Origin: Candidatus Saccharimonadota bacterium
GTDB lineage: Bacteria; Patescibacteriota; Saccharimonadia; Saccharimonadales; Saccharimonadaceae
NCBI GenBank assembly: GCA_017406985.1
Contig: JAFQXL010000004.1
Span: 309,708 to 373,707 of the forward strand
Length of the DNA stretch: 64,000 bases
Direction of reading: 5' to 3'
Shown here in pieces: positions 1 to 64,000 of the stretch. The number at the start of each line of letters is the position of its first letter. Positions within the stretch are counted from its first letter, which is position 1. Both the position numbers and the translations under genes were made by a program. The notes beneath the pieces were generated by a model. It was not told where the DNA came from. It made no database searches and was given only the letters and a program-made list of their open reading frames with translations.

Positions 1-586
1 ACGGATTATCTTTCATAGCTTCAGTATAGAGTTGTCCGATATAAGCGATAGCGGCATCGTCTTCAACTTTCTTATAAGCATTTCCGGAAGCAAAATTCTC
101 ACATTCTACATCGTTAGCGTTTTGTCTAAAGACGCCACCAGAAAGATGCCCGTTTCCGGAATCGGAATATTTATTACAAGCAACTTGAGTAATAGTAAGG
201 CCGAATGTACTCATGAACTTTTCGAGTATACCCTGCCTACAATAGATTTCGCCGTCTTGAATTTTACCCTGTGTCTGGTTCTCGAGCCAAGCTCCAACTG
301 CGATATTTGTCGGGATAATACTACTATCGAACCAGTTTCCATTTTCAACATCGTCAGCATAAAATGTACGGTTCATATCGCCGAGACCTTGACGGTTCGG
401 AATGCAACGAGCGAATTTTTGAGCGACTAACTGCGCACGACCGGCGGCTTGAATTAAACTTTCGGCGTCTCCGACATCGACTTTAGCCTGATATGCAGCA
501 AAAGCCGAAGAAGCTCCGACTGAAGTAATTAACACTGTTATAGTAACAGCCCAAAGTCCAATACGTTTTAATAAATTATTCTTCAT
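1..586 (-). CDS. VirB6-module secreted/membrane protein, paralogue of the 2282-5971 gene (C-terminus beyond window)
   Basis: The reading frame starts at ATG 586 and runs off the left edge; about 195 residues are visible. It opens with a signal peptide (MKNNLLKRIGLW, then a hydrophobic stretch ending ASSAFA) followed by a Cys-containing extracellular region. The motif IIPTNIAV followed by a Cys about 20 residues later resembles IIPTKVGN plus Cys in the N-terminal ectodomain of the 2282-5971 protein, so I take it as a diverged paralogue and expect a VirB6/TrbL-like membrane region further left. Its start overlaps the stop of the upstream cassette by 11 nt, so the two would be translationally coupled. 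In the present DNA orientation no promoter drives this pair, so it is probably silent. Confidence 0.7.
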   Translation of the reverse strand, partial: MKNNLLKRIGLWAVTITVLITSVGASSAFAAYQAKVDVGDAESLIQAAGRAQLVAQKFARCIPNRQGLGDMNRTFYADDVENGNWFDSSIIPTNIAVGAWLENQTQGKIQDGEIYCRQGILEKFMSTFGLTITQVACNKYSDSGNGHLSGGVFRQNANDVECENFASGNAYKKVEDDAAIAYIGQLYTEAMKDNP

Positions 587-1247
587 CGTCTATTAACCCG
601 TCTCTTATTTTTATAATTAGTTCTGTCATAGAGTTATTACTAATCGCGTCAGAAATCGTCTTATGGAAGATTCCTTTAATATAATCATAGTTGTTATAAA
701 TTATTGCCGTTTCTGGATTATAGCTGTTTAGACCATTAATATATTTTGTATAAGCCTCAGCCGCGGTTTTTTCGCCACTATCTGAACTTTTTAGATATTC
801 AGAAATAAGCGCGACGTTACTGGTTTTTATAGCGTTATAATAATTTTCATAAATTTTATATGCGCTATTATAGGAATCAATATTTTTTTCAAGACGTTCT
901 TTAAGAGTATTAAAATCTTCTAATACTTTTTCACGAACGGAAGTTTTGTCTTTTATTGTTTCGCTAAAACTATTCGTCGAGTCAAGATATTTCTTCAGAG
1001 CTTTCTGCGAAGCGTCTTCGAAAATCGCACCGTTATTCTTACTCTTATCTATGTCGATAAAGACGTCTTCTAGTTTAATTACGTCGTCTGAATATTGAGC
1101 CATAGCCTCTCTTACTGCGCTATCATGAATTCCGGTGGTGCTACTTGAGGACGAGCCTTTCCCCTTGTTCTGCTGCAGGGCAAAATAAACGCCAACCCCA
1201 GTTAAAATAGCGAAGACGGTAATAATGCCGAGGATGATAAGGAACCT
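576..1247 (-). pseudogene. Silent 5'-less cassette of the single-span membrane protein (paralogue of 1324-2280)
   Basis: The frame is open from codon AGG at 1247 down to the stop at 576, with an in-frame TAA (1248-1250) directly before it. Residues read RFLIILGIITVFAILTGVGV then YFALQQNKGKG, almost the same membrane span as in the 1324-2280 protein (RFLIIISIITVFAVLTGIGV), then about 170 residues of different, helical, Asn/Lys/Ser-rich ectodomain. An internal ATG at 1103 would give 175 aa but would lose the membrane span, so I do not believe it is the native start. The homology to the plus-strand gene begins at the AAAGGTTCCTTAT inverted repeat. I read this as a silent cassette that becomes a full gene if segment 1250-1519 inverts, and not as random decay, because 224 codons stay open. 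Confidence 0.75.
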
Positions 1248-1249
1248 TT
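1237..1249 (-). repeat. Left 13-bp inverted repeat of the putative invertible segment
   Basis: On the minus strand this reads AAAGGTTCCTTAT, an exact inverted copy of 1520-1532. The core AAGG-TT-CCTT is an imperfect palindrome around a non-palindromic TT, the kind of layout known for serine-recombinase crossover sites. The same bases encode KRFLI, so conserved coding alone could also explain the match. Confidence 0.7.
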
Positions 1250-1519
1250 ATTTTATCTAAATAGGGATTATTTACTAAAAATCCTTGCGAAAATGTTTAT
1301 GCTTATGTTATACTTAAACCACGATGGGTCCAGAAAATAAAAATCTTTTTAATAACCGCCTTGGAATGCGCCCGAGCCGCAATCTTTCGGCTATGGACGA
1401 ATTAAACCGAATTTCTGCTCAAACTCAGGCCCAAAATCAGCCACAAACTCCGCAAAGCGTAAGCACTTCTTCTGACATTGTCTTAAGCGGCGGTTCTGCT
1501 CCGAAAAATCAGGGTAAAA
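1250..1519. other. Putative invertible promoter/5'-coding segment (locus 1)
   Basis: This 270-bp segment lies between the two 13-bp inverted repeats. It carries the promoter (1285-1314), the ATG at 1324 and the first 65 or so codons of the plus-strand gene. Inverting it at the repeats would join the GGT AAA AAA codons in frame to AGG TTC CTT of the minus-strand cassette and place a stop codon before the plus-strand gene. Inversion itself is inference; the geometry is read directly from the sequence. Confidence 0.55.
1285..1314 (+). promoter_or_regulatory. Promoter of the 1324-5971 operon
   Basis: TTGCGA (1285-1290), an 18-bp spacer and TATACT (1309-1314) preceded by TG at -14/-15 (extended -10). 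The spacer contains GCTTATG, a heptamer that recurs in other accessory promoters of this window. The start codon follows 9 nt after the -10, so the transcript has almost no leader. Confidence 0.7.
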
Positions 1520-2280
1520 AAAGGTTCCTTATAATAATCAGTATTATTACGGTTTTTGCCGTCTTAACCGGAATTGGTGTTTATTTCGCTTTGCAACAAA
1601 ATAAAAATGGCAGAATTTTTACGTCGGAATATACGAAAACTTATAATGATTATGTCGAATATTTATTAAACGGCGAAAATGCAGAAAAAACTGCTACCCT
1701 TACGACCGTTAAAGAAAATAATGAGTTAGTCTATCCTTTTAACTTTAATACGGTAAAAAAGATTACTTATAAAGAAAAAACTAATATAAATTCATATTTC
1801 GAGAATCTAAACACAAAACTAAATACTCTAAAGGAAAAAGCCGGCTCAAATAAGAAAGATAGCGTCGAGAAAAACATTACGGCGGTTGAAATCCTAGAAA
1901 AAACTATAAATTATCCAAAATATTTTAGTGAACTTAAAGCCGAATATAAAAAGAGCGAAAGCGCTGCTAAAACCTATATCCAGAACAATTTTAGTTATAG
2001 CGGCGATAACGATAGTCTAAAAAATATTTCGGCCTTACAGAGTGTATTCTATGAATCCCTAATTAGCGAATATATTGTCTATTCCGGTATAGACTGTATT
2101 AATAGTGACGGATATGACTATAGTTGTGCGATTCAGAAATACGGATTGAATGGCTCGGCGATAATTTCAGAATTTGAACAGCAGGTTTCGACTGCCTATA
2201 AAAAACTAACTGACGATTCAGCTTTGCGTATTTTAAATAAAGCGGTTATCGATTTAACGACAGAAATGAGTGAAAACTAA
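1324..2280 (+). CDS. Single-span membrane protein with variable ectodomain
   Basis: This 318-aa protein has a cytoplasmic N-terminal segment of about 65 residues, rich in Gln, Pro, Ser and Asn. One membrane span follows (FLIIISIITVFAVLTGIGV, about residues 68-90), then an outside domain of about 225 residues that is mostly predicted helix, Lys/Asn/Ser-rich, with one Cys pair near the end (GIDCIN, YSCAIQ). I recognise no family. It forms an operon with the VirB6-like gene, whose ATG lies one base after this stop. It is the expressed partner of the silent minus-strand cassette 576-1247: the membrane span is conserved between the two, the ectodomains are not. A role as an accessory or adaptor of the adjoining secretion-like protein is a guess from context. 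Confidence 0.8.
   Translation: MGPENKNLFNNRLGMRPSRNLSAMDELNRISAQTQAQNQPQTPQSVSTSSDIVLSGGSAPKNQGKKRFLIIISIITVFAVLTGIGVYFALQQNKNGRIFTSEYTKTYNDYVEYLLNGENAEKTATLTTVKENNELVYPFNFNTVKKITYKEKTNINSYFENLNTKLNTLKEKAGSNKKDSVEKNITAVEILEKTINYPKYFSELKAEYKKSESAAKTYIQNNFSYSGDNDSLKNISALQSVFYESLISEYIVYSGIDCINSDGYDYSCAIQKYGLNGSAIISEFEQQVSTAYKKLTDDSALRILNKAVIDLTTEMSEN
1520..1532 (+). repeat. Right 13-bp inverted repeat of the putative invertible segment
   Basis: AAAGGTTCCTTAT, an exact inverted copy of 1237-1249, located at the start of the membrane-span coding region. Beyond it the two copies still align on opposite strands for about 80 bp, but with many synonymous differences, so the exact match is confined to this 13-mer. 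Confidence 0.7.
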
Positions 2281-2281
2281 A

Positions 2282-5200
2282 ATGAAAAAACTTAAACTCT
2301 TGAAAAAAATTATAGTATTAACCCCTGCTCTTTTAATTTTCTCCGTTTTTCTATCGAGCTTTAAAACGGAAAATACTTATGCGTTAGCCGGAAGTGCCGA
2401 ACAATATCATAAACTCGCGGTTATGCGCGGCGTTCAACAATGTTATAGTAGTCACGCAAAAAGCCAAATTAAACAAAGCGACTTTACTGGCTGGACATCT
2501 ATTTTCGACGGAAATATTAACAGCGACGGAGAAATTATTATCCCGACAAAAGTCGGAAATACGATTAATAATAATGATTTTAGCTGTCAAGATGTCTTTG
2601 CCGGATATAACGACGTCGGGGGGAGCGGAAGCGGTTTTAAAAACTATGCAACAATCCCTACGACTTTAACGGATTTAGGCTATGTCTTTAGCCATAATGA
2701 AGGCGCCGCAAATTCTAAAAGCGGAACTCCAGACGCCGATACTGACCAAGTTACTCTAAAGTTTTCTGATATTACTGACGCCTCCGGTAATGATTCTCGT
2801 CCAATTGCTGTTAGCGGGGAAATCGTTATTAACGGTGAACAAAAATATTATAACGGGTGGGTAAGGAAGTATCACTATTGGAATATTACTGGCGTGTCTG
2901 GCTCTCTTGAAGCTAAATATAACGGCGAAACGCTTTATACTTTACAATTTAGTGGCTCTCAATATCCGTTTCAAGCGGGGACAGTTAAACATTCAGATGG
3001 GACAGTGGAGCCAATATCAACTTTTTCTTATGACGTAGATGTTTTATATACCCAGCTCTATAATGGAAAAACTAGTAGTTCTAAACTTACGCTTGCTGAT
3101 GCGATAAGTAACTTTACCTCCGACGTCGAAGCTAATATTAAGGACGCCGGTAAGTACGTCTTTACCTCGCCAAATGTAAGCGCTAACGTTACGTTCACGG
3201 CTCCGAAAGAAGATGATAGAAATAACGCAAATTCGGTATATAAAATAAACACTAATGGTGCGACCGCCTCGTCAATTATGTTAGCCGCCGCGAACGCAGG
3301 CGAAGATTTGCCACATACTGACGGTAGTCTTAGCGGAGCTGGCGGGACAGTAAAAACAAGAAGTTTTTACTGGAGCGATGCCTATAAATATGGCCTTTAT
3401 TACCAATATCTAAAAGATATTATGAGCGAATATTCTGGCATTAGTATCGGCGCATGTTCTAGCTCGAAACCTGATGGTGCTGCGCATTATTTTAAAGGAA
3501 CAAAAGACAACTGGTGTCCAATCAATATCCCTGCCGACTCACAAGGCGCTTTAAGTAAAGAGCTTGCTATCGTCGGTTCTAGAGATCTAGAGATGGGAAA
3601 GTTTGAGGACATTCTCGAGTGGTTTAAGAACGAAGACTCTTATAAATATCTTCAAGAAGGAGATTATGCTAATGTCGACAAGAAGAACGATGATGACGAC
3701 GATAATGGTGGTGGCGGTGGTGGAACTGATCCGAGCGAGACTGGAGACACAGAAACAACTCCAGAAGAAGCGTGTTATCGCCGTGCTGGTTCGATGGGCT
3801 GGATTATCTGTCCGATTATCTTCGGAATGAGAGATGTCGCAGACGGTATTTATGGCGCAATCGAAGGATTTATTAAAGTCGACGATTCAATTGTCGGCCA
3901 AATCGGACAGGGGATTAACTCTAATAACGGCTCAATTTATCAAGCTTGGAATACATTTAGGGGGATTGCAAATATCGTTTTCGTAATTCTCTTCCTAGTT
4001 GTAATTTTCTCTCAACTTACTGGTTTTGGAATTGATAATTACGGAATTAAAAAGATGCTTCCGAAACTTATTATTACTGCTATTTTAATTAACCTTTCCT
4101 TTATTATTTGTGCAGTTGCGGTGGATATTTCAAATATCGTCGGGCGTTCTATACATGATTTCTTTACCGGCTTGAATGTTACTGCTCAGATTAACGGCGA
4201 ATCAGTTTCAAGTGATCTTGCTGTGGCAGCAAAACAAGTTACTGCTTATATCGTAGATATCGCTCTCGTTGCTGGTGCTACGGTTGGGCTCGGCGCTCTT
4301 GTTGTGCTTAATTTCTGGGAGTTAATTATTCCTATTCTTCTATTCCTTTTAACATTTGTTATTGCGATTATCTTCGCCTTTATTATACTTGGTCTTCGTC
4401 AAGCTGCGGTAGTTGTTTTAATCGTTATAGCTCCGCTCGCGCTAGCGCTCTATGCTCTACCTAATACCGAAAAAGTATTCAAAAAATGGGTTGATGCCTT
4501 TAAAGGTGTGTTAGTTGTCTATCCAATCGTCGGCGCAGTAACGGGCGGAGGCGGTTTTGCTGGACGAGTTTTACTCAGTGCAGATAACGGTTTTCTAATG
4601 ACTTTAACCGCTGGTCTTCTCTTCGTCGTTCCATATTTCTTAATTCCAAGCTTAATGAGGAAGTCGCTCTCGGCGATTGGCGATATTGGTAATCGTCTTC
4701 ATAATGTCGGTAGAAACGCTGGCTCAAGGCTTAGTAACGGGATTAATAATCTTGACCGAGTTAAAAACGCGCGTGCCGATTTTAGCGAACGTAACGCGCA
4801 GAACCGCGCAGAGCGCTACTTCAGATCTAGACGAGCAGACAGAGACGCAGAAGCAGTTAAGAACGGAACGGCTACTATTCGCCAATCTCGTCGATATAGA
4901 CGTAATGCTGGCCTCGCTAATACTCAAAGGCAAGCGAACATCGAGGCACGTTCAGCACAGAGTCAATATAACCGTCTTCAATCTGAAACTGGTTATCAAG
5001 CTGCGCTTTCTTCCGCAAACATGTCCGAAGCCGATACGGCAGTTAAGAACTTTGAGACAATGATTACCGCTGGAGATTATGCGTTTGATTATACAGACGA
5101 TAAAGGAATATCTCATTCTACTCTTAACGCGCAAGATAACTCTGCTATCGCAAAAGCGCTCGAACATGAACTTACGACAAGCGACGGAAGCGACGATTCG

Positions 5201-5971
5201 AAAGCAAGAATCCGCGCGCTCTCGAACGCTCTCGCTAGTAAAGGTAAAGATGGTCGTCAACGTATGTTTAATGCGGTTGATAGCGCTCAAAAGAACGGTG
5301 CGTCTAAAGATGCTATCCAAACATTCTCGAGTAACATCCAGAACAATCATGCTGGTACTATGAAAGACAAGTTCCGTCCGCTTTACGAGTTTACCAAAAA
5401 GGCTCAAGTCGATGGTTCGGGAAATATCTCGGATTACAAATATTCGGCTGTCGACAAATTCTCGACGGGCGATATGGCGAATATGGACGTTACGCATCTT
5501 CAAGACTTCGTTAATTATGATAAGAAAAGTAATACTTATGCGGGCGGCTTTAACGCTAACTTTACAAGCGAAGCGGATCGGGCTACGCTTACTAACCTTG
5601 CTAGGCAGACTCTTGCTGACGAACATTTATCTCAAAATCTTTCCGGAGAACAAAGATCTGCGCTTGAAGCAATTGTTAAAGCAGGGCAAGTTAATAACCC
5701 GGCTCCAGCTCCGGCTGGCGCAGCGCAAGAAGGCCAAGAGTTCAAGATTCATAATCAAGACGAGGTTATCAGGAGAGTTACGGCGGGCGAATTAACTCCG
5801 GCACAAGGAGACCGATGGATTGAGATTATGAAAAATCCAACCGCGGCGGAACGAGAGTTTATTAATCGTACAAATCAGAAAATTGCGGATAAAACCTATT
5901 CTCAAGAAAAGGCAAATGAGTTAATAAAGGCGATGGTTGATAAATCTCTCAAGGATAATCCAAATAGATAA
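2282..5971 (+). CDS. VirB6/TrbL-like multi-membrane protein with large ectodomain
   Basis: I place the start at ATG 2282, one base after the upstream stop; GTG 2270 is an in-frame alternative. The 1229-aa protein has a signal peptide (MKKLKLLKKIIVL to TYALAG), an extracellular domain of about 440 residues with scattered Cys, and an acidic/glycine linker (DDDDDNGGGGGG). Next comes a block of about six or seven membrane spans (roughly residues 555-790), introduced by a Cys-rich WIICPIIFGMRD stretch. The last 430 residues are charged, Ala/Asn/Arg-rich and probably cytoplasmic. Hydrophobic core plus long soluble tail is typical of VirB6/TrbL channel components of type IV secretion-like systems, widespread in CPR genomes. 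The family call rests on architecture. No VirB4 or VirD4 partner lies in the window. Confidence 0.7.
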   Translation: MKKLKLLKKIIVLTPALLIFSVFLSSFKTENTYALAGSAEQYHKLAVMRGVQQCYSSHAKSQIKQSDFTGWTSIFDGNINSDGEIIIPTKVGNTINNNDFSCQDVFAGYNDVGGSGSGFKNYATIPTTLTDLGYVFSHNEGAANSKSGTPDADTDQVTLKFSDITDASGNDSRPIAVSGEIVINGEQKYYNGWVRKYHYWNITGVSGSLEAKYNGETLYTLQFSGSQYPFQAGTVKHSDGTVEPISTFSYDVDVLYTQLYNGKTSSSKLTLADAISNFTSDVEANIKDAGKYVFTSPNVSANVTFTAPKEDDRNNANSVYKINTNGATASSIMLAAANAGEDLPHTDGSLSGAGGTVKTRSFYWSDAYKYGLYYQYLKDIMSEYSGISIGACSSSKPDGAAHYFKGTKDNWCPINIPADSQGALSKELAIVGSRDLEMGKFEDILEWFKNEDSYKYLQEGDYANVDKKNDDDDDNGGGGGGTDPSETGDTETTPEEACYRRAGSMGWIICPIIFGMRDVADGIYGAIEGFIKVDDSIVGQIGQGINSNNGSIYQAWNTFRGIANIVFVILFLVVIFSQLTGFGIDNYGIKKMLPKLIITAILINLSFIICAVAVDISNIVGRSIHDFFTGLNVTAQINGESVSSDLAVAAKQVTAYIVDIALVAGATVGLGALVVLNFWELIIPILLFLLTFVIAIIFAFIILGLRQAAVVVLIVIAPLALALYALPNTEKVFKKWVDAFKGVLVVYPIVGAVTGGGGFAGRVLLSADNGFLMTLTAGLLFVVPYFLIPSLMRKSLSAIGDIGNRLHNVGRNAGSRLSNGINNLDRVKNARADFSERNAQNRAERYFRSRRADRDAEAVKNGTATIRQSRRYRRNAGLANTQRQANIEARSAQSQYNRLQSETGYQAALSSANMSEADTAVKNFETMITAGDYAFDYTDDKGISHSTLNAQDNSAIAKALEHELTTSDGSDDSKARIRALSNALASKGKDGRQRMFNAVDSAQKNGASKDAIQTFSSNIQNNHAGTMKDKFRPLYEFTKKAQVDGSGNISDYKYSAVDKFSTGDMANMDVTHLQDFVNYDKKSNTYAGGFNANFTSEADRATLTNLARQTLADEHLSQNLSGEQRSALEAIVKAGQVNNPAPAPAGAAQEGQEFKIHNQDEVIRRVTAGELTPAQGDRWIEIMKNPTAAEREFINRTNQKIADKTYSQEKANELIKAMVDKSLKDNPNR

Positions 5972-5978
5972 GCGCCAT

Positions 5979-6013
5979 AAAAAATACCTCCCAGAGTCCT
6001 GAGAGGTATTTTT
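5979..6013. terminator. Bidirectional terminator between convergent genes
   Basis: AAAAATACCTC (5980-5990) pairs with GAGGTATTTTT (6003-6013), giving an 11-bp stem with an A-run on one side and a T-run on the other. It can therefore serve the 5971 end (+) and the 6068 end (-). Confidence 0.85.
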
Positions 6014-6067
6014 CCCACGCCAGAAGTTTTCTAGCGAAGAGCGGTCTTAAACTTCATAAATTATAAA

Positions 6068-7726
6068 TTATTTACGAAGTTGTTTGCGGCTAGCAAGGTA
6101 ATAACCAGCGACGGTAACCGTTCCGCCGAGGCCAGCAACACCGGTAGCGATCGAAGATGCACCAGTATTAGGAAGTTCAGATTTTTCACATTGAGCTTTA
6201 TAAGTGTCATAATCAACGGTATCGCCGTTAATTCCGTAGTAAGTTCCCTTAACTACTTCACACTTATGGGTATCGGTTGGGGTTGGAGTAGATTCACATT
6301 CAGATTTGTAAGTCTTCTCGTCAACAACGTTACCGTTCTTACCATAGTAAACACCAGAGATTACTTCACATTTGTGTTCAACAACTGGAGTTGTACATTC
6401 TTTATCATAAACTTCTTTAGTAACGACATTTCCGTCTTTACCATAATAAACGCCAGAAATTACTTCGCACTTATGAGTTTCCGGAGTTGTACACTCTTTC
6501 TCGTAAACTTCTTTAGTGACAACGTTTCCGTTTTTACCGTAGTAAACACCGTCTACGATTTCACATTTATGAGTTTTTGGAGTTTCACAAGTTTTCTCAA
6601 CATAAACTTCAGCACTATCTTGGACAGCGAAGTAGTTTACGTTTGTAGAAGTACCGACATAGTTAACGGCTTTTGCCCAGTTAATTAAGCGGTTTGTGCC
6701 ACAAGTAAGGCTATTATCGACAACCTTAGCTTGGAAGCGGATGTAAGCGTTTGCGCCGACTTTATAACCACCAATGTTAATACCTTCAGTAGTTAATTTG
6801 TCGCTCGTAACTGTTGCACCATTAGGATAGGTTGCGTTATAAATCTTAGTAGAATTTTTAACGTATTCTAAGCCTTTTGGAAGCGAATCGTTAAGAGTTG
6901 TGTTACTAACCTGAGTTGCGTTTAAGTTCTTATACATAATCTGGAACTCAACGGTCTCACCAATTGAAGCTTTAACACTTTCGCTAAAGCTTTTATCGGT
7001 TAATTTACGAACAGTTTTAGAAATCTCAGAAGATTCGAAAACTGGTTTAACTTCGATAGTAACGTAGTTATCAAAGCCATAACAGCCTGGAACTTCGCCG
7101 TTTAAGCTATCGTAGCCGATTTTAACTCCGTTCGTAACGACGGAGTCAGCGAGTTTAACCCCGCCATTTTTACCAACCCCGTTATTTTCGAGGAGGGCAG
7201 AACCTTCGACGTAGTCGAGGTAGAATTTTTTACCGTTATTACTCTTGAAAACGACATCATCCCAGTATTTAGATGGGGTAGCGTTTGAAGAGTTAATATA
7301 ACCATCGACACGTTGTTCGGTAGAAACAACGGTACCGAGACTAAAGTTCGTAGTGACGTTTTTAGCGACGGCATCACGACCTTTAGGGCTGTTATTATGA
7401 ACGTAAAGACGGATGATGTAAGTTTTACCTTCTTCAACCGTGATTTCGTTATTCTGCCAGACATTATTTACACCGTTATTTCCGGTAGATTTGTCACGAG
7501 CAGCGACGAAGTTACGTTCATCTTTAATTGACCCATCTTTAAGAGAGTCATCTTTAATAGAGTTGAAAACAATTTTGTTTCCAAGGTCACCGTTGTTAAT
7601 CTGAGCAACGGTATAAGTGCGACGTCCGCCGGAGTTGTCTCCCCAAGCCGAAACGATCGCGGTCCCGATAGCGCCAGCAGTGACAACTGCAGCAGCCATC
7701 GTTACGAGTTTAATAGCTTTTTTCAT
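6068..7726 (-). CDS. LPXTG-type wall-anchored surface protein with tandem Cys-containing repeats
   Basis: The 552-aa protein begins with a signal peptide (MKKAIKLVTMAAAVVTAGAI). A middle region of about residues 240-350 resembles the DUF11/conserved-repeat fold of bacterial adhesins (KTVRKLTDKSFSESVKASIG, SLPKGLEYVKNST). Then come five tandem units of about 30-35 residues, each with HKCEV, VYYGKNGNVV and a second Cys; the two Cys could form a disulfide per unit. The C-terminus has ELPNTG, a hydrophobic span and RKQLRK, a canonical sortase signal. The start has a good ribosome site (GAAAGGAG). Function is presumably adhesion or stalk formation on the cell surface. Repeat number could change by slippage or recombination (DNA about 6190-6590). 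Confidence 0.85.
   Translation of the reverse strand: MKKAIKLVTMAAAVVTAGAIGTAIVSAWGDNSGGRRTYTVAQINNGDLGNKIVFNSIKDDSLKDGSIKDERNFVAARDKSTGNNGVNNVWQNNEITVEEGKTYIIRLYVHNNSPKGRDAVAKNVTTNFSLGTVVSTEQRVDGYINSSNATPSKYWDDVVFKSNNGKKFYLDYVEGSALLENNGVGKNGGVKLADSVVTNGVKIGYDSLNGEVPGCYGFDNYVTIEVKPVFESSEISKTVRKLTDKSFSESVKASIGETVEFQIMYKNLNATQVSNTTLNDSLPKGLEYVKNSTKIYNATYPNGATVTSDKLTTEGINIGGYKVGANAYIRFQAKVVDNSLTCGTNRLINWAKAVNYVGTSTNVNYFAVQDSAEVYVEKTCETPKTHKCEIVDGVYYGKNGNVVTKEVYEKECTTPETHKCEVISGVYYGKDGNVVTKEVYDKECTTPVVEHKCEVISGVYYGKNGNVVDEKTYKSECESTPTPTDTHKCEVVKGTYYGINGDTVDYDTYKAQCEKSELPNTGASSIATGVAGLGGTVTVAGYYLASRKQLRK
6190..6590 (-). repeat. Five in-frame tandem repeats of about 100 bp
   Basis: The DNA encodes HKCEV...YYGK(N/D)GNVV...C units of the surface protein. 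Units 2 to 4 are most alike; the one next to the anchor (YGINGDTVDYDTYKAQCEKS) is most diverged. Repeat-number variation between strains is expected by analogy with other surface repeats, not seen here. Confidence 0.75.
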
Positions 7727-7903
7727 TTAAAAAGCTCTCCTTTCGTAGATTATTTAATATTATTGGTTTTGCTAGCCGAATTGTTAATTTTCGTCTTTGC
7801 CACCAAAACCGAATCGTCTCAAACACAAATGTTTAAAATTTCTGGAATTGGGAGAGGCTTTTTACAGCCCCTCCCAAAAAGTACTTGTTGTTGTCGGGAA
7901 TTA
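7727..7903 (-). other. Intergenic region with weak promoter and a hairpin
   Basis: Upstream of the 7726 start the minus strand has TTAACA, about 17 bp, then AATAAT, a weak promoter candidate. At 7850-7880 GGGAGAGGC and GCCCCTCCC form a near-perfect stem around TTTTTACA, just beyond the end of the upstream gene. It lacks a clean T-run on either side, so terminator function is uncertain. I see no gene here. Confidence 0.4.
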
Positions 7904-9676
7904 TTAAACACCCGGTTCGGAGATAGCGCTATCGTTATTATCATTACTCATATCACTATCTGTTCCCGGAGCAGCTCCAGAACCGCCAGTATCGACATCG
8001 TCGTTCTTTTGGGCAGGTTCTTCCTTACCATAATCCATCTGTGACTCGTTAGTATTCTCAACGGTCTCTTCGTTATGGTCGTCGGGCGGAGCGTTATTTC
8101 CGTTTTCGCCAGAACCGGCAGGGTTATCCGTATGTCCGGTATCGCTTGCCGGAGGAGTATCCGGAGTAACCGTTTCGGGATTGCTATGTCCCTGATTATG
8201 GTCGGAACCGCCACCAGCGTCCTGCATATCGTTTTGGCTCGGATCTTCTACCGGTTTATCCGGTGTCTTACCCTGGCCTTCGCCACCGCCCTTATCGGCG
8301 TTGCCCTGATGGACAGAGCCGTCGCCATCATCCTTTTTCGGAGTGACCGGAACAGGAGGAGTTGGCGGATTCGGATCCGGAGGATTAGGATTTGTCCCCG
8401 GATTCGGGTTTGGCGGATTTGTGCCGCCGCTCGGAGTCGGTGGATTCGTTTTTCCGGAAGGCGTTGGTGTAGACGTCTTACCGGTAGGTTTCGGGGTTGA
8501 CTTGGGTTGAACTTCTGCCGTAGGCTTTGCGGTGCGTTCGAAGATTTCGAGACGCATATCGTAGATATTAAAGCCGAAGAAGACTTGTCTAGTCTTACCG
8601 TTATTATCCTTAAACCTAATACTGAAGTTTAAGCTCGGAAGCGATTCGCTACGATCTTTATCTGTGTTTCGAATAGCCTTAACTTTGTTAGCGTCGAGCG
8701 TACTATTTAAATACCAGAAGGTACTAGTAGTGTAAGTCTCGACACCTTCACAATTCAGACGATCGAACCACATTAAGATTTGCTTTGAAAGCTTATCGTA
8801 GTTATTCGGATCTTCCTCGCTGATGTATAACTGATACTCAGGACCAGTTGGCTGTTGAACCTGACCTGAACGACCGTAACGACTTTCAAGGTCATTACCG
8901 GTTTCAATCGGTGCTTTTTCTTCTACAACGATCAATTCCATCAGTTCCTTCGTTACCTCGGGAGCGTCCGGATGGGCAGCTCGCCACTCTTCGACCGATT
9001 GGCCGTCGTGCGGAAGCTCAAACCCATAAGTTTCCCAATACTTCGTGTGATATGTTAACCATACCCCAACTCCGTATTCGTCATAGAGATCAAGCGCGTT
9101 ATTAACCCAGTCGGAATTAAGGTCTGCGACCTTCGTTCCGTCGGTTAACGCCATATACTTCATGCCGTCTAAAACCATCATGCCGACGACCGGATTTCTC
9201 CGAATCTCCTCGCGGAGTTCGTCGACCATTTGGTCGATTTCGGCGTCCGTATATTTCTTCTTCCCTTTCTCAACAGTTGAGAACGGGAAAGAAACGGCGT
9301 CATACATTGCCATGCCTTCTTCTCCCCAGCCAACTTTAGAAGCGGCGGTGGTGCGCTCTTTATTGCGCGAAGGCATTGACGAATCCTGGAATGTCTTAAG
9401 GTAGTCAATCACATATTTCTTCAGGTCTTCGTCTGTAACGTTAACCTTTAATGTGATTTTTGCCTCATAGAGAGGATCATCCTGGCTGATTCCGTTATCC
9501 GCCGTCTGCTCGTCAAGAGCGTCGTGCATTTCAGGAGTCAATTCCTCTTCCTCTGTCGGTGCTGCTGCTTCTACCTCTGCTTTGTCACGGGAGAAAACTC
9601 CCGCCTTTACAAGAGCAAAGAGACCGCCGGACAATAATAAAATTATTGCCAAAACTACTGCGATAATCTTTTTCAT
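7904..9676 (-). CDS. Membrane-anchored extracellular protein with Pro/Gly/Asp-rich tail
   Basis: The 590-aa protein starts with an N-terminal signal anchor (MKKIIAVVLAIILLLSGGLF). A folded domain spans about residues 70-385, with conserved-looking aromatic stretches (YHTKYWETYGFELPHDG, MWFDRLNCEGVETY). A long low-complexity tail follows, first Pro/Thr/Lys-rich (TPTPSGKTNPPTPSGG), then acidic and Gly/Asn-rich to the end. The folded part and tail resemble the layout of extracellular proteins from mobile elements of Firmicutes, but I do not recognise a named family. It lies 17 nt behind the 9694-10254 gene, so the two form an operon with a strong promoter and a long structured leader. The start has GGGAGGG as ribosome site. 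No sortase signal is seen. Confidence 0.75.
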   Translation of the reverse strand: MKKIIAVVLAIILLLSGGLFALVKAGVFSRDKAEVEAAAPTEEEELTPEMHDALDEQTADNGISQDDPLYEAKITLKVNVTDEDLKKYVIDYLKTFQDSSMPSRNKERTTAASKVGWGEEGMAMYDAVSFPFSTVEKGKKKYTDAEIDQMVDELREEIRRNPVVGMMVLDGMKYMALTDGTKVADLNSDWVNNALDLYDEYGVGVWLTYHTKYWETYGFELPHDGQSVEEWRAAHPDAPEVTKELMELIVVEEKAPIETGNDLESRYGRSGQVQQPTGPEYQLYISEEDPNNYDKLSKQILMWFDRLNCEGVETYTTSTFWYLNSTLDANKVKAIRNTDKDRSESLPSLNFSIRFKDNNGKTRQVFFGFNIYDMRLEIFERTAKPTAEVQPKSTPKPTGKTSTPTPSGKTNPPTPSGGTNPPNPNPGTNPNPPDPNPPTPPVPVTPKKDDGDGSVHQGNADKGGGEGQGKTPDKPVEDPSQNDMQDAGGGSDHNQGHSNPETVTPDTPPASDTGHTDNPAGSGENGNNAPPDDHNEETVENTNESQMDYGKEEPAQKNDDVDTGGSGAAPGTDSDMSNDNNDSAISEPGV

Positions 9677-9693
9677 AGGTGTTCCCTCCCTTC

Positions 9694-10254
9694 CTATGAT
9701 AAACGAGGGATAATTAAGGCGTTAGTCAGCCAATATCCCATCATGAACAGAGCAACTATAGCTACAATAATAACAACCCATTTTAGAACCACTGATGGGC
9801 GTTTAGCCTTACAGATTAGATGAATAATAATCATGGAGATGTTCAAGATTGAAATCAGAACAGACCAGATAATCATCCAAACTGAAGGGTGACTAAAGCT
9901 AGCCGATGAATGAATCATGCCGGCTATATTATTAGCCCAAATCAGGAAGAAACAAGGCCAAAAGATATTAAAGCCCTGCATCTTCATCCAAATGTATCCC
10001 AGAAAGATTATGACGTTTAAAACCAGTAGGATTATAGTAGTCGCGATTTCGAATTTCGAAAGAAGCGAGAGAATTATAATCAAGACTACCGGAATGACCG
10101 CCAGAACCGCTCTGCCGCTAAGGCCGAGTTCTAAGGACCGCTTCGGATTATCTTTGTCCTCATTCGCTCTTACGTGAGACACGTTTTCGAGTTCGTGAGC
10201 AAAGAAGTTGGTTGCTACGATTGCGATTATTATCGCTAAGATTAATCCTAACAT
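9694..10254 (-). CDS. Multi-span membrane protein of unknown function
   Basis: The 186-aa protein is strongly hydrophobic, with five to six membrane spans: one at the very N-terminus (LGLILAIIIAIVATNFF), then spans near residues 48-66, 70-90, 95-112, 124-146 and 160-182. A short charged loop (RANEDKDNPKRSLELG) lies after the first span. I recognise no family. It is the first gene of a two-gene operon with the anchored Pro-rich protein and starts behind a clear ribosome site (AAAAGGAGG). The 230-nt leader upstream is unusually structured, so expression is probably controlled at the RNA level. Confidence 0.7.
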   Translation of the reverse strand: MLGLILAIIIAIVATNFFAHELENVSHVRANEDKDNPKRSLELGLSGRAVLAVIPVVLIIILSLLSKFEIATTIILLVLNVIIFLGYIWMKMQGFNIFWPCFFLIWANNIAGMIHSSASFSHPSVWMIIWSVLISILNISMIIIHLICKAKRPSVVLKWVVIIVAIVALFMMGYWLTNALIIPRLS

Positions 10255-10480
10255 ATTGTGTTCCTCCTTTTAAATGCGAGCCGTAGTTACGGCGTTTCTG
10301 TGTGCAAATTCTCGAGAGGTTCACCACGCCTCTCTCGAACCGCCTAGTTTCCTAGACTTCCCCGAGAGGGGCGATATATGTAAACGACAAACAACATATA
10401 TAAATAACAGGTACATTTGTACCTGAGATGATTCGGTTTTTAATGGTCGTCACGGGACTGGTTTTCCCAATTCCATAGAC
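10255..10480 (-). ncRNA. Structured 5' leader of the 10254-7904 operon (unassigned cis-regulatory RNA)
   Basis: Between the promoter (10488-10516) and the start codon the transcript can fold into consecutive hairpins. In window coordinates these are GGTACATTTGTACC (10410-10423), CCCC-GAGA-GGGG (10360-10371), CTAG-TTTC-CTAG (10344-10355; a GAAA tetraloop in the RNA), TCGAGAGG with CCTCTCTCGA (10312-10338), and GCCGTAGTTACGGC (10280-10293) next to the ribosome site. It is GC-richer than its surroundings. I do not recognise a known riboswitch class. A leader-type regulatory RNA is an inference from the stem density. Confidence 0.5.
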
Positions 10481-10487
10481 TGATTTC

Positions 10488-10516
10488 ATTATATCATACA
10501 TAAGCAATTTTGTCAA
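10488..10516 (-). promoter_or_regulatory. Promoter of the 10254-7904 operon
   Basis: On the minus strand: TTGACA (10516-10511), a 17-bp spacer and TATAAT (10493-10488), a perfect sigma-70 consensus. The spacer contains GCTTATG, the same heptamer found in other accessory promoters here. Confidence 0.85.
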
Positions 10517-10580
10517 TATATTATTAGGGGAATATGGCGGAGATAAGCATAAGAATTATGTTATAATATTTTTGCATTAG

Positions 10581-10603
10581 AAAAGGACGCCGAAGCGTCC
10601 TTT
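10581..10603 (-). terminator. Terminator of the 11225-10626 gene
   Basis: On the minus strand AAAGGACGC-TTCG-GCGTCC is followed by TTTTCT: a 9-bp stem with a stable C(UUCG)G tetraloop. Confidence 0.85.
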
Positions 10604-10625
10604 CCCCTGGTTAGGATGGTGGCTT

Positions 10626-11225
10626 TTATTTCTTCGATGCTTCATAGAGATCATCGAAATATTTGTCATATTCCTCATCTGATGCCAGCCCAAGCTGTTT
10701 TCCGTCCTTCTTGCTTACCCTGTAGAGTTCCGCAGAAACGCCGAGGTCTTCAAGAGCGGTTCCGCTCTTAAGCATAGCCTCGATTACCTCGTCTGCGACA
10801 ACTTTTCCATCCTTGTTCGTATAGACCGGATCAAGGTCATACTCGTCAGGTTTCGGCTCGGGCTTCTTGACCTCTGCCTGTGAAAGCAAAAGCTTCCGGA
10901 AGCTGTCGTTGTCGACAAGGACCTGCATCAGTCTCCGAAGGTCGTCCGAAATCGGCTTTCCCTCGAGGGCGGTCTGGATGTCGGCCTGAACCTTATCTGA
11001 AGACGAATATTTATACGCCTTCAAGAGTGCCTCCTGAGAACTCACAGGCTCTCTCTTCGGCTCGGGTTTCGGCTCGGGCTTGGATGGTTTGGACTCCTTT
11101 GACTTCTTCTCCGCTTTCTTCGCGGGCTTCTTCGGAGTTTCCTCCTCGAAAGTCTCGTCGTCGAGCAGCTCGTCGTCAAGGTCCTCGCCTCTCATGGTCC
11201 TAAAGAAATCGTTCAGTTTACTCAT
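10626..11225 (-). CDS. Charged low-complexity cytoplasmic protein, unknown
   Basis: The 199-aa protein has no signal peptide or membrane span. The N-terminus is acidic (DLDDELLDDETFEEET), then Lys/Pro/Glu-rich (KKPAKKAEKKSKES, PEPKPEPKREP). The second half is more ordered (SSQEALLKAYKYSSSDKVQ, DDLRRLMQVLVDNDSFRKLL) and ends acidic. I recognise no family. Codon choice differs from neighbours: AAG, GAC and CTC are favoured and the gene is visibly GC-richer, which may mean recent acquisition or a different expression class. It is monocistronic, with its own strong promoter (11333-11361), a good ribosome site (AAGGAGG) and a UUCG terminator. Confidence 0.75.
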   Translation of the reverse strand: MSKLNDFFRTMRGEDLDDELLDDETFEEETPKKPAKKAEKKSKESKPSKPEPKPEPKREPVSSQEALLKAYKYSSSDKVQADIQTALEGKPISDDLRRLMQVLVDNDSFRKLLLSQAEVKKPEPKPDEYDLDPVYTNKDGKVVADEVIEAMLKSGTALEDLGVSAELYRVSKKDGKQLGLASDEEYDKYFDDLYEASKK

Positions 11226-11332
11226 AATTAGTTCCTCCTTAAAAAATGTGTTCTGTGCGATTATTAGTTACGAAATTACCACCAACCTGTTAAGGTACTT
11301 ATTGCGCTTTGGCAAAATACCAGGTTAATTAC

Positions 11333-11361
11333 ATTATAACATACTTATGCTAAAAAATCAA
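11333..11361 (-). promoter_or_regulatory. Promoter of the 11225-10626 gene
   Basis: Minus strand: TTGATT (11361-11356), a 17-bp spacer containing GCATAAG, and TATAAT (11338-11333) with an extended TG. The leader is about 100 nt. Confidence 0.8.
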
Positions 11362-11390
11362 GTGCTAAAACATATTTATATCGCGAAAAT

Positions 11391-11404
11391 GCTTATGTTA
11401 TAAT
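11391..11404 (+). promoter_or_regulatory. Promoter of the VTC polyphosphate operon
   Basis: GCTTATGTTATAAT: extended -10 (TGtTATAAT, -10 at 11399-11404) with the accessory-promoter heptamer GCTTATG directly abutting it. No good -35 is present, consistent with extended -10 use. It is divergent from the 11333-11361 promoter. Confidence 0.7.
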
Positions 11405-11462
11405 ATAAATATATGGATTTAATTTTAAGGTTCGTTTTAAGTTTTTAAGATATTATAGGGAT

Positions 11463-12212
11463 ATGATACAAACGATTTTTAAACGAGTAGAAACGAAGTA
11501 TGTGCTTTCGGAGAAACAGGTCGAGGCGCTACTTTCGATTATTGAACCTTATCTAAAAAAGGACCAGTATTTTAAGGGGACGAATATGTCGATTTATTTC
11601 GATACGGATTCGCGCTGGCTCGGGATTCATTCGCTCGAGAAGCCGCTCTATAAAGAGAAAATCCGAATTCGAAGCTATGGCGTGCCGAAAGATATGAACG
11701 AGATGGTTTTCTTTGAGATTAAGAAAAAATTTGACGGAACGGGCTATAAGAGACGAATTCCGATGAAGCTTGCGGATTTTTACCGATTTTGTGCCGATAG
11801 AGAGGCGGAGTATGTTGGCGATAATGGCGATTTGGCGACGACGGTAGATAAGCCGGGGAGCGTTCGAAATTATTCCGATAATCCGCAAATCGAAGAGGAA
11901 GTCCGCTATTGTTTCCGCTATTATCACTTACATCCGGCGCTATTTTTGGCTTATGATAGAACTTCTTATGTTGATGAAAAAGATCCGACGTTTCGCTTGA
12001 CTTTTGACCGAAATATTAGGAGTCGCGAAGATAATTTAAGGTTAGAGGCGGGAGATTCGGGGGATTTATATTTTAAGCACGGGGAAGTTGTAATGGAAGT
12101 GAAGAGTGCGGAGTGTTATCCGAAATGGTTTGTTGATGCGATCTCTAGGCTTAAAATTTATCCGGCGAGCTTTTCGAAATACGGAAGGGTGCTTCAAAAG
12201 ATTTATGGATAA
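11463..12212 (+). CDS. VTC-domain protein (polyphosphate polymerase family)
   Basis: The 249-aa protein covers a complete VTC domain. It shows the basic N-terminal motif (FKRVETKYVLS), SIYFDTDSRWL, the Arg/Lys cluster KEKIRIRSYG, FFEIKKKFDGTGYKRRIPM, and the closing EVKSAECYPKWFVDAISRLK. In this fold (triphosphate-tunnel enzymes) the Lys/Arg and Glu residues line the tunnel that binds polyphosphate and metal. Bacterial members are thought to make polyphosphate from ATP or to bind it. It leads an operon-like set with a DUF4956 membrane protein and a Cthe_2159-type beta-helix protein, a known neighbourhood in Firmicutes. The ribosome site is weak (AGGG). Confidence 0.85.
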   Translation: MIQTIFKRVETKYVLSEKQVEALLSIIEPYLKKDQYFKGTNMSIYFDTDSRWLGIHSLEKPLYKEKIRIRSYGVPKDMNEMVFFEIKKKFDGTGYKRRIPMKLADFYRFCADREAEYVGDNGDLATTVDKPGSVRNYSDNPQIEEEVRYCFRYYHLHPALFLAYDRTSYVDEKDPTFRLTFDRNIRSREDNLRLEAGDSGDLYFKHGEVVMEVKSAECYPKWFVDAISRLKIYPASFSKYGRVLQKIYG

Positions 12213-12304
12213 AACCTTAAAAACATAAAGATCTTTTAAGAAACATTTAAGGTTCGGTTGTTATAATAAAAGCATAAACTTAAATAATTAGATAAAGGAA
12301 AAAT
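12213..12304 (+). promoter_or_regulatory. Intergenic region with inverted repeat and second promoter
   Basis: AACCTTAAA (12214-12222) and TTTAAGGTT (about 12247-12255) form an inverted repeat. The right arm is followed by TGTTATAAT (-10 at 12262-12267), an extended -10 for the DUF4956 gene. A similar TTTAAGGTTCG occurs about 35 nt before the VTC start (about 11426), so both genes may share a regulator site. Confidence 0.5.
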
Positions 12305-12985
12305 ATGTTTAACTCAATTATCACAGATACGATTACGCCGACGAGCTTCTTCATTTGTATCGGAGTGGCGTTCGTTTTAGGTCTAATTGTTGCTTTGACG
12401 CACCAATTTACCGCAAAAAGAAGTTATGGGCGCTCGGCGAGTGCAGGGATGGTTACGACGCTAGCGATTTTACCGATGCTCGTTTCGGTCGCGATTATGC
12501 TAGTTAACGGAAACCTCGGGGCGGGAGTCGCGGTAATGGGGATTTTCTCGCTCGTTCGCTTCCGTTCGATTCCGGGGAATTCACGCTCAATTCTCTCGGT
12601 CTTCTTCGCGATGGCGATTGGGCTTGCGGTCGGAACAGGTTATATCGCGTTTGCGGCAATCTTTACTGTTGCGGTCGCGATTATGCTGGCGATTCTTTCA
12701 GCGCTTTCATTCGGAGAAAGCGCGGCGCGCGAGAAGCGTTTAACGATTCTAGTTCCAGAAGACATTGACTATACAAACGTTTTTGATGATGTCTTTATGG
12801 CTTATACTTCAAAGAATTTTCTTGAAAAAGCTAAAACTACTAATATGGGTTCGCTTTTCGAGTTAGTTTATCGAGTTGAGCTAAAAGATGGAGTGAATGA
12901 GAAAGAATTTATCGATAAAATACGCGTTAAGAACGGAAACTTAAAGGTTGCGCTCTCGCATATGTTAGCAGAAGAAGAGCTTTAA
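12305..12985 (+). CDS. DUF4956-family membrane protein
   Basis: The 226-aa protein has four membrane spans in its first 140 residues (VGVAFVLGLIVALTHQF-like, MVTTLAILPMLVSVAIMLV, VFFAMAIGLAVGTGYIAF, and a fourth near 115-135). It also carries the signature LVRFRSIPGNSRSILSVFFA with conserved Arg and Pro. The C-terminal 80 residues are soluble and cytoplasmic. This matches DUF4956, nearly always found next to VTC-domain proteins. A role in the polyphosphate or surface system is inferred from that conserved neighbourhood only. It has a ribosome site (AAAGGAA) and its own extended -10 promoter. Confidence 0.8.
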   Translation: MFNSIITDTITPTSFFICIGVAFVLGLIVALTHQFTAKRSYGRSASAGMVTTLAILPMLVSVAIMLVNGNLGAGVAVMGIFSLVRFRSIPGNSRSILSVFFAMAIGLAVGTGYIAFAAIFTVAVAIMLAILSALSFGESAAREKRLTILVPEDIDYTNVFDDVFMAYTSKNFLEKAKTTNMGSLFELVYRVELKDGVNEKEFIDKIRVKNGNLKVALSHMLAEEEL

Positions 12986-13004
12986 TCCGTAGAGAGGAGT
13001 TTAT

Positions 13005-14321
13005 ATGGACGAAATTAATATTAGTGAGCAGCCGGTAGTGGCGCCAGTGGCGGAAACGCCGAAAAAGCCAAAAAACTGGAAGAAAATTGTCGGGATTGTC
13101 GGGGCGGTAGTCCTAGTCGCGGGGGCGGGCGGAGCGATTACCTATACAATCATAAACGGAACTAACCCGACCGTCTCGACAGGTGTAGCCTCGACGACCT
13201 TATCTGGAGATGGTTCGACCTTAACGTTATCTGAAGGAGAAAATCTAATTTCAAAAAGCGGAACTTATACCGTAACTGGGACAATCTCTAACGGCTATAT
13301 TCACGTTAAAGCGAGCGACACGGAAGAGGTAAAAATTATCTTAAGCGGAGTTTCGATTACGAATCCGAACGGTCCGGCGATTTATGTCGAGAGTAACGGA
13401 AACACTTATATCGAACTAGTCGGAGAAAATAAAATTAACGCGACTCCGACCGAAGATTTAAACGGGGCGATTTATTCTAAGGCCGATCTTCTCCTTTCGG
13501 GGAGCGGGAAGCTCGCGATTGAGTCGACGCTCGATGGAATTGTCGGAAAGGACGACCTTGAAATTGACTCGGGAACCTATACAATTAAAGCGTCGGACGA
13601 CGGGATTGCTGGAAAAGATTCCCTGCTGATAAAAGACGGAACTTACACGATAAACGCTTCCGGACTAGGGCTTAAAACCTCGAACGAGGAGGAAAAAGGC
13701 GACCTCGAGATTTCGGGCGGAACATTCTCGATTACCTCGACCGGAAAAGCGATTAAATCCGAAGGTTCGATGTTGATTTCGGGCGGAAAGTTTACGATTT
13801 CGGCGACAGACGATGGAATCCACTCTAATGCAGATATGACGATTAAAGGCGGAGAAGGGACAGTTAAGAGCGGAGACGACGCAATTCACGCCGAGGGGAA
13901 GCTCCAGATTGATGACGGAAACTACACCCTTAATGCGGCGGAAGGACTCGAAGCGACCTATATCGTGATTAACGGCGGGACGATTAAAATCACAGCGACA
14001 GATGACGGAATTAACGCCGCGAACCAGTCTAGCGCTTATACTGCGACAGTTGAAATTAACGGGGGAAATATCACGATTGATATGGGTCAGGGAGATACGG
14101 ATGCGATTGACTCGAATGGAAACATTTATATTAACGGCGGGACGCTCAATATTACCGCGCAAAGTCCGTTTGATTATGACGGAACAGCAAAATATAGCGG
14201 CGGGACGATGATTGTAAACGGAACTCAGACCACTTCAATTACGAACCAGATGATGGGCGGAGGTGGCGGAGGCACGATGCCGGGCCAACAACAGCAAGGC
14301 GGCGGAATGATGCGAAGATAA
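13005..14321 (+). CDS. Anchored beta-helix carbohydrate-binding-type protein (Cthe_2159-like)
   Basis: The 438-aa protein begins with a short Pro-rich cytoplasmic segment, then one membrane span (IVGIVGAVVLVAGAGGAITY, about residues 27-48). The remainder is a right-handed beta-helix of about 14 turns, with recurring motifs such as GTYTIKASDDGIAGKDSL and GGKFTISATDDGIHSNADM. The Asp-Asp-Gly at each turn resembles calcium or sugar-binding sites in the Cthe_2159 family, whose founder binds polygalacturonic acid. The tail is Gly/Gln/Met-rich (MMGGGGGG, QQQQGGG). It follows the DUF4956 gene by 19 nt with a strong ribosome site. In Firmicutes the same set often includes CotH, which is absent here. 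Confidence 0.8.
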   Translation: MDEINISEQPVVAPVAETPKKPKNWKKIVGIVGAVVLVAGAGGAITYTIINGTNPTVSTGVASTTLSGDGSTLTLSEGENLISKSGTYTVTGTISNGYIHVKASDTEEVKIILSGVSITNPNGPAIYVESNGNTYIELVGENKINATPTEDLNGAIYSKADLLLSGSGKLAIESTLDGIVGKDDLEIDSGTYTIKASDDGIAGKDSLLIKDGTYTINASGLGLKTSNEEEKGDLEISGGTFSITSTGKAIKSEGSMLISGGKFTISATDDGIHSNADMTIKGGEGTVKSGDDAIHAEGKLQIDDGNYTLNAAEGLEATYIVINGGTIKITATDDGINAANQSSAYTATVEINGGNITIDMGQGDTDAIDSNGNIYINGGTLNITAQSPFDYDGTAKYSGGTMIVNGTQTTSITNQMMGGGGGGTMPGQQQQGGGMMRR

Positions 14322-14332
14322 CGCGCTTGTGT

Positions 14333-14478
14333 TATAATAGAACTATCAACCTATACTTCGGTCACTGGGTTGATAAAAGTTCAAAGCGGTCGACATTGTC
14401 ATTTATATCGGTCGCCAGGAGCCAATAAATCAGGCTCACATAAATGACTTCTAGAAACAATAATTTTAGGAGTAATTT
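14333..14478 (+). ncRNA. Extended -10 promoter and structured leader of the 83-aa gene
   Basis: TGtTATAAT (-10 at 14333-14338) is followed by a leader of about 135 nt. TATCAACC (14344-14351) pairs with GGTTGATA (14368-14375). GTCATTTAT (14398-14406) pairs with ATAAATGAC (14440-14448) and encloses GAGCC/GGCTC (14419-14423, 14433-14437). CGGTCG occurs twice, at about 14387 and 14409. The ribosome site (AGGAG) lies 14 nt past the second stem. A cis-regulatory RNA is likely but matches no class I know. Confidence 0.55.
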
Positions 14479-14730
14479 ATGAAAAACTTTAACAATAAAG
14501 AAGAACGCGTCGAGGTCATGGCCCTTTTTGGCTATGAGATGACGCCTTGCCAGCCGCTTACGTTTAAGCGACGCGGCGAGGAAGAAATCGAAGTTACAGA
14601 ACTTCTCAAGACGCAGATCCGTTTCGTCGGAAATAGCGCAAAGCATATTTTCGACGTTGTCGCCGGACGCGAGACTTATCGTCTCACTTTCGACGCGAAG
14701 GATCTCTCGTGGTTCGCTACGAGCGTTTAA
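14479..14730 (+). CDS. Small conserved-looking protein of unknown function (83 aa)
   Basis: The small, probably cytoplasmic protein has no signal peptide or membrane span. It contains a Cys (MTPCQPLTFKRRG), a hydrophilic middle and a beta-rich second half (TYRLTFDAKDLSWFATSV). I recognise no family. It is monocistronic: an extended -10 promoter, a folded leader, a clear ribosome site and a terminator frame it. Such a large regulated leader for such a small protein suggests a tightly controlled, possibly abundant product. Confidence 0.7.
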   Translation: MKNFNNKEERVEVMALFGYEMTPCQPLTFKRRGEEEIEVTELLKTQIRFVGNSAKHIFDVVAGRETYRLTFDAKDLSWFATSV

Positions 14731-14734
14731 GTTA

Positions 14735-14764
14735 AATGTCCCGCTAGTCGCGGGCCATTTTTGT
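14735..14764 (+). terminator. Terminator of the 83-aa gene
   Basis: AATG-CCCGC pairs with GCGGG-CATT (loop about TAGTC), followed by TTTTTG. Confidence 0.8.
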
Positions 14765-14771
14765 TAAAGAA

Positions 14772-16289
14772 TTAGCGTTTAGAGATAAGAAGTTTCTTGA
14801 TAACAACGATAGCCGCAATAGCTATAGCCGGTAAAATAATCGTATAATTTACCACTGCGCCTTTTGTATCAGATTTTTCGGTAAAACCGCTAGTATTTGG
14901 CACCGCCGGAACTTCTTCTTCCGCCTCTACAACCGTAAAGGAAGCTCTTGCTATTCCGTTCACATCCGTATCGAAGAAAAATATTTCGAGTTTATGTCCT
15001 CCAAGATTAAGCGCTTCTAGAGTTGCATTTTTAAGGGTAACTGTCTGTGAATCCGGGTCTATAATGCAATCTTCTTCAACATCAATATATGCCCCATCAA
15101 TACGTACTGTTACTATCCCCGCTGTATAGCTAGCCGGATCCTTATCTATCTTAAATGTTAAGTCTTCTCCGCTTCCGAGAGTATATTTACTCCCATCTCC
15201 CTCAGTAATTTCATAGAACGGACGAAAAACAACTACGATTTCGGCATTTTCGGTTACCGATTCTATGTCTAGCGAATTATCTTCGTTTAAAAGCTCCGTG
15301 ACATCAGTTCCGTTATGTTCCACCCATAAGACTTCATAGCCGTCTGCTGGCATAATATCAACGTGTAAATCTCCGCCAGTATCTACATAAAGTGGTGCGG
15401 ACACTTCGCCGTGACCTCCCTGTATATCGGTGCTGACTGTTATATAGTCTTTAATGGTAAACGGGACCTTTAGAGATGCTCTGTAATTATCATTTTCAAA
15501 GTTATATTCAACCATATAAGAACCCGGATTAGTCGGTTGGCTGATTTCCGTCGTTCCGTCTTCTTCATAATATTTAGTGTTTAAATCTTCCACTGTTATT
15601 CCGTCTGTATTGTCTTCAACGGTTAAATCTCCATTGAGCACTACTGGATGATCAGTATAGGTTACGTCTTGTTTCTCAATACCACTAATCTTTAAAACAT
15701 CTTTGCTATCGTCTGGAGTAACGGTTATTGTTGGATTTAAAACTATATTCTTAGCAGTCTTTACACCGTCGCCAGTATCATAATGGACCTCGCTAATAGT
15801 TATAGGCATATTTTGCTTAAAAACAGTCGTATCGTCTAACGGAGCATACCAGTAGCCAAAGAGCAATTCATTCGGCTCAACATCTATATAAGGGCGACCA
15901 TCGACAGTGTCTGGGTCATCTTCGTCGTCATTCCATATTACGTGTAATTCTTTATCGCCATCAACCGAATAGGAGCTAATCTGGTCATGCCAAACAGTAG
16001 CATGAGATGCATCGAGCCCTTTTACGTTTTCGGTGTCAGAAAAGTTTATATCCAGATAATGTAGCTTCATTGAACAGGTAGCCTTAAATGCTAACATGGC
16101 ATACGCACTACGATAAGGATCATCTAAATAATAGACTGGGTTGTCCGCTTCAAAACAATCCTCAATCGAGTCTCCCGTCGCAAGGGCTCTTCCCGAAACT
16201 GGCACGAGCGACAGAGCCGACATTAATATTATGGCTAAATTAATCATTCCTAGCCTATAAAATAAATTTTTATTCCTGGTTTTAAGCAT
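14772..16289 (-). CDS. Wall- or membrane-anchored surface protein with VPNTSG-type C-terminus
   Basis: The 505-aa protein has a signal peptide (INLAIILMSALSLVPVSGRALA). A long beta-rich extracellular region follows, with Ig-like or MBG-type segments (KQDVTYTDHPVVLNGDLTVE; PTNPGSYMVEYNFENDNYRA) and a divergent InlB-type repeat (STDIQGGHGEVSAPLYVDTG). The C-terminus is VPNTSGFTEK, a membrane span (YTIILPAIAIAAIVVI) and LLISKR. PNTSG before a span and basic tail resembles a variant sortase or anchor signal. Transcription is from TGTTATAAT (-10 at 16336-16331, minus), again with CATAAGC just upstream. The likely role is surface adhesion. Confidence 0.8.
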   Translation of the reverse strand: MLKTRNKNLFYRLGMINLAIILMSALSLVPVSGRALATGDSIEDCFEADNPVYYLDDPYRSAYAMLAFKATCSMKLHYLDINFSDTENVKGLDASHATVWHDQISSYSVDGDKELHVIWNDDEDDPDTVDGRPYIDVEPNELLFGYWYAPLDDTTVFKQNMPITISEVHYDTGDGVKTAKNIVLNPTITVTPDDSKDVLKISGIEKQDVTYTDHPVVLNGDLTVEDNTDGITVEDLNTKYYEEDGTTEISQPTNPGSYMVEYNFENDNYRASLKVPFTIKDYITVSTDIQGGHGEVSAPLYVDTGGDLHVDIMPADGYEVLWVEHNGTDVTELLNEDNSLDIESVTENAEIVVVFRPFYEITEGDGSKYTLGSGEDLTFKIDKDPASYTAGIVTVRIDGAYIDVEEDCIIDPDSQTVTLKNATLEALNLGGHKLEIFFFDTDVNGIARASFTVVEAEEEVPAVPNTSGFTEKSDTKGAVVNYTIILPAIAIAAIVVIKKLLISKR

Positions 16290-16330
16290 GGAGACTCCTT
16301 TTATGTTTTTATATACAACCTATTTTCTTC

Positions 16331-16352
16331 ATTATAACACAAAACGCTTATG
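16331..16352 (-). promoter_or_regulatory. Promoter of the 16289-14772 surface gene
   Basis: Minus strand extended -10 TGtTATAAT (-10 at 16336-16331), with the CATAAGC form of the shared heptamer at 16352-16346. Confidence 0.7.
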
Positions 16353-16374
16353 TTTAATATATTTTTTCCTAAAA

Positions 16375-16403
16375 TTGTTATTTTAACTAATATGGGGTAA
16401 AAT
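16375..16403 (+). promoter_or_regulatory. Promoter of radA-ruvC (leaderless)
   Basis: TTGTTA (16375-16380), 17 bp, TAAAAT (16398-16403), then exactly 6 nt to the radA ATG. Transcription would start at or next to the A of the ATG, so radA is read as a leaderless mRNA. No ribosome site is possible. Confidence 0.75.
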
Positions 16404-16409
16404 AAGGTT

Positions 16410-17765
16410 ATGAAGAGTAAAACGAGGTTTATTTGTCAGAATTGTGGCGCGAGTTTTCCGAAGTGGGCGGGAAAATGTGATAATTGCCAGGAGTGGGGGA
16501 CGTTAGTTGAACAAGTAGGCATCCCCGAAACGGAAGCAAAATCGGCTTTGAAGAAGGCTCAAGTTTCTGGAAAAAAACTCGACTATGCCGGAATCTCGAA
16601 AATCGAAGCTGCGGACAGTAAAGAGAGATTAAAAACTGAATTTGAGGATTTGAATACCGTTCTCGGCGGGGGGATTTTAATGGGCTCGGTCAACTTACTT
16701 GCAGGACAGCCAGGAATCGGAAAGTCGACGATTTTAATGCAGATTTGCGCGGAAATTTCAAAAACAAGACCGGTTCTCTATGTTTCTGGCGAGGAGAGCG
16801 CTGGGCAGGTAAAGATGCGCGCGGTTCGTCTCGGCGCAGAATCGGATAACCTTAATTTCGCGAGTTCGACTTCGGCAAATGATATTGCAAAGACAATCGA
16901 AACTAGCGAGTTTGCCCTCGTAATTATCGACTCAATCCAGACACTCGCGATGGATGAAATATCTTCTGCACCGGGGACAGTTTCTCAGGTTACGAATTGT
17001 GGAAACTTAATTATCCGCGCGGCGAAGGCGACCGACACGGCAGTAATTATTGTTGGACACGTGACAAAAGAAGGAACTTTGGCCGGGCCGAAAGTATTAG
17101 AACACTTAGTCGATGTTGTTATTAATTTCGAGGGGGATAGATACGGCGGATTTAAGACGATTCGAGCCGTCAAAAATCGTTTTGGCTCAACTAGCGAAGT
17201 TGCTATTTTTGAGATGGACGAAAAAGGCCTTAAGGAAGTAAAAAATCCTTCCGCCGCGCTTCTTGCCGAAAGGCAAAACACGGACGGCTCGATTATCCTC
17301 GCGACGCTCGAAGGAACTCGTCCGATTCTAGTCGAGATTCAGGCTCTCGTTGCACCTTCTAATTTCGGTTATCCAAAACGCACCGCAAGCGGCTTCGATT
17401 TAAATCGTTTACAACTTTTAATCGCTGTAATCGAGAGGCGGACAAAATTAAAATTAGACGATAAAGATATCTTTATCAATGTTGTCGGGGGAATGAAACT
17501 AAATGATTCGGCAGCAGACCTCGCGGTTTGTATGGCGATTGCGAGCGCGACGGCAGGACGAAAACTCTCTGAAGATTATGTCGTTTTTGGAGAAGTTGGA
17601 CTTGGCGGAGAAATTCGGAGCGCCTTCCGTCCAGACCAGAGAATTGCTGAAGCGAAGAAGCTTGGCTTTAAACATGCGATCGCGCCGGCGACGACAAAAG
17701 ATAAATTCGTAATTCCAGCTAAAGATTTGCGCGAAACTTTAATTAAATATGTAAACGAAAAATGA
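16410..17765 (+). CDS. radA: DNA repair protein RadA
   Basis: The 451-aa length is typical of RadA/Sms, the branch-migration factor of homologous recombination. Domains in order: N-terminal zinc finger (CQNCGASFPKWAGKCDNC), RecA-like ATPase with Walker A GQPGIGKST and the RadA-specific KNRFGS motif, and a C-terminal Lon-protease-like domain (GGMKLNDSAADLAVCMAIAS, GEVGLGGEIR). The catalytic Ser of true Lon is absent, as in all RadA. It overlaps ruvC by 4 nt (ATGA), so two Holliday-junction functions are coupled. The start is leaderless. Confidence 0.97.
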   Translation: MKSKTRFICQNCGASFPKWAGKCDNCQEWGTLVEQVGIPETEAKSALKKAQVSGKKLDYAGISKIEAADSKERLKTEFEDLNTVLGGGILMGSVNLLAGQPGIGKSTILMQICAEISKTRPVLYVSGEESAGQVKMRAVRLGAESDNLNFASSTSANDIAKTIETSEFALVIIDSIQTLAMDEISSAPGTVSQVTNCGNLIIRAAKATDTAVIIVGHVTKEGTLAGPKVLEHLVDVVINFEGDRYGGFKTIRAVKNRFGSTSEVAIFEMDEKGLKEVKNPSAALLAERQNTDGSIILATLEGTRPILVEIQALVAPSNFGYPKRTASGFDLNRLQLLIAVIERRTKLKLDDKDIFINVVGGMKLNDSAADLAVCMAIASATAGRKLSEDYVVFGEVGLGGEIRSAFRPDQRIAEAKKLGFKHAIAPATTKDKFVIPAKDLRETLIKYVNEK

Positions 17766-18250
17766 GAATTTTAGGAATTGATCCAGGGACAGGCATCTGC
17801 GGCTTCGGTGTAATCGAACTTAAAGGAAGCGACACTCTTCGCGGAGCGGCAAAAATGATAGATAATGGCGTTATCTCTACGCCGCCGAATACGCCGCTCG
17901 CGGAGCGACTGGAGGATATTTATAATTCTATGCACGAAATTATCAACTTAAATAAGCCTGACGTCGTTTCAATCGAAAAACTTTTCTTCACAAAAAATAT
18001 TACAACTGGTATTTCAGTTGCGGAAGCGAGAGGCGTCGTGATTTTAGTTTGTAAACAGCATAATTTACCAATTTTTGAATACACTCCGAACGAAATTAAA
18101 AAGACCATGACCGGATACGGTTCGGCGGATAAAAAACAGATGCAAGAGATGGTAAGGTTACACTTAAATCTTAAAGAAATACCAAAACCGGATGATGCGG
18201 CGGATGCGCTCGCCGCCGCGATTACTCATTCCCTAATGAACCGTTTTTAG
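17762..18250 (+). CDS. ruvC: Holliday junction resolvase RuvC
   Basis: The 162-aa length is normal. Catalytic acidic residues are visible: Asp in RILGIDPGTGICG, Glu in VSIEKLFFTKN and the Asp pair in KPDDAADALAAAITH. It cuts Holliday junctions delivered by RuvAB. It overlaps radA by 4 nt and its stop overlaps the stop of the convergent PH-domain gene (18247). ruvA is not in the window; ruvB lies 0.6 kb away on the other strand. Confidence 0.97.
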   Translation: MRILGIDPGTGICGFGVIELKGSDTLRGAAKMIDNGVISTPPNTPLAERLEDIYNSMHEIINLNKPDVVSIEKLFFTKNITTGISVAEARGVVILVCKQHNLPIFEYTPNEIKKTMTGYGSADKKQMQEMVRLHLNLKEIPKPDDAADALAAAITHSLMNRF

Positions 18251-18840
18251 CGGGATTTAATATTGACTTCGTTTTCCTGCTTCTCGACGTGAACGAGATG
18301 AGTAATTACTTCTAGCTCGTCGATCGGAGTGTCAACATATTTAAAAGTATAGGTCGTTTCGTCGCCGACGGTCGACATACGGAGGGTTCCGACTTTTAAA
18401 AGATGTTCAAAAAGTCCGGTCTGTTTAAACGAGACATCCTCGATCGAGATTAAATCAATAACGTTAGTCGAGCTAGCGAAGAGCGAGGCCTGGGACTTCT
18501 GAATAATACGCTTATTTGTTATGAAAAGTTTATTGTTCGCATAGACGTTAGACGAGACGAGTGCCGCAATTAGAACGACTCCGAATACAACGTCAAGTAC
18601 AATCGAGAAGAAACCTTTCGAGGCGCTATTCATAGAAAAGAAGCCGGTCGAGGCATTAGCAATAATAATATTTAGCGCAATAAAGAAAATTGCCGATAAA
18701 ATAACTCCAGACCAAACCAAGACTGGAATAATTCTAGAGCGTTTAATTTTTAGAACGACATACTCGTTTTCCTCGAGAGTTATATCAGGAAAATCCTTCT
18801 TTGAGCGAGCGTGGCGTAATTTTGCTAAATCACTTTTCAT
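18247..18840 (-). CDS. Bacterial PH-domain membrane protein
   Basis: The 197-aa protein has two membrane spans (IPVLVWSGVILSAIFFIALN, about 37-60, and ISFV-type SIVLDVVFGVVLIAALVSS, about 80-100). A C-terminal PH-like domain follows (LFITNKRIIQKSQASLFAS, NVIDLISIEDVSFKQTG, GTLRMSTVGDETTYTFKYVD). This is the bPH_2/DUF304 layout found in many Gram-positive membrane proteins, function unknown. It is convergent with ruvC, with overlapping stop codons. Confidence 0.8.
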   Translation of the reverse strand: MKSDLAKLRHARSKKDFPDITLEENEYVVLKIKRSRIIPVLVWSGVILSAIFFIALNIIIANASTGFFSMNSASKGFFSIVLDVVFGVVLIAALVSSNVYANNKLFITNKRIIQKSQASLFASSTNVIDLISIEDVSFKQTGLFEHLLKVGTLRMSTVGDETTYTFKYVDTPIDELEVITHLVHVEKQENEVNIKSR

Positions 18841-18881
18841 TTCGTGACCTTTCCTAAAATTTTTATTATTTTAACACAATC

Positions 18882-19910
18882 CTAAGACTTTTTCAAGTTT
18901 TTTAAGTGCTCTCTTGCTTTGTTTGTTACGACTCGACCGCGCGGAGTTTTTTCAATAAAACCAAGTTGAATTAAATATGGTTCATAATAATCTTCAATCG
19001 TCGTGGTTTCATCGCCAGTTAGAGCCGCAATCGTCGTGAGTCCGACCGGTCTATCGCCATAGTTTTCAAGCATTAACTCAAGCATATTTCTATCCGCCGG
19101 GTCGAGTCCGAGCGAGTCAATTTCCATCAATTTTAGAGCGTCTTCGGCGATTTTCGTATCAATAATTCCGTCGCCGTTTACGTCCGCATAGTCACGAACG
19201 CGCTTCGTTAGCCGATTCGCAATACGCGGAGTAAGACGAGAACGCGTCGCGAGGATTTCGGTCGCTTCAGGCTTTATCGGAGTATCTAGAATGTTCGCGG
19301 TTCGTTCAATAATTTTTTCAATTTCTGGAACTTTATAATATTCAAGACGATGTGTAATCCCGAAACGGTCTCTCAAAGGTCCAGCAAGCGAGCCAGTTCT
19401 AGTCGTCGCGCCGATAACGGTAAAATGAGGAAGGTCGAGGCGGACACTTCGCGCGGCCGGGCCTTTTCCGATCACGATATCAAGCTTATAATCTTCCATC
19501 GCGGAATATAAAATTTCCTCGACTGCGCGCCTTAAGCGATGGATTTCGTCAATAAAGAGGACGTCGCCTTCCTGAAGATTTGTTAAAATCGAAGCGAGGT
19601 CGCCCGCGCGTTCAATCGCCGGCCCGCTTGTTACGCGGAGGTTCGCCCCTACTTCATGTGCGATAACATTAGCCATTGTGGTTTTTCCAAGTCCCGGCGG
19701 CCCATATAATAAAACATGGTCTAGCGCCGTTCCGTCGTCACGCTTTTTTACCGCGTCAATCGCGAGCTTCAAGTTCTTTTTTAATCTTTCCTGACCGATA
19801 TATTCAGCAAAAGTAGTCGGGCGTAAACTCTGCTCAATAATTTTCTCTTCGTTATCTTCCTCGTGGGCGGTATTGTCGATTACTCGCTCGATATTACGCT
19901 CAATCCCCAT
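18882..19910 (-). CDS. ruvB: Holliday junction branch-migration ATPase RuvB
   Basis: The 342-aa protein has all RuvB landmarks: Walker [11 protein letters not shown], Walker [10 protein letters not shown], sensor I GATTR(T)G, sensor II/arginine region GPLRDRFG, and the C-terminal winged helix ([16 protein letters not shown]). It is a hexameric motor of the RuvABC resolvasome. I choose ATG 19910, six bases after GGAGG, over the in-frame TTG one codon earlier. Its promoter overlaps divergently with that of rubrerythrin. Confidence 0.97.
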
Positions 19911-19937
19911 CAAAACCTCCGAAAAATCTGTATTATC

Positions 19938-19956
19938 TGTTATACTAATTATAGCA
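19938..19956. promoter_or_regulatory. Divergent overlapping promoters ruvB / rubrerythrin
   Basis: Plus strand: TGtTATACT (-10 at 19941-19946) towards rubrerythrin. Minus strand: TGcTATAAT (-10 at 19953-19948) towards ruvB. The two extended -10 elements lie 1 bp apart on opposite strands, so RNA polymerase can occupy only one at a time. Confidence 0.7.
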
Positions 19957-19978
19957 TAGAAAATAACTGGGAGGAAAT

Positions 19979-20518
19979 ATGGCCGATTTTAAATCTAGTA
20001 AAACTTACCAAAATCTTCAAACTGCTTTCGCAGGAGAAAGTCAAGCGCGCGTAAAATATCAATTCTACGCTTCTCGCGCGAAAAAAGATGGCTATGAACA
20101 GATTGCGGAAATTTTTAATGAAACTTCAGATAATGAGAAAGAGCACGCAAAAATTTGGTACAAACTTTTAAACGACGGCGTCGGTGATACGCGCGAAAAT
20201 CTAAAACTCGCGATTGAGGGGGAAGATTATGAATATACTGAAATGTATAAAGAGTTCGCAAAAATTGCACGCGAAGAAGGCTTCGAAGAAATTGCGACGA
20301 GATTTGAGCAAGTCGGGGCAATCGAGAAAGAGCACGAAGATAGATATAAAAAACTGCTTCAGAATATTGACGACGATGTCGTTTTCAAGGGCGACGAAGT
20401 TACGGTTTGGAAGTGCCGAAACTGTGGGTATGTTTTTGTCGGAGAGAAGGCGCCGGAAGTCTGTCCGGTCTGCGACCATCCGCAGAGTTTCTTTGAAAAA
20501 CGTATCGTAAACTTTTAG
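19979..20518 (+). CDS. rbr: Rubrerythrin
   Basis: The 179-aa protein has the usual two domains. A four-helix ferritin-like diiron domain carries paired Glu/ExxH motifs ([48 protein letters not shown]). A C-terminal rubredoxin domain carries CRNCGYVF and CPVCDHPQ, which bind one iron. It reduces hydrogen peroxide in anaerobes and microaerophiles. The ribosome site is GGGAGG. It is convergent with clpP with no gap. Its presence fits the anaerobic nrdDG set and an oxygen-sensitive lifestyle. Confidence 0.96.
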
Positions 20519-21100
20519 TTATTTTACAATTTCATCAATAATGCCGTAGTCTTTTGCTTCTTCCGCAGACATCCAGTTGTCTCGGTCCATATCTTTTTCG
20601 ACTGTTTTTAAATCTTTACCGGTGTTTTTCGCAAAGATTTCGGCGAGGCGTTTCTTTAGGTAAACACCTTCACGAAGGGCGATTTCCTGGTCCGTGATTT
20701 TTCCTTCGGTGCCGGAAGACGGCTGGTGAATCATGATGCGGGAGTTCGGAAGGGCATAACGTTTTCCTTTCGCTCCGCAAGAGAGTAACATTGCGCCCAT
20801 CGAAGCTTGAAGCCCGATGCCGATTGTCTGGACATCCGGCTCGATAAAGTTCATTGTGTCGATAATCGCGAGACCATCATAAACCGAGCCGCCTGGCGAG
20901 TTAATATAAAGTTTAATATCTTTTTTCGGATCTTCGTGTGCGAGGAAGAGAAGCTGCGCGACGACGAGATTCGCCGTGTGAGAATTTACGTCCTCGCCGA
21001 GGAAGATAATTCGGTCTTTTAAAAGGCGCGAATAGATGTCGTAGGCACGTTCGCCTTTATTAGTTTCTTCGATTACGTTTGGGACTAGATAGTCTTTCAT
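20519..21100 (-). CDS. clpP: ATP-dependent Clp protease proteolytic subunit
   Basis: The 193-aa length is typical. Catalytic Ser in [12 protein letters not shown], His in [10 protein letters not shown] and Asp in the [11 protein letters not shown] region form the triad. The peptide chamber motif [12 protein letters not shown] is intact. It partners with ClpC encoded 1 kb upstream on the same strand. The metallopeptidase-like gene lies between them, so all three probably belong to one protein-quality unit under CIRCE control. Confidence 0.97.
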
Positions 21101-21112
21101 GTTTTTCCTTTC

Positions 21113-22087
21113 TTATTTAACTTCTTCAACTTTTTTGCTATTACTATTAATCGAATCTAAAATATCGTTAGTCTGGATTACATTATTATTATATTCGTCG
21201 ACGAGTTTATTATATTCGTTAATATATTCATTTAACTTTTTATAAGCCTCTTCGACTTCAGCGATTTCTTTCTGAAGATTATTTCCCTCGGCTACGAGCG
21301 CGGCGCTATAACTTCCGCTTCCAACACGATTGTTATAATCAGAGATTTTCTCGTTTAGCTCTTTCGAAACCGAGTCGAGACGCGCGGTTTCTTCGTCGAT
21401 ATATCTTTTTCCTTCCTCAATTTTCTTACTTAGTTCTTCAACCTCTTTTTCGAGCTTCTTAAAGGTTCCACTGTAATTATCATAGAAGTCGACAATTTTA
21501 TCTTGGTCTTTAAAAATCGCGGCGTAATGTTCCTCAAGTTCGGTCGGAAGATTTTTAATTTCGGTCCCGATTCTTGAATGAAGCTCGTCATAGAACTCAT
21601 TATCCGAATAAAGCTCCATCGAATTTTTAACGTCGCTAGTTTCGTCGAGCGAGTCATAAACTTTACGAAGTTTTTCGTTTAAGCTATTTTTCTCCCAAAA
21701 CGGTAAGCGATTATAAACCGCATGGAGAAGCTCGTGGGCGGCGGTCGATTCTTTAACGCCGTCTAACTCCGCGACATCGACATCATAGAGATAAATTGCG
21801 TCGTCGCCAGTAATATAACAGCCGAGAACATATACTTCGGAATTATGTGAATTACATTTTTCGTTAAAGGTCGAGCGAGAAGCAAGGTTCGGCGAGACGG
21901 CGCGGAAGATACGATTTCCGCGATCAGTTAAGTTAAGTTCGTCGATAATTCCCTGCATCTCTCCGGACGGAGTAAACTGGCTCGCTTTAATATAATCAAA
22001 TCCGCCGAAGAAATTAAAAGCCTCAAATCCTAAAATCGCGAACAGGATTATAAAGACGATTATTCCAGCTCTAGATTTAAATTTCAT
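21113..22087 (-). CDS. Membrane-anchored HExxH protein with coiled coil
   Basis: The 324-aa protein has an N-terminal signal anchor (AGIIVFIILFAILGFEAFNF). A domain with AAHELLHAVYNR (an HExxH zinc-peptidase motif near residue 120) follows, then a long coiled coil to the C-terminus (KKLEKEVEELSKKIEEGKRY, EVEEAYKKLNEYINEYNK). I know no named family. The HExxH motif suggests a zinc peptidase acting outside the membrane, but a third ligand cannot be assigned by eye. Its ATG overlaps the clpC stop (TAATG), which indicates co-expression with clpC and a role in envelope proteostasis. Confidence 0.75.
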   Translation of the reverse strand: MKFKSRAGIIVFIILFAILGFEAFNFFGGFDYIKASQFTPSGEMQGIIDELNLTDRGNRIFRAVSPNLASRSTFNEKCNSHNSEVYVLGCYITGDDAIYLYDVDVAELDGVKESTAAHELLHAVYNRLPFWEKNSLNEKLRKVYDSLDETSDVKNSMELYSDNEFYDELHSRIGTEIKNLPTELEEHYAAIFKDQDKIVDFYDNYSGTFKKLEKEVEELSKKIEEGKRYIDEETARLDSVSKELNEKISDYNNRVGSGSYSAALVAEGNNLQKEIAEVEEAYKKLNEYINEYNKLVDEYNNNVIQTNDILDSINSNSKKVEEVK

Positions 22088-24570
22088 TATTTTTCCTTCT
22101 TTAAGACTTTAATTTTAATCTTCTTATCTTTGTCTAAATCTGCTTCGATTATCTCGCCTTTTTTCACGTCTTCGCTTAAAATTGCTTCGGAGAGAACAGA
22201 TTCGAGGTGGTCCTCGATTGCGCGGCGGAGAGGTCTTGCACCATTTTTCGGATCGTAGCCGGTTTCAATTAAGAAATCTTTAGTTTTATCGGTTAATTTT
22301 AAGCCAATTCCTTTTTCAGCAAGACGTTTCTTTAATTCTTCAATTAAATTATCGAAAATTCGTTCAACTTGTTTATGAGTTAAAGCATGGAAAACTTCAA
22401 TCGCGTCGAGACGGTTAATTAACTCCGGACGCATCGTCTTTTTTAGCTCGCGCATCGCGGCGTTTTTACTGTTCTCATATTCTTCGTCGAGTTTTTTCTT
22501 ATCCGCTCTTGTTCGAACAGCGAAGCCGAGTTCCTGATCGTCATACATCTCGCTTGCGCCGAGGTTCGACGTTAAAATCACGACCGTATTATTAAATTTA
22601 ATTTTATTTCCCTGTCCGTCAGTTAAAACTCCGTCTTCTAAGATTTGGAGGAGCATATTGAAGACGTCAGGATGTGCTTTTTCGATTTCGTCGAAGAGGA
22701 CGACAGAATAAGGATGACGACGGACGGCTTCGGTTAATTTTCCGCCGTCGTCATAGCCGACATATCCCGCCGGAGCACCAACAAGTCTTGAAACATTATG
22801 TTTCTCGCCAAATTCGCTCATGTCGATTTTAATCAAACTATTATCTCCGCCGAAAACTTCTCTTGCGATAACGCGAGCAAGCTCGGTTTTTCCGACACCA
22901 GTCGGGCCCATAAAGAGGAACGAGCCGATTGGGCGTTTCGGGTCTCCGATTCCGGAACGACCGCGACGAATCGCTTTCGATACAGCTTTAATCGCCTCTT
23001 CTTGTCCGATAACTTCTTTTTCAAGACGATCTTCAAGATTAATTAAAAGCGCTTTTTCAGAGCCATGGACCTTAGAAACAGGGATTCCGGTTTTAAGCGA
23101 AATTGCATTCGCTAAATCTTCTTCTTTTAGCTTCGGATTTTCAAGATTTTTCGCGCCGGCTTTTTCAAGTTTCGCAACTTCTTGTTCAAGTTGTTTAATT
23201 CTCGTTTTACACATCGCCGCACGTTCAAAATCTTCCGCGTCTGCCGCTTCTTCCTGCTTGTCTTCTAGCGTTTTAATCTCAATTTTTAGTTTCTTATATT
23301 GTCCGCCACCTTTTTTATCGGCAGAAACTTTTGCGATTGCGCTCGCTTCGTCGATAACGTCGATAACTTTGTCCGGCATAAAGCGGTCGTTTATATACCT
23401 TCCCGCCATAACGACGGCAGTTTCTAAAATATTATCCGGAATAATTACGCCGTGATGTTTTTCATAGTGGCTTTTTACGCCTTTTAGAATCCTTAAAGTG
23501 ACCGCTGGACTCGGCTCGTCGACTTGGACAATCTGAAATCTTCTTGAGAGAGCCTTATCCTTTTCGACCGACTTTCGATATTCGTCCATTGTCGTCGCGC
23601 CAATAAGGCGGATTTGTCCGCGCGCGAGCGCCGGCTTTAAAATATTCGCCGCGTCCATCGAGCCTTCGCCAGAACCAGCACCCATAAGAAGATGAATTTC
23701 GTCGATAAAGAGGATAAGGTTTTTATCTTCCATCGCTTCGTCGATAATTCCTTTAATTCTCTCCTCAAATTCGCCACGGAACTTCGTTCCGGCGACAACC
23801 GAGGAAAGATCGACTTGATAAATTCGTTTGCCAATAAGAGAGCCGGGGACTTCGTCTTTAGCGATTCTCGTCGCAAGCCCTTCGACGATCGCAGTTTTTC
23901 CGACGCCTGCCTCGCCGATTAAAACTGGGTTAGACTTTGTTCGACGGCAGAGAACCGTAATCGTTCGTTCGATTTCGCGGTCTCGCCCGATGACCGTATC
24001 GAGTTTCCCCTGTCTTGCGGCTTCGGTTAAATCTAAGCCATAGCGTTTAAGCCATTTAACCGGACGTTTTCGCTTATATTCTGCTTTCTTCTCTTCAACT
24101 TTTGAATCTTCCGCCTGTTTTTCGATAAAATCTTCAATTGCTTTTTCGAGGCGGTCGACGTCGACTTTTAATTCTTCGAGCATTAAAATCGCTTTTGAAT
24201 TCGGTTGAGAAATAAGGGCGTAGAGGATATGTTCCGTTCCGATAACTTTGACGCCGTTATCTTGAGCAATTTTACTCGCCATTCTAAGTGTTAAAACGAC
24301 CGCTTCAGTTAGAGACATCATAGACATTTCTTGTCCTTTAACTTCAGAAACGTCGCCTTTCATAGTTTTTTCGGCATCTTCAAGATGGATTCCCTCGTCC
24401 GCGAGGAGATGAGCGCCGGAGCTAGTATCTTGCTCTAAAATTCCGAGAAGGAGATGGTCAGTTTGAACCGCGCCGTGATTATATCTTTTAGCATAGAAAT
24501 CAGCCTTTTGTAGCGCAAAACGAGCGTTTTCAGAGAGACTGTTTGTAATCGTATTAAAATCGTCATTCAT
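22087..24570 (-). CDS. clpC: ATP-dependent Clp protease ATP-binding subunit ClpC
   Basis: From ATG 24570 the protein has 827 aa, normal for ClpC. In order: double Clp_N repeat ([20 protein letters not shown]), AAA-1 with Walker [10 protein letters not shown], a UVR motif in the middle insertion ([20 protein letters not shown]), AAA-2 with Walker [10 protein letters not shown], and the D2-small domain. It unfolds substrates for ClpP. Upstream in-frame codons reach 24609 but run through the promoter, so I reject them. A CIRCE operator covers the -35 box. Confidence 0.97.
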
Positions 24571-24580
24571 AGATACCTCT

Positions 24581-24609
24581 AGTGTAGCATAAAAATTAGC
24601 ACTTGACAA
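24581..24609 (-). promoter_or_regulatory. clpC promoter
   Basis: Minus strand: TTGTCA (24609-24604), 17 bp, TACACT (24586-24581) preceded by TGc. The ATG is 10 nt after the -10, leaving a leader of 3-4 nt. Confidence 0.75.
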
Positions 24610-24622
24610 GGTCGAGTGCTAA
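24596..24622. promoter_or_regulatory. CIRCE operator (HrcA site) of clpC
   Basis: TTAGCACTT-N9-GAGTGCTAA matches the CIRCE consensus TTAGCACTC-N9-GAGTGCTAA with one mismatch. It overlaps the clpC -35 box, the classical position for HrcA repression relieved by heat shock. HrcA is not encoded in the window. Confidence 0.92.
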
Positions 24623-24624
24623 TT

Positions 24625-24957
24625 TTATTTTCTCGGTTTAGAGATGTTCGCCGGGCGGTCGTAAAGCGGGAGGATTAGGGGAACTTTATTTCCCTGATGG
24701 TCATAGAGCGGGATATTTAACTCGGAGGCGAGCGCATTAACGACAGCGGCGCCGATACGGAGTCCAGTAAAAGAGCCTGGGCCGCTCATAAAAGTTATCT
24801 CCGAAATGTCTTCCCAATCGGCATTATTTTCAATTAGTTTATCATAAATAAACTGATGGAGATTTTCCGCGAGATCGCGACCGAGCGGAGAGCGATATTC
24901 TTTATCGTCGAGCCTTAAAACTGTTTCGGGCGTCGAAGTGTCAAGATATAATTTCAT
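24625..24957 (-). CDS. tsaB: TsaB-like protein, shortened
   Basis: The 110 aa carry the TsaB signature MSGPGSFTGLRIG and the N-terminal strand KLYLDTSTPETVLRL. TsaB is the scaffold that pairs with TsaD for tRNA t6A37 synthesis. Usual bacterial TsaB is about 220 aa; here the second half of the ASKHA fold is missing. The frame ends cleanly, so this looks like a real short form, not a frameshift (the following bases carry the CIRCE element). It overlaps tsaE by 4 nt. Confidence 0.85.
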   Translation of the reverse strand: MKLYLDTSTPETVLRLDDKEYRSPLGRDLAENLHQFIYDKLIENNADWEDISEITFMSGPGSFTGLRIGAAVVNALASELNIPLYDHQGNKVPLILPLYDRPANISKPRK

Positions 24958-25361
24958 TTTTCCTCCTTAATTTCGCGCGAACCGTCTTCGTTTAATAAAA
25001 TAATAAACTTTCGGTGGTTTTTCGGTAAAATTTCAGAAACCGAGTTTCCCCATTCAATAATAGTAACGGTTTTTTCGTCGTTTAAATTCTCGATTAGATC
25101 TTCGCTCATAATCCCCGGGTTATTTAAACGATAAAAATCATAATGGACGAGCGTCCCGTTTTTAAACTCATAGCGTTTTGAAATTGTAAAGCTCGGACTT
25201 GTAATTTCCTCAAAAATTCCGAGACCTTTGGCGATTCCCTTTGTAATTGTCGTTTTTCCGGTTCCGACATCGCCGATTAACTCGATTACACAAGGAATAG
25301 AAAGCGAACGACCAATCTGCTCGCCAAAAGAAATCATTTCCGCTTCCGAATTTAAAATCAT
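24954..25361 (-). CDS. tsaE: tRNA threonylcarbamoyladenosine biosynthesis ATPase TsaE
   Basis: 135 aa from ATG 25361. It shows Walker A LIGDVGTGKTT, the TsaE switch-like motif TSPSFTI and the closing IEWGNSV. It drives t6A synthesis together with TsaB/TsaD. A TATAAT -10 (25373-25368, minus) ends exactly 6 nt before the ATG, so the mRNA should be leaderless. In-frame codons further upstream lie within the promoter and are rejected. It overlaps tsaB by 4 nt (ATGA). Confidence 0.93.
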   Translation of the reverse strand: MILNSEAEMISFGEQIGRSLSIPCVIELIGDVGTGKTTITKGIAKGLGIFEEITSPSFTISKRYEFKNGTLVHYDFYRLNNPGIMSEDLIENLNDEKTVTIIEWGNSVSEILPKNHRKFIILLNEDGSREIKEEK

Positions 25362-25380
25362 ATATATATTATACAATATT

Positions 25381-25863
25381 TTAGAACTTTGGTCTAATCG
25401 AGGGGTTAATTCCGCCTGGTTTTATAGCAGAGTTAGAACCACCACCAGATTTAATCGGCGTATATCCACCCGCTTCGCCAATTCCGCGCGCATTTTCCGA
25501 ACGTCCGAAACCGGTCCGAACATTTCCGTTTGCGTCGCCGGTCGTATTAATGCGAACACGGTCGAGGCGGTCGTCTCTATTATTAAACGAGTTACTACCG
25601 GTTTTATTTACGTCCGGGTTAAACCTTTTCGCCTTTCGATTAGAAAAGGTCTCCGAAAACATTCCGGAATTATTATATTTCGCGACAAACTGGCGCTTTT
25701 CCTCGAGCGCTTTTCGTTTCGCCATACTTAAGCCGGTCGAAGCAGTACCGATATTTTCGCCGTTTTGTGCCTCAGCATAGCCAGAAGAATGAAAAATCTC
25801 TGACTTTTTATCGTCTTTCATAACATAGTCGCGTAGTATTTTATTACTACTGTTATTCTGCAT
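25381..25863 (-). CDS. Low-complexity Asn/Gly/Arg-rich protein, unknown
   Basis: The 160-aa protein has no membrane span or signal. It is rich in Asn, Ser, Gly, Lys and Arg, probably disordered, with repeated short motifs (RDDRLDRVRINTTG, GGYTPIKSGGGSNSAIKPGG, INPSIRPKF at the end). I recognise no family. It follows the 26998-25880 gene by 16 nt with a ribosome site (AAGGAG), so the two form an operon. It may be a partner of that coiled-coil membrane protein; this is a guess from position. Confidence 0.6.
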   Translation of the reverse strand: MQNNSSNKILRDYVMKDDKKSEIFHSSGYAEAQNGENIGTASTGLSMAKRKALEEKRQFVAKYNNSGMFSETFSNRKAKRFNPDVNKTGSNSFNNRDDRLDRVRINTTGDANGNVRTGFGRSENARGIGEAGGYTPIKSGGGSNSAIKPGGINPSIRPKF

Positions 25864-25879
25864 AAAATCTCCTTAGGAT

Positions 25880-26998
25880 TTACTGGAAGAGGGCGAGATA
25901 AGCGATTGCGCCGACAGCCGCGCCGAGGATAATCGTTAAGATAATTGCAACGATAAGCGAAACTTTCGAGCTCTTCGGGGTTTCGCCAACAACCATAGTC
26001 GGAACATCTTTACCGCTTTTCTTCTCTTTTTCGAGCGAGCGAGCATAAATATTTTTATGAGGAATTGGCTCGTTATAGGGGACATAGCGACCGCGAGTTT
26101 TCGGTCTTGAAGCAGCGCTAGCGGTAGATTCGAAAGTCTTGTCTCCGCCAGAAAGCGGGCGTTTTTCGACCGCGGTGTTAATAAACGGAGAGCGACCGCC
26201 GAGAGAATATCTCTCGTTATTCTTCGAAGTATCTTCTTCTTTCTTTTTCGGCGCTTTTTTATCAATATTTTCAAGAAAATCAGTTTTTTCGTCTTCGATA
26301 AAGGCTTCAACGTCTTTATGTTCGGCTCTCTCAAGATCTTCAGCGGCGTTTTCTAAATCATTTAATTCAGCTTCAAAATCTTTAACCGAGCCAAGACGAC
26401 GTTCGACCTTCGTTTCTTTACGCTTAAAGAGCGAGCGTTTTCGCGGTTCTTCAGGGACAGGAAGGTTCTTTGCGAGCGGATCTTCCGAACTTTCAGGATT
26501 TACAACGCGTTTAATCGCAACAGTGCGCATTTTATTTTCCGCCTCACGACGACGAGCAAGCTCAAGTCGAGCCTGTTTCGCACGACGCTCCGCTAAAATT
26601 CGTTGTCTCTCTTTCAAGGCGCGAGCCTCGATTAAAGCTTTCTTTCTTGCGCGTTCTTCTTCAGCACGCCTTAATTCCATTTCTTTTTCGCGCGCCGCGA
26701 GAACTTCAGCATTTTCTTTTTCTTCAACTCTCTGGCGACGTTCTAGGTCGCGTTTAGCGGCAATAGCACGACGATTCGCGATAATATCAGCCTCTTTTTG
26801 AGCCTCAATTTGGCGATGTATCTCCTCGCGACGGGCAATCTGTCTCTTCGCGATTTCGCGACGACGTTGTTCCTCGTCTGAGAGATTTTCTCTGACCGGT
26901 CTCGGGGTCGGACTAGACTTCGAACGAGGCGAAAAATCCATCATCCGCCCACGCGGACGGATAGCTTTTTTCTCGTTCTTTTCTTCATTGTTATTCAT
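25880..26998 (-). CDS. Highly charged coiled-coil protein with C-terminal membrane anchor
   Basis: The 372-aa protein is mostly one long Arg/Glu/Ala helix (about residues 40-170; REEIHRQIEAQKEADIIANR, ERQRILAERRAKQARLELA). A Lys/Glu/Asp-rich linker and a single C-terminal membrane span (VSLIVAIILTIILGAAVGAI) follow, with only a short tail. The topology is tail-anchored: the coiled coil is cytoplasmic. I recognise no family. Such tail-anchored helical rods can organise the inner membrane surface or division machinery. It is first in an operon with the 160-aa protein. Confidence 0.7.
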   Translation of the reverse strand: MNNNEEKNEKKAIRPRGRMMDFSPRSKSSPTPRPVRENLSDEEQRRREIAKRQIARREEIHRQIEAQKEADIIANRRAIAAKRDLERRQRVEEKENAEVLAAREKEMELRRAEEERARKKALIEARALKERQRILAERRAKQARLELARRREAENKMRTVAIKRVVNPESSEDPLAKNLPVPEEPRKRSLFKRKETKVERRLGSVKDFEAELNDLENAAEDLERAEHKDVEAFIEDEKTDFLENIDKKAPKKKEEDTSKNNERYSLGGRSPFINTAVEKRPLSGGDKTFESTASAASRPKTRGRYVPYNEPIPHKNIYARSLEKEKKSGKDVPTMVVGETPKSSKVSLIVAIILTIILGAAVGAIAYLALFQ

Positions 26999-27089
26999 TT
27001 ATGGTTAACCTTAAAATTATTTGTGTTTATGACCTATTTCTTTTTATTGTATATTATTTCAAGAAAAAATGCAAAAAAATTGTAAGTTT

Positions 27090-27866
27090 TTAGCTTCTAA
27101 CGCGTTTAGCGAGGTCGATTATATCGACAAAATGATCCGAAATTAGGCTTGAGCCGCCAATTAAAAGCCCGTTTACGCCCGGAATTGTTAGATAAGCACC
27201 AGCATTATTCGGATTAACCGAACCGCCATATAGAATCGGGGTTTCTTCAGAAACTTCTTTTCCGTAGATTTCTTTTAATTCGCTTCGAATAAGCTTGATA
27301 CTTTCGGCAATATCGTCTGGAGCGGCGAGCTTTGCGCCTTTCGTACTAGAGATAGCCCAAACCGGCTCGTAAGCAATAATAACTTTTTTAATATCTTCCG
27401 CATCAATCTCCGAGAGCGCACCAAAAAGTTCGTCTCTTAAAATGTCGGCGGTTTCGCCAAAATTGCGCTCATTTTCAGTTTCACCAATACAAAGAATCGG
27501 GGTAATATTATTACGAATTGCGGCGGCGACTTTCTGTTTTAAATCTTTATTAGTTTCGCCAAAAATATAACGACGCTCACTATGTCCGATAATCGCGTAG
27601 TCAGCAAGTCCGCGAAGTTGTGTAACGGAAACTTCGCCAGTATAAGCGCCGAAATCTCTATGGTAAAAATTCTGGGTACAGAGTTTAATTTTCGACTTCG
27701 CACGCTCAAGCTGAACACCGAGAGGCTGAAGCGCAACAAGCGACGGCGCGATTGCGATTTCGATTCCTTTTGCTGGTCGAATACGTTTTAAGAGTTTTTG
27801 AAGATAGATTGAAGACTCCCCGACAGTTAGGTTCATCTTCCAGTTGCCCACGATATAAGTTTTCAT
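27090..27866 (-). CDS. tpiA: Triosephosphate isomerase
   Basis: The 258-aa protein has all TIM-barrel landmarks: GNWKMN (active Lys), CIGE, IGHSERR (catalytic His), and the catalytic Glu in IIAYEPVWAIS; the phosphate loop is YGGSVNPNN and LLIGGSS. It interconverts DHAP and GAP. The -10 TATACT (27878-27873, minus, with TGa) sits 6 nt before the ATG: leaderless. It shares a glycolytic theme with gpmI and pgi further right. Confidence 0.97.
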   Translation of the reverse strand: MKTYIVGNWKMNLTVGESSIYLQKLLKRIRPAKGIEIAIAPSLVALQPLGVQLERAKSKIKLCTQNFYHRDFGAYTGEVSVTQLRGLADYAIIGHSERRYIFGETNKDLKQKVAAAIRNNITPILCIGETENERNFGETADILRDELFGALSEIDAEDIKKVIIAYEPVWAISSTKGAKLAAPDDIAESIKLIRSELKEIYGKEVSEETPILYGGSVNPNNAGAYLTIPGVNGLLIGGSSLISDHFVDIIDLAKRVRS

Positions 27867-27887
27867 ACCTTTAGTATATCACAAACC

Positions 27888-27917
27888 TTTACAATATGGT
27901 CTTTTATGCGGTATAAT
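27888..27917 (+). promoter_or_regulatory. Promoter of the 27950-29709 operon
   Basis: TTTACA (27888-27893), 18 bp, TATAAT (27912-27917). Unlike the leaderless genes it leaves a 25-nt leader with ribosome site AGAGG. Confidence 0.7.
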
Positions 27918-27949
27918 TAAAATAATATATAAGGCCATAAAGAGGTAAA

Positions 27950-29152
27950 ATGAAAATACGCAATTCAATTTTAAAAGTTGCGCTAGTTGGAGCAGGACTC
28001 GCGGTTGCTGCTAGTCCTTTTGTTACTCCAGGGCTATTGGCGCACGCAGATAGCTTCGACGGAAACGCATACCTAGTTTGGGAATGTGACGAGACGACGG
28101 TCTGTTATCATTTATTTGACGATATAAACACCGACAACACAACAACTTTCTATCAAGACGGTTTTAGCGCCGATAATTATAATACACATACTTTCGACGC
28201 GAAAACGGCGAACGGAAACAACGCGACTTTCGCGCTAGTTGCGGATTTTACTCCGGTAAAAGATACGGCTACTTCGATTGAATATCTAAGAGACGAAGAA
28301 ATCGCGCTCAACCCGCTTGAGGCGCCGATTGAAGAAAATGCGTTTTCGAGCTTTGGCGATAGAAACTTTAAAGTTACGATTACTAGCCCTGAATATGTCG
28401 GAGTCGTCTTAAAAAATACAACTGAGGGATATGAGCCGGATTTCGGAAGCGCGCTTAATTCAGTTTTATCACACGACATTTCTGAAAGTACGGAAGCTAA
28501 ACCGACGACACTTTATACAGTCCCGATGCAGAATAAGATTTCCCTTTCGATGGGCGGTTCTACGACTAACTTCGACAATGTCGTAGCGACAAACCTCGAA
28601 AATGAAGACGCAGCTATAATTACAAAAAATACTGGAACGAATTCTTGGGATATCGAGTTTAAGTCGGCTTATTATGACCGTGTTATCTTTAAATTAACGG
28701 TCGGAACGACAAATTATTATGTTCGTATCTTTAGAACTGCGATTCAGGTTCAACAAGTCGATGTAGAACCGAGTTCGAATAAAGCAACAGCAGTTGTCTA
28801 TTTCGATAGCTCGAAAAACTGCGATAGCTTCGACGTTTATGCGAAAATCGCTTATAAAACCGGAGCGACAAAGACCGTAAAGATGTCGCCGGCAGATAAT
28901 CATGACGACGGATATGGGAATATCGAAGACGGATGTCTCGCCGAAGGCGGAACTGGACTAAAGAAAGGTTATTATACTTATACTCTCGACACAACCTTAA
29001 ATAACCTCGCCGGAATCTATTATACTGTTTCGAACACTGGCTCGACTAGCTCGGTTTATACTGGAACGGTTACTGGCTCGAAAAAAGGTATTTATCTCGA
29101 CCTTGATTTAACTAGTGAATATGCTAGAAGAATAAATCCGGAGAAGAATTAG
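27950..29152 (+). CDS. Secreted protein of unknown function (surface)
   Basis: The 400-aa protein has a signal peptide (LKVALVGAGLAVAASPFV, then LLAHADS). The rest is a beta-rich extracellular region with a Cys pair early (VWECDETTVCYHLFDD) and another later (KNCDSF, EDGCLAEGG). No membrane span or sortase signal follows. It is the first gene of a two-gene operon with a C-terminally anchored protein 8 nt downstream (AGGAGG). I recognise no domain. The second gene may act as its anchor. Confidence 0.75.
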   Translation: MKIRNSILKVALVGAGLAVAASPFVTPGLLAHADSFDGNAYLVWECDETTVCYHLFDDINTDNTTTFYQDGFSADNYNTHTFDAKTANGNNATFALVADFTPVKDTATSIEYLRDEEIALNPLEAPIEENAFSSFGDRNFKVTITSPEYVGVVLKNTTEGYEPDFGSALNSVLSHDISESTEAKPTTLYTVPMQNKISLSMGGSTTNFDNVVATNLENEDAAIITKNTGTNSWDIEFKSAYYDRVIFKLTVGTTNYYVRIFRTAIQVQQVDVEPSSNKATAVVYFDSSKNCDSFDVYAKIAYKTGATKTVKMSPADNHDDGYGNIEDGCLAEGGTGLKKGYYTYTLDTTLNNLAGIYYTVSNTGSTSSVYTGTVTGSKKGIYLDLDLTSEYARRINPEKN

Positions 29153-29160
29153 GAGGAAAT

Positions 29161-29709
29161 ATGAAGATGTTTAAAAATATTTTAGCCAGCTTAACACTCG
29201 CCTTAGCGGTCTTTGTTCCGGCAGCGAACGTTTCGGCGGTAGATAACGCAGTTTCGACGCTTTCCGCAACGACTTCGGTGAGCGCAATCGAGGTTAGCGG
29301 AACAACTATCGACGGGATTCTCGCGGTTTCGATCGAAGTCTATAATGAAGATGGAACAACTTTAATCGCCGGTCCAGAGTCTATCAATGTCGCTTCTAAC
29401 GCATTTTCTTATAGTATCTCCGGAACGTTCGACGTAAATACAGTTTATACTGTAAAAGCGGCGGATTATGACGGCGGAACTTTTAAGTCGATTCAGACGA
29501 CAGTTTCGGACACGGACGACGAGACTGACGACGATTCGGATTCTAGCGAAAGTAGTAGTGCCGGTACCGCCGATACGGGAACCGCGCCAAAAGCTTCGGA
29601 TTCGACCGATAAGGCTGTTTCGAATATCTCGCTTGGGGCTTCAATTGTCGTAGCTTCAGCAGTCGTTTATGGAACATATTTAGTTATTAAACGCAAAAAT
29701 ACCAAATAA
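29161..29709 (+). CDS. Small surface protein with C-terminal anchor
   Basis: The 182-aa protein has a signal peptide (NILASLTLALAVFVPAANVS), one beta-sandwich-like domain (about residues 35-115), and an acidic Ser-rich linker (DDETDDDSDSSESSS). Then come a TADTGTAPK segment, a membrane span (LGASIVVASAVVYGTYLVI) and KRKNTK. The order motif-span-basic tail resembles sortase substrates, but ADTG is not a textbook LPXTG and lies about 20 residues from the span. A simple membrane anchor is the alternative. It is second in an operon with the secreted 400-aa protein. Confidence 0.75.
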   Translation: MKMFKNILASLTLALAVFVPAANVSAVDNAVSTLSATTSVSAIEVSGTTIDGILAVSIEVYNEDGTTLIAGPESINVASNAFSYSISGTFDVNTVYTVKAADYDGGTFKSIQTTVSDTDDETDDDSDSSESSSAGTADTGTAPKASDSTDKAVSNISLGASIVVASAVVYGTYLVIKRKNTK

Positions 29710-29713
29710 AAAC

Positions 29714-29852
29714 GAGCGGGGTCCTGTCACCGCCATAAAGTTCCCCGCCGTGCTCAGACGCAAATATCCGAGCCTACTGTACTAACGTACACACGGCTCG
29801 GATTTGCTTACCTGCGCGCGGCGGGGTCCCCAAGGCGGCGCCACCCCTCGCT
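29714..29852. repeat. Large GC-rich imperfect inverted repeat (stem-loop) between convergent genes
   Basis: About 140 bp fold into one long interrupted stem. Outer AGCGGGGT/ACCCCTCGCT, then ACCGCC/GGCGGC, CCCCGCCG/CGGCGGGG, GCAAATATCCGAGCC/GGCTCGGATTTGC, and tip GTACTAACGTAC. It is far GC-richer than its neighbourhood. On the minus strand it ends in TTTTTATTT, so it can end transcription in that direction. The size and nested symmetry are beyond a normal terminator; a MITE-like or structured RNA element is possible. Confidence 0.7.
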
Positions 29853-29871
29853 TATATTTATATACTTCTAA

Positions 29872-30660
29872 TTAGATTACGCCAAGGATGCCGCGGAGAG
29901 CATAAGCTGTGTCTTCGTGGCTTCTAACGGTGATGGTTTTAAAGCCCATCTGAACAACCGGATAATCGTTTCCACCAGGCTGTGTCATATCGCCAAAATA
30001 GAGGACGTCTTCTTTCTCTAGCTTTAAGTATTCAAGAAGTTTCGTCATACCGAACTCTTTATTCATTCCTGGGGTAATAGCGTTAATCGAAGTTGTTCCG
30101 CCGATTTCATACTCGAATTCCGGCGCTTTCTCTTTACAAAGTTTAACGATTTGTTCGCGTTTTTTACAATCCGGATCCCAAGCATATTTTTCTTCAGTTC
30201 CGGCTTTCTGTCCGAGCGCAGAGAAAGTAACTTGAGAAAGGCGGTTTTCGATAATTTCGTCGCCTGGGGCAAGCTTATCTTCTTCCCAGAAGCCGAGTTC
30301 TCTCGCCGATTCTTTAATCGCTTTGGAAATTTTTTCGACTTGTTCGTCGGTTAAAGGATAATTATAAACCTGTTTCCAGTTCGCTTTATTATAGCCGTTT
30401 CCGCTCGGTTCATATTTATAATATTGAGTTCCTTGCGCGACGAAAAGATGTAAGTGAGAAAGTTGTTCTTCGGTCGCTTTTCCGGTTTCGATTAAACGAT
30501 CGACAATTTGGATTAAGAACTGATCGAATTTTTGACCGGAGATTGGACAAATCTCAAAGTGGTTAAGACAGTCGGTTAGAAGTTCTGCGATTTCGTCCGG
30601 AATCGGGGTTTTCGCAATATTTAGAGTCTGGTCGATATCAAACGACAGAGCTTTTTTCAT
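29872..30660 (-). CDS. HAD-family phosphatase / eukaryotic-type phosphomannomutase-like
   Basis: The 262-aa protein shows HAD motif I SFDIDQTLN, motif II CPISGQKFDQF, and motif IV YFGDMTQPGGNDYPV. The GDxxxPGGND form is characteristic of the eukaryotic-type phosphomannomutase (PMM) branch of HAD-IIB. That family interconverts mannose-6-P and mannose-1-P, or dephosphorylates sugar phosphates. The second Asp of the usual DxDGT motif is present (D-I-D). With galU, pgi and the polysaccharide operon nearby, a sugar-nucleotide role is plausible. Enzyme specificity cannot be read from the sequence. It lies 17 nt after tyrS with a strong ribosome site. Confidence 0.8.
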   Translation of the reverse strand: MKKALSFDIDQTLNIAKTPIPDEIAELLTDCLNHFEICPISGQKFDQFLIQIVDRLIETGKATEEQLSHLHLFVAQGTQYYKYEPSGNGYNKANWKQVYNYPLTDEQVEKISKAIKESARELGFWEEDKLAPGDEIIENRLSQVTFSALGQKAGTEEKYAWDPDCKKREQIVKLCKEKAPEFEYEIGGTTSINAITPGMNKEFGMTKLLEYLKLEKEDVLYFGDMTQPGGNDYPVVQMGFKTITVRSHEDTAYALRGILGVI

Positions 30661-30677
30661 ATTTCCTCCTTATAAAA

Positions 30678-31976
30678 TTATTTAATAAGCGCAAACTTGT
30701 TTTTGCCACGTTTTAAGATAGAAAGCGACATTAAGGCGTGATTTTCGTCGGTTATTTTTTCGCCATTAACGGAGATAGCGTTTCCTTTAATCATCTTTCT
30801 TGCTTCGCCTTTAGAGCTAACAAGTTCTAATTCGACGAGCGCGTCGACAAGACTAACCTGCGGGCGATTTTCGTCGAGTTTTAAAGTCGGGAGAAGTAAA
30901 GCGATATTTTCGATTTCAGTTTCAGAAAGAACGCCAAGTTTTTTCCCGCCGAATAAAATCTCAGTTAAGGTAATCGCGGCAGCGGCGCTAGTTTTTCCGT
31001 GAACGACTTCGGTCGCGCCTTTCGCAAGTGCTTTTTGAGCGAGGCGTTTTTCCGGAGCGGATTTATGTTCCTCTAAAATCTTTTCAATTTCTTCTTTCGA
31101 ATAAACCGTATAAATCTTTAAGAGATATTCGACGGATTCGTCCGGCTGATTAAGCCAGAACTGGTAAAAGTCGAAGACGCTAGTATAATTTCCAGAGCCA
31201 TTATCCTTCGAAGCAAGCCAAATTGCGTTTCCTTCAGACTTTCCGAACTTTCTACCAGTAACCGGATCGATAATAAGCGGAGTAGACCAGACGTCCGCTT
31301 CGGCGTTTTCGTTTTTACGGATTAGAGAGATTCCGGTCGAAGCATTTCCATATTGGTCCGCGCCACAAAGTTGTAAATCGATTCCGTATTTTTTATAGAG
31401 GTGCCAAAAGTCATAACCCTGAATTAAAGTATAGCTAAACTCGGCATAAGAAATTCCGGAACCGCCTTCGCCGATACGATTCTGGATAAACTTTCGGTCG
31501 AGAAGCTGAGTCATTGAGAAAGTTTTCCCGACAGTGCGAAGAAAATCAAGATAGTTAATATCTTTAAACCAGTCATAATTATCGACCATCGTAAGTTCGA
31601 TATTATCATTATCCGGATCACCATCGTCTTTCGTATTAGCGGCGCCGTCCGGAGAGATAACCGCCTCCATCTGTTTTTTAATACAGGCCTTATTATGTTC
31701 AACTTCTTCGAGCGGTTTTAATTCCCTCTCGCCGGTTTCTTTCGGGTCGCCAATCTGTCCGGTCGCTCCGCCAACAAGAAGATAAGGTTTATAACCATGT
31801 CGAACAAAACAAGCACACATCATTAAAGCCGCGAGATTTCCGATCGTTAAGGAATCCGCGCTCGGATCCGCGCCAAAATAAAATTTCTTCGATTTACGCT
31901 CATCTAAGGAGCTAAAATCTTTAATTGTCGTTTCGGCATTAAAGCCGCGCCAAATTAACTCTTCTGATAACTTCAT
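30678..31976 (-). CDS. tyrS: Tyrosyl-tRNA synthetase
   Basis: The 432-aa class I synthetase has a HIGH-like motif (GADPSADSLTIGNLAALM), the tyrosine/tRNA-binding core (YTLIQGYDFWHLYKKYGIDL, QLCGADQYGN), KMSKS-like KFGKSEGNA, and a C-terminal S4 RNA-binding domain (SKGEARKMIKGNAISVNGEK). The -10 TAGAAT (31988-31983, minus, TGg) ends 6 nt before the ATG: leaderless. The HAD/PMM-like gene follows in the same transcript. Confidence 0.96.
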   Translation of the reverse strand: MKLSEELIWRGFNAETTIKDFSSLDERKSKKFYFGADPSADSLTIGNLAALMMCACFVRHGYKPYLLVGGATGQIGDPKETGERELKPLEEVEHNKACIKKQMEAVISPDGAANTKDDGDPDNDNIELTMVDNYDWFKDINYLDFLRTVGKTFSMTQLLDRKFIQNRIGEGGSGISYAEFSYTLIQGYDFWHLYKKYGIDLQLCGADQYGNASTGISLIRKNENAEADVWSTPLIIDPVTGRKFGKSEGNAIWLASKDNGSGNYTSVFDFYQFWLNQPDESVEYLLKIYTVYSKEEIEKILEEHKSAPEKRLAQKALAKGATEVVHGKTSAAAAITLTEILFGGKKLGVLSETEIENIALLLPTLKLDENRPQVSLVDALVELELVSSKGEARKMIKGNAISVNGEKITDENHALMSLSILKRGKNKFALIK

Positions 31977-31992
31977 ATCTCTATTCTACCAC

Positions 31993-32031
31993 AAAAAAAC
32001 AGGGAAGCCAAATCGGGGTTTCCCTGTTTTT
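31993..32031. terminator. Bidirectional terminator of the PBP gene
   Basis: AAAAACAGGGAA and TTCCCTGTTTTT form a 12-bp stem with a GCC/GGT extension, with A- and T-runs on opposite sides. Confidence 0.85.
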
Positions 32032-32034
32032 AGG

Positions 32035-34773
32035 TTAGACCTTAATTTCGTCTGAACTACTAGTTCCGTTCGTATCGGTTACCATAACGCGAATAATGTC
32101 GCCAGAGGTCGCGTTAATTCCTTCTACCTTGTTCGTTCCCTCGACGACGGAACCGGTCTTAATCTGAGTTCCGTTTAGATAGATAATATAAGCGTTCAAG
32201 CTTACGCTTCCTTTAACGGCGCCGAACGTTAAAGTTTTACTCGAAGGATCGAATTTAGAAATTGCGACGGTCGGGACAGAGTAAGAACAGTCGTCCTCGC
32301 TTTCTCTATCATACCCATCAGGAACACCGCTATAAATCTTCGTTCCCGAAACTGGATCAGTCATAACTGTAACTTCGACAGATTCTTTAAGGGATTCCGG
32401 AGTACAGCTTGTTGCGAGTTTCTTATTAGCGGAGTTAAAGACGAGAGTTTCTTTAGTTGCGCCGGAAGTCTTCGAGTTATACCAGCTCGGCCAAATATCT
32501 GTCTGACCGTTAACGGTTAGCTTCTGAATACCGGAAGGCTGTGCCCAGCTATCGCCAGATTTCCATTTACCCTCACTCGCGTAGAGCTGTTTATGGACCG
32601 GTTCCATAAAGCTCGAGACGACACGACGAACAACGGTGTTTGAGCTTGAGCTAAGGCCAGAACCGTCGTGATTCCCGTTCCAAACGGTCATAGCAATCGC
32701 CGTAGAGAAGCTAGCCATCCAAGAGTCTTTCGTAACATTAGCGTTTGTAGTAGTAGTTGTACCAGTCTTAGAGCCAGTAACGACACCATTAACGTTAAAA
32801 CCGAAGCTTGTCGCCTGAGAACCGAAGGTAATTGTTCGGGCGCTCGAGTCGCTTAAGATACTTTCGAGCATATAAGCAACCTGTTCGTCATAGACGCGTT
32901 CGCCGGAAGTGTCTTCCCATTGTTCGATAACGTCGCCAGCAGAGTTCTTCATTTCAAGGACATAGGCGAGCGGTTTGTAGACGCCACCGCGAGAAATCGA
33001 GGCGAAAGCGTTAGCGTGTTCAACGCCTTTAACGCTACAGCCGGAACCGATTCCAATCGCAAGACCATAAGTCGATTCGTCACGGTCTGCACAATAGCTC
33101 CAGTCGCCAAGTTTATGAGCGATTTCAAGCGAATTTTGGATTCCGTTAATATAGAGAGCCTTAACCGCCGGAATGTTAAGCGAGTTTCCAAGCGACTTTC
33201 GGATTGTAATATTTCCGTTAAACTTATTCGAAGCGTTTCGGAGCATACAGCTAGAGCCAGAATAGCCGCCACAATAGAGCTTATCGATATTTTCGTCCTT
33301 CAAAATCGAACCTGGGCCGTAGTTCTGACCGTCGCGTTGCATAAAGAGCGGACCATAGTCGAGAATAGGCTTAATTGTCGAACCCGGTTCGAGCGAAGCG
33401 GTTGTCGCGTTAAGCTCGCCATAGACGTCCTTATTCCAGTCAATCGAGCCGACCATAGCGATAACTTGTCCAGTCTCAACATCAACCGCAGACATCGCGA
33501 TATTATCAGACTTATTAATATAGGTATATTTTGCGCCTTCCGCAACCGCAGCTTCCGCCATTTCTTGCGCACGAATGTCGAGCGAAGTTTTAATCGTAAA
33601 GCCACCGGCACGCATAGTCTTCATACCATATTTTTCCTCGAGCTGTTTCTTAACTTCAAGGACAAAGTGCGGAGCTTTAATATTTTCGTATTGTCCGGTT
33701 TCCGGACGAATTGTGTCGAGAATATTTTCCGCTTTTGCGGCGTCGCGTTCTTCTTCGTTAATATAGCCCATCTCGCACATAACATCGAGCGTCTTTTGTT
33801 GACGAGCAATAAGAGCTTCGTTTCCATAAGTATTATATGGGTTTAAGACGGCAGGGTTATTCGGAATCGCGGCGAGAAGAGCAGATTCAGCAAGAGTTAA
33901 ATCTTTCGCAGTTTTTCCAAAGTAAGCCTGCGCCGCAGATTCAACACCGTTTCGACGACCGCCATAAGGCGATTCGTTTAGATACATCGTAATAATCTGT
34001 TCCTTAGAATACATCTTCTCGACTTCAATTGCGAGAATCATTTCTTTAATTTTACGGCCGATACCGCCACGGTTTTCTGAAGCCGCTTCGTCCGAGAAAT
34101 AGACCTGTTTAATTAACTGTTGAGTTAAAGTCGAGCCACCCTGGACACCTTTTCCGCCGAGCGTAGAGATAGTCGCACGGATAATCGCGCCAAAGTCAAC
34201 ACCAGAGTGATTATAGAAGTTTCTATCCTCAATCGCAACTGTCGCCTGTCGCATATATTTCGAGATATTATTCTCGTCAGTAACGAGACGATAATCGCCA
34301 TCGCCACGATCTTCCCAAAGGACGTTTCCGTTTCGATCGAGGTAAGTATTAACAGATTCGCTAACTTTCATTTCGTCGAGGCGGATAGACTCAAGATCTT
34401 TCTTATAGTAGAGGAAAAGACCGCCAATCGCGATAATTCCGATTAGGAAGAGTGCCGCGAAGGCTTTAAGGAAGAAGAAGAGGCCGCGTTTACTAAAAAC
34501 AAATTTAAAAACACGTTTTGGATGGAGTTTTGCGAAAAAGCGCTTAACCGGCTGTTTCGGGAGACTAGCTAAATCTTCCGCATTTTTTCGAGCTTTCGCT
34601 TCTCTTTTTGCGCGGTGTTTATAGCTAAGGCTAGAATAGACATTCATGTCTTTTCCACCTTTTTTGAAAAATGATTTCTTTAATTTTTTATCGGATTTAT
34701 CCGTTTTATTAGGCTTCTTAGAACTATTCTTGTTCGAAGAATTCTTCGCCTTATCTGTTATTTTCTTCTCCAT
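32035..34773 (-). CDS. Class A penicillin-binding protein (PBP1A-type)
   Basis: The 912-aa protein has a Lys/Ser-rich cytoplasmic N-terminus of about 95 residues and one membrane span (FFFLKAFAALFLIGIIAIGG). Next is a GT51 transglycosylase domain (VAIEDRNFYNHSGVDFGAI with catalytic Glu; GGSTLTQQLIKQVYF; KEQIITMYLNESPYGG). A transpeptidase domain follows, with SxxK (EPGSTIKPI), SxN (SLGNS) and KTG (VTGSKTGTT). A C-terminal Cys-containing Fn3-like extension ends the protein. It polymerises and cross-links peptidoglycan. The unusually long basic N-terminus is the only odd feature. It fits a real peptidoglycan wall, as do FemX and the sortase substrates. Confidence 0.95.
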   Translation of the reverse strand: MEKKITDKAKNSSNKNSSKKPNKTDKSDKKLKKSFFKKGGKDMNVYSSLSYKHRAKREAKARKNAEDLASLPKQPVKRFFAKLHPKRVFKFVFSKRGLFFFLKAFAALFLIGIIAIGGLFLYYKKDLESIRLDEMKVSESVNTYLDRNGNVLWEDRGDGDYRLVTDENNISKYMRQATVAIEDRNFYNHSGVDFGAIIRATISTLGGKGVQGGSTLTQQLIKQVYFSDEAASENRGGIGRKIKEMILAIEVEKMYSKEQIITMYLNESPYGGRRNGVESAAQAYFGKTAKDLTLAESALLAAIPNNPAVLNPYNTYGNEALIARQQKTLDVMCEMGYINEEERDAAKAENILDTIRPETGQYENIKAPHFVLEVKKQLEEKYGMKTMRAGGFTIKTSLDIRAQEMAEAAVAEGAKYTYINKSDNIAMSAVDVETGQVIAMVGSIDWNKDVYGELNATTASLEPGSTIKPILDYGPLFMQRDGQNYGPGSILKDENIDKLYCGGYSGSSCMLRNASNKFNGNITIRKSLGNSLNIPAVKALYINGIQNSLEIAHKLGDWSYCADRDESTYGLAIGIGSGCSVKGVEHANAFASISRGGVYKPLAYVLEMKNSAGDVIEQWEDTSGERVYDEQVAYMLESILSDSSARTITFGSQATSFGFNVNGVVTGSKTGTTTTTNANVTKDSWMASFSTAIAMTVWNGNHDGSGLSSSSNTVVRRVVSSFMEPVHKQLYASEGKWKSGDSWAQPSGIQKLTVNGQTDIWPSWYNSKTSGATKETLVFNSANKKLATSCTPESLKESVEVTVMTDPVSGTKIYSGVPDGYDRESEDDCSYSVPTVAISKFDPSSKTLTFGAVKGSVSLNAYIIYLNGTQIKTGSVVEGTNKVEGINATSGDIIRVMVTDTNGTSSSDEIKV

Positions 34774-34837
34774 ACCACCTCTACTTAGTTTATAACACTT
34801 ATCTTTTATTTTATCACAGATGGGTAGTTTTTCAAAA

Positions 34838-35578
34838 TTATTTTAGCTCTCTCGGAAGTTTTTGACGGATAGATTCAAAGATACAAACGAGTTCGCCAAA
34901 GGCAACATAAAGCAAGAATCCAGCGACGATAGCGAGGACGGTCGGGAGAGCTTCAAGCAGAGCGTTTCCGACGAGATAAGCGACGATTGCCGCCGGAACA
35001 GAAACGAGGCTTGAGAGAGCTTGATATTTCAAAATCGTTCCCTTTTTAATTTTAGCGCGTTGCATAATCGAAAAATCGCCAACTTCCTGCGGAATTTCAT
35101 GCGCGACGGTCGCGAGACAAGCCGAAATTCCGGTCGCAGGGCTAGCAATAAAACTAGTTCCGAGAACAATTCCGTCCGCGATAGCGTGAACTGAATCGAC
35201 CGCAAGCATCGTATAAGCTTGAGAAAGATTTTTAATTTGTTTATCGCCGTGAGTCTCGATTTCATTTTCCTTCGAACGATGTTTATGGATATCATTATGG
35301 TGATGGAAATGTCCCATAACAAAGCCGATTAGAGCGGCGGCGAGAGAACCGGCGATAATTAAGCCAACTAAAACCGGCATTTCGAGCTCGTCTTCTTCAA
35401 GAATCTCCGGAACAATATCGCCAAAAACAGCATAAACTAAAACGACGAAAGCGATAACTGGACCGATTTTTTGAACAAATTTAACGAATTTACTTTTTCC
35501 GTATAGAAGCAAGATTCCGCCAGAAATCGAAAGTACTGCCGTTAAAAGAACCGAGATTAACATTAAAATAAAATTCAT
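34838..35578 (-). CDS. ZIP-family metal transporter
   Basis: The 246-aa protein has eight likely membrane spans and a His-rich cytoplasmic loop (MGHFHHHNDIHKHRS). It also has the ZIP metal-site helices HAIADGIVLG and HEIPQEVGDF, both with conserved His and Glu. ZIP proteins import zinc, iron or manganese; the metal is not predictable here. The extended -10 TGtTATAAT (35592-35587, minus) lies 8 nt before the ATG, leaving essentially no leader. It is divergent from galU. Confidence 0.92.
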   Translation of the reverse strand: MNFILMLISVLLTAVLSISGGILLLYGKSKFVKFVQKIGPVIAFVVLVYAVFGDIVPEILEEDELEMPVLVGLIIAGSLAAALIGFVMGHFHHHNDIHKHRSKENEIETHGDKQIKNLSQAYTMLAVDSVHAIADGIVLGTSFIASPATGISACLATVAHEIPQEVGDFSIMQRAKIKKGTILKYQALSSLVSVPAAIVAYLVGNALLEALPTVLAIVAGFLLYVAFGELVCIFESIRQKLPRELK

Positions 35579-35625
35579 ACATATATATTATAACACGAGC
35601 GTTTTTATTTTAAGATTGTTAGTGA

Positions 35626-35631
35626 TATAAT
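35626..35631 (+). promoter_or_regulatory. Extended -10 of galU (leaderless)
   Basis: TGaTATAAT with the -10 at 35626-35631, then 6 nt (TTGAGT) to the ATG at 35638. Confidence 0.7.
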
Positions 35632-35637
35632 TTGAGT

Positions 35638-36471
35638 ATGAAAAAGATTACTAAGGCTATTATTCCGGTCGCGGGATGGGGAACGCGCCGACTTCCTATT
35701 ACAAAAATTATTGAAAAATCGATGCTTCCGGTCGGAAACAGACCGTTAGTTGATTATTCCGTTCAAGAGTTAATCGACGCTGGAGTTAAAGACATTTATA
35801 TGGTAATTTCGAACGTTGAGCCTTGTCAGGTTCAAGAGTTTTATAAAGACAATCTCGCTCTAAACCAATATCTTGAAGAACGCGGAAAAGCCGACCGACT
35901 TGAGCTTGCAAAGACTTTACCTGAAGGTGTAACAATTCACTATACAATTCAAGATCCGTCTGGAGCTTATGGGACGGCGGTTCCGGTCGCGATGGTAGTT
36001 GAAGAATATAATATCGACGAGCCAGTTTTCTGTTTTATGGGCGACGATTTTATTTGGAATCCAGGCGGAGAAAGTTCGGCAGAGTCGCTTCTAAAAGCAA
36101 TTCAAGGTGAAGACGAAAGCGTTATTCTCGGAATCGATCATCCTTATGAAGCGCTTTTAAACGGTGGGGCTTTGACAATCGAGAACGAAAGATTAGCTAA
36201 AATTACTGAGAAGCCGGCGCCAGAACAAGTTACTGGTCTCGCTTCAGTTTCAAAATATATTCTTTCGCCGTCGCTTCTTCGAGAAATTGTCGAATATGTT
36301 AAGGAGAATAATTTCGGGCCGGAAGATCAAGAATATATGATTACGGATCCGTTTGCTTCGTATATTGAAAAAGGCGGATGTATTCGTGTAGCGAGAACCG
36401 CGGGAGAATATCTGGACGGAGGAACCGTCGAAGGTTGGCTCCACGCGAATAATGTTGTTTTAGGAAATTAA
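35638..36471 (+). CDS. galU: UTP-glucose-1-phosphate uridylyltransferase
   Basis: 277 aa from ATG 35638. The nucleotidyltransferase start GWGTRRLPITKIIEKSMLPV is the GalU signature. FCFMGDDFIWN holds the metal-binding acidic region, and EKPAPEQVTGLASVSKYIL the sugar-binding part. It makes UDP-glucose for polysaccharides and glycolipids, fitting the Wzx/Wzy-GT operon and the PMM-like gene. A TTG two codons earlier is in frame but lies between -10 and the start site. The 3' end overlaps gpmI by 12 nt (convergent). Confidence 0.94.
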   Translation: MKKITKAIIPVAGWGTRRLPITKIIEKSMLPVGNRPLVDYSVQELIDAGVKDIYMVISNVEPCQVQEFYKDNLALNQYLEERGKADRLELAKTLPEGVTIHYTIQDPSGAYGTAVPVAMVVEEYNIDEPVFCFMGDDFIWNPGGESSAESLLKAIQGEDESVILGIDHPYEALLNGGALTIENERLAKITEKPAPEQVTGLASVSKYILSPSLLREIVEYVKENNFGPEDQEYMITDPFASYIEKGGCIRVARTAGEYLDGGTVEGWLHANNVVLGN

Positions 36472-38061
36472 CGAGTCGCGCCAAGTTTCCGGTAAATCGG
36501 TAAGCCCAAGCAGATTTGCCAAGGTCGGCGCGATGTTTGAAAGCCCAGCATCAGCAATACGGTTTAAGTCATATTTTTCGCGATTCTCGGTATTATCATA
36601 AAAAATACATGGGACGAGGTTCGTTGTATGAGAGGTTTTTGTTTCTCCGTTTTCGTCGAGAAGCTCTTCGGCATTGCCATGATCTGCTGTTATTAACATC
36701 ATCCCGCCGAGTTCGTCAACTTTCTTCGCGATACGCGCGAGTTGGATGTCTATTGCTTCGAGCGCCGTAATGGTAGCCTCTTCGTCCCCAAAGTGTCCGA
36801 CCATGTCGCCGCCGGCATAGTTGATGCGGATAAATTTATAGTCATTAATCTTCTCAAGTAAAGCGTCGGTTGTTTCGGCAGCTTTCATCCAAGGTCGCTC
36901 GTTATAAGGGCGGGTGTCCGATTCGATACAAATTTGTTCTTCGTCTTCATATTTTTCATAAGAATTACCGTTAAAATAATAAGTAATATGACCAAACTTT
37001 GCGGTTTCAGCGACAGAAAGTTGAGAAATTCCGTTTTGGTGCAAAAATTCATGAAGTGAATCGTGGATTTCGACCGGTTCGACAAGGCGATACTGCGGAA
37101 CGTGGGTATCGGAATTATATTCAGTCATTCCGGCGAAGAAAACATCGAGCCTGCGGTTATTTTCAGTTCCGCGGTTAAAGCCGTCGAAAATTTCGTAGGT
37201 AAAGGCCTGCGCAATTTCAATTGCGCGGTCGGCGCGAAAATCGTAATAAATAAAACTGTCGCCATCTTTTACGAGCCCAACCGGAGTATTTCCTTTCGTA
37301 ATTACAAATGGCGGACAATATTGATCTTGTAAGTCCGGCGTCATTTCGCGAAGCCGAGTAATCGCTTCTTCGGCAGATTCAAAATAGTTATCAGCAATTC
37401 CATAAACAATTGCGTTCCAGCCACGCTCGACAACTTTCCAATCCGTTTCATAACGGTCGGCAACATAAATCATTCTTCCGCCGCCGCCGGCAATTTTATA
37501 ATCGCGCGGGTTACCATATTCATCGGTTAGAGTTTTAAGAAAATCTTCTAATTCTCTAATATATTTTTCAGCCGAAACCGGATTAACATCACGCCCGTCT
37601 AGAACAAGATGGATTCGAACTTTTTTAATTCCCTCCTGGCTTGCGCGACTTAACATTTTAAAGAGGTGCTTTATATCGCTATGAACTCCGCCGTCGCTAA
37701 AAATTCCCGAAAAATGGAGAGTTGAATCTTGGGCCTTAACGTTTGCGACTGCGCCAGTCCAAGCCGTCGATTCCCAGATTTTTCCAGTCTCAAATTCGTC
37801 TTCGATTTTCGCGATTCCCTGTTTAATAATCTGTCCGGAGCCGAGCGCGTTATGTCCGACTTCAGAGTTGCCCATTTGTCCCTTTAAAATCCCTACCGCT
37901 TCGCCGGAAGCTTGGAGCGCCATAGTTTTTTGAGTTTTTATCGCATTATTTAAAAATTCAGTATGCGCCGCGAGGACTGCGTTTCCTTCAACTTTTCGAC
38001 TTAAGCCAACGCCATCTAAAACGGCAAGAACAACTGGCCCACCATAATTCAACTTGTTCAT
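36460..38061 (-). CDS. gpmI: 2,3-bisphosphoglycerate-independent phosphoglycerate mutase
   Basis: The 533-aa protein has the phosphoserine motif GQMGNSEVGHNALG (Ser attacks phosphate), RIHLVLDGRDV and the two-metal sites MVGHFGDEEA and ITADHGNAEEL. It interconverts 3- and 2-phosphoglycerate. The -10 TAGAAT (38077-38072, minus) leaves only about 3-4 nt of leader. It is convergent with galU (12-nt overlap) and lies 23 nt downstream of pgi on the same strand. Confidence 0.96.
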   Translation of the reverse strand: MNKLNYGGPVVLAVLDGVGLSRKVEGNAVLAAHTEFLNNAIKTQKTMALQASGEAVGILKGQMGNSEVGHNALGSGQIIKQGIAKIEDEFETGKIWESTAWTGAVANVKAQDSTLHFSGIFSDGGVHSDIKHLFKMLSRASQEGIKKVRIHLVLDGRDVNPVSAEKYIRELEDFLKTLTDEYGNPRDYKIAGGGGRMIYVADRYETDWKVVERGWNAIVYGIADNYFESAEEAITRLREMTPDLQDQYCPPFVITKGNTPVGLVKDGDSFIYYDFRADRAIEIAQAFTYEIFDGFNRGTENNRRLDVFFAGMTEYNSDTHVPQYRLVEPVEIHDSLHEFLHQNGISQLSVAETAKFGHITYYFNGNSYEKYEDEEQICIESDTRPYNERPWMKAAETTDALLEKINDYKFIRINYAGGDMVGHFGDEEATITALEAIDIQLARIAKKVDELGGMMLITADHGNAEELLDENGETKTSHTTNLVPCIFYDNTENREKYDLNRIADAGLSNIAPTLANLLGLTDLPETWRDSLIS

Positions 38062-38084
38062 ATATATTTTTATTCTAGCATAAA

Positions 38085-39416
38085 TTAAGCGTTTTCGAAA
38101 TAGCCCGGTTTTTCGAGTAGACGGAACATTTCGTTTTTATAAGCCTCAACGCCCGGCTGGTCGAACGGATTAACGCCTCCGAATTTCGCGGAAAGAGCGC
38201 AAGATAATTCAAAGAAATAAATTAAACTACCTAAACTTTTTTCAGAAAGGTCTTTTAGTCTTAACTCAATAACCGGAATATGAGCAGAGTGAGCAGTGAT
38301 AGTCGCTTGTTCTGCTTTGTCGTTAATGTAGCGAAGGTCTTTCCCCTCGAGATATTTTAGCCCATCTAAGTTTTCTTCAAGTTTCGGGACAGTAATCGAA
38401 GATTTTAGAACTGGATCGTTTTCGAAAGTAATAATTGTCTCGAAGATATTCGGACGGCCTTGTTGCATATATTGGCCGAGAGAGTGAAGGTCGGTCGTAT
38501 AAACCGAAGCGGCAGGAAAAATACCTTGGTTTTCTTTTCCCTCGGATTCGCCGAAAAGCTGTTGCCACCATTTTTCGAAATATTCTAAGCTAGGCTCGAA
38601 CGAAGCGAGAACTTCGAGGTCGAAATTCCTTGCTCTTAAAATATGTCGCGCGGAAGCATATTTATAAATATTAGAGTGATCGCCGTTTTGTTCTTCGCGC
38701 GCGCCCTCGAGTAATTTATCGAGATCAACACCCGCCGCCGCAAGCGGAAGAAGCCCGACCGCCGTAAAGACAGAATAGCGCCCGCCGACCGCGTCCGGAA
38801 CGACGAAACGCTCATAGTTATTATGAACCGCCTCGTCATAGAGCGCGCCTTTCGAGCTGTCGGTCGTCGCATAAATTCGGTGATAAGCCTCTTTTTCGCC
38901 ATATTTCTCAATTAGTTTTTTCTTAAAGATTCTAAAGGCAATAGCTGGTTCGGTCGTCGTACCGGATTTAGAAATAACATTAATCGAGAAATCTTTACCC
39001 TCGATTTCGTCAAAGATTTTTTGAAGCGAAACGCTAGAAATACTATTTCCGCTATAGAGGACTTTTGTATTACTTTTTAGCTGTCCGTCGAGAGCGTCGA
39101 TAATCGCGCGATGTCCAAGATAAGAGCCGCCGATTCCGATACAAATTAGATAGTCGGAGTCGTTTTGGATTTTTTCTGCAGCTTTTTTAATCCGCGCATA
39201 TTCTTCTTTATAAACCGCTCTGCGTTTTTCGGCGTCCTCGCCGTTCTGAGAAAATAAATTTTCTCCTCCCGGCTCGTAGCCGTCATAATCCTCTGGGAGA
39301 GTTACCCAACCCGCCATCGAGTCGGTTTTAATTTCGTCTAAAACTTTTTCAGCTGAATTCGTCTGAACCGCAAGTTCTGAAGCGTCAATATCACAATGGA
39401 ATTTTAAATCAATCAT
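38085..39416 (-). CDS. pgi: Glucose-6-phosphate isomerase
   Basis: The 443-aa short form has the PGI sugar-isomerase landmarks GIGGSYLGHRA, VISKSGTTTEPAIA, and the catalytic region SLGQYMQQG with GGVNPFDQPGVEAYK at the end. It links glucose-6-P and fructose-6-P. It has a proper ribosome site (GGAGAGG) and a -10 TATAAT (39450-39445, minus), divergent from the tRNA-Leu promoter. Confidence 0.96.
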   Translation of the reverse strand: MIDLKFHCDIDASELAVQTNSAEKVLDEIKTDSMAGWVTLPEDYDGYEPGGENLFSQNGEDAEKRRAVYKEEYARIKKAAEKIQNDSDYLICIGIGGSYLGHRAIIDALDGQLKSNTKVLYSGNSISSVSLQKIFDEIEGKDFSINVISKSGTTTEPAIAFRIFKKKLIEKYGEKEAYHRIYATTDSSKGALYDEAVHNNYERFVVPDAVGGRYSVFTAVGLLPLAAAGVDLDKLLEGAREEQNGDHSNIYKYASARHILRARNFDLEVLASFEPSLEYFEKWWQQLFGESEGKENQGIFPAASVYTTDLHSLGQYMQQGRPNIFETIITFENDPVLKSSITVPKLEENLDGLKYLEGKDLRYINDKAEQATITAHSAHIPVIELRLKDLSEKSLGSLIYFFELSCALSAKFGGVNPFDQPGVEAYKNEMFRLLEKPGYFENA

Positions 39417-39463
39417 TTTACCTCTCCTTTTATTCTTCCCTTTAATTATAACCTAACTTTTGT

Positions 39464-39469
39464 TATAAT
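39464..39469 (+). promoter_or_regulatory. Extended -10 of tRNA-Leu
   Basis: TGtTATAAT with the -10 at 39464-39469, 11 nt before the mature tRNA 5' end; divergent from pgi. Confidence 0.6.
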
Positions 39470-39480
39470 TAAAGAGGTAA

Positions 39481-39567
39481 GCCCGAGTGGCGGAATTGGC
39501 AGACGCGCTAGCTTCAGGTGTTAGTGTCTTCGCGGACGTGCAGGTTCAACCCCTGTCTCGGGCACCA
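39481..39567 (+). tRNA. tRNA-Leu(CAG)
   Basis: 87 nt with encoded CCA. The acceptor stem is GCCCGAG/CTCGGGC. The anticodon stem CTAGC/GTTAG encloses loop TTCAGGT, anticodon CAG. The long variable arm is expected for Leu, and the T-loop GGTTCAACCC is present. Confidence 0.95.
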
Positions 39568-39579
39568 GCAATTCGCTAC

Positions 39580-39608
39580 TTTACAATCCGTCGTTTTTAA
39601 GGTATAAT
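39580..39608 (+). promoter_or_regulatory. Promoter of rplK
   Basis: TTTACA (39580-39585), 17 bp, TATAAT (39603-39608), leaving a leader of about 45 nt before the rplK ribosome site. Confidence 0.75.
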
Positions 39609-39661
39609 AAAGGTGTTACGCACTAATATATTAGTTAATTCTTAAAGGGAATATTTTTACT

Positions 39662-40090
39662 ATGGCGGAAGCTAAAAAAGTTATTGGTAATTTAAAACTT
39701 CGTATTCCTGGCGGAAAGGCTACGGCTGGACCTCCAGTTGGTTCGACTCTCGGTCAATGGGGACTTAACATGATGGACTTCATTAACCCGTTCAACGAAG
39801 GAACGAAAGATTATATGGGCAAGAACGTAATTGTTCATATTAAAGTTTATGAAGACCGTACTTTTGATTGGGTTTGTCTTGGACAGCCGGTTGACGATTT
39901 AATCCGTGAAGAGATTAAAATCGCAAAGGGCTCCGGAAAACCAAATACCGAGAAAGTCGGAAAAATTACTCGCGCACAGCTCGAGAAAATCGCAGAAATT
40001 AAGAAAGACCAGCTAAACGCGGTCGATCTTGAAGGCGCGGTCAAAATCGTCGCTGGGACAGCGCGCTCGATGGGCGTTGAAGTCGAATAA
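39662..40090 (+). CDS. rplK: 50S ribosomal protein L11
   Basis: The 142-aa length is typical of uL11: N-terminal domain (LRIPGGKATAGPPVGSTLGQ, with the conserved PPVG hinge) and C-terminal rRNA-binding domain (KIKAKGSGKPN-like, VGKITRAQLEKIAEIKK, GTARSMGVEVE). It binds the GTPase centre of 23S rRNA. L1 (rplA) normally follows directly in bacteria. Here a 100-nt perfect-ended stem-loop and then a convergent flippase gene follow instead. Confidence 0.96.
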   Translation: MAEAKKVIGNLKLRIPGGKATAGPPVGSTLGQWGLNMMDFINPFNEGTKDYMGKNVIVHIKVYEDRTFDWVCLGQPVDDLIREEIKIAKGSGKPNTEKVGKITRAQLEKIAEIKKDQLNAVDLEGAVKIVAGTARSMGVEVE

Positions 40091-40196
40091 TTCGCATTAA
40101 ATCTCTCATTTTAGCATTTTTCGAAACTTGCTCGATAACAAATCGCACTTCGTTTCGAGAAAATGCTAATCTGAGGGATTTTTCTTGCGAATTATT
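40086..40196. terminator. Large stem-loop at the rplK end
   Basis: AATAATTCGCA (40086-40096) pairs with TGCGAATTATT (40186-40196). Inside, AATCTCTCA/TGAGGGATT, TAGCATTTT/AAAATGCTA and CGAAAC/GTTTCG continue the stem around a 25-nt loop. It overlaps the rplK stop codon. GGGATTTTTC on the plus strand can act as a terminator, but the size suggests an additional structured RNA or element. Confidence 0.7.
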
Positions 40197-40208
40197 AGTA
40201 CTAGCCTT

Positions 40209-41666
40209 TTATTTACGGAATAGTTTTTTAGTGAAGCTTTCAACTGTCGTCCAAATCTCCATCATCATAGCGTCGCGGAGAAGCGTCATTAGCCCGACAT
40301 AGACTAGTCCGCCGACCGCGATTTGAACAAATGTTCCGATAGCGGTTTCCGGCAATATTTTACCAACCATAACAACGACAATAAACATTAAAACTCCACA
40401 GATAAGGCACTTTAAAGCGGGTTTAAAAACCTCGCGGATAGGCATAACGGATTTTTTAAGGGCATATAACTGAACGCCAGTAACCGCAAATTCAGCCAAA
40501 ACGGAAGCAATAATCGCGCCAATCGCTCTATAATTCGGAATAAGAATAAAATTCAAAGTTAAATTTGTAACAGCTCCAGCAAAAATACTGAGGGTAAAAA
40601 ATCTTTGGCTACCAGTAGGGATAAGATATTGATGTCCGATAGCGTTACTGAGCGCAATAGCAAAAATCAAAAGAGTTCCGATCTGCATAACCGGGATTGC
40701 GTTTAAGAACTGTTCTCCTAAAAACCAAGGGATAAGATTAGCGGTAATTCCGGCAATTCCAAAAGCAACTGGCGTAGAAATCAACCAAACAAAATGGAGA
40801 GATTTCTTTAGTTTAGTTTTAATTTCTCCTTTATCATTCTTAGAGTGAAGATTAGCGATGCGTGAAGCCATAACCGGGCTAAGCGCCGTAACCACAGATA
40901 ATGAAAACTTCTCTAATTTTTGAGACTGTTCATAAATCCCAACTTCGTTCATATCCTTAACTAAAATCCCTAACATAGTCTTGTCTAAAACAGCGTAGAC
41001 TTCGGTCATAGCTTGAGGCAAGAACATTACAAAGATTGGCCAAACATGCTTTTTAAGACCAGCTTTTGTAATTTTTACTTTTTCAATGGTCTTAGGAATG
41101 AGAACCCAAAGAGAAAGGTTCGAAATTAAACTACTTCCGCAAAAAAGTGCAATATAAAGCCCTAAATCTTCCGGAGTTTTAATAAACATAAATGTCAAAG
41201 CAATAAAAGTCAATTTTACTATAGTATTACGAATAGTAATCGTTTTAAACATCTCTAGTCCCTGGAAATACCAAGAAACATCAAAAGCGTTTGCTATAAT
41301 CTGTATAGCAAAAATCGCATAATAAAAACTATACTCGCCAGTTCTCATGCAAATAAAATAATAAATGAGCAACGAAACCGAAGTTGCAATCCAACGAACA
41401 ATATTTATATGCCAAAAGGTTTCAGAACGTGCGCGCTTATTATCTTGACGATAAGCGATTTCACGAGTTCCATAAAGCGCCGTTCCGAGAACTGCAAACA
41501 GAACAAAATAAGAATTAACGCTGTTTGTAAAGCCGAAGATTCCGACACCTTCTGAGCCTAGCACGCGCGAAACATAAGGAGTAGTAATTAATGGCAATAA
41601 AACAACGAGAATCTGATAAGCGAGGTTATAGATAAAGTTCTTTTTGATTTTATTTTTCGCCGACAT
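40209..41666 (-). CDS. Polysaccharide flippase (Wzx/MATE-like)
   Basis: The 485-aa protein has 12-14 membrane spans (first spans about residues 12-35 and 45-65). The family start is NFIYNLAYQILVVLLPLITT-like, followed by SRVLGSEGVGIFGFTNSVNS. It belongs to the oligosaccharide flippase (RfbX/Wzx) group, which moves lipid-linked sugar units outward. It is the last gene of a compact operon (wHTH, recJ, Wzy-GT fusion, flippase) with a 2-nt gap to the gene before. No wall-linking or chain-length gene is seen here. Confidence 0.9.
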   Translation of the reverse strand: MSAKNKIKKNFIYNLAYQILVVLLPLITTPYVSRVLGSEGVGIFGFTNSVNSYFVLFAVLGTALYGTREIAYRQDNKRARSETFWHINIVRWIATSVSLLIYYFICMRTGEYSFYYAIFAIQIIANAFDVSWYFQGLEMFKTITIRNTIVKLTFIALTFMFIKTPEDLGLYIALFCGSSLISNLSLWVLIPKTIEKVKITKAGLKKHVWPIFVMFLPQAMTEVYAVLDKTMLGILVKDMNEVGIYEQSQKLEKFSLSVVTALSPVMASRIANLHSKNDKGEIKTKLKKSLHFVWLISTPVAFGIAGITANLIPWFLGEQFLNAIPVMQIGTLLIFAIALSNAIGHQYLIPTGSQRFFTLSIFAGAVTNLTLNFILIPNYRAIGAIIASVLAEFAVTGVQLYALKKSVMPIREVFKPALKCLICGVLMFIVVVMVGKILPETAIGTFVQIAVGGLVYVGLMTLLRDAMMMEIWTTVESFTKKLFRK

Positions 41667-41668
41667 AA

Positions 41669-44071
41669 TTACCTCAGAAATTCCTTTTCTACTTTTTTCG
41701 CTTCGTTTTTAATTCCGAGCTTATTTTTTTCTAATTCTTTTAGATTGTCGAGACATAATTTTTCGCGGTCTTGGTTTTTTGCTAAAGTTTCAGAAATAAG
41801 ACTTAGCCATTTTTCAGCCGGCTTTTCTAGCGAGATTAATTTAACAGAATTAGAGAGTTTTCGCTCTTCGGTATAACTTTCTTTCGAAGCGACGGTCGGA
41901 ATTCCGTTAGCTTCCGCCTCGAAGAGTGCGACCGGAGAACCTTCGAAAATCGACGGGAAGAGGAAGAGATCGGCGCCGGAAAGAAGCTTCGGAATATCGC
42001 TTCTTTCTCCGAGTAGGCGGACGTCAGCTTTTAAATCTTTCAGGCGATTTTTTAAGATTTTTTCGTCTTCGCCCGTTCCGACAAGAAGAAAAGTATATTT
42101 CGGATTATTTTCTTCGGCAAGTTTTAAAATAAATTGTTGGTTTTTCTGGAAATTTAGACGTCCGACATTTAAAATTATTTTTTGGTCTTTTGAGACTTTT
42201 AATTCTTTTCTAATGTCTTCGCGTGCTTTTTCGTTATATTTAAATTTTTCTAAATCAATCGAATTATTAATTTTTTTAATCTTCTTCAAGTCAATCCCAG
42301 GATAGAACCAACTCGAGGAACTATCAGAACAAGTCCAAAAATCGGTCGCGAGGTCGTCGATAGTCGTGCGGTTTATTAAGTGTAAGATTCCGCGAAGACG
42401 GCTGTCCATATTTTTAGAATTATGAGCATGGATAATTCGGCGCGGAATTCCGGCGCGCTTCGCCTCTTTTAGATAATCGATATTCGCGAGACTACAAACG
42501 TTCATCCAGAAAATATCATATTTTTCGCCATGTTCTTTAAAGAAACTTTTAAGCGCTTTTTTATAAGCTTTTAAATCTTCCGAGCGAGCAGGAATCTGAT
42601 AAATCTTTCCGCCGAGTTTTTCAATTTCGGATTTATAAGCGACTTTTTCCGTATTACAAAGAAAATCAAATTGAAACTTTTCTCGATCGATATTTCGGAA
42701 ATAATTCATAATTACACTTTCGACGCCACCGGATTTATCGGTAATTCCGAAAACTAAAATATGTTTTTTCGAGTCTTTCTTGATACGGTTTTTTAATTTT
42801 CGACGTTCGAAGAAACTTAAATCGCCTTTAGTTTCTTGCATAATGACGATAAAGAGCCAAAGTGCGTAAAAACCGAGCGACTCGAACTGGACATAAATAT
42901 ATAAGACGACCGAGAGATAAAGCCATTTTTGCGGAAGCGAACTTTTATCGGTTAGATAAACGAGGTATAAAATCGCGACGACAGTAAAGATTAAACCAAA
43001 CTCAGAAATAAAACGCGTATAAAGACTATAAGAAGCGGCGTCGTCATGAAAATTTAACTCGCCGATGTCATTAACTTCTTTAAGGTAATCGCTTTTATAT
43101 TGTTCGATGGCTTCGTCATAGCCGGAGCGAAGCGGATACATCGAGTTACCAAGTCCGAAACCGAGTAAAACTTTCGGAAAAGTATTACGATAGCCGATAA
43201 AGCTAGCTTGAGAACGGAAATAGCGCGTCGCGAGCGAACCGTCCGCATAGATTCCGTTATCGACAATCTGCTGAACTCGAAAATTATTTGTATAAAAATA
43301 ATTAAACGACAGTCCTAAAACTAATAAAATTAACGGGATAAACTTCGCCTTACCGTGTTTTAAAATAAGGAAAGTAAAATATAAAATCGCGACGACGGCG
43401 ATATCGACGATAACGCGAACGCCAACACCAAAACCAATCGATTCAATAGTTAAAAGCGCCATAATAAAGAGGAGGTCTTTTCTTCTCGAAATCCAGTAGA
43501 GCGGAAGGAGAATTCCGAAAAGATGCATCCCGACAAAGCTCGGTTCGGTAAAGAAGAACTGAACCCGACTATTCGAGACAAGATAATCGCGCTTAAAGAA
43601 GCTCGAAAGCCAGTTCGCAAAAGATTGATTTCCGAGCTTTACTGCGAGATATTCAAAAATCCCGACAACGGCGCAGAGCGCATAAGAAATTACAATAATA
43701 TTTATGACGGTTTTTAAATCACGTTTCTTAGAATAATAAAGACTAAAAGTTAAAAGCGAGACAGCGCCGAGAGCAAGCGGGACAAAAGCGTTAATATAGT
43801 CTTTTAGATTTACGTTATAACAGAAGGCGGTAAATGTTCCAAGTATCGCCGCGAGGATAAAGAAGATAAAGATTTTGCGTTGTTTCACAAGATGCCGAAA
43901 TGTTAATTTAAGATTAAATAAAAGATAAAGCGCGAAAAAGAGCGGAGTAATCGTCGCCCAACCGGCGCTCGGCGCAAAAAAGAAATTCTCGAACGGAAGG
44001 AATGCGACGCCGAGATAAAAAACTAGCTCAGAGTTAAGCCACTTTGGAAACCTTCTCGCAGTTTTATTCAT
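41669..44071 (-). CDS. Fusion of Wzy-like polymerase/ligase and GT4 glycosyltransferase
   Basis: The 800-aa protein has two parts. Residues 1 to about 405 hold about ten membrane spans with a large outside loop (FFTEPSFVGMHLFGILLPLY, GFGLGNSMYPLRSGYDEAI), matching the O-antigen polymerase/ligase (Wzy/WaaL) type. From about 435 a GT4 (GT-B) domain follows: GITDKSGGVESVIMNYFRN, PRRIIHAHNSK, INNSIDLEKFKYN, LNVGRLNFQKNQQF, and donor-site LFPSIFEGSPVALFEAEANG. So one chain combines polymerisation and sugar transfer. Frames are continuous, so it is a real fusion. Its ATG overlaps the recJ stop (TAATG), and the Wzx flippase follows. Confidence 0.85.
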   Translation of the reverse strand: MNKTARRFPKWLNSELVFYLGVAFLPFENFFFAPSAGWATITPLFFALYLLFNLKLTFRHLVKQRKIFIFFILAAILGTFTAFCYNVNLKDYINAFVPLALGAVSLLTFSLYYSKKRDLKTVINIIVISYALCAVVGIFEYLAVKLGNQSFANWLSSFFKRDYLVSNSRVQFFFTEPSFVGMHLFGILLPLYWISRRKDLLFIMALLTIESIGFGVGVRVIVDIAVVAILYFTFLILKHGKAKFIPLILLVLGLSFNYFYTNNFRVQQIVDNGIYADGSLATRYFRSQASFIGYRNTFPKVLLGFGLGNSMYPLRSGYDEAIEQYKSDYLKEVNDIGELNFHDDAASYSLYTRFISEFGLIFTVVAILYLVYLTDKSSLPQKWLYLSVVLYIYVQFESLGFYALWLFIVIMQETKGDLSFFERRKLKNRIKKDSKKHILVFGITDKSGGVESVIMNYFRNIDREKFQFDFLCNTEKVAYKSEIEKLGGKIYQIPARSEDLKAYKKALKSFFKEHGEKYDIFWMNVCSLANIDYLKEAKRAGIPRRIIHAHNSKNMDSRLRGILHLINRTTIDDLATDFWTCSDSSSSWFYPGIDLKKIKKINNSIDLEKFKYNEKAREDIRKELKVSKDQKIILNVGRLNFQKNQQFILKLAEENNPKYTFLLVGTGEDEKILKNRLKDLKADVRLLGERSDIPKLLSGADLFLFPSIFEGSPVALFEAEANGIPTVASKESYTEERKLSNSVKLISLEKPAEKWLSLISETLAKNQDREKLCLDNLKELEKNKLGIKNEAKKVEKEFLR

Positions 44072-45696
44072 TACTCTATTATACCATATTCAATGTCTAA
44101 AATCCGCCCTTCAACAGAAACTTTGCCGTTCCATTCGTTTTTAAACAGAGAAGCTGTTATATCTAAATTTTGGCCAGTTTTTAGGTCAAGCCATTTTTCG
44201 GGCGCGAAGAAAGAAATAAGATTCATTTTTTTATTATCTTTATCGCCGACAGTAAGTTTTAAATGATTCTCATCTTTTCCAAGTTTTTTCACTCCTAAAA
44301 CTTTAACACCGAGAAGCTTAAATCTCGGCTCTTTATTTCCCTCTCCGAACGGCTCGAGTTCGCTTAAATTATCTAAAAGCTCGACGGAAAAATCTGCTAA
44401 ATCTTCATAGTTTAAATCGGCTTTAATTTTTAAAAACTCTTCCTGATTTTTTAATTCTAAACTTTTATAATAAGCGTTAACATCTTCCGTAAAATCTAAT
44501 AATTTTTCGGCCGAAACCGAGAGCCCGCAAGCCGCCGCATGTCCGCCTCCGCCTAAAATATTTTCTTGACAATTTTTCAAAGCATTAGCTAGATTAAACT
44601 CACCGAAGCTACGTCCAGAGCCTTTATAAAAATCGTCAATTTTCGAAAGAACGAACGCGGGTTTATGATATTTCTCGACGAGACGACCGGCGATAATTCC
44701 GAGCACGCCTTCGTGCCAATCTCCAGAGACAACAACGACCGGATTCTTCATAATCTCAGTTTCTCGCTCAGCGATTTCTTTTAAGGCGGAGCGCTGTTCA
44801 GTCTGACGATTAGTGTTTAGCTCGTTTAATTCGTTTGCTAATTTTACGGCTTCGGTTTTCGAGTCGGTCATTAAAAGTTTTAAGGAAATTTCAGCGGATT
44901 TTAGACGACCACCAGCGTTTAATCTCGGGCCGAGCTGAAAGCCGATAACTTCAGAATTAATCTCTTTAATTTTCGAAACGCGCATCAATTCTTTTAATCC
45001 CGGACGGTGAGTTTTCTTTAAAACTTTTAAGCCATAAAAAGTTAGTTCACGATTTAGTTTTGTCAAATTCATTGAGTCACAAAGTGTTCCGATTAAAACA
45101 AGATCGAGCAGCCATTTTTCTTGTCCATCTTTAATTCTTCCGCGTTCAACTAGGCCTCTTGCGACCATAAATGCGACGCCAACCCCCGCGAGATCTTCTA
45201 TATTTTCGAGATGGTCGCGCTTTGGGTTAACGACCGCGAGCGCCTCTGGGAGCTTGCCCATAATTTCGTGATGGTCCGTGACGATAGTTTTAATTTTTTG
45301 TTCGTTTAATTTCGAGATAACTTCAGAATTATTACTCCCACAGTCGACAGTAATAATTAAATCAATTTTCTCGTCTTTCGCGCGTTTTATACAGCGTTCG
45401 CTCATTCCATAACCGTCAATAAAACGGTCCGGAAGCATCGTAATAATATTTTCTGATTTTACGCCGGCGAGTTTTAAAGCGTTTACCATAACCGTTGTCG
45501 CGGTTACACCATCAACATCATAGTCGCCATAAACCATAATTTTCTGGTTTTTTAAAATCGCGTTTTCGATTTCGTCTAAGGCTTTTTCGATGTCCGGAAG
45601 GCGCTTATGAATTTCGGGTTCAGAAAAATATTTCGGGCTTATAAAATCAGAAGAAAGCCCACGGGTTTTAACGAGTTCTTGAAAAATTCTATTCAT
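44071..45696 (-). CDS. recJ: Single-stranded-DNA exonuclease RecJ
   Basis: The 541-aa protein carries DHH-superfamily motifs: MVYGDYDVDGVTATTVM (DYDxDG), IITVDCGSNN, IVTDHHE (DHH) and the DHHA1 domain motif GGGGHAAACGLSVS, then an OB-fold C-terminus (EPFGEGNKEPRFKL). It degrades 5' ssDNA in recombination and mismatch repair. It follows a wHTH gene with a TAATG overlap and precedes the Wzy-GT fusion with the same overlap, an odd operon pairing repair and envelope genes. Confidence 0.95.
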   Translation of the reverse strand: MNRIFQELVKTRGLSSDFISPKYFSEPEIHKRLPDIEKALDEIENAILKNQKIMVYGDYDVDGVTATTVMVNALKLAGVKSENIITMLPDRFIDGYGMSERCIKRAKDEKIDLIITVDCGSNNSEVISKLNEQKIKTIVTDHHEIMGKLPEALAVVNPKRDHLENIEDLAGVGVAFMVARGLVERGRIKDGQEKWLLDLVLIGTLCDSMNLTKLNRELTFYGLKVLKKTHRPGLKELMRVSKIKEINSEVIGFQLGPRLNAGGRLKSAEISLKLLMTDSKTEAVKLANELNELNTNRQTEQRSALKEIAERETEIMKNPVVVVSGDWHEGVLGIIAGRLVEKYHKPAFVLSKIDDFYKGSGRSFGEFNLANALKNCQENILGGGGHAAACGLSVSAEKLLDFTEDVNAYYKSLELKNQEEFLKIKADLNYEDLADFSVELLDNLSELEPFGEGNKEPRFKLLGVKVLGVKKLGKDENHLKLTVGDKDNKKMNLISFFAPEKWLDLKTGQNLDITASLFKNEWNGKVSVEGRILDIEYGIIE

Positions 45697-45995
45697 TATC
45701 CGATTGTTTTATTTGGCTTTGACTTGTTCGAGAGCTGTTGGCTCTTAATTACCATCGATTGAAGTTCCTTTAAAATCGGGAACTGTTTATTCGTCTGATA
45801 AATTGTCGTATTTCCTTTTTTGGTCGCGATAAGGAAGTCGCCTTTTTCGAGACGTTTTAATTCCCTTTGGATATTTCCCGGATCTTCCCTAATTAGCTTC
45901 GAGAGGGCGCGAACGTGCGTCTTAAAATCAGGATATTTCGCGAAGACGACTAAAATTTTCCTTCTCACCCTTGAAGTGATAAATACATCTAACAT
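45696..45995 (-). CDS. Small winged-helix DNA-binding protein
   Basis: The 99-aa protein is a winged helix. An N-terminal helix (LDVFITSRVRRKILVVFAK), a recognition part (HVRALSKLIREDPGNIQREL), and a wing (KGDFLIATKKGNTTIYQTNK) give an ArsR/MarR-like fold. No metal-binding Cys is seen. It heads the recJ/Wzy-GT/Wzx operon, with -10 GcTATAAT and ribosome site TTGGAGG, and could autoregulate that operon. Its target is not readable. Confidence 0.8.
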   Translation of the reverse strand: MLDVFITSRVRRKILVVFAKYPDFKTHVRALSKLIREDPGNIQRELKRLEKGDFLIATKKGNTTIYQTNKQFPILKELQSMVIKSQQLSNKSKPNKTIG

Positions 45996-46046
45996 TTTTC
46001 CTCCAACTTTCTTCTATTATAGCGTAAAAATGTTAAAAATACAACG

Positions 46047-47180
46047 TTAGTGGATGTCACGGACATCTTCATATTTTTGTTTGAGGAGGAATAGCCTGCC
46101 GACAATCGATAGCGGAAGCATAAAAGTTCCGATATATTCTCGAAGTTCGCCGTGATAGCCGCGTTTAAATTCATAAACTCCGTCTTTCTTTTTTGGATCG
46201 GTTCCATAAAAATTGTATTCTGGAATTTTTTGTTTAATCGCTTCTTTAATCATTATAAACTGAAGAAAATGCGGACCGCCAAGTTTTCGATAATCCTCCG
46301 CTTGTCCAGAAAAAAGATATATAATTTCGTTTTTCCAAATTACGAACATCGCGCCGGCGACGGGGATAAATTCGTCGGTTTCTTTTGCTTCTAGAGCGGC
46401 TTTTTTAATTTGTTCTAGCGACTCGCCGTTTTTAAAAGCATCAATAACTGTTTTCGGAGCTTCGGCGACGAGAAATCTAACTTTCTTACCATAAGCCTTT
46501 TTCATTTCTTCGTAATATTTAATGTCCGGAGTAATAAAACCGTGACGCCTAGCGGAATCGTCCGTAAGCGATTTTAAGATTTTAAGTTCAGAAGTTTTTA
46601 GCTCCTTTAAGCGAATCCCATAGCGAGAAGTAGAAAAACGAATTGCCTCTCGGTGTCCTTTTCGAAAATGTTTCATAAGGGTTTCTTCTGTCAAATCCTT
46701 AGTCGGAAGGACATAAGCCCACTTTATAAACTCATATTCGCCGAGATTTTTATAGCCATATTTTTCAAAAAGTTTGGTTTCTTTGCTTCTTCTCATGTTC
46801 TCCGTCGGGACACCGTCGTCGTCTACTTTAGCGACGCGCGAAATTTTAGGCGAAATTTCGAGCAGACCGCCGTTTTTATTTTTCAAGAATTTTTTCGCGC
46901 CGTCCGTAAAAGTTTTTAAAACTTCTTCAAAATCTTTTGCTTTAAAATCGGCTAAAAATCCACGCGGAGAAATAAAAACTTTTTTGTTTAAAACTTTTGT
47001 TTTTGTAACGAGAAGCGCAACGGCTTTCAAGTTTTTTCCGTCTTTAACTCCGACGAGATAAGCCTCGTTCCCGCGGTCTAAATATCTATGATACATTTCT
47101 AGACTTTGTAAAAAATTAGTCGCTTCTGATTTTTCGGAAAAGTCTTTAAACTCCGTTTCTTCTACCTCAATAAATTTCAT
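46047..47180 (-). CDS. FemX/FemAB-type peptidoglycan bridge aminoacyltransferase
   Basis: The 377-aa protein has twin GNAT-like domains of the FemABX family. The first half has NFLQSLEMYHRYLDRGNEAY and KKVFISPRGFLADFKAKDF. The central part has LMKHFRKGHREAIRFSTSRYG and the second half SGQAEDYRKLGGPHFLQF with YNFYGTDPKKKDGVYEFKRGYH. These enzymes add amino acids from aminoacyl-tRNA to lipid-II side chains. The -10 TAAAAT (47192-47187, minus, TGa) ends 6 nt before the ATG: leaderless. It is divergent from priA, whose promoter lies 20 bp away. Confidence 0.9.
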   Translation of the reverse strand: MKFIEVEETEFKDFSEKSEATNFLQSLEMYHRYLDRGNEAYLVGVKDGKNLKAVALLVTKTKVLNKKVFISPRGFLADFKAKDFEEVLKTFTDGAKKFLKNKNGGLLEISPKISRVAKVDDDGVPTENMRRSKETKLFEKYGYKNLGEYEFIKWAYVLPTKDLTEETLMKHFRKGHREAIRFSTSRYGIRLKELKTSELKILKSLTDDSARRHGFITPDIKYYEEMKKAYGKKVRFLVAEAPKTVIDAFKNGESLEQIKKAALEAKETDEFIPVAGAMFVIWKNEIIYLFSGQAEDYRKLGGPHFLQFIMIKEAIKQKIPEYNFYGTDPKKKDGVYEFKRGYHGELREYIGTFMLPLSIVGRLFLLKQKYEDVRDIH

Positions 47181-47186
47181 ACCCTT

Positions 47187-47219
47187 ATTTTATCATATTT
47201 AATGCGGTATAATAAGATT
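47187..47219. promoter_or_regulatory. Divergent promoters femX / priA, both leaderless
   Basis: Minus: TGaTAAAAT with -10 at 47192-47187, 6 nt to the femX ATG. Plus: GGTATAAT with -10 at 47208-47213, 6 nt to the priA ATG at 47220. Only 39 bp separate the two start codons. Confidence 0.7.
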
Positions 47220-49178
47220 ATGTATTATGAGGTTTTACCGGCGAGAATTTTTCGAAAGTCGCCCGCGCTTTCGGACGGAATTTTAACTTATTCTTATTTT
47301 TCAGAACTCGAGCCTGGGGCAATCGTAGCAATTCCGCTCGGAAAACGCGAAACTATCGGCGTAGTTTATCGAAAAGTCAAGGAACCTGAGTTTAAAACGC
47401 GAGATATTTCGAGACCACTTCTAGAAAAACCACTACCACAATACCTCTTAGAATCGATTTTATGGCTTTCCGCTTATTATTTAGTGCCTTTGCCTCAAGT
47501 CGTAAGTCTTTTTTTACCGAATACGCTTGAAAAAAGGCATAAAATCGCGGAATTTTCAGAAAAATTAACAGGGGTGGAACTTAATAATGTTGCTGAAATT
47601 CCGCTGAATTCGGCGCAAAAACGCGCGCTAGCGGCCCTGAAGGCCTCTAAAACAGCAACATCCCTCTTACACGGGGTTACTGGCTCGGGAAAGACAAACA
47701 TCTATCTAACGCTCGCCTGTGAGGCCTATTCTCGAGGAAAATCGACGATTTTACTCGTTCCGGAGATTGCTTTAACTTCGCAACTGGTCCAGATTTTCGA
47801 AAAAACTTTTAAAGACGACGTAATTTTAATACACTCGAAACAGACCGATAAAACAAGGCGAGAAACTTGGGAGAAAATGCTTTTTTCGAACCACCCGAAA
47901 ATCGTCGTAGGGCCGCGCAGTGCGCTTTTTGCGCCCCTTTCTAATTTAGGACTGATTATTATCGACGAAGCACATGAAGGTGCTTATTTTCAAGACCAAA
48001 CACCGAAATATTCGGCACTTCGACTCGCCTCGTTTATGGCTTCGGCGAAGAAAATTCCTTGCGTTTTCGGGACGGCGACGCCGCTAGTTTCGGATTATTA
48101 TCTCGCGAAATCGCGCGGGAGTTTAGTTGAGTTAAAAGAAAAGGCGAAAAATACGGCGATTTTACCAAAAATTAAGGTAATTGACTTTAAAGACCGTGCG
48201 AGCTTTTCGAAAAACCGTTATTTCTCCGACCAGCTAATTTCTCAAATTAAAGAAAATCTAAAACAGGGCTATCAGACGTTAATTTATCATAATCGTCGCG
48301 GTTCGGCGCCGGTAACGATTTGTGAAAATTGTGGCTGGCAGGCTTTATGCCCGAACTGTTTTCTTCCTTTGACCTTGCATTCAGACTCGTTCGGACTAAT
48401 TTGTCATACTTGCGGATTTACTGGAAAAATCCCGACTTCTTGTCCGGAGTGTAAACATACCGATATTATCCATAAAGGTTTTGGGACAAAGCTACTTGAA
48501 AGCGAGCTTCAAAAACTTTTTAAAACGGCGCGGATTAAGCGGTTTGATGCAGATAGCAAAAAAGACGAAACGTTAGATAATTTGTATGACGAAGTAAAAA
48601 ACGGCGAAATTGATATTATTATCGGGACACAGACGATTGCGCGCGGGTTAGATTTACCGCATCTCGCAACGGTCGGGATTGTTCAAGCGGATTCTGGATT
48701 AAGCCTACCGGATTATTCTTCCGAAGAGCGAACTTTTCATCTTCTAACACAGGTTCTAGGGCGCGTCGGGCGCGGACATTTAGATAAAGCGAATGCTTTT
48801 ATTCAGACTTATCATCCTGAAAGTCCAGTAATTTCTTGCGCGATAAACTCGGATTATGATAAGTTTTATCGATACTCAATTTCAAACCGCTCGCGCGGAC
48901 ATTTTCCGCCGTTTTGTTATCTCGCGAAGATTTCGGTTGTTTTTAAAACGGAGAAAATTGCGCTTCGAGAGATTAAGAAAGTTTATAAAGAGCTTAAGGC
49001 TTTCGAGGGAGTTTATCTTTCTGCGCCGACGCCGGCGTTCCATGAATATACGAGTTCTGGATATGTTTGGCAGTTAGTTGTAAAGTCTAAAAATCGTCAA
49101 GTTTTAACCGAAGCCGTTTCGAGTTTATCGAATTTTAGCGAACTCCGCATCTCGCTCGATCCGCCGTCGTTACTATAA
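47220..49178 (+). CDS. priA: Primosomal helicase PriA
   Basis: From ATG 47220 the protein has 652 aa. It shows the 3' DNA-binding start (YYEVLPARIFRKSPALSDGI), Walker A GVTGSGKTN, DEAH (IIIDEAHEGAY), and the zinc-binding insert CENCGWQALCPNC, CHTCGFTG and CPEC. Helicase motif V/VI GTQTIARGLDLPH and QVLGRVGRG follow. It restarts replication forks. An in-frame ATG at 47202 lies upstream of the -10, so it is rejected: the -10 to ATG 47220 spacing is 6 nt (leaderless). Confidence 0.95.
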   Translation: MYYEVLPARIFRKSPALSDGILTYSYFSELEPGAIVAIPLGKRETIGVVYRKVKEPEFKTRDISRPLLEKPLPQYLLESILWLSAYYLVPLPQVVSLFLPNTLEKRHKIAEFSEKLTGVELNNVAEIPLNSAQKRALAALKASKTATSLLHGVTGSGKTNIYLTLACEAYSRGKSTILLVPEIALTSQLVQIFEKTFKDDVILIHSKQTDKTRRETWEKMLFSNHPKIVVGPRSALFAPLSNLGLIIIDEAHEGAYFQDQTPKYSALRLASFMASAKKIPCVFGTATPLVSDYYLAKSRGSLVELKEKAKNTAILPKIKVIDFKDRASFSKNRYFSDQLISQIKENLKQGYQTLIYHNRRGSAPVTICENCGWQALCPNCFLPLTLHSDSFGLICHTCGFTGKIPTSCPECKHTDIIHKGFGTKLLESELQKLFKTARIKRFDADSKKDETLDNLYDEVKNGEIDIIIGTQTIARGLDLPHLATVGIVQADSGLSLPDYSSEERTFHLLTQVLGRVGRGHLDKANAFIQTYHPESPVISCAINSDYDKFYRYSISNRSRGHFPPFCYLAKISVVFKTEKIALREIKKVYKELKAFEGVYLSAPTPAFHEYTSSGYVWQLVVKSKNRQVLTEAVSSLSNFSELRISLDPPSLL

Positions 49179-49198
49179 AATGTGGTTTCATTATATTT

Positions 49199-49273
49199 AG
49201 ATTGATGTGCCGAGATAGATAATGCGTGCCACGCCATTACCGGTTTTGCTATAATCTGCGGTTGGCGTAGCAG
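49199..49273 (-). pseudogene. Remnant: last about 25 codons of a glycine-rich surface protein
   Basis: On the minus strand, directly after the nrdG stop, the sequence reads TATPTADYSKTGNGVARIIY-LGTSI-stop. This matches the C-termini of the 59158-60969 protein (ATSDYSKTGNGYAKILYLGA) and the 61332-62402 cassette (HSGNGYAKITYLGTTI). There is no start or upstream part; the nrdG coding end abuts it. I read it as a footprint of the same surface-protein family left by recombination. Confidence 0.75.
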
Positions 49274-49798
49274 TCACTCGACTTTGGTAATTTCGCCGTT
49301 TTTAAGATGAAGCAAGCGCTGATTCTTTGAGCCACGGAATTTAAGAGTTAAGTCACGTTGAGACAAGATAAACGGGCCGTCGATTAGAGCGTCGAGCTCC
49401 TTTAGAAATTCCCATTGTTTCCCGCCGCGTTTTTTAATCTTTTCATAAGTAAATCCAGAAAAACTCCAAACATTCCAGCCAAGTTCTTTTTTAACAAAAC
49501 GAGTAATCTCGAGACAAGCTTCCGGCTGGTTAAACGGTTCACCGCCGCAGAAAGTTAAACCAGATTGTCCTTTAAGCGAAGCGAGTTCTTTTTTTACGTC
49601 CTCAACCGAGACAAGAACGCCGGCTTCCGGATCCCAAGTCTCGGGATTTTGGCACCCTGGACAATGAGTAAAACAGCCTTGAGTCCAAATTACTGCGCGA
49701 AGGCCATAGCCATTAACGATATTATCGGACTCAGTCGGTCCGGACAGGCGGATATGTTCCCTGTCCGAACCGAGAATCGGAGATTTCCATTCCGACAT
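49274..49798 (-). CDS. nrdG: Anaerobic ribonucleotide reductase activating protein NrdG
   Basis: The 174-aa radical-SAM activase binds its 4Fe-4S cluster with CFTHCPGC in WTQGCFTHCPGCQNPETWDP; FCGGEPFNQPEA is the SAM-binding GGE motif. It generates the glycyl radical on NrdD. Its start overlaps the nrdD stop, so they form an operon. The stop TGA is followed at once by a remnant of an unrelated surface-protein gene, so the original 3' flank has been replaced. Confidence 0.95.
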   Translation of the reverse strand: MSEWKSPILGSDREHIRLSGPTESDNIVNGYGLRAVIWTQGCFTHCPGCQNPETWDPEAGVLVSVEDVKKELASLKGQSGLTFCGGEPFNQPEACLEITRFVKKELGWNVWSFSGFTYEKIKKRGGKQWEFLKELDALIDGPFILSQRDLTLKFRGSKNQRLLHLKNGEITKVE

Positions 49799-52155
49799 TA
49801 GCGAGTCCCTACGGCTGCTTTAGCAGATTTTTTAGCGGCTTCGCGAGCGGCTTTCGAGGCTTTATCGAATACACCATTTTTATCACAGAGTTTTACTTCG
49901 TGCTTTACGCGAGCAGCTTCTTCAGCTTTTTTACCGTCGTTCCAGCGTTCGAGCGAACCTACGAGATAGCCGGTAATACGGCGGAGACGTTCGAAGAGAA
50001 TATCGTCTTCACGGCGACCACAGCTCGGGCAGCGGTCCCCTTCGATAATCCCAGCAAAGCCACAGACTGGATCGCGGTCGACAGGGTGGTTAACGGAGCC
50101 GTAGCCAATTCCTGAATCGTGCATTTTACGGATAACCGCCTCGAAGGCTTCGATATTATCGGAAGGATCGCCGTCTAGCTCGATATAGCTAATATGTCCA
50201 GCGTTACAGAGAGCGTGATATGGCGCTTCTTTTTCGATTTTATCGAAAGCGGAAATATTAAAGTAAACAGGGATATGGAACGAGTTTGTATAGAATTCGC
50301 GGTCAGTTACACCTTTAATTTTACCGTATTCTTTTCGGTCAATCTTCGTGAAGCGACCAGCAAGACCTTCGGCCGGAGTGGCGAGGAGCGAGAAGTTAAG
50401 ATGGTATTTCTTTGAGTATTCGTCGCATTTCTCGCGCATATGGGTAACGATGTCGAGACCAAGCTCTTGCGCTTCGTCAGATTCGCCGTGGTGCTGTCCA
50501 ATCATAGCGACGAGACATTCCGCGAGACCGATAAAGCCGATTGAGAGCGTTCCGTGTTTAATTACATCACGAAGTTTATCGTTCCAACCGAGCTTTTCAG
50601 AGCCGAACCAGTTTCCTTGTCCCATAAGGAACGGGAAGTTACGGACGTGCTGGTTAGCTTGGAACTCAAAACGCTCTAAGAGCTGGTCACGGACGAGATC
50701 CATGACTTCGTCGAGATTCTTATAGAAACCAGACCAATCTGCTTCTTTTCGCTCTTTTAAGGCGATACCGTGTTTAATTCCGAGACGAACGAGGTTAAGC
50801 GTCGTAAAGCTAAGGTTTCCGCGACCGGTAACGATTCCGTCTGATTCTGGGAAGACCGAAGAGAAGACACGAGTTCGACAGCCCATAGTCGCGATTTCGG
50901 TACGATAGTCGCCTTTTTTGTAATATTGAAGATTAAACGGCGCGTCGATAAAACAGAAGTTCGGGAAGAGACGTTTTGCGGAGACTTCCATACTGCGCTT
51001 AAAGAGGTCGTAGTTTGGATCTTCAGGATTATAGTTAATTCCCTCTTTAACCTTAAAGATGGAAATCGGGAAGATAGGAGTTTCGCCTTTTCCGAGACCG
51101 TTCATGGTTGCCTCGAGGAGATATTTCGAGACGAGACGACCAGAAGCGCTCGTGTCGGTACCGAAGTTAATTGAAGTAAACGGAACCTGAGCGCCAGCGC
51201 GAGAGTGCATCGTGTTAAGGTTATGGATAAAGCCTTCCATAGCCTGAAATGTCTGCTTCTCGGTATCTTCGCTTGAGGTTTTAATAACGCTTTCTGGAAC
51301 TTTAATTTTCTTTAATTTATCGTCTTCGCCGAATTTAATATCTTCCGGAATTGTAATTTTAAGTTTTTTACCGGTATATTCTTCATATTTTTCGATATTG
51401 CGTTTCAAGGATTTTCGGAAAGTTTTATCGACACCTTCCGCCATAGCATAGTCGAAGTTAGGAATCGACTGGCCGCCATGTTGTTCGTTCTGATTCGCCT
51501 GAAGGATAATCGCGGCGAGCGCAGCATAAGAGCCAATCGAGTTTGGAGTTCGGAGGTGTCCGTGTCCAGTATTAAAACCGCCGTCTTTAAAGAGGTTAAG
51601 CGGATCGGTCTGACAACAAGTAAGAGTTCCGGTCGCGTAGAAATCGAGGTCGTGAATATGGATGTCGCCGTTATCATGCGCCGCCGCAAAACGCGGGTCC
51701 ATAAGAACAGTTTTAGCAAACTCTTTCGAGCCTTCTGCGCCGAACTGGAGCATTTTACCCATCGCGGAGTTTCCGTCGACGTTTGCGTTACTGCGTTTAA
51801 TGTCAGAATCTTCAGAAGCATCGGCAAGAGAAATCTTTCGGTAAGACTCCATTAAGTTCGACTTTGCGTCGCGGGTACGGTTTCTCTCTTGACGATAAGT
51901 AATATAAGCTTTCGCGGTACGTTTAAAGCTAGATTCCATTAAGACCTGCTCGACGATGTCTTGAATCTGTTCAACTTTCGGAGTTCGACGGTCGATAGTC
52001 TCTTCGGCGCGCTTTAAAACTTTTTCGGTTAATTGTTTCGCGCGGTCATATTTAAACTCTTCGGTCGCGCTACCCGCCGCGGCAATCGCATCGGTAATCT
52101 TTTCTGGATTAAAGTTAACGATTTTTCCATCTCGCTTCTGAATTTTTTTGAACAT
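49798..52155 (-). CDS. nrdD: Anaerobic (class III) ribonucleoside-triphosphate reductase NrdD
   Basis: 786 aa from ATG 52155 (ribosome site TAGGAGG). An N-terminal ATP-cone (KKIQKRDGKIVNFNPEKITD) is followed by the ten-strand barrel core (HIHDLDFYATGTLTCCQTD, FPNFCFIDAPFNLQYYK, MGCRTRVFSS). A four-Cys zinc site (VCGFAGIIEGDRCPSCGR) and the glycyl-radical loop RRITGYLVGSL close the protein. It makes dNTPs without oxygen. The upstream in-frame extension to 52182 would include the ribosome site and is rejected. Two NrdR boxes lie over the promoter. Confidence 0.97.
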   Translation of the reverse strand: MFKKIQKRDGKIVNFNPEKITDAIAAAGSATEEFKYDRAKQLTEKVLKRAEETIDRRTPKVEQIQDIVEQVLMESSFKRTAKAYITYRQERNRTRDAKSNLMESYRKISLADASEDSDIKRSNANVDGNSAMGKMLQFGAEGSKEFAKTVLMDPRFAAAHDNGDIHIHDLDFYATGTLTCCQTDPLNLFKDGGFNTGHGHLRTPNSIGSYAALAAIILQANQNEQHGGQSIPNFDYAMAEGVDKTFRKSLKRNIEKYEEYTGKKLKITIPEDIKFGEDDKLKKIKVPESVIKTSSEDTEKQTFQAMEGFIHNLNTMHSRAGAQVPFTSINFGTDTSASGRLVSKYLLEATMNGLGKGETPIFPISIFKVKEGINYNPEDPNYDLFKRSMEVSAKRLFPNFCFIDAPFNLQYYKKGDYRTEIATMGCRTRVFSSVFPESDGIVTGRGNLSFTTLNLVRLGIKHGIALKERKEADWSGFYKNLDEVMDLVRDQLLERFEFQANQHVRNFPFLMGQGNWFGSEKLGWNDKLRDVIKHGTLSIGFIGLAECLVAMIGQHHGESDEAQELGLDIVTHMREKCDEYSKKYHLNFSLLATPAEGLAGRFTKIDRKEYGKIKGVTDREFYTNSFHIPVYFNISAFDKIEKEAPYHALCNAGHISYIELDGDPSDNIEAFEAVIRKMHDSGIGYGSVNHPVDRDPVCGFAGIIEGDRCPSCGRREDDILFERLRRITGYLVGSLERWNDGKKAEEAARVKHEVKLCDKNGVFDKASKAAREAAKKSAKAAVGTR

Positions 52156-52236
52156 AAAAATACCTCCTAGTTTCGTGTCCAAATTAAGTTTTTATTGAAT
52201 TTTTTATTATTTTAGTAACTTTTCTGAAGTTTTCTG

Positions 52237-52252
52237 ACGCTATATTTAGTGT
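52237..52252. promoter_or_regulatory. NrdR box A (nrdD promoter)
   Basis: ACGCTATATTTAGTGT, close to the ACACTATATNTAGTGT-type NrdR consensus. It lies at the expected transcription start, 32 bp from box B. Confidence 0.85.
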
Positions 52253-52260
52253 CTGATATT

Positions 52261-52289
52261 ATTTTATAACGCTATATGTGGGGTGTCAA
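52261..52289 (-). promoter_or_regulatory. nrdD promoter with NrdR box B in its spacer
   Basis: Minus strand: TTGACA (52289-52284), 17 bp, TAAAAT (52266-52261). Box B (ACGCTATATGTGGGGT, 52269-52284) fills the spacer; box A sits 32 bp downstream, three helical turns away. This is the textbook geometry for NrdR repression of ribonucleotide reductase genes. Confidence 0.85.
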
Positions 52290-52380
52290 TATGTTTTTGG
52301 TTATTTTCTGTTGTAATATTTACGACGGATTTTTTCGGAATATTTTAGAGGTCGGACACAATAAAAAACCAAAAAATCAA

Positions 52381-52429
52381 CCGCTATATTTAGCGTTTGT
52401 AGATTTTTTATAGACACTATTTATAGTAG
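52381..52429. promoter_or_regulatory. Second NrdR box pair (C and D)
   Basis: CCGCTATATTTAGCGT (52381-52396) and ACACTATTTATAGTAG (52414-52429), 33 bp apart. Box D overlaps the end of the TetR-like gene. No other start codon lies between them and nrdD, so they may assist control of nrdD; box D may be coincidental as it is coding. Confidence 0.6.
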
Positions 52430-52992
52430 AGCGGAGCGAATTGTTTAGGGGCATTATTAGTTAAAATAGCGAGACGGTGGGCATGTTTTGAGATTTCGTC
52501 GACAGCGAATCGTTCAGTTTTCCAAAGGATAATTTCGGTCATTATTTCCGCAGATAGCTGATAAAAAATTATTTCGTCGGTTTTTCGACCATAACTGCGC
52601 CAGTCTTTAACAATCAGCGGTTTAAGAGTTTTAATAACTTTAACCGGAAGCTCAATATTTCGAGAGTTAATAATAACCGATAGAAGTTCGCGATGGCGAT
52701 AGAGGGCTAATAAAATATTCTGATAACTCTTTTCAAGCGAATAATTTTGAGCTTTTAGAGCCTTTTTTAATTCTAAATTAACATCTGATAAAATCGCTTC
52801 TTCATAGACTCGAACTAGTTCAGACAGACTCTTATGGTGGATATAAAATGAAGAATAAGCAAGTTTAGCCTCTCTCGAGACTTCTCTTGTCTTAATATTA
52901 AACGAGCGTTTTTCTTTTAGAACTCTAGCTAGGGCGGATAAAAGTTTTTTCTCGGTATCAAAATAATTTTTGTTTTGGCCGTGTCTGCGCAT
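52417..52992 (-). CDS. TetR/AcrR-like regulator
   Basis: The 191-aa protein has an N-terminal HTH of TetR type (TEKKLLSALARVLKEKRSFN, IKTREVSREAKLAYSSFYIH) and a helical C-terminal sensor domain. The HTH is atypical, with longer first helices. It is 9 nt behind the Mur-ligase-like gene, so they form an operon. Targets are unknown; it precedes the nrdDG operon on the same strand, separated by NrdR boxes, so read-through could connect them. Confidence 0.75.
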   Translation of the reverse strand: MRRHGQNKNYFDTEKKLLSALARVLKEKRSFNIKTREVSREAKLAYSSFYIHHKSLSELVRVYEEAILSDVNLELKKALKAQNYSLEKSYQNILLALYRHRELLSVIINSRNIELPVKVIKTLKPLIVKDWRSYGRKTDEIIFYQLSAEIMTEIILWKTERFAVDEISKHAHRLAILTNNAPKQFAPLYYK

Positions 52993-53001
52993 TTTTAGTT
53001 T

Positions 53002-53811
53002 TTATTCAGGTTTATAATCAGCAATACCGTTTTCAATATTTTCAGAGGTAAGACCGAGCGCTAAACCTGTAGCGGCAGCACAAGCCATATAAGAGACGTT
53101 AGTCTCTCCAGGGAGAAAGCTCGCAACCGTAAGTCGATTTCCTTCGAAATTAAGGCGAGCTTCGCTACCTTTTTTATAGAGCGTCGAGTTTTCAATAATC
53201 ACGTCAGAGTCTGAGTCGGCGCCATAAGTAACCGTTCCCTCTGTTCCGACAAAAGTTTCTTTAAAATCGAGATAATGTTTATCGTCGCGGTTTAGGACGA
53301 CAAAGCGAGGCTTCATATCAAAGAGCGTATCGTCTAGGGCTTCATAATCTTTCGCCGAAGGATCGCCGATATGAGACGGGATATAATCGGTTAGAACCGC
53401 CATATAAACTTCAATTTCCGCAAAGAGGTCGTCTTCAAGCGAGCTAGCCGGAGCAGTTACGATAACATAATTAGCGCCTGCCTTCCAAGCGTCACTTAAG
53501 AATTTATGGAGCATACCAGTTTTAATTTCCGATTCCGAAGCGAGGACGGCAACTCTTTCGCCGGCTTCCCCTAAAATATTATGAATAAAGTGAGCAACGG
53601 TAGTTTTTCCAGTCATTCCGGTAACACAAATTAATTTCATGTCTCGCGCCGGATGCCCATAATAAGTTCCGAGAATTTTCGCTTTAATCCGGTTTTTCGT
53701 CAATTTCTTCTTTGAAGTTTTCGGTTTTTTAACTTTTTTCGACTTTTTCGGGCTTTCAGAAACAGCCTGATTGTCGTAGATATTCGCGATATCGGATTTT
53801 TCTTCTGGCAT
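53002..53811 (-). CDS. Mur ligase-like protein lacking the C-terminal ligase domain
   Basis: The 269 aa begin with a Lys-rich stretch (KKSKKVKKPKTSKKKLTKNR). Then come the Mur-type P-loop CVTGMTGKTTVAHFI, a central domain with the aspartate-rich region (VLTDYIPSHIGDPSAKDYEA) and VLNRDDKHYLDF. Normal MurC-F have about 450 aa with an N-terminal UDP-binding and a C-terminal amino-acid-adding domain; both are absent, so ligase activity is doubtful. The P-loop is intact. The frame ends cleanly (stop 53002), so truncation looks old. It could be a nucleotide-dependent regulator or a part of a split ligase. Confidence 0.75.
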   Translation of the reverse strand: MPEEKSDIANIYDNQAVSESPKKSKKVKKPKTSKKKLTKNRIKAKILGTYYGHPARDMKLICVTGMTGKTTVAHFIHNILGEAGERVAVLASESEIKTGMLHKFLSDAWKAGANYVIVTAPASSLEDDLFAEIEVYMAVLTDYIPSHIGDPSAKDYEALDDTLFDMKPRFVVLNRDDKHYLDFKETFVGTEGTVTYGADSDSDVIIENSTLYKKGSEARLNFEGNRLTVASFLPGETNVSYMACAAATGLALGLTSENIENGIADYKPE

Positions 53812-53928
53812 GGTAACTCCTCACTTTTCTTCTTCAAGTGTAACACATCCTAAGGGTTTTGTAAAAAATAAATAGTAATTTAGAGAGGGGGGTGGCGGAA
53901 AATCGGTTTTTATGTTAGAATAAGAAGT

Positions 53929-54016
53929 GGAGATGTGGCCGAGTGGTTGAAGGCGCACGACTCGAAATCGTGTATGCGGAAACGTATCGGGGGTTCGAAT
54001 CCCTTCATCTCCGCCA
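53929..54016 (+). tRNA. tRNA-Ser(CGA)
   Basis: 88 nt with encoded CCA: acceptor GGAGATG/CATCTCC, anticodon stem CACGA/TCGTG with loop CTCGAAA (anticodon CGA), a long variable arm and T-loop GGTTCGAATCC. The -10 TGtTAGAAT lies 9 nt upstream. Confidence 0.95.
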
Positions 54017-54033
54017 ATTTATTAGCGTTAAAA

Positions 54034-54054
54034 TTGCCCATCTGGGCATTTTTT
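54034..54054 (+). terminator. Terminator after tRNA-Ser
   Basis: GCCCA-TC-TGGGC followed by ATTTTTT. A second nested hairpin (TTGATA...CTCGCC / GGCGAG-TATCAA, about 54052-54095) follows. Confidence 0.85.
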
Positions 54055-54157
54055 GATACCACGCCTCGCCGTAAGGCGCGGCGAGTATCAAGAAAATACC
54101 CATCTGAACAATTTTTCCAGCTAATAAGCTTGCTGGGACTTTCCCTACTCTAATAAC

Positions 54158-54376
54158 TTATCTAATTATTTCAATGATTTTATTTCTTGATTTTGTGCCT
54201 TGGACGATTTTGATGCAGGTTTTTCCGACGTGGAAGTGTTTCGAGAGGGATTCAATGAGGGCGGCATTTGCTTCGCCGTCGTGCGCTTTAGCGCGGAGAT
54301 AAACTATAAGATTTTCGCCGTCTTCGATAATTTTTTCTTGGCTTGAGCCGGGTTTAATTAGACAAACATATTTCAT
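54158..54376 (-). CDS. DUF167 family protein (YggU-like)
   Basis: 72 aa from ATG 54376. The whole DUF167 fold is present: KYVCLIKPGSSQEKI, AKAHDGEANAALIESLSKHF, and the ending TCIKIVQGTKSRNKIIEI. This small family is conserved but of unknown function. A longer frame upstream begins before the -10 TGtTATAAT (54389-54384, minus), so I reject it; the -10 ends 7 nt before the ATG (leaderless). Confidence 0.85.
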   Translation of the reverse strand: MKYVCLIKPGSSQEKIIEDGENLIVYLRAKAHDGEANAALIESLSKHFHVGKTCIKIVQGTKSRNKIIEIIR

Positions 54377-54394
54377 TAAAGATATTATAACATC

Positions 54395-54424
54395 AAAAAA
54401 GGCCCGAAGTTCGAGCCTTTTTTT
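54395..54424 (-). terminator. pyrC terminator
   Basis: AAAAAAGGC-CGAA/TTCG-GCCTTTTTTT hairpin; T-run on both strands, right after the pyrC stop. Confidence 0.85.
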
Positions 54425-54432
54425 AATTACTC

Positions 54433-55716
54433 TTATGCTGAATAAACAATTTCGCCGTTGCAAATCGTATATTCAACCTTCCCATATAACTCCCAACCAA
54501 TGAACGGAGAGTTACTTGCTTTTGAGGCAAAGCGAGACGGAACTGACCAAGACTTGTTTGCGTTAAAAACCACGATATCTGCCGGCTTTCCAATCTCAAG
54601 TATTCCTGCCTCGAGACCGTAGATTTTCGCCGGATTATAACTCATCCGCGTTATTAGCTGATCCATCGACAGCGCTCCAGACCTTACAAGCTTAGTTACT
54701 CCAAGCCCTAAAGATGTCTCGAGCCCGATAATCCCGCTCGGCGCAAGCTCAACTCCTCTCGACTTCTCTTCCTCTGTATGTGGTGCGTGATCTGTTGCGA
54801 TCATATCGATCGTCCCGTCGCTTAGCCCCGCGATAATCGCCTGCCTATCCATTTCTGTCCGGACCGGCGGATTCATCTTCGCATAAGTTCCATAGCGGAC
54901 AACATCTTCTTCCGTAAGAGAAAAATGATGTGGCGTAGCTTCTGCGAAAATATATCCACCCTGCATCTTTCCCTGCCGAACTAACTCAACCCCCTCAGTA
55001 GTACTGATATGCTGGATATTGATTTTTGCCTTCGTTATCAAGGCGTATTTAATGTCCCGCTCAATCATCCTAATCTCGGCTAAACGATCTGCTCCACCGA
55101 CATTGAGCTGTTTCGAAGCCTCCCCGTGGTTAAAGCCAGACGATAAAATATACGCCGGATTCTCTTCGTGAAAACTCAGAAGTACGTCGAGCTGTTTTGC
55201 CTTGTGCATAGCCTCACGCAGAACGGCCTCGTCTAAGATAGGCGACCCGTCATCGGTAAATCCGACCGCTCCCGATTTAAGCAAAGCCTCCATGTCTGTC
55301 AATTCCAAACCTTTCATCCCCTGCGTGATGTTCGCGCAAGACTTTACCTTAATTCCGGTTTTTGACCCCTTGTCCAGAACATACTCGAGCGTCTCGACGT
55401 TGTCAATTGCTGGATCGGTATTCGCCATCATAATGACCGTCGTAAAACCTCCGGCCTTCGCCGCTTCTGCTCCGGTAATAATGTCTTCCTTATAGGTAAA
55501 GCCCGGGTCCCGAAAATGGACGTGAACATCGACTAGCCCCGGCGCTACGACGCAATCTTTCGCGTCGATTATCTGAACATCATTAAATGTCGAGAAAAAT
55601 TCTTCGTTAATCTTCGGTTCAATAGCCACCACCTTTCCGTCTTCGACTAAGATATCGAGCGCTCCACTCTTTCCTGCTGGGTTTACAACTGTTCCGTGCT
55701 GAATCAAAAGTACCAT
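54433..55716 (-). CDS. pyrC: Dihydroorotase
   Basis: 427 aa from ATG 55716 (ribosome site GAAGGAGG). Metal-binding motifs are APGLVDVHVHFRDPG (HxH), the loop with the active-site Lys or Asp region (SCANITQGMKGLELTDM), HISTTEGVELV and the catalytic IATDHAPHT. It closes carbamoyl-aspartate to dihydroorotate in pyrimidine synthesis. No other pyr gene lies in the window, so either the pathway is scattered or this enzyme acts alone. In-frame codons before MVLLIQHG lack a ribosome site. Confidence 0.93.
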   Translation of the reverse strand: MVLLIQHGTVVNPAGKSGALDILVEDGKVVAIEPKINEEFFSTFNDVQIIDAKDCVVAPGLVDVHVHFRDPGFTYKEDIITGAEAAKAGGFTTVIMMANTDPAIDNVETLEYVLDKGSKTGIKVKSCANITQGMKGLELTDMEALLKSGAVGFTDDGSPILDEAVLREAMHKAKQLDVLLSFHEENPAYILSSGFNHGEASKQLNVGGADRLAEIRMIERDIKYALITKAKINIQHISTTEGVELVRQGKMQGGYIFAEATPHHFSLTEEDVVRYGTYAKMNPPVRTEMDRQAIIAGLSDGTIDMIATDHAPHTEEEKSRGVELAPSGIIGLETSLGLGVTKLVRSGALSMDQLITRMSYNPAKIYGLEAGILEIGKPADIVVFNANKSWSVPSRFASKASNSPFIGWELYGKVEYTICNGEIVYSA

Positions 55717-55831
55717 ATAAACCTCCTTCAAAAAGACTTTGAAAAAAGAGCAATTTTAATGTGCTCCCCACCATAACAGATTGAATTATAACACATACTG
55801 AGCAAAAATTCAAATATATTCACATACAGGA

Positions 55832-55955
55832 TACGATTTTTCGCTCTGCGAAAAATCTACGGCGGGCGGCGCTTCCGAAAAACGAGAACAAGTTCTCTTT
55901 TTCGTCAGCTTCTACGCCGTCCGAACCTAACGGTTCTTATCCTGTTCGGATAACC
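55832..55955. other. Structured intergenic DNA with GCGGGCGGCGC motif
   Basis: No gene. GATTTTTCGC/GCGAAAAATC (about 55834-55856), CGAAAAA-GAGAAC/GTTCTC-TTTTTCG (about 55876-55904), ACGGCG/CGCCGT (about 55859-55920) and CCGAAC/GTTCGG form consecutive stems. GCGGGCGGCGC at 55862 recurs at 58386 and, partly, at 61307 (minus). The role is unknown. Confidence 0.5.
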
Positions 55956-55960
55956 TATAG

Positions 55961-55992
55961 ACAAAAAATCAAGGCAAAGCCTTGTTTTTTGT
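55961..55992. terminator. Bidirectional terminator beside tRNA-Arg
   Basis: ACAAAAAATCAAGGC-AAA-GCCTTGTTTTTTGT; strong stem with A/T runs, downstream of the tRNA-Arg gene. Confidence 0.85.
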
Positions 55993-55995
55993 TTA

Positions 55996-56072
55996 TGGTA
56001 CACCCGACAGGATTCGAACCTACGACCTTTTGCTCCGCAAGCAAACGCTCTATCCAGCTGAGCTACGGGTGC
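55996..56072 (-). tRNA. tRNA-Arg(GCG)
   Basis: 77 nt with encoded CCA. Anticodon stem TTTGC/GCAAA, loop TTGCGGA: anticodon GCG, unlike the usual bacterial ACG (inosine) for CGN. D-loop AGCTGGATA and T-loop GGTTCGAATCC are normal. The first acceptor pair is G-U. Confidence 0.92.
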
Positions 56073-56224
56073 TTACTCTTTGGTGTGGATGTCGCCACAA
56101 CTAAAGTTTAAAAGCTTAGAAATTGTAGCGAATCCACCTAGAAATTAAATGAGCATCGTAGAAGACTACGACAATCATATTTTATCATATTTTTCAAGAT
56201 TTTACAACGGCGAAATTAGAAAAG

Positions 56225-58030
56225 TTATTCTTCGTCATCTTTTATGACGGAAATGTGGGTATCTTCAAGCTGATATTCATCAACTGGAGTAGGAGAACCC
56301 ATCATCAAATCAATGCCGGAGCCATTCTTCGGGAAGGCAACGATATCACGGATATTTTTTGCGTCGGTAAGAACCATGAAAATTCGCTCAATTCCGAAGG
56401 CACAGCCAGCGTGAGGAGGAGCGCCGAATTTAAAGGCGTTAAGCATCCCGCCGAAGCGCTCTTCAACATATTTCTTGTCATAGCCAAGGATTCCGAAAAC
56501 TTTATACATAATCTCTGGGTTATGGTTTCTAACGGCGCCAGAACAGATTTCATAGCCGTTCATAACCATGTCATATTGGTCCGCGACGATAGCGAGTTTT
56601 TCCTCGTCAGTTTTCGCGTTTTCGAGGGCTGTTAAGCCGCCCTTTGGCATCGAGAACGGGTTATGTCCGAAATCGATTTTCTTTTCGCCGTCGTTAAACT
56701 CATAAAACGGAAAATCGGTAATCCAACAGAGAGCGACTTCGCTATTATCTTTTAATTCAAAGTGGTCCGCGAACTGGATACGGAGTTGTCCTAAGACTTT
56801 ATTAACTTTCTCGCGGGTATCCGCGCCAAAGAAGACCGCGTCGCCATCTTCCGCCCCTGTTAATTCTTTAATTTTCGCGAGTTCTTCCGGTTTTAGGAAC
56901 TTTGCGATTGGGGATTTTTCAGAACCGTTTTCATAAATAATATAAGCAAGGCCACCAGCGCCGAGTTTTCTTGCTTCGTCGGTAAAGTTATCGATTTGAG
57001 AGCGAGTGAGGCTTGCACCGTTTTTAACGCAAAGCGCTTTTACACAAGGGCTCTGGAAAACTTTAAACTCTGTATCTTTTAGAGCCTCAGTTAAGTCAAT
57101 TAACTCCATCGCGTATCTTAAATCTGGCTTATCGACGCCATAAGTATCCATCGCGACCTCAAACGGGATACGCGGGATAAATTCTTCGTTTTCAGGGAGA
57201 TATTTTTTTGCGGTTGGAGCGTTTAAAACGAGCTTTTTCTTCGCAAAATCGGTTACGAGATTTTTAATTAAAGGTTCGGTAGTTTTTCGGATTTCTTCTC
57301 CGTTATCGACGAAGCTCATCTCGAGGTCGAGCTGATAAAAGTCGCCGTAGAGACGGTCCGCTCGCGGATCCTCGTCTCTAAAACACGGAGCAAGCTGGAA
57401 ATAGCGTGGAACACCGCCGACCATAAGGAGCTGTTTAAACTGTTGTGGGGCCTGTGGAAGGGCGTAGAACTGCCCCGGATGGAGACGGCTCGGGACGAGA
57501 AAATCGCGCGCGCCCTCAGGAGAGCTGTTCGCGAGAATCGGAGTAGTTACTTCGATAAAATCTTTCTCATACATGTAGTCTCTTAAGAATTTATAAAATT
57601 CCGAGCGACGACGCATCATTTTTTGCATATAAGGACGCCTTAAATCGAGATAACGATATTTAAGGCGCAAATCTTCGCCAGATTCCTGTCCGTCGTCATG
57701 AGTATTTACCGGAGGAGTCTCAGATTTATTAAGGAGAATTAACTCTTCGACAACAAGTTCAATATCCCCAGTCTCGATATTCGGGTTTTTAAGTTCAGGA
57801 GCGCGCTCGCGCATTTTCCCGGTCGCTTCAAGGACAAATTCGTCACGAACACTCTCGGCGAGTTTAAAGGCATCTTTCGTATCAGGAGTAACAACAAGTT
57901 GAATAATTCCCTGTTCATCTCTTAAATCAATGAAAATTAAGCCACCATGATCACGGCGAGAATTAACCCAGCCTTTAACGGTTACAGTTTCTTTGATTTT
58001 GTTTTTACAATCTCCTGATAAAATCCTCAT
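56225..58030 (-). CDS. aspS: Aspartyl-tRNA synthetase
   Basis: The 601 aa are bacterial length: N-terminal OB-fold anticodon domain (ETVTVKGWVNSRRDHGGLIF), class II motif 2 (APCFRDEDPRADR), a bacterial GAD insertion (about 280-400), and motif 3 (GCAFGIERIFMVL). It charges tRNA-Asp; if no GatCAB-dependent route exists, it may be discriminating, but this cannot be read here. Promoter: TGtTATACT (-10 at 58063-58058, minus), with a short leader. Confidence 0.96.
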   Translation of the reverse strand: MRILSGDCKNKIKETVTVKGWVNSRRDHGGLIFIDLRDEQGIIQLVVTPDTKDAFKLAESVRDEFVLEATGKMRERAPELKNPNIETGDIELVVEELILLNKSETPPVNTHDDGQESGEDLRLKYRYLDLRRPYMQKMMRRRSEFYKFLRDYMYEKDFIEVTTPILANSSPEGARDFLVPSRLHPGQFYALPQAPQQFKQLLMVGGVPRYFQLAPCFRDEDPRADRLYGDFYQLDLEMSFVDNGEEIRKTTEPLIKNLVTDFAKKKLVLNAPTAKKYLPENEEFIPRIPFEVAMDTYGVDKPDLRYAMELIDLTEALKDTEFKVFQSPCVKALCVKNGASLTRSQIDNFTDEARKLGAGGLAYIIYENGSEKSPIAKFLKPEELAKIKELTGAEDGDAVFFGADTREKVNKVLGQLRIQFADHFELKDNSEVALCWITDFPFYEFNDGEKKIDFGHNPFSMPKGGLTALENAKTDEEKLAIVADQYDMVMNGYEICSGAVRNHNPEIMYKVFGILGYDKKYVEERFGGMLNAFKFGAPPHAGCAFGIERIFMVLTDAKNIRDIVAFPKNGSGIDLMMGSPTPVDEYQLEDTHISVIKDDEE

Positions 58031-58065
58031 AAAAATAACTCTTGATTAACTCATATTAGTATAAC

Positions 58066-58092
58066 ACAAAAATCCCCTCTTTAAAAGAGGGG
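58066..58092 (-). terminator. Terminator of the small transcription unit
   Basis: CCCCTCTTT/AAAGAGGGG stem followed on the minus strand by ATTTTTG. Confidence 0.85.
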
Positions 58093-58105
58093 ACTTCCGC
58101 TCGAA

Positions 58106-58213
58106 TTAATATTCGATAAACTCCTGCCAAGGGGCAGGAGGAAGTTTCGACTTCTTGCGCGAAGAATCGCGTTTAAGTCTACGCATTTTAAAATTCAACT
58201 CCTTAATTTTCAT
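58106..58213 (-). CDS. Small basic peptide (35 aa), candidate
   Basis: ATG 58213 to TAA 58106: a Lys/Arg-rich peptide MKIKELNFKMRRLKRDSSRK then a Pro-rich part and ending WQEFIEY. A later ATG (58186) gives a 26-aa form and has AAGGAG about 13 nt before it. A 7-codon upstream frame ends in ATGA over ATG 58213. The unit has its own promoter, leader and terminator, so either the peptide is translated or the RNA itself matters. I recognise no homologue. Confidence 0.45.
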   Translation of the reverse strand: MKIKELNFKMRRLKRDSSRKKSKLPPAPWQEFIEY

Positions 58214-58320
58214 TGTTCACGACCGACGCGCATTCTACTTATGTTAACGCGCGAGCTAACCCTTCTCCATTAGAACCAATCGACCTGAGACGGGGGCTAA
58301 CTATCTGTAAAGAACAACGA
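58214..58320 (-). ncRNA. Leader / non-coding RNA of the small basic peptide unit
   Basis: About 105 nt of transcript precede ATG 58213. GTTAGC occurs twice (about 58307 and 58262) and GCGCG...CGCGC stems surround AACATAAGTAGAAT. No known RNA class (tmRNA, SRP RNA, 6S, RNase P) fits its conserved motifs. Functional RNA is inferred from a strong promoter-terminator pair around a near-empty coding content. Confidence 0.4.
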
Positions 58321-58325
58321 TATTT

Positions 58326-58362
58326 ATTTTATCAAAGATTTGATAAAAATTCAAGCATAAGC
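58326..58362 (-). promoter_or_regulatory. Promoter of the small transcription unit
   Basis: Minus strand: TTGAAT (58354-58349), 17 bp, TGa-TAAAAT (58331-58326). GCTTATGC lies directly upstream of the -35 (58362-58355). Confidence 0.75.
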
Positions 58363-58385
58363 ACTTTCGAAGAAAGTGCTTTTCA

Positions 58386-58417
58386 GCGGGCGGCGCCTCG
58401 CAAGTGAAAAAGTAAAC
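58386..58417 (+). repeat. Dispersed GC-rich/A-rich repeat, copy 1
   Basis: GCGGGCGGCGCCTCGCAAGT, then GAAAAAGTAAAC. It matches the minus strand of 61307-61276 at 27 of 32 positions. It lies upstream of an outward promoter in both places. Confidence 0.6.
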
Positions 58418-58426
58418 TTTTTGATA

Positions 58427-58454
58427 TTGCATTTTTAGTAAAATTTGATATAAT
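58427..58454 (+). promoter_or_regulatory. Promoter of a short RNA unit
   Basis: TTGCAT (58427-58432), 16 bp, TATAAT (58449-58454) with TGa. A terminator follows within 60 nt. Confidence 0.7.
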
Positions 58455-58460
58455 AGGATT

Positions 58461-58516
58461 ATCAATTCAACGGGATTACCTGATGCCTCGTTTCCGTAAA
58501 GAAGCGAGGAATATTT
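58461..58516 (+). ncRNA. Short RNA candidate with own promoter and terminator
   Basis: From a start near 58461 the transcript reaches CCTCGTTTC-CGTAAA-GAAGCGAGG (58486-58509) and AATATTTTT within about 56 nt. A 16-codon frame (ATG 58483) passes through the terminator and has no ribosome site, so a small RNA is more likely. It converges with the MazF-like gene and ends at its stop. Confidence 0.5.
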
Positions 58517-58951
58517 TTACTGATTTAAGTTAGTCCAAGCACGTTTTATCTCTTGAAATTTTTCCGTCCCAAGCTCACATATACGACTATATATTCTTGA
58601 ACTACTAATCGTCCTACTTTGATGTAGTGCAAGATACTGGTCTCTACCTTCGAAAAAGGTGCGATAATAAAAAGGCGGTGTATGTTCTTTGCTCGTAACT
58701 GGTATAACCTTAATTAAATACTCAGAATATCTTTTATAAATTAAAACTGGCCTGGAAAAGAATTGAGACTCTCCGTTTATTTCAGAACCAACATTTCTTC
58801 CAACCCCACACCACCAAATCTCGCCTTCTCTGGCCTGTTTATTGGTTTTCTTGAGGTCTAAACTTTTCTTCAAATTATTCCATTTGTCAAAAGTTATTTC
58901 TTCTTGAGCTACTTTCTCGAAGCCTCTTATTTTATTAGAATTATTTTTCAT
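58517..58951 (-). CDS. MazF/PemK-like endoribonuclease-type toxin, orphan
   Basis: The 144-aa protein has a MazF-fold core from residue 40: REGEIWWCGVGRNVGSEING, SRPVLIYKR, VIPVTSK and LALHQSRTISSSRIYSRI. The Arg and Ser/Thr positions used for mRNA cleavage in MazF (RPVL, VTS) are present. A 40-residue N-terminal extension (FEKVAQEEITFDKWNNLKKS) precedes it. No antitoxin gene of usual type is adjacent. Either the extension binds or blocks the active site, or the antitoxin lies elsewhere, or the short RNA at 58461-58516 is involved; all inference. The promoter (58982-59009) carries GCTTATGC. Confidence 0.75.
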   Translation of the reverse strand: MKNNSNKIRGFEKVAQEEITFDKWNNLKKSLDLKKTNKQAREGEIWWCGVGRNVGSEINGESQFFSRPVLIYKRYSEYLIKVIPVTSKEHTPPFYYRTFFEGRDQYLALHQSRTISSSRIYSRICELGTEKFQEIKRAWTNLNQ

Positions 58952-58981
58952 ATATCCCCATTTAATTAATGTGTGGGCGGA

Positions 58982-59017
58982 ACTATACTCCGATTTTTTA
59001 TTTTTGCAAGCATAAGC
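58982..59017 (-). promoter_or_regulatory. Promoter of the MazF-like gene
   Basis: Minus: TTGCAA (59009-59004), 16 bp, TATAGT (58987-58982). GCTTATGC (59017-59010) directly precedes the -35, as in the 58326-58362 promoter. GTTGTAAATAATACAAC (about 59051-59067) is a perfect inverted repeat further upstream. Confidence 0.65.
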
Positions 59018-59157
59018 AAGAAATATTTTAGTTTTTTACAGAGATATATGTTGTAAATAATACAACAAAATAGGCTTTTGGCTTTTGCTTATATAAAACG
59101 CTAATCTTTATTTAGTGCACTTTTTGGGATTTCTACCCCTGTTGAAGGGGGACAATT

Positions 59158-60969
59158 TTAGACACTGGCGCCGAGATATAGGATTTTGGCGTAGCCGTTT
59201 CCGGTTTTGCTGTAGTCTGATGTGGCGGTAGCGGAGACGTTGGTATTTGAGTTTGTTCTTGTTGCGGCAACGCTAGAGGTAGTACAGGAATAGCAGGTCA
59301 TATGTTTCGTGATTGTGCTAGTTGAAATTAGGTTTGAAGAACTGATGTAGCCGGAGCCACCAGACGACGACGTATAAACTGAACCTGCCCCTCCATACCA
59401 GCCTCCTCCACCTCCAGGGATAGCACTGCCATAACAGTCAGTTTTAGACGAGTCTGTAAAACAATCTGCAGTACCAGTTGCATAGCCAAAACCAGACGCC
59501 GTGAACGGCGGAATTTGGAGAAGATTTGTGCGGTTATAGCCTTGGCCACCGGCTAGTTGTGTTGCCACGGTAGGTTGAGTTGATCTGCCTGCACTAGCGC
59601 CTGATACCGAATTAACTCCACCGCCATGTCCGCCATACCCCTGCCAGCTACCACCGTAACGATGCACACTTCCGCCACCTCCGCCGCCTGCAACAATTAA
59701 GATTTCATTCGAGACGTAATAGGAGTTATTAGTTAAAGTGCCTTTATAGCTTTCGAGGTTTTTGAGTAGTCCAGAGACGGACGCGATATGAGTAGCTCCC
59801 CCGCCAGTAGCAGTCCTCCAAACATAAGAATCCGACAGCGACGCGCTTTCTTTACCACAGCCAGCTTGGCCTCCTCCATTATATCCTCCAGATTTGATTA
59901 CCCACGTCGTAGAGGTAGAGTCACAGGGAACGCCTTTCCCGCCAACGTTTATATATTTACTATCCTGTTTTTTTAGATTTATTACGCCGACCGAGTAAGC
60001 GCCATAGCCACCACTAAAAGCTGCGGAATTATACGTAGCCGTTCCGCCTTCCGCACCCCAAACCTCAAGTTTATAATATCCACCACACGGCGCAGTAAAG
60101 GTCTGTTCTCCTCCAGTATAGTCATAAGCATAAGGAGTGTTCTTAACCCAACAGGCACTAAGCGTAACCGTAAAGTTATTGTCTGGATTTGGATTAGCAG
60201 TTGTTTCTGTTCCGGTAAAATCTAAGGACCCATTGGACCATCCGCCAAAGATGTATCCAGATTTTGTAGTAGTATAGTTATTTAGATTTACTGTATCTCC
60301 ATAGTTAATGGATTGATCAGATATAGTACTTCCTCCATCAGTATTAAACTTTAATGTATAAGCAAGACATTCAGGAGCAACAGCAACCGTATATACTACA
60401 TCATTAGTATATGTACCAGAAGGAATAGTATTATCTAGCTTAACTCCATAGATAACATCAATATCTGTATTAGTTTCAGCTACTGTACTATAATAAAGAA
60501 CAGCTGGAGATGTATTTACCGGTACCTGGGAGAAAACCTTTCCACTTGTTTTAAAGCCCCAAGTATTATCAGTTAGTCCAGTAGTTACATCTCCAGCTAC
60601 AGCATCAATAGTTTTAACACCAGAATCAGACCCGGTGCGCGTCAAGGAGTTATTAGAAGCAGAGTTCGTATTTATATATACATAAGCTCCTTTAGTACAA
60701 GTAGAAGTAAACTTAATATTATTTGTATTAGTATATTCTGTTTGAGTATTAGTAGGAGTGATGGGAATAGTTACAGTATTATCATTAGAGATTGAAGCAT
60801 AATAGACAGAGCTACCTGCAGAGGCGGAAGTGGTGGTGGCTTCGCTTTTATTTGGTTCGGCAATTAAAAAGCTAATCAAGAGACCGATTAGCAAAAAGAA
60901 CGTAAAAGTAACGAGAATATTTAAAAATGTATTAAAGGTGCTGTTTGTTTTAGTGGAAAAGCTTGACAT
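59158..60969 (-). CDS. Glycine-rich anchored surface protein (expressed copy of inversion locus 2)
   Basis: The 603-aa protein has an N-terminal signal anchor (ILVTFTFFLLIGLLISFLIA), a Thr/Asn-rich beta domain, and a Listeria-Bacteroides (InlB-type) repeat (YTLKFNTDGGSTISDQSIN to YIFGGWSNGS). A large glycine-rich domain of the ALK/LTK-like bacterial type follows (YDYTGGEQTFTAPCGGYYKL, GGGATHIASVSG, ILIVAGGGGGG), ending SKTGNGYAKILYLGASV. It is a probable adhesin. Its last 350 residues are duplicated and diverged in the inverted cassette 61332-62402; the first 250 are unique. It has a strong promoter and a 245-nt folded leader. Confidence 0.85.
   Translation of the reverse strand: MSSFSTKTNSTFNTFLNILVTFTFFLLIGLLISFLIAEPNKSEATTTSASAGSSVYYASISNDNTVTIPITPTNTQTEYTNTNNIKFTSTCTKGAYVYINTNSASNNSLTRTGSDSGVKTIDAVAGDVTTGLTDNTWGFKTSGKVFSQVPVNTSPAVLYYSTVAETNTDIDVIYGVKLDNTIPSGTYTNDVVYTVAVAPECLAYTLKFNTDGGSTISDQSINYGDTVNLNNYTTTKSGYIFGGWSNGSLDFTGTETTANPNPDNNFTVTLSACWVKNTPYAYDYTGGEQTFTAPCGGYYKLEVWGAEGGTATYNSAAFSGGYGAYSVGVINLKKQDSKYINVGGKGVPCDSTSTTWVIKSGGYNGGGQAGCGKESASLSDSYVWRTATGGGATHIASVSGLLKNLESYKGTLTNNSYYVSNEILIVAGGGGGGSVHRYGGSWQGYGGHGGGVNSVSGASAGRSTQPTVATQLAGGQGYNRTNLLQIPPFTASGFGYATGTADCFTDSSKTDCYGSAIPGGGGGWYGGAGSVYTSSSGGSGYISSSNLISTSTITKHMTCYSCTTSSVAATRTNSNTNVSATATSDYSKTGNGYAKILYLGASV
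60155..60216 (-). repeat. 62-bp exact inverted repeat, left copy (locus 2)
   Basis: Exact inverted match to 61353-61414; homology extends from 60230 inward (GGTCCTTAGATTT) with one mismatch, then about 100 bp more at lower identity. It encodes TGTETTANPNPDNNFTVTLS. Confidence 0.9.
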
Positions 60970-61215
60970 GTTATACTCCTATTTTTTATATAGGTAGCAC
61001 CTCAGCCTCCACTCATCTAAAGAAGCAATAAGGCGCCACTAGGGTGCATACATCTCTACAGACTAACAAATCTCGGCATAGCCTAAATCCATTAGGTAAA
61101 GTTGTCCTAATGACGCCTTTGTTGTTCCTAATGGATAGATTTATTAACCTCTAGTTGTAGATATGCGCCTATTTTTTATAAAAATAGGATTTGTTAATCT
61201 GATAAAAATGTATGC
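60970..61215 (-). ncRNA. Large multi-stem 5' leader of the surface gene
   Basis: From the expected start (about 61215) the RNA closes on itself. ATGTATGCA (61208-61216) pairs with TGCATACAT (61045-61053). GATTTGTTAATCT (61188-61200) pairs with AGACTAACAAATC (61060-61072) over 13 bp with one G-U. Inside are CCTATTTTTTATAAAAATAGG (61168-61188) and CCTAATGGAT/ATCCATTAGG (61127-61136, 61087-61096). Downstream are GGCGCC, a GGTGC/GCACC pair and a 4-codon upstream frame before the ribosome site GGAG. Not a class I recognise. Confidence 0.6.
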
Positions 61216-61221
61216 AACTTT

Positions 61222-61251
61222 ATTATAACCCAAAACTATTCGATATTTCAA
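61222..61251 (-). promoter_or_regulatory. Promoter of the 60969-59158 surface gene
   Basis: Minus: TTGAAA (61251-61246), 18 bp, TATAAT (61227-61222). It lies inside the putative invertible segment. Confidence 0.75.
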
Positions 61252-61275
61252 GTCTTGAATTTTGTCATTTTTATT

Positions 61276-61307
61276 GTTTAGTTTTTTGCTTGCGAGCCGA
61301 CGCCCGC
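61276..61307 (-). repeat. Dispersed GC-rich/A-rich repeat, copy 2
   Basis: On the minus strand GCGGGCGTCGGCTCGCAAGC, then AAAAAACTAAAC; 27 of 32 positions equal 58386-58417. It lies upstream of the surface-gene promoter. Confidence 0.6.
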
Positions 61308-61331
61308 CGGAAAGGCCGTTTATCCGGATAG

Positions 61332-62402
61332 ATTAAACGGTCCTTAGATTTCACCGGAACAGAAACAACTGCTAATCCAAATCCAGACAATAACTTTACG
61401 GTTACGCTTAGTGCTTGTTGGGTGAAATCTAGTGCTTATGCTTATGACTATACTGGAGGAGAACAAACCTTTACTGCTCCTTGTGGTGGATATTATAAGT
61501 TGGAGGTGTGGGGGGCGAGCGGCGCAGACGGATGGAATAGTTGGACGACTAAAATTTATCAGAAAACATTAGGAAAGGGCGCCTATGTTGCCGGTTCGAT
61601 AAAAGTTAATAAAAATAATCCGTTATATATTTATGTAGGCGGAGCGGCAACAAAACTCACGGGTTATTCAGACGCGCCAGGGGGATATAACGGTGGTGGT
61701 GGCGGTTGCAAGGCAGTTGACGGCGATGATGCGGCCGGAGCAGGAGGAGGTTCGACGGATATACGTGTAATCTCTGGGGAATGGAACGATGATAATTCCT
61801 TAAGAAGTCGGATACTTGTTGCGGGCGGTGGTGGTGGCTCTCACCTTACTCTTGATACCGCCACTCTTTATGAACAGGGTAGACATGCCGGAGGAATTTC
61901 GGTAGTTGGTCAGATTTCCGGCAAAACTGATAGCGATATTTGGTCGCCTACGGTAAATCAGACAACCGGCGGGGCTTTTGGGTATGGAGCTACCGGCATT
62001 TGCCCCAGTGGTGCCGGACATAGCGGAGGAGGAGGTGGATGGTATGGCGGAGAAGCAAAATCCACAGGCAATGAAAATGACGGCGCCGGTGGCTCTTCCT
62101 ACATCTCCGGTCATACGGGCGCAGTAGGGGTAACGTCTACGTCTGATAGTTCTCCTAAGACTGGATGTACAACCGGAACTACAAATAACACTTGTAGTCT
62201 AACGCCATATATAAATCCTGCTACTGGAACTTATTATACATTTACTAATACAGTAATGATAGATGGGGCAGGATATGCTTGGACGAACACAAAAGGTTCC
62301 CTACAGCAGATGCCGAATCCGAGTGGTGGATATTACGCGAGCGGAGTCGGACATAGCGGAAACGGTTATGCGAAGATAACATATCTTGGAACTACAATCT
62401 AG
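61332..62402 (+). pseudogene. Silent 5'-less cassette of the glycine-rich surface protein
   Basis: The frame is open for about 355 codons to TAG 62402 but has no ATG, no ribosome site and a TAG at 61329-61331. From 61339 it reads SLDFTGTETTANPNPDNNFT and on, identical to the middle of the 59158-60969 protein, then the glycine-rich domain with a different interior (KIYQKTLGKGAYVAGSIKV, GGGSTDIRVISG, RILVAGGGGGSHLTLD) and the shared ending GNGYAKITYLGTTI. A GTG at 61422 is in frame but would produce no signal sequence. I read it as a donor cassette expressed only after inversion. Confidence 0.75.
61353..61414 (+). repeat. 62-bp exact inverted repeat, right copy (locus 2)
   Basis: Exact inverted match to 60155-60216, at the start of the silent cassette. 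Confidence 0.9.
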
Positions 62403-62433
62403 AAAAAACTTACCGTCGATAAAACGGTAAGTT
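62403..62433 (-). terminator. Terminator of yebC
   Basis: AACTTACCGT/ACGGTAAGTT stem (62408-62433), followed on the minus strand by TTTTTTC; just beyond the yebC stop and also usable for the cassette end. Confidence 0.85.
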
Positions 62434-62452
62434 CTGGCAAAACGCTATATTA

Positions 62453-63154
62453 TTAAGCGGCGTTCGTGAAGACGTTAACGACGTCGTCAAGGTCGTCGAC
62501 TGCGTCGAGAAGCTTGTTTACCTTCTCTTCGTCTTCCCCTTCGACTGGGACGGTCGTGTTCGGAACATATTTAAGTTCGGCGCTTGAAACGGTCATACCA
62601 GCATCAATTAAGTTCTGACGAACTTTCATTAAATCAGTCGGGCCAGTAATAATTTCAATTCCATCTTCCTCTTCCGACGCATCCTCTGCGCCAGCCTCTA
62701 ACGCCGTCATTAAGGCCTCTTCGCCTTTATCAGAGATAAAAATCACGCCTTTTCGCTCAAATTGGAACATAACCGAGCCAGGATCAGCCATACGTCCACC
62801 GTTCTTATCAAGAGTATGGCGAACTTCAGGCATAGTGCGATTTTTATTATCGGTTGCGACTTCGATAATAATTCCGACGCCGGCCGGGCCATAAGCTTCG
62901 TAAGTTTCTTCAATAAGAGCAGCGCTATTTTTATCGGCAGCACGAGCAATTGCGCGTTCGATATTCGCTTTCGGCATGTTTGCGTGACGAGCTTTCTCAA
63001 GCACCATCGCGAGAGATGGGTTCATTGCCGGATCTTGTCCAGCGCGAGCCGCAATAGCGATTTGATTTCCAATTTTAGTAAAGAGCGCGCCGCGTTTCGC
63101 ATCAACGACCGCTTTCTGGCGCTTCGTAGTTTCCCATTTACTATGTCCTGACAT
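62453..63154 (-). CDS. yebC: YebC/PmpR-family translation/transcription factor
   Basis: The 233-aa protein is full length: start MSGHSKWETTKRQKAVVDAK, RGALFTKIGNQIAIAAR, and RHANMPKANIERAIARA, the YebC N-domain, followed by EAYGPAGVGIIIEVATDNKN and the two C-terminal alpha/beta domains. YebC proteins are reported as regulators and as factors easing ribosome stalling. Extended -10 TGaTATAAT (63204-63199, minus) and ribosome site TGAGGA. It is unrelated to the surface pair next to it. Confidence 0.94.
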   Translation of the reverse strand: MSGHSKWETTKRQKAVVDAKRGALFTKIGNQIAIAARAGQDPAMNPSLAMVLEKARHANMPKANIERAIARAADKNSAALIEETYEAYGPAGVGIIIEVATDNKNRTMPEVRHTLDKNGGRMADPGSVMFQFERKGVIFISDKGEEALMTALEAGAEDASEEEDGIEIITGPTDLMKVRQNLIDAGMTVSSAELKYVPNTTVPVEGEDEEKVNKLLDAVDDLDDVVNVFTNAA

Positions 63155-63242
63155 ATTATTTCCTCAAAAATTAAAGTTTTTAAAATATCTTTAGATATAT
63201 TATATCATAAAATTACGACTGGTAAAACCTCTAAAAATGTGG

Positions 63243-63289
63243 TAAAATATGTTTTAGTGGGCAAGCGTTGAGGAGCGCTTGTTTTTAGT
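63243..63289 (+). promoter_or_regulatory. Promoter and possible attenuator before the pyrophosphatase gene
   Basis: TGg-TAAAAT (-10 at 63243-63248). The leader then holds CAAGCG-N8-CGCTTG (63262-63281) followed by TTTTTA: an intrinsic terminator 40 nt before the ribosome site GGAGG. This suggests transcription attenuation of the gene. Confidence 0.55.
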
Positions 63290-63326
63290 AGCAGACAAGT
63301 ACATTTAAAATTAAGGAGGTGGGTTT

Positions 63327-64000
63327 ATGGAACAGATACTAATGTTGGTTCTGCTCGTAGTTATCGCTGCGATTTCAATGGCGATGAAAAACTACTTTAA
63401 CATTAAGCGCCCGAAGAAAATTCTGCCGGACGAAGAGAAGATTCAAGAGATGAGCGACCTTTCTGCGATTATTCGCGAGGGAGCGAAGACTTTCATGATC
63501 ACAGAGTATAAGATAATTGTCGTGGTAGTTTTATCGCTTGCGGCGGTTTTCTCGCTTTTTATCGAAGTGTCTTCTGGACTAACGTTCATATTGGGGGCTA
63601 TGATGAGCTCGGCGGCTTGTATTCTCGGGATGGTCAGTGCAACTCATGCGAACTATCGAGTAGCAAGACGAGCTTTTAGATGCGAGAAAGTTGGGCGAAC
63701 AGTTCGAACAGCCTTAAAGGGCGGATGTGTCAGCGGTCTTTCGGTAGAGGCTTTTGGGATTCTCGGACTAATTATTATCCTTTTTGTCTCTGGCGGAATC
63801 GACCTTGACGCACAATCACATGGTTTCCTAATCAACTTTGCATGCAACCCGATTACGATGAGGCTAACAACTTATTCACTGGGATGCTCGTTAGTTGCGA
63901 TGTTTAACCGCGTTGCCGGCGGTAATTACACAAAAGCTGCCGACATTAGCGCAGACATCGTAGGAAAGATTAGGATGGACATGCCCGAAGACGACAGCAG
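63327..64000 (+). CDS. hppA: Membrane-bound proton/cation-translocating pyrophosphatase (3' end beyond window)
   Basis: 224 codons are visible. The N-terminal span (ILMLVLLVVIAAISMAM) is followed by the family motif MSDLSAIIREGAKTFMITEY, and later spans (LTFILGAMMSSAACILG, AFGILGLIIILFVSGG). The active-site loop GGNYTKAADISADIVGKIRM-DMPEDDS is the hydrolytic centre, whose Lys and Asp residues bind Mg-pyrophosphate. The usual GGIFTKAADVGADLVG is slightly altered (GGNYTKAADISADIVG). It pumps H+ or Na+ using PPi. The coupling ion cannot be read from this part. Confidence 0.9.
   Translation, partial: MEQILMLVLLVVIAAISMAMKNYFNIKRPKKILPDEEKIQEMSDLSAIIREGAKTFMITEYKIIVVVVLSLAAVFSLFIEVSSGLTFILGAMMSSAACILGMVSATHANYRVARRAFRCEKVGRTVRTALKGGCVSGLSVEAFGILGLIIILFVSGGIDLDAQSHGFLINFACNPITMRLTTYSLGCSLVAMFNRVAGGNYTKAADISADIVGKIRMDMPEDDS

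Follow-up and report, generated by a model that had tools for sequence, protein, structure and literature searches.

A probable DNA-inversion switch between two VirB6-like modules in a Saccharibacteria genome with a single Mpi-family invertase gene

Results

Two head-to-head modules at locus 1

The window, i.e., the whole 64,000-nucleotide stretch of DNA that was analyzed, corresponds to positions 309708-373707 of contig C3 in a genome of 731 kb and four contigs (G000); positions below are those of the window unless a contig is named. Near its left end, two gene modules, A and B, stand head to head on either side of a short segment (locus 1), with the following features; ON and OFF refer to the orientation in the assembly.

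1-586, minus strand: 5' end of the gene for VirB6-like protein A (1164 aa), OFF; it overlaps gene A and extends to C3:306799
576-1247, minus strand: headless gene A of module A, 223 codons, OFF; it would gain a start and an N-terminus on inversion
1237-1249, plus strand: left arm of the putative recombination site, ATAAGGAACCTTT, an exact inverted repeat
1250-1519, plus strand: putative invertible segment, with the candidate promoter, the start codon and a 65-codon cytosolic N-terminus common to both modules
1285-1314, plus strand: candidate sigma-70 promoter from the consensus scan, TTGCGA-18-TATACT with extended -10
1324-2280, plus strand: gene B of module B, an ORF of 318 aa, ON
1520-1532, minus strand: right arm of the putative recombination site, complement of the left arm
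2282-5971, plus strand: ORF directly after gene B, for VirB6-like polytopic protein B (~1229 aa), ON

The product of gene B consists of a cytosolic N-terminus, one membrane span and a helical extracytoplasmic domain, and in its structure model (pLDDT 70) the C-terminal domain is all-helical. VirB8 was considered as an identity for genes A and B, but the view that gene B is the missing VirB8 was not supported, since the model is nearly all-helical, rather than NTF2-like alpha/beta, and gave no significant fold match. The minus-strand frame of gene A (1247-576; RFLIILGIITVFAILTGVGVYFALQQNK...) is homologous to gene B from the membrane span onward. Its first codon is AGG (Arg), and this is immediately preceded by a TAA (1250-1248 on the minus strand) that straddles the inner edge of the repeat, two of its bases belonging to the repeat arm and one to the inner segment. 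These properties of the frame, namely homology from the membrane span, a stop directly before it and no start, had been described in the original prediction and were confirmed in the sequence. When the segment was inverted in silico, the 65-residue head and gene A formed an in-frame protein of 289 aa while gene B lost its head, so that the restoration of the minus-side frame at the expense of the plus gene, also predicted, was reproduced. Since gene A overlaps the gene for VirB6-A, and gene B directly precedes that for VirB6-B, the unit that is switched would be a two-gene module; VirB6-A and VirB6-B are 61% identical across the membrane domain. The initial proposal of two alternative versions of an apparatus is too broad, as the switch would concern this module and not the type IV secretion system (T4SS) as a whole.

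As anticipated, the segment between the arms contains a candidate promoter and the ATG of gene B at 1324, only 9 nt past the promoter, in a near-leaderless arrangement. It is to be noted that the consensus scan found three promoter matches where 1.5 were expected, and because this is near chance level the promoter of locus 1 is a putative one. The scan also bears on the idea that the locus formerly switched but is now locked, module A being kept through a cryptic promoter that serves an internal ORF of 175 aa (ATG at 1103) and VirB6-A. Such an internal ATG exists, and a weak promoter-like match is found on the minus strand at 1261-1234; however, this match is again at the chance level (1.5 expected), and a start at 1103, which is downstream of the membrane span of gene A, would omit a span that is found family-wide. 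A locked locus is therefore highly improbable.

The 13-nt inverted repeat is exact and lies at the joint as originally claimed, and the only two exact copies of ATAAGGAACCTTT in the genome are the arms of locus 1. However, the run is enclosed in an inverted repeat of 89 nt and 75% identity, contributed by the two paralogous genes, and since an exact run of 13 nt in such arms has a probability of ~0.40, it is unremarkable by itself. As the repeat at locus 1 was thus weak evidence, independent evidence was sought. What gives the locus-1 case its weight is that gene A lacks a head, that the repeat sits right at the joint, and that the same design recurs at two other loci.

VirB6-like identity and genomic context of the modules

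TrbL/VirB6 (PF04610) was among the best Pfam matches for both switched VirB6-like proteins and for a third paralogue in the genome (C3:487155-490268), although all three scored below the gathering cut-off (10.6, 13.2 and 18.5 bits against 25.9; E-value of 0.49 for VirB6-B). Over the membrane domain this third protein shares 40% identity with VirB6-B; its gene adjoins VirB4-like, PrgI and T4SS pilin-family genes, whereas the two switched copies do not, being located ~175 kb from this cluster. Because all three paralogues share the sub-threshold PF04610 match and the third has these T4SS neighbors, 'VirB6-like' appears to be a fair name for the switched proteins; the 'VirB6-type' of the original prediction was reasonable in the light of the third paralogue, even though the Pfam cut-off is not reached. 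The model of the VirB6 membrane domain was of insufficient quality for use (pLDDT 50), and searching PDB sequences by profile yielded no match.

Relatives of VirB6-like protein B were found in 170 of the 174 genomes of the genus, and genes A and B are members of a fast-evolving family that, in genus relatives, is represented directly upstream of VirB6-like genes. In close relatives the gene order is a DUF11-type surface protein, a gene of the A/B family and a VirB6-like gene, followed in a second species (G096) by an RNase J-type gene. Since module B in the present genome is inverted between the DUF11-type surface gene and the remainder of this order, module A probably holds the ancestral position. 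Two other arrangements were seen in the genus. In G139 (C17:2918-8307), two VirB6-like genes lie in tandem on one strand, a possible precursor of paired modules, and in G082 (C7:124000-142000), which has the VirB6-like gene nearest to that of module B (67%), no homologue of gene A or B was recognisable upstream.

A single Mpi-family invertase

The original prediction had directed attention to a recombinase in the rest of the genome, and one serine recombinase, the only one in the genome, was indeed found ~30 kb from locus 1 (C3:278198-278851). It scored 303.7 bits against the NCBIfam model 'master DNA invertase Mpi' (NF009949; cut-off of 272), matching positions 1-197 of 203, and has the catalytic motif of serine recombinases, IYGYIRVSTDKQ, near its N-terminus; its sequence also matches structures of the Tn3/gamma-delta resolvases and DNA invertases. 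Genes of the Mpi type are rare in these bacteria, being present in 4 of 174 genomes of the genus and 5 of 394 genomes of the family. Counting against the switch, no long-arm inverton was detected in two of the other carriers, G033 (~94% scanned) and G142 (~85% scanned).

A real switch could also be operated by another agent, namely a tyrosine recombinase of the Xer-like kind or homologous recombination of the two arms. The genome has one tyrosine recombinase gene (phage-integrase type), which is Xer-like, and the arms of loci 2 and 3, described below, contain exact blocks of 62 nt that could favor homologous recombination. Against this, the short and diverged arms of locus 1 would serve homologous recombination poorly; G033, in which the scan gave no inverton, has the Xer-like gene too; and the geometry of the sites, a short palindrome around a dinucleotide, is that expected for a serine invertase. 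Moreover, action at a distance has precedent in the Mpi of Bacteroides fragilis, a single gene that inverts 13 regions at many distant sites (PMC4747536). Another agent thus appears unlikely, and the Mpi-family enzyme is the preferred candidate.

Two further loci of the same design

A scan for inverted repeats, run over successive stretches of the genome, revealed, besides two retroelements, two more loci with the design of locus 1. Locus 2 occupies positions 59161-62399 of the window; its minus strand encodes an entire surface protein, and its plus strand a glycine-rich domain that lacks a head:

59161-60969, minus strand: surface-protein gene, ON, with an N-terminus, a Listeria-Bacteroides repeat and the glycine-rich C-terminal domain alpha
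60045-60244, plus strand: left arm, 200 nt, 87% identical to the right arm, with 62 nt exact at 60155-60216
61325-61524, minus strand: right arm, from the inverted-repeat scan
61332-62399, plus strand: headless glycine-rich C-terminal domain beta, OFF; headless in G096 as well

Both alternative C-terminal domains of locus 2 are glycine-rich and ALK/LTK_GRD-like. Locus 3 (C3:284943-287849) is outside the window, 6 kb from the invertase gene, and consists of a complete gene whose end is of the Fib_succ_major type and of an alternative, glycine-rich end that has no head; its arms share 62 nt exactly. Inversion in silico at each of the three loci produced an uninterrupted in-frame fusion and beheaded the gene that was formerly complete. 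By chance, all three loci would retain the frame with a probability of 1/27, a figure that does not yet take the missing heads into account. The assembly presents one orientation at each of the three loci.

Several other repeats were considered as invertons and rejected. Those at C3:62846/65402 and C1:38738/41146, and at C3:27786 of G033, are diversity-generating retroelements, with a reverse transcriptase and template and variable repeats, and the inverted repeat at C2:80229 of G033 is likely to be another. A 35-nt repeat at C3:182697 resembles a pair of self-complementary hairpins of the terminator type, and the short, strong repeats of G033 were classified as symmetric interspersed or terminator-like elements. 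Contigs C2 and C3 of G033 (e.g., C2:147937-148048) carry intergenic interspersed repeats with perfect stems of 20-31 nt and a common GC-rich core, which are MITE- or terminator-like. The diversity-generating retroelements of the genome under study (C3:61332-65602 and C1:38738-42998) act on surface proteins of related type, and G033 has at least one more.

Proposed recombination sites

At all three loci the identity of the arms ends at or just inside a GG-NN core, which reads AAGG-AA-CC at locus 1, AAGG-AC-C at locus 2 and TTGG-AA at locus 3, and the crossover may be placed there. At locus 1, the proposed crossover dinucleotide would be the AA at 1243-1244, within AAGG-AA-CCTT, and its counterpart at 1525-1526 in the right arm. 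A 14-nt sequence, TTTATTTTATCTAA, recurs at the same offset in the non-coding inner back ends of loci 1 and 3, where the flanking genes are unrelated. It occurs exactly twice in the genome against 0.09 expected, and in a null test only 4 of 400,000 random AT-rich pairs matched equally well. The proposed consensus is nonetheless loose: locus 2 matches it loosely, and the core of locus 2 in G096 differs.

Selection on the headless half of locus 2

The species with the closest invertase (G096; 88% identical) also has the inverton of locus 2 as a head-to-head pair, and the same C-terminus is ON in both species. Over the 309 codons of the headless domain, the differences between the two species number 98 in codon position 1, 99 in position 2 and 195 in position 3, giving a pN of 0.31 and a pS of 0.77; the corresponding values for the expressed domain are 0.32 and 0.72. 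The headless half of locus 2 is thus under purifying selection like the expressed half. Such preservation of a frame with neither start nor promoter would hardly be expected if it were never expressed.

These results also help to judge a reading without any flipping, in which module A is a decayed duplicate, truncated at the 5' end on head-to-head insertion of module B, and the repeat is nothing but gene homology. An exact run of 13 nt is expected by chance in such arms, as stated above, and loci with a single module are the norm in the genus, both of which agree with decay. On the other hand, gene A and VirB6-A are fully open over 223 and 1164 codons, the end of the lost part coincides exactly with the start of B's shared head, and inversion yields a perfect fusion; furthermore, the same design is found at two other loci, one of which has its headless half under purifying selection in two species. 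Decay is consequently very unlikely, and inversion between the two modules, as originally predicted, is the best explanation, considering the invertase, the two additional invertons, the conservation of locus 2 under selection, and the 14 nt common to the sites of loci 1 and 3.

In favor of a switch, repeat pairs of this kind were not found at 29 related single-module VirB6 loci, nor at 23 related surface-gene loci in the invertase-free genomes G163, G167 and G082. Neither another strain nor the opposite orientation turned up in a DNA search of the genus; in GTDB contigs, the search for a second strain retrieved only a more distant genome from roe-deer rumen (RGIG5046), and viral contigs scanned for the inverted junction did not yield it. 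Two contigs of G096 break off within related surface-protein genes or at their head (C16:1-838 and C13:1), as expected if assembly had been interrupted at switching or repeated sequence.

Discussion

We regard it as highly probable that locus 1 is a DNA-inversion (phase-variation) switch on which an invertase of the Mpi family acts in trans. In the proposed mechanism, this serine invertase would recombine the two sites centered on AAGG-AA-CCTT (1237-1249 and 1520-1532), and thereby flip a segment of ~280 bp that carries the promoter, the start codon and the shared 65-residue cytosolic N-terminus. The assembled orientation would produce protein B together with VirB6-like protein B, which is coupled to it, while the other orientation would place the same head in frame with protein A and drive VirB6-like protein A; the junction itself would create the TAA that closes the silent module. 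The same invertase very likely serves the two further invertons, which would swap C-terminal domains of surface proteins. Inversion in cells, the action of the Mpi-type enzyme, and the varying of the host-contact or secretion interface as its purpose are what we infer from these findings.

Saccharibacteria live on other bacteria. In an epibiotic member of the CPR, a single master invertase could reshuffle a T4SS channel module (VirB6 and its partner) and adhesins at three loci while retroelements diversify related surface proteins, so as to vary the hosts that can be attached to or exploited; we offer this only tentatively, and consider it possible rather than probable. Switching between two VirB6-like modules, along with switched adhesins, would provide a direct means of varying the interaction with hosts, and would place programmed DNA inversion in a group with very small genomes. 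In a cultured species of Saccharibacteria, the T4SS including virB6 was reported to be essential for growth on the host, as cited in passages of PMC12102498 and PMC12857230. The passages of these two papers on VirB6 and Patescibacteria do not mention inversion. Literature searches of partial coverage, combining Saccharibacteria with DNA invertase and VirB6 with DNA inversion, found no paper, and among those on Saccharibacteria and phase variation none was on DNA inversion by its title, one being about a repeat region of a Gracilibacterium. DNA-inversion switches with shared heads are known as such; what would be new is an Mpi-type system in a CPR bacterium that swaps a secretion-channel module and adhesin domains.

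Among known systems, the T4SS of Patescibacteria, with VirB4, PrgI, VirB6 and VirB2-like pilins, resembles the neighborhood of the third paralogue as far as it is described in the relevant passages of PMC12102498. The capsular polysaccharide loci of Bacteroides fragilis are similar in that a single serine invertase of the Mpi family serves several distant loci in trans; there, however, promoters flip and turn operons ON or OFF, whereas here, in a CPR host, a promoter together with a coding head would choose between two alternative downstream genes. In the sap locus of Campylobacter fetus and the vsa locus of Mycoplasma pulmonis, an invertible unique promoter or shared 5' region is joined to alternative coding sequences. 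The present loci share this meeting of an invertible 5' region with alternative downstream sequences, but differ in recombinase, target proteins and phylum; moreover, each locus has just two partners, which are fixed, in place of a larger set of cassettes. Lastly, in the G-loop of phage Mu, which is inverted by Gin and encodes the tail-fibre pairs S and U, the invertible segment contains the variable parts, and the constant part lies beyond it. Locus 1 resembles it in its small serine invertase and in a constant N-terminus with two alternative C-termini, each accompanied by its own second gene, but the topology is reversed, the constant part being inside the segment and the variable parts outside.

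Follow-up and report, generated by a model that had tools for sequence, protein, structure and literature searches.

The gene for a surface-type protein on contig JAFQXL010000004.1 of Candidatus Saccharimonadota is preceded by a stretch so rich in nested stems that it raises the question whether the mRNA begins with a regulatory RNA and, if so, how such an RNA would act. We analysed 64,000 nt of this contig (the window) and read the leader on the minus strand, at 61220-60970. A preliminary description had taken it for an unrecognised, large structured leader, riboswitch-like or thermometer-like, with the transcript starting at the closing stem and with more nested pairing than chance would give. 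Its stems and both inner hairpins (~61187-61169 and ~61137-61086) were found in place on the minus strand, and since the sigma-70-like promoter lies at 61251-61222, the expected 5' end of the RNA is the first base of the closing helix, as had been proposed. The pairing is indeed above chance, as 61220-60970 folds at -84.6 kcal/mol (z = -7.18) and 0 of 200 shuffles did as well; the opposite strand of the same stretch gave z = -3.05 against its shuffles. The features of the window copy are as follows.

61222-61251, minus strand: putative sigma-70-like promoter, TTGAAA-18-TATAAT, from the sequence and from the -10-like box found family-wide
61188-61216, minus strand: 5' arm of P1/P2 (closing helix), whose first base is the expected transcription start
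61169-61187, minus strand: hairpin P3, of the type CCUAUUUUU...AAAAAUAGG
61086-61137, minus strand: hairpin P4 with strand A in its loop, from the fold and from arms of 8/8 pairs in most members
61106-61118, minus strand: strand A, AGGCGUCAUUAGG, 5' strand of the pseudoknot, from covariation
61045-61072, minus strand: 3' arm of P1/P2, with two-sided changes among window-type copies
61031-61043, minus strand: strand S, CCUAGUGGCGCCU, 3' strand of the pseudoknot, from covariation; UAUUG comes after it in place of the usual U-run
61016-61002, minus strand: four-codon frame ATGAGTGGAGGCTGA
60994-61006, minus strand: A', a weak second complement of S (best 9/13), in the fold the 3' arm of a hairpin P5
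60976-60994, minus strand: small hairpin containing the Shine-Dalgarno sequence AGGAG

The closing stem and the 13-bp stem, listed separately in the preliminary description, proved to be a single nearly continuous helix (61216-61188 with 61072-61045). That description had missed both the second partner of S and a 13-bp pseudoknot, A:S, in which the loop of P4 (61118-61106) pairs with the strand just 3' of P1 (61043-61031). The pseudoknot, AGGCGUCAUUAGG pairing with CCUAGUGGCGCCU over 13 positions, was first spotted by eye when the window copy was aligned with the second of the three leader copies of this genome. This second copy (L002/L237, C3:286444-286737) has 72% identity and stands before a related surface gene; the third (L034, C3:61356) precedes a protein of 32% identity and keeps the pairing with different letters, CGGCGUCACGAG with CUCGUGACGCCG. 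A pattern search of 392 genomes of the order yielded one further accepted copy, in genome G400 of the same genus, where a homologous leader precedes a homologous gene. Among the three window-type copies 6/28 pairs of helix P1/P2 carry two-sided changes and none is broken. The four-codon upstream frame noted earlier does exist in the window, but it is not conserved, since the aligned L002 copy has no ATG there and the frame is absent from the G400 copy. We also observed, in the three window-type copies, that the P3 strand UCCUAUUUUU (61187-61169 in the window) is complementary to the ribosome site AAAAAUAGGAG (60994-60976).

The distribution of such leaders was examined with two covariance models, R1, built from the three window-type copies, and R2, built from 15 compact members. 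R1 found compact members in 14/174 genomes of the genus (E <= 0.1), and R2 had matches in 77/174 (E <= 0.05). Across the order R2 matched 33/392 genomes, 32 of them in the genus, and in a sample of the phylum 2/286, both of the same genus; with more thorough scoring it also matched 4/40 genomes chosen outside the genus but within the family, one of which gave 7 matches. Copies from these other genera have the same layout on inspection, and a script recovered that layout everywhere except at locus L307. In searches of more than 40 genomes 8-18 first-look candidates were scored per genome (78 in the scoring that brought up the four genomes of other genera), and absence there is for this reason weak evidence. 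The richest genome, G222, holds 39 copies at E < 1e-8, counted by hand. The window copy, which had no part in building R2, is matched by it at 50.6 bits and has the layout of the family, with P1 running from the start site, A in the inner loop and S directly 3' of P1. Tandem pairs of leaders were seen at L168, L174 and L309/L311.

A pattern scan of a named genome collection returned 23 stretches, of which 14 were read as members, all from Candidatus Saccharibacteria MAGs, and going by the record titles the gut of goat, sheep or roe deer was the source of 12; the remainder were taken as chance, including a Lachnospiraceae contig (L186) that gave no R2 row. Spread by viruses was considered and rejected: a first viral pattern returned at least 120 stretches, no member being accepted among the 120 listed, and stricter patterns returned 0, 0 and 7, the last with best R2 matches that were short (33-79 nt), terminator-like and not counted as members. 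Rfam 15 recognised only tRNAs in the whole window and left the leader unmatched, both in 60800-61600 and in 14 + 9 related loci; nor was the family found in print, in the open-licence subset of PMC. By sequence comparison the leader belongs to a structured-leader family that is new and comes from one family of Saccharibacteria.

The anatomy of the typical member was drawn from sets of 88, 83 and 95 rows, which differ because the scripts selected members slightly differently; selection of the 88 partly rewarded T after S, while T played no part in selecting the 83. A -10-like box (at least 5/6 of TATAAT) lies within 30 nt before P1 in 85/88 members, against 57% in the shuffled control, and mostly 9-13 nt before the closing stem. 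The P4 arms around A pair at 8/8 positions in 80/88 (null 15%), this simple test failing in the other 8/88. A U-run (TTTT within 9 nt after S) was noticed in 79/83 members against a background of 7%, the exceptions being the window copy (L241), the second own copy (L237), the G400 copy (L165) and L251; L034 has TATTTG after S. Downstream, a second complement of S, A', matches at 11/13 or better in 45/84 members (null 2%) and in 16/48 outside G222, while 39/84 have none at that level. It stands ~10-45 nt beyond the U-run, ahead of the ribosome-binding site, and follows the S of its own copy (9.80 vs 9.32 permuted, 0/300, n = 45), a permutation which says nothing within G222 since S is uniform there. 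A Shine-Dalgarno sequence with a reading frame follows within 260 nt in 73/83 members.

Covariation in homologous leaders had been named beforehand as the check on the stems, and it turned out to be overwhelming, so that a strongly structured leader with covarying stems and no Rfam match is what was found. In 95 distinct rows, with two antisense matches and one out-of-register L039 row still among them, two-sided changes occur at 12/12 pairs of P1 and at 10/16 pairs of A:S (13 core pairs and 3 A/U extension pairs). Pairing holds in 97.1% of cells, 440 of them two-sided, which 0/500 shuffles reach, and it falls to 32-49% when the partner is slid as a control. The alignment model included the P1 pairs and excluded those of the pseudoknot; the G222 rows, having one S in common, are not independent witnesses for the latter. 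Mismatches are 84 G-U vs 2 A-C in P1 and 150 G-U vs 23 A-C in A:S, and this excess of G-U fits selection on a single-stranded sense copy and not on a double-stranded DNA repeat. The A:S duplex has a median of -25.8 kcal/mol, against -5.7 for random 18-mers taken from upstream of the leader. Sequence itself is kept in A and S only, the other stems varying freely while their pairing is kept. The structured leader is real and larger than first described, and the evidence speaks for pairing at the RNA level.

What would such a leader do? Since the U-run directly follows S in 79/83 members, A:S looks like a pseudoknotted terminator, and we think it rather probable that the family consists of 5' leaders of surface-protein mRNAs acting in cis in the manner of an attenuator, A:S and the U-run together making a pseudoknotted intrinsic terminator. 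The RNA would begin at the first base of the long closing helix P1, the inner hairpin P4 would offer strand A in its loop, and A would pair with S directly 3' of P1, so that the pseudoknot adjoins P1. With A:S formed, transcription would stop at the U-run; with A:S unformed, the gene would be read on, and A' may then capture S in the read-through transcript. A protein, a small molecule, a tRNA, the speed of transcription or mere chance might decide between the two outcomes. As A' lies behind the U-run, it is no classical antiterminator for that decision and would act on read-through RNA only. The mark of an intrinsic terminator, a stable stem followed at once by a U-run, is found in the family and not in the window copy, whose broken U-run and weak A' leave the terminator step unsupported at this locus. 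The window copy keeps P1, P4 and A:S, and from its sequence a control of translation or of RNA stability, or decay of the element, would be just as likely there. The preliminary reading as a structured regulatory leader is partly supported and was right in kind.

Leaders that attenuate transcription have a GC-rich stem and then a U-run, a second pairing that competes for the terminator strand, and a ribosome-binding site and gene downstream. The present family resembles them as an mRNA leader with all of these parts, but its stem is a pseudoknot with the 5' strand in the loop of an inner hairpin, the enclosing P1 starts at the expected first base, and S has its second partner beyond the U-run. 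Pseudoknot riboswitches such as preQ1-I and SAM-II likewise switch by means of a pseudoknot in the leader; they are small and bind ligands, whereas the present core is a long-range duplex of 13 bp, up to 39 copies occur per genome and no ligand is suggested.

Among other explanations, that of a constitutive 5' stability cap, in which P1 buries the 5' end and a rigid pseudoknot protects surface-protein mRNAs with no switch involved, seems to us possible, though improbable. P1 does begin at the expected start site, the stem sequences vary freely with pairing alone kept, and the window copy without a U-run would suit it well, but the cap leaves both A' and the U-run after S unexplained. We regard as more doubtful a sensor of a ligand or tRNA, that is a riboswitch or a highly derived T-box in which A also binds a partner (e.g. 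the CCA end of a tRNA), so freeing S and preventing termination. A is GG-rich, with ACCG after it in many copies, and its GG is invariant or almost so amid covarying pairs (130-254 GC in 95/95, 131-253 GC in 93/95). Some copies have, like T-boxes, a GG..ACCGCG-like 5' strand and a CGCGGU..CC-UUUUU 3' strand, and those of other genera, GGGCACCGCG / GGACATCGCG with CGCGGTGTCC-TTTTTT, resemble the T-box/terminator pair. T-boxes (RF00230), however, carry UGGN in the antiterminator bulge, and here UGGN is missing, the base before GG not being a fixed U (columns 129-255: UA 57, CG 11, AU 10, UG 2, other 15); we recognised no specifier stem, Rfam gave no T-box match at E <= 0.5 or 2, and the genes behind the leader are surface-protein genes, not amino-acid genes. 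As to a riboswitch in the strict sense, with a ligand-binding aptamer, the genes suggest no ligand, and all stems except A and S vary freely in sequence.

It is also conceivable, though quite unlikely, that A and S form an inverted repeat in DNA for a recombinase or replication protein, their position in a leader being secondary. The leader does lie between inverted repeats at three loci, and contig ends cluster just downstream of the G222 copies; yet 234 G-U vs 25 A-C mismatches over P1 and A:S point to selection of one strand as a single strand, the spacing to the -10 box is near-fixed, and it is coding sequence, not the leader, that contains the long inverted repeats. Least of all do we believe in an RNA thermometer, one of the two likenesses drawn in the preliminary description, here taken as an element hiding the ribosome site. 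The Shine-Dalgarno sequence of the window copy does sit in a small AU hairpin, but no feature hints at temperature: the pseudoknot that forms the conserved core is GC-rich and has its 3' strand finish ~60 nt ahead of the start, most members have the U-run, and on inspection the ribosome-site hairpin is missing from compact members.

We now turn to the genes that such an attenuator would control. In the window and at two further window-type loci the surroundings of the leader are as follows.

59158-60969, minus strand: downstream gene, 603-aa secreted or anchored surface-type protein (Flg_new + ALK_LTK_GRD)
61422-62402, plus strand: headless ALK_LTK_GRD reading frame on the other side, with no leader of its own
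60045-60244, no strand: left arm of an inverted repeat on both sides of the leader (200 nt, 87%)
61325-61524, no strand: right arm of the same repeat
5669-5755 / 6889-6975, L003 locus: inverted repeat
1063-1260 / 2387-2584, L039 locus: inverted repeat

Downstream genes within the genus encode mostly secreted or anchored surface proteins. An N-terminal hydrophobic segment was found in 66/68 downstream proteins of sufficient length, and 46 of the 59 available gave 18 Fib_succ_major, 10 Flg_new and 2 ALK_LTK_GRD matches. Outside the genus some downstream genes (L302-L304, L306) are unnamed by Pfam or weakly OmpA-like, and the leader is therefore not tied to one protein family. A PemK/MazF-like toxin frame (58517-58951, minus strand) adjoins the surface gene of the window. 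At the three window-type loci inverted repeats (200 nt at 87%, 87 nt at 89% and 198 nt at 82%), with long identical cores in coding sequence, flank the promoter, leader and N-terminus, and each locus has a headless partner gene. This arrangement suggests that promoter, leader and N-terminus probably form an invertible surface-gene cassette, and it fits the earlier proposal that the leader controls whichever surface variant is in register, but inversion itself was not observed. Multi-gene surface antigen systems switched by DNA inversion are found in Mycoplasma (Vpma) and C. difficile (CwpV); the present loci share with them, as far as sequence tells, surface genes, an expressed leader beside silent partners and inverted repeats. 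They differ in the pseudoknotted leader, and we know of none of this kind in Vpma- or CwpV-type systems.

In G222 (L264-L300) homogenisation covers S, identical in 36/37 copies, and the sequence that follows it, while P1 and P4 are wholly different between copies, as if exchange stopped at S. Five ends of G222 contigs (C1, C2, C3, C4 and C5) lie no more than ~470 nt downstream of leader copies, more than we expected for 39 copies, which suggests repeats or rearrangement just behind the leader. Concerted evolution of S was considered as proof of a trans factor; it holds in G222 and fails in G007 and G355, where the copies vary in S and A changes along with it, and the argument was for this reason dropped in general. 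A NusG paralogue (a LoaP-like antiterminator) as trans factor was rejected, a single NusG being present in 21/21 genomes, whether they carry the leader or not. For G222 a trans partner dedicated to S was likewise rejected: the 39 exact copies of CTTGCGGTGCCA are 38 leader S strands and one A' (coordinates matched by us), and no orphan RNA was found in that genome, four of the one-mismatch hits (C1:253210, C1:270796, C2:1342 and C2:32938) being left unassigned. Since S is identical in 36/37 G222 copies, leaders might conceivably pair with one another in trans. A wider scheme, which we offer as speculative and rather unlikely, would make S a family-wide switch that picks either the pseudoknotted terminator or the downstream partner and so co-ordinates the surface coat of host-attached Saccharibacteria; leaders and short terminated RNAs would also pair in trans, coupling tens of surface genes or making them mutually exclusive, and in the window the switch would sit inside the invertible promoter-leader-N-terminus cassette.

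To our knowledge, how Saccharibacteria and other Patescibacteria regulate their genes is poorly understood. Up to 39 such leaders in a genome of ~0.8 Mb, standing before surface proteins, would be among the largest regulons of these bacteria; and if the pseudoknot is a terminator, it would be of unusual design and would provide a test case for the control of RNA polymerase by the topology of the nascent RNA.
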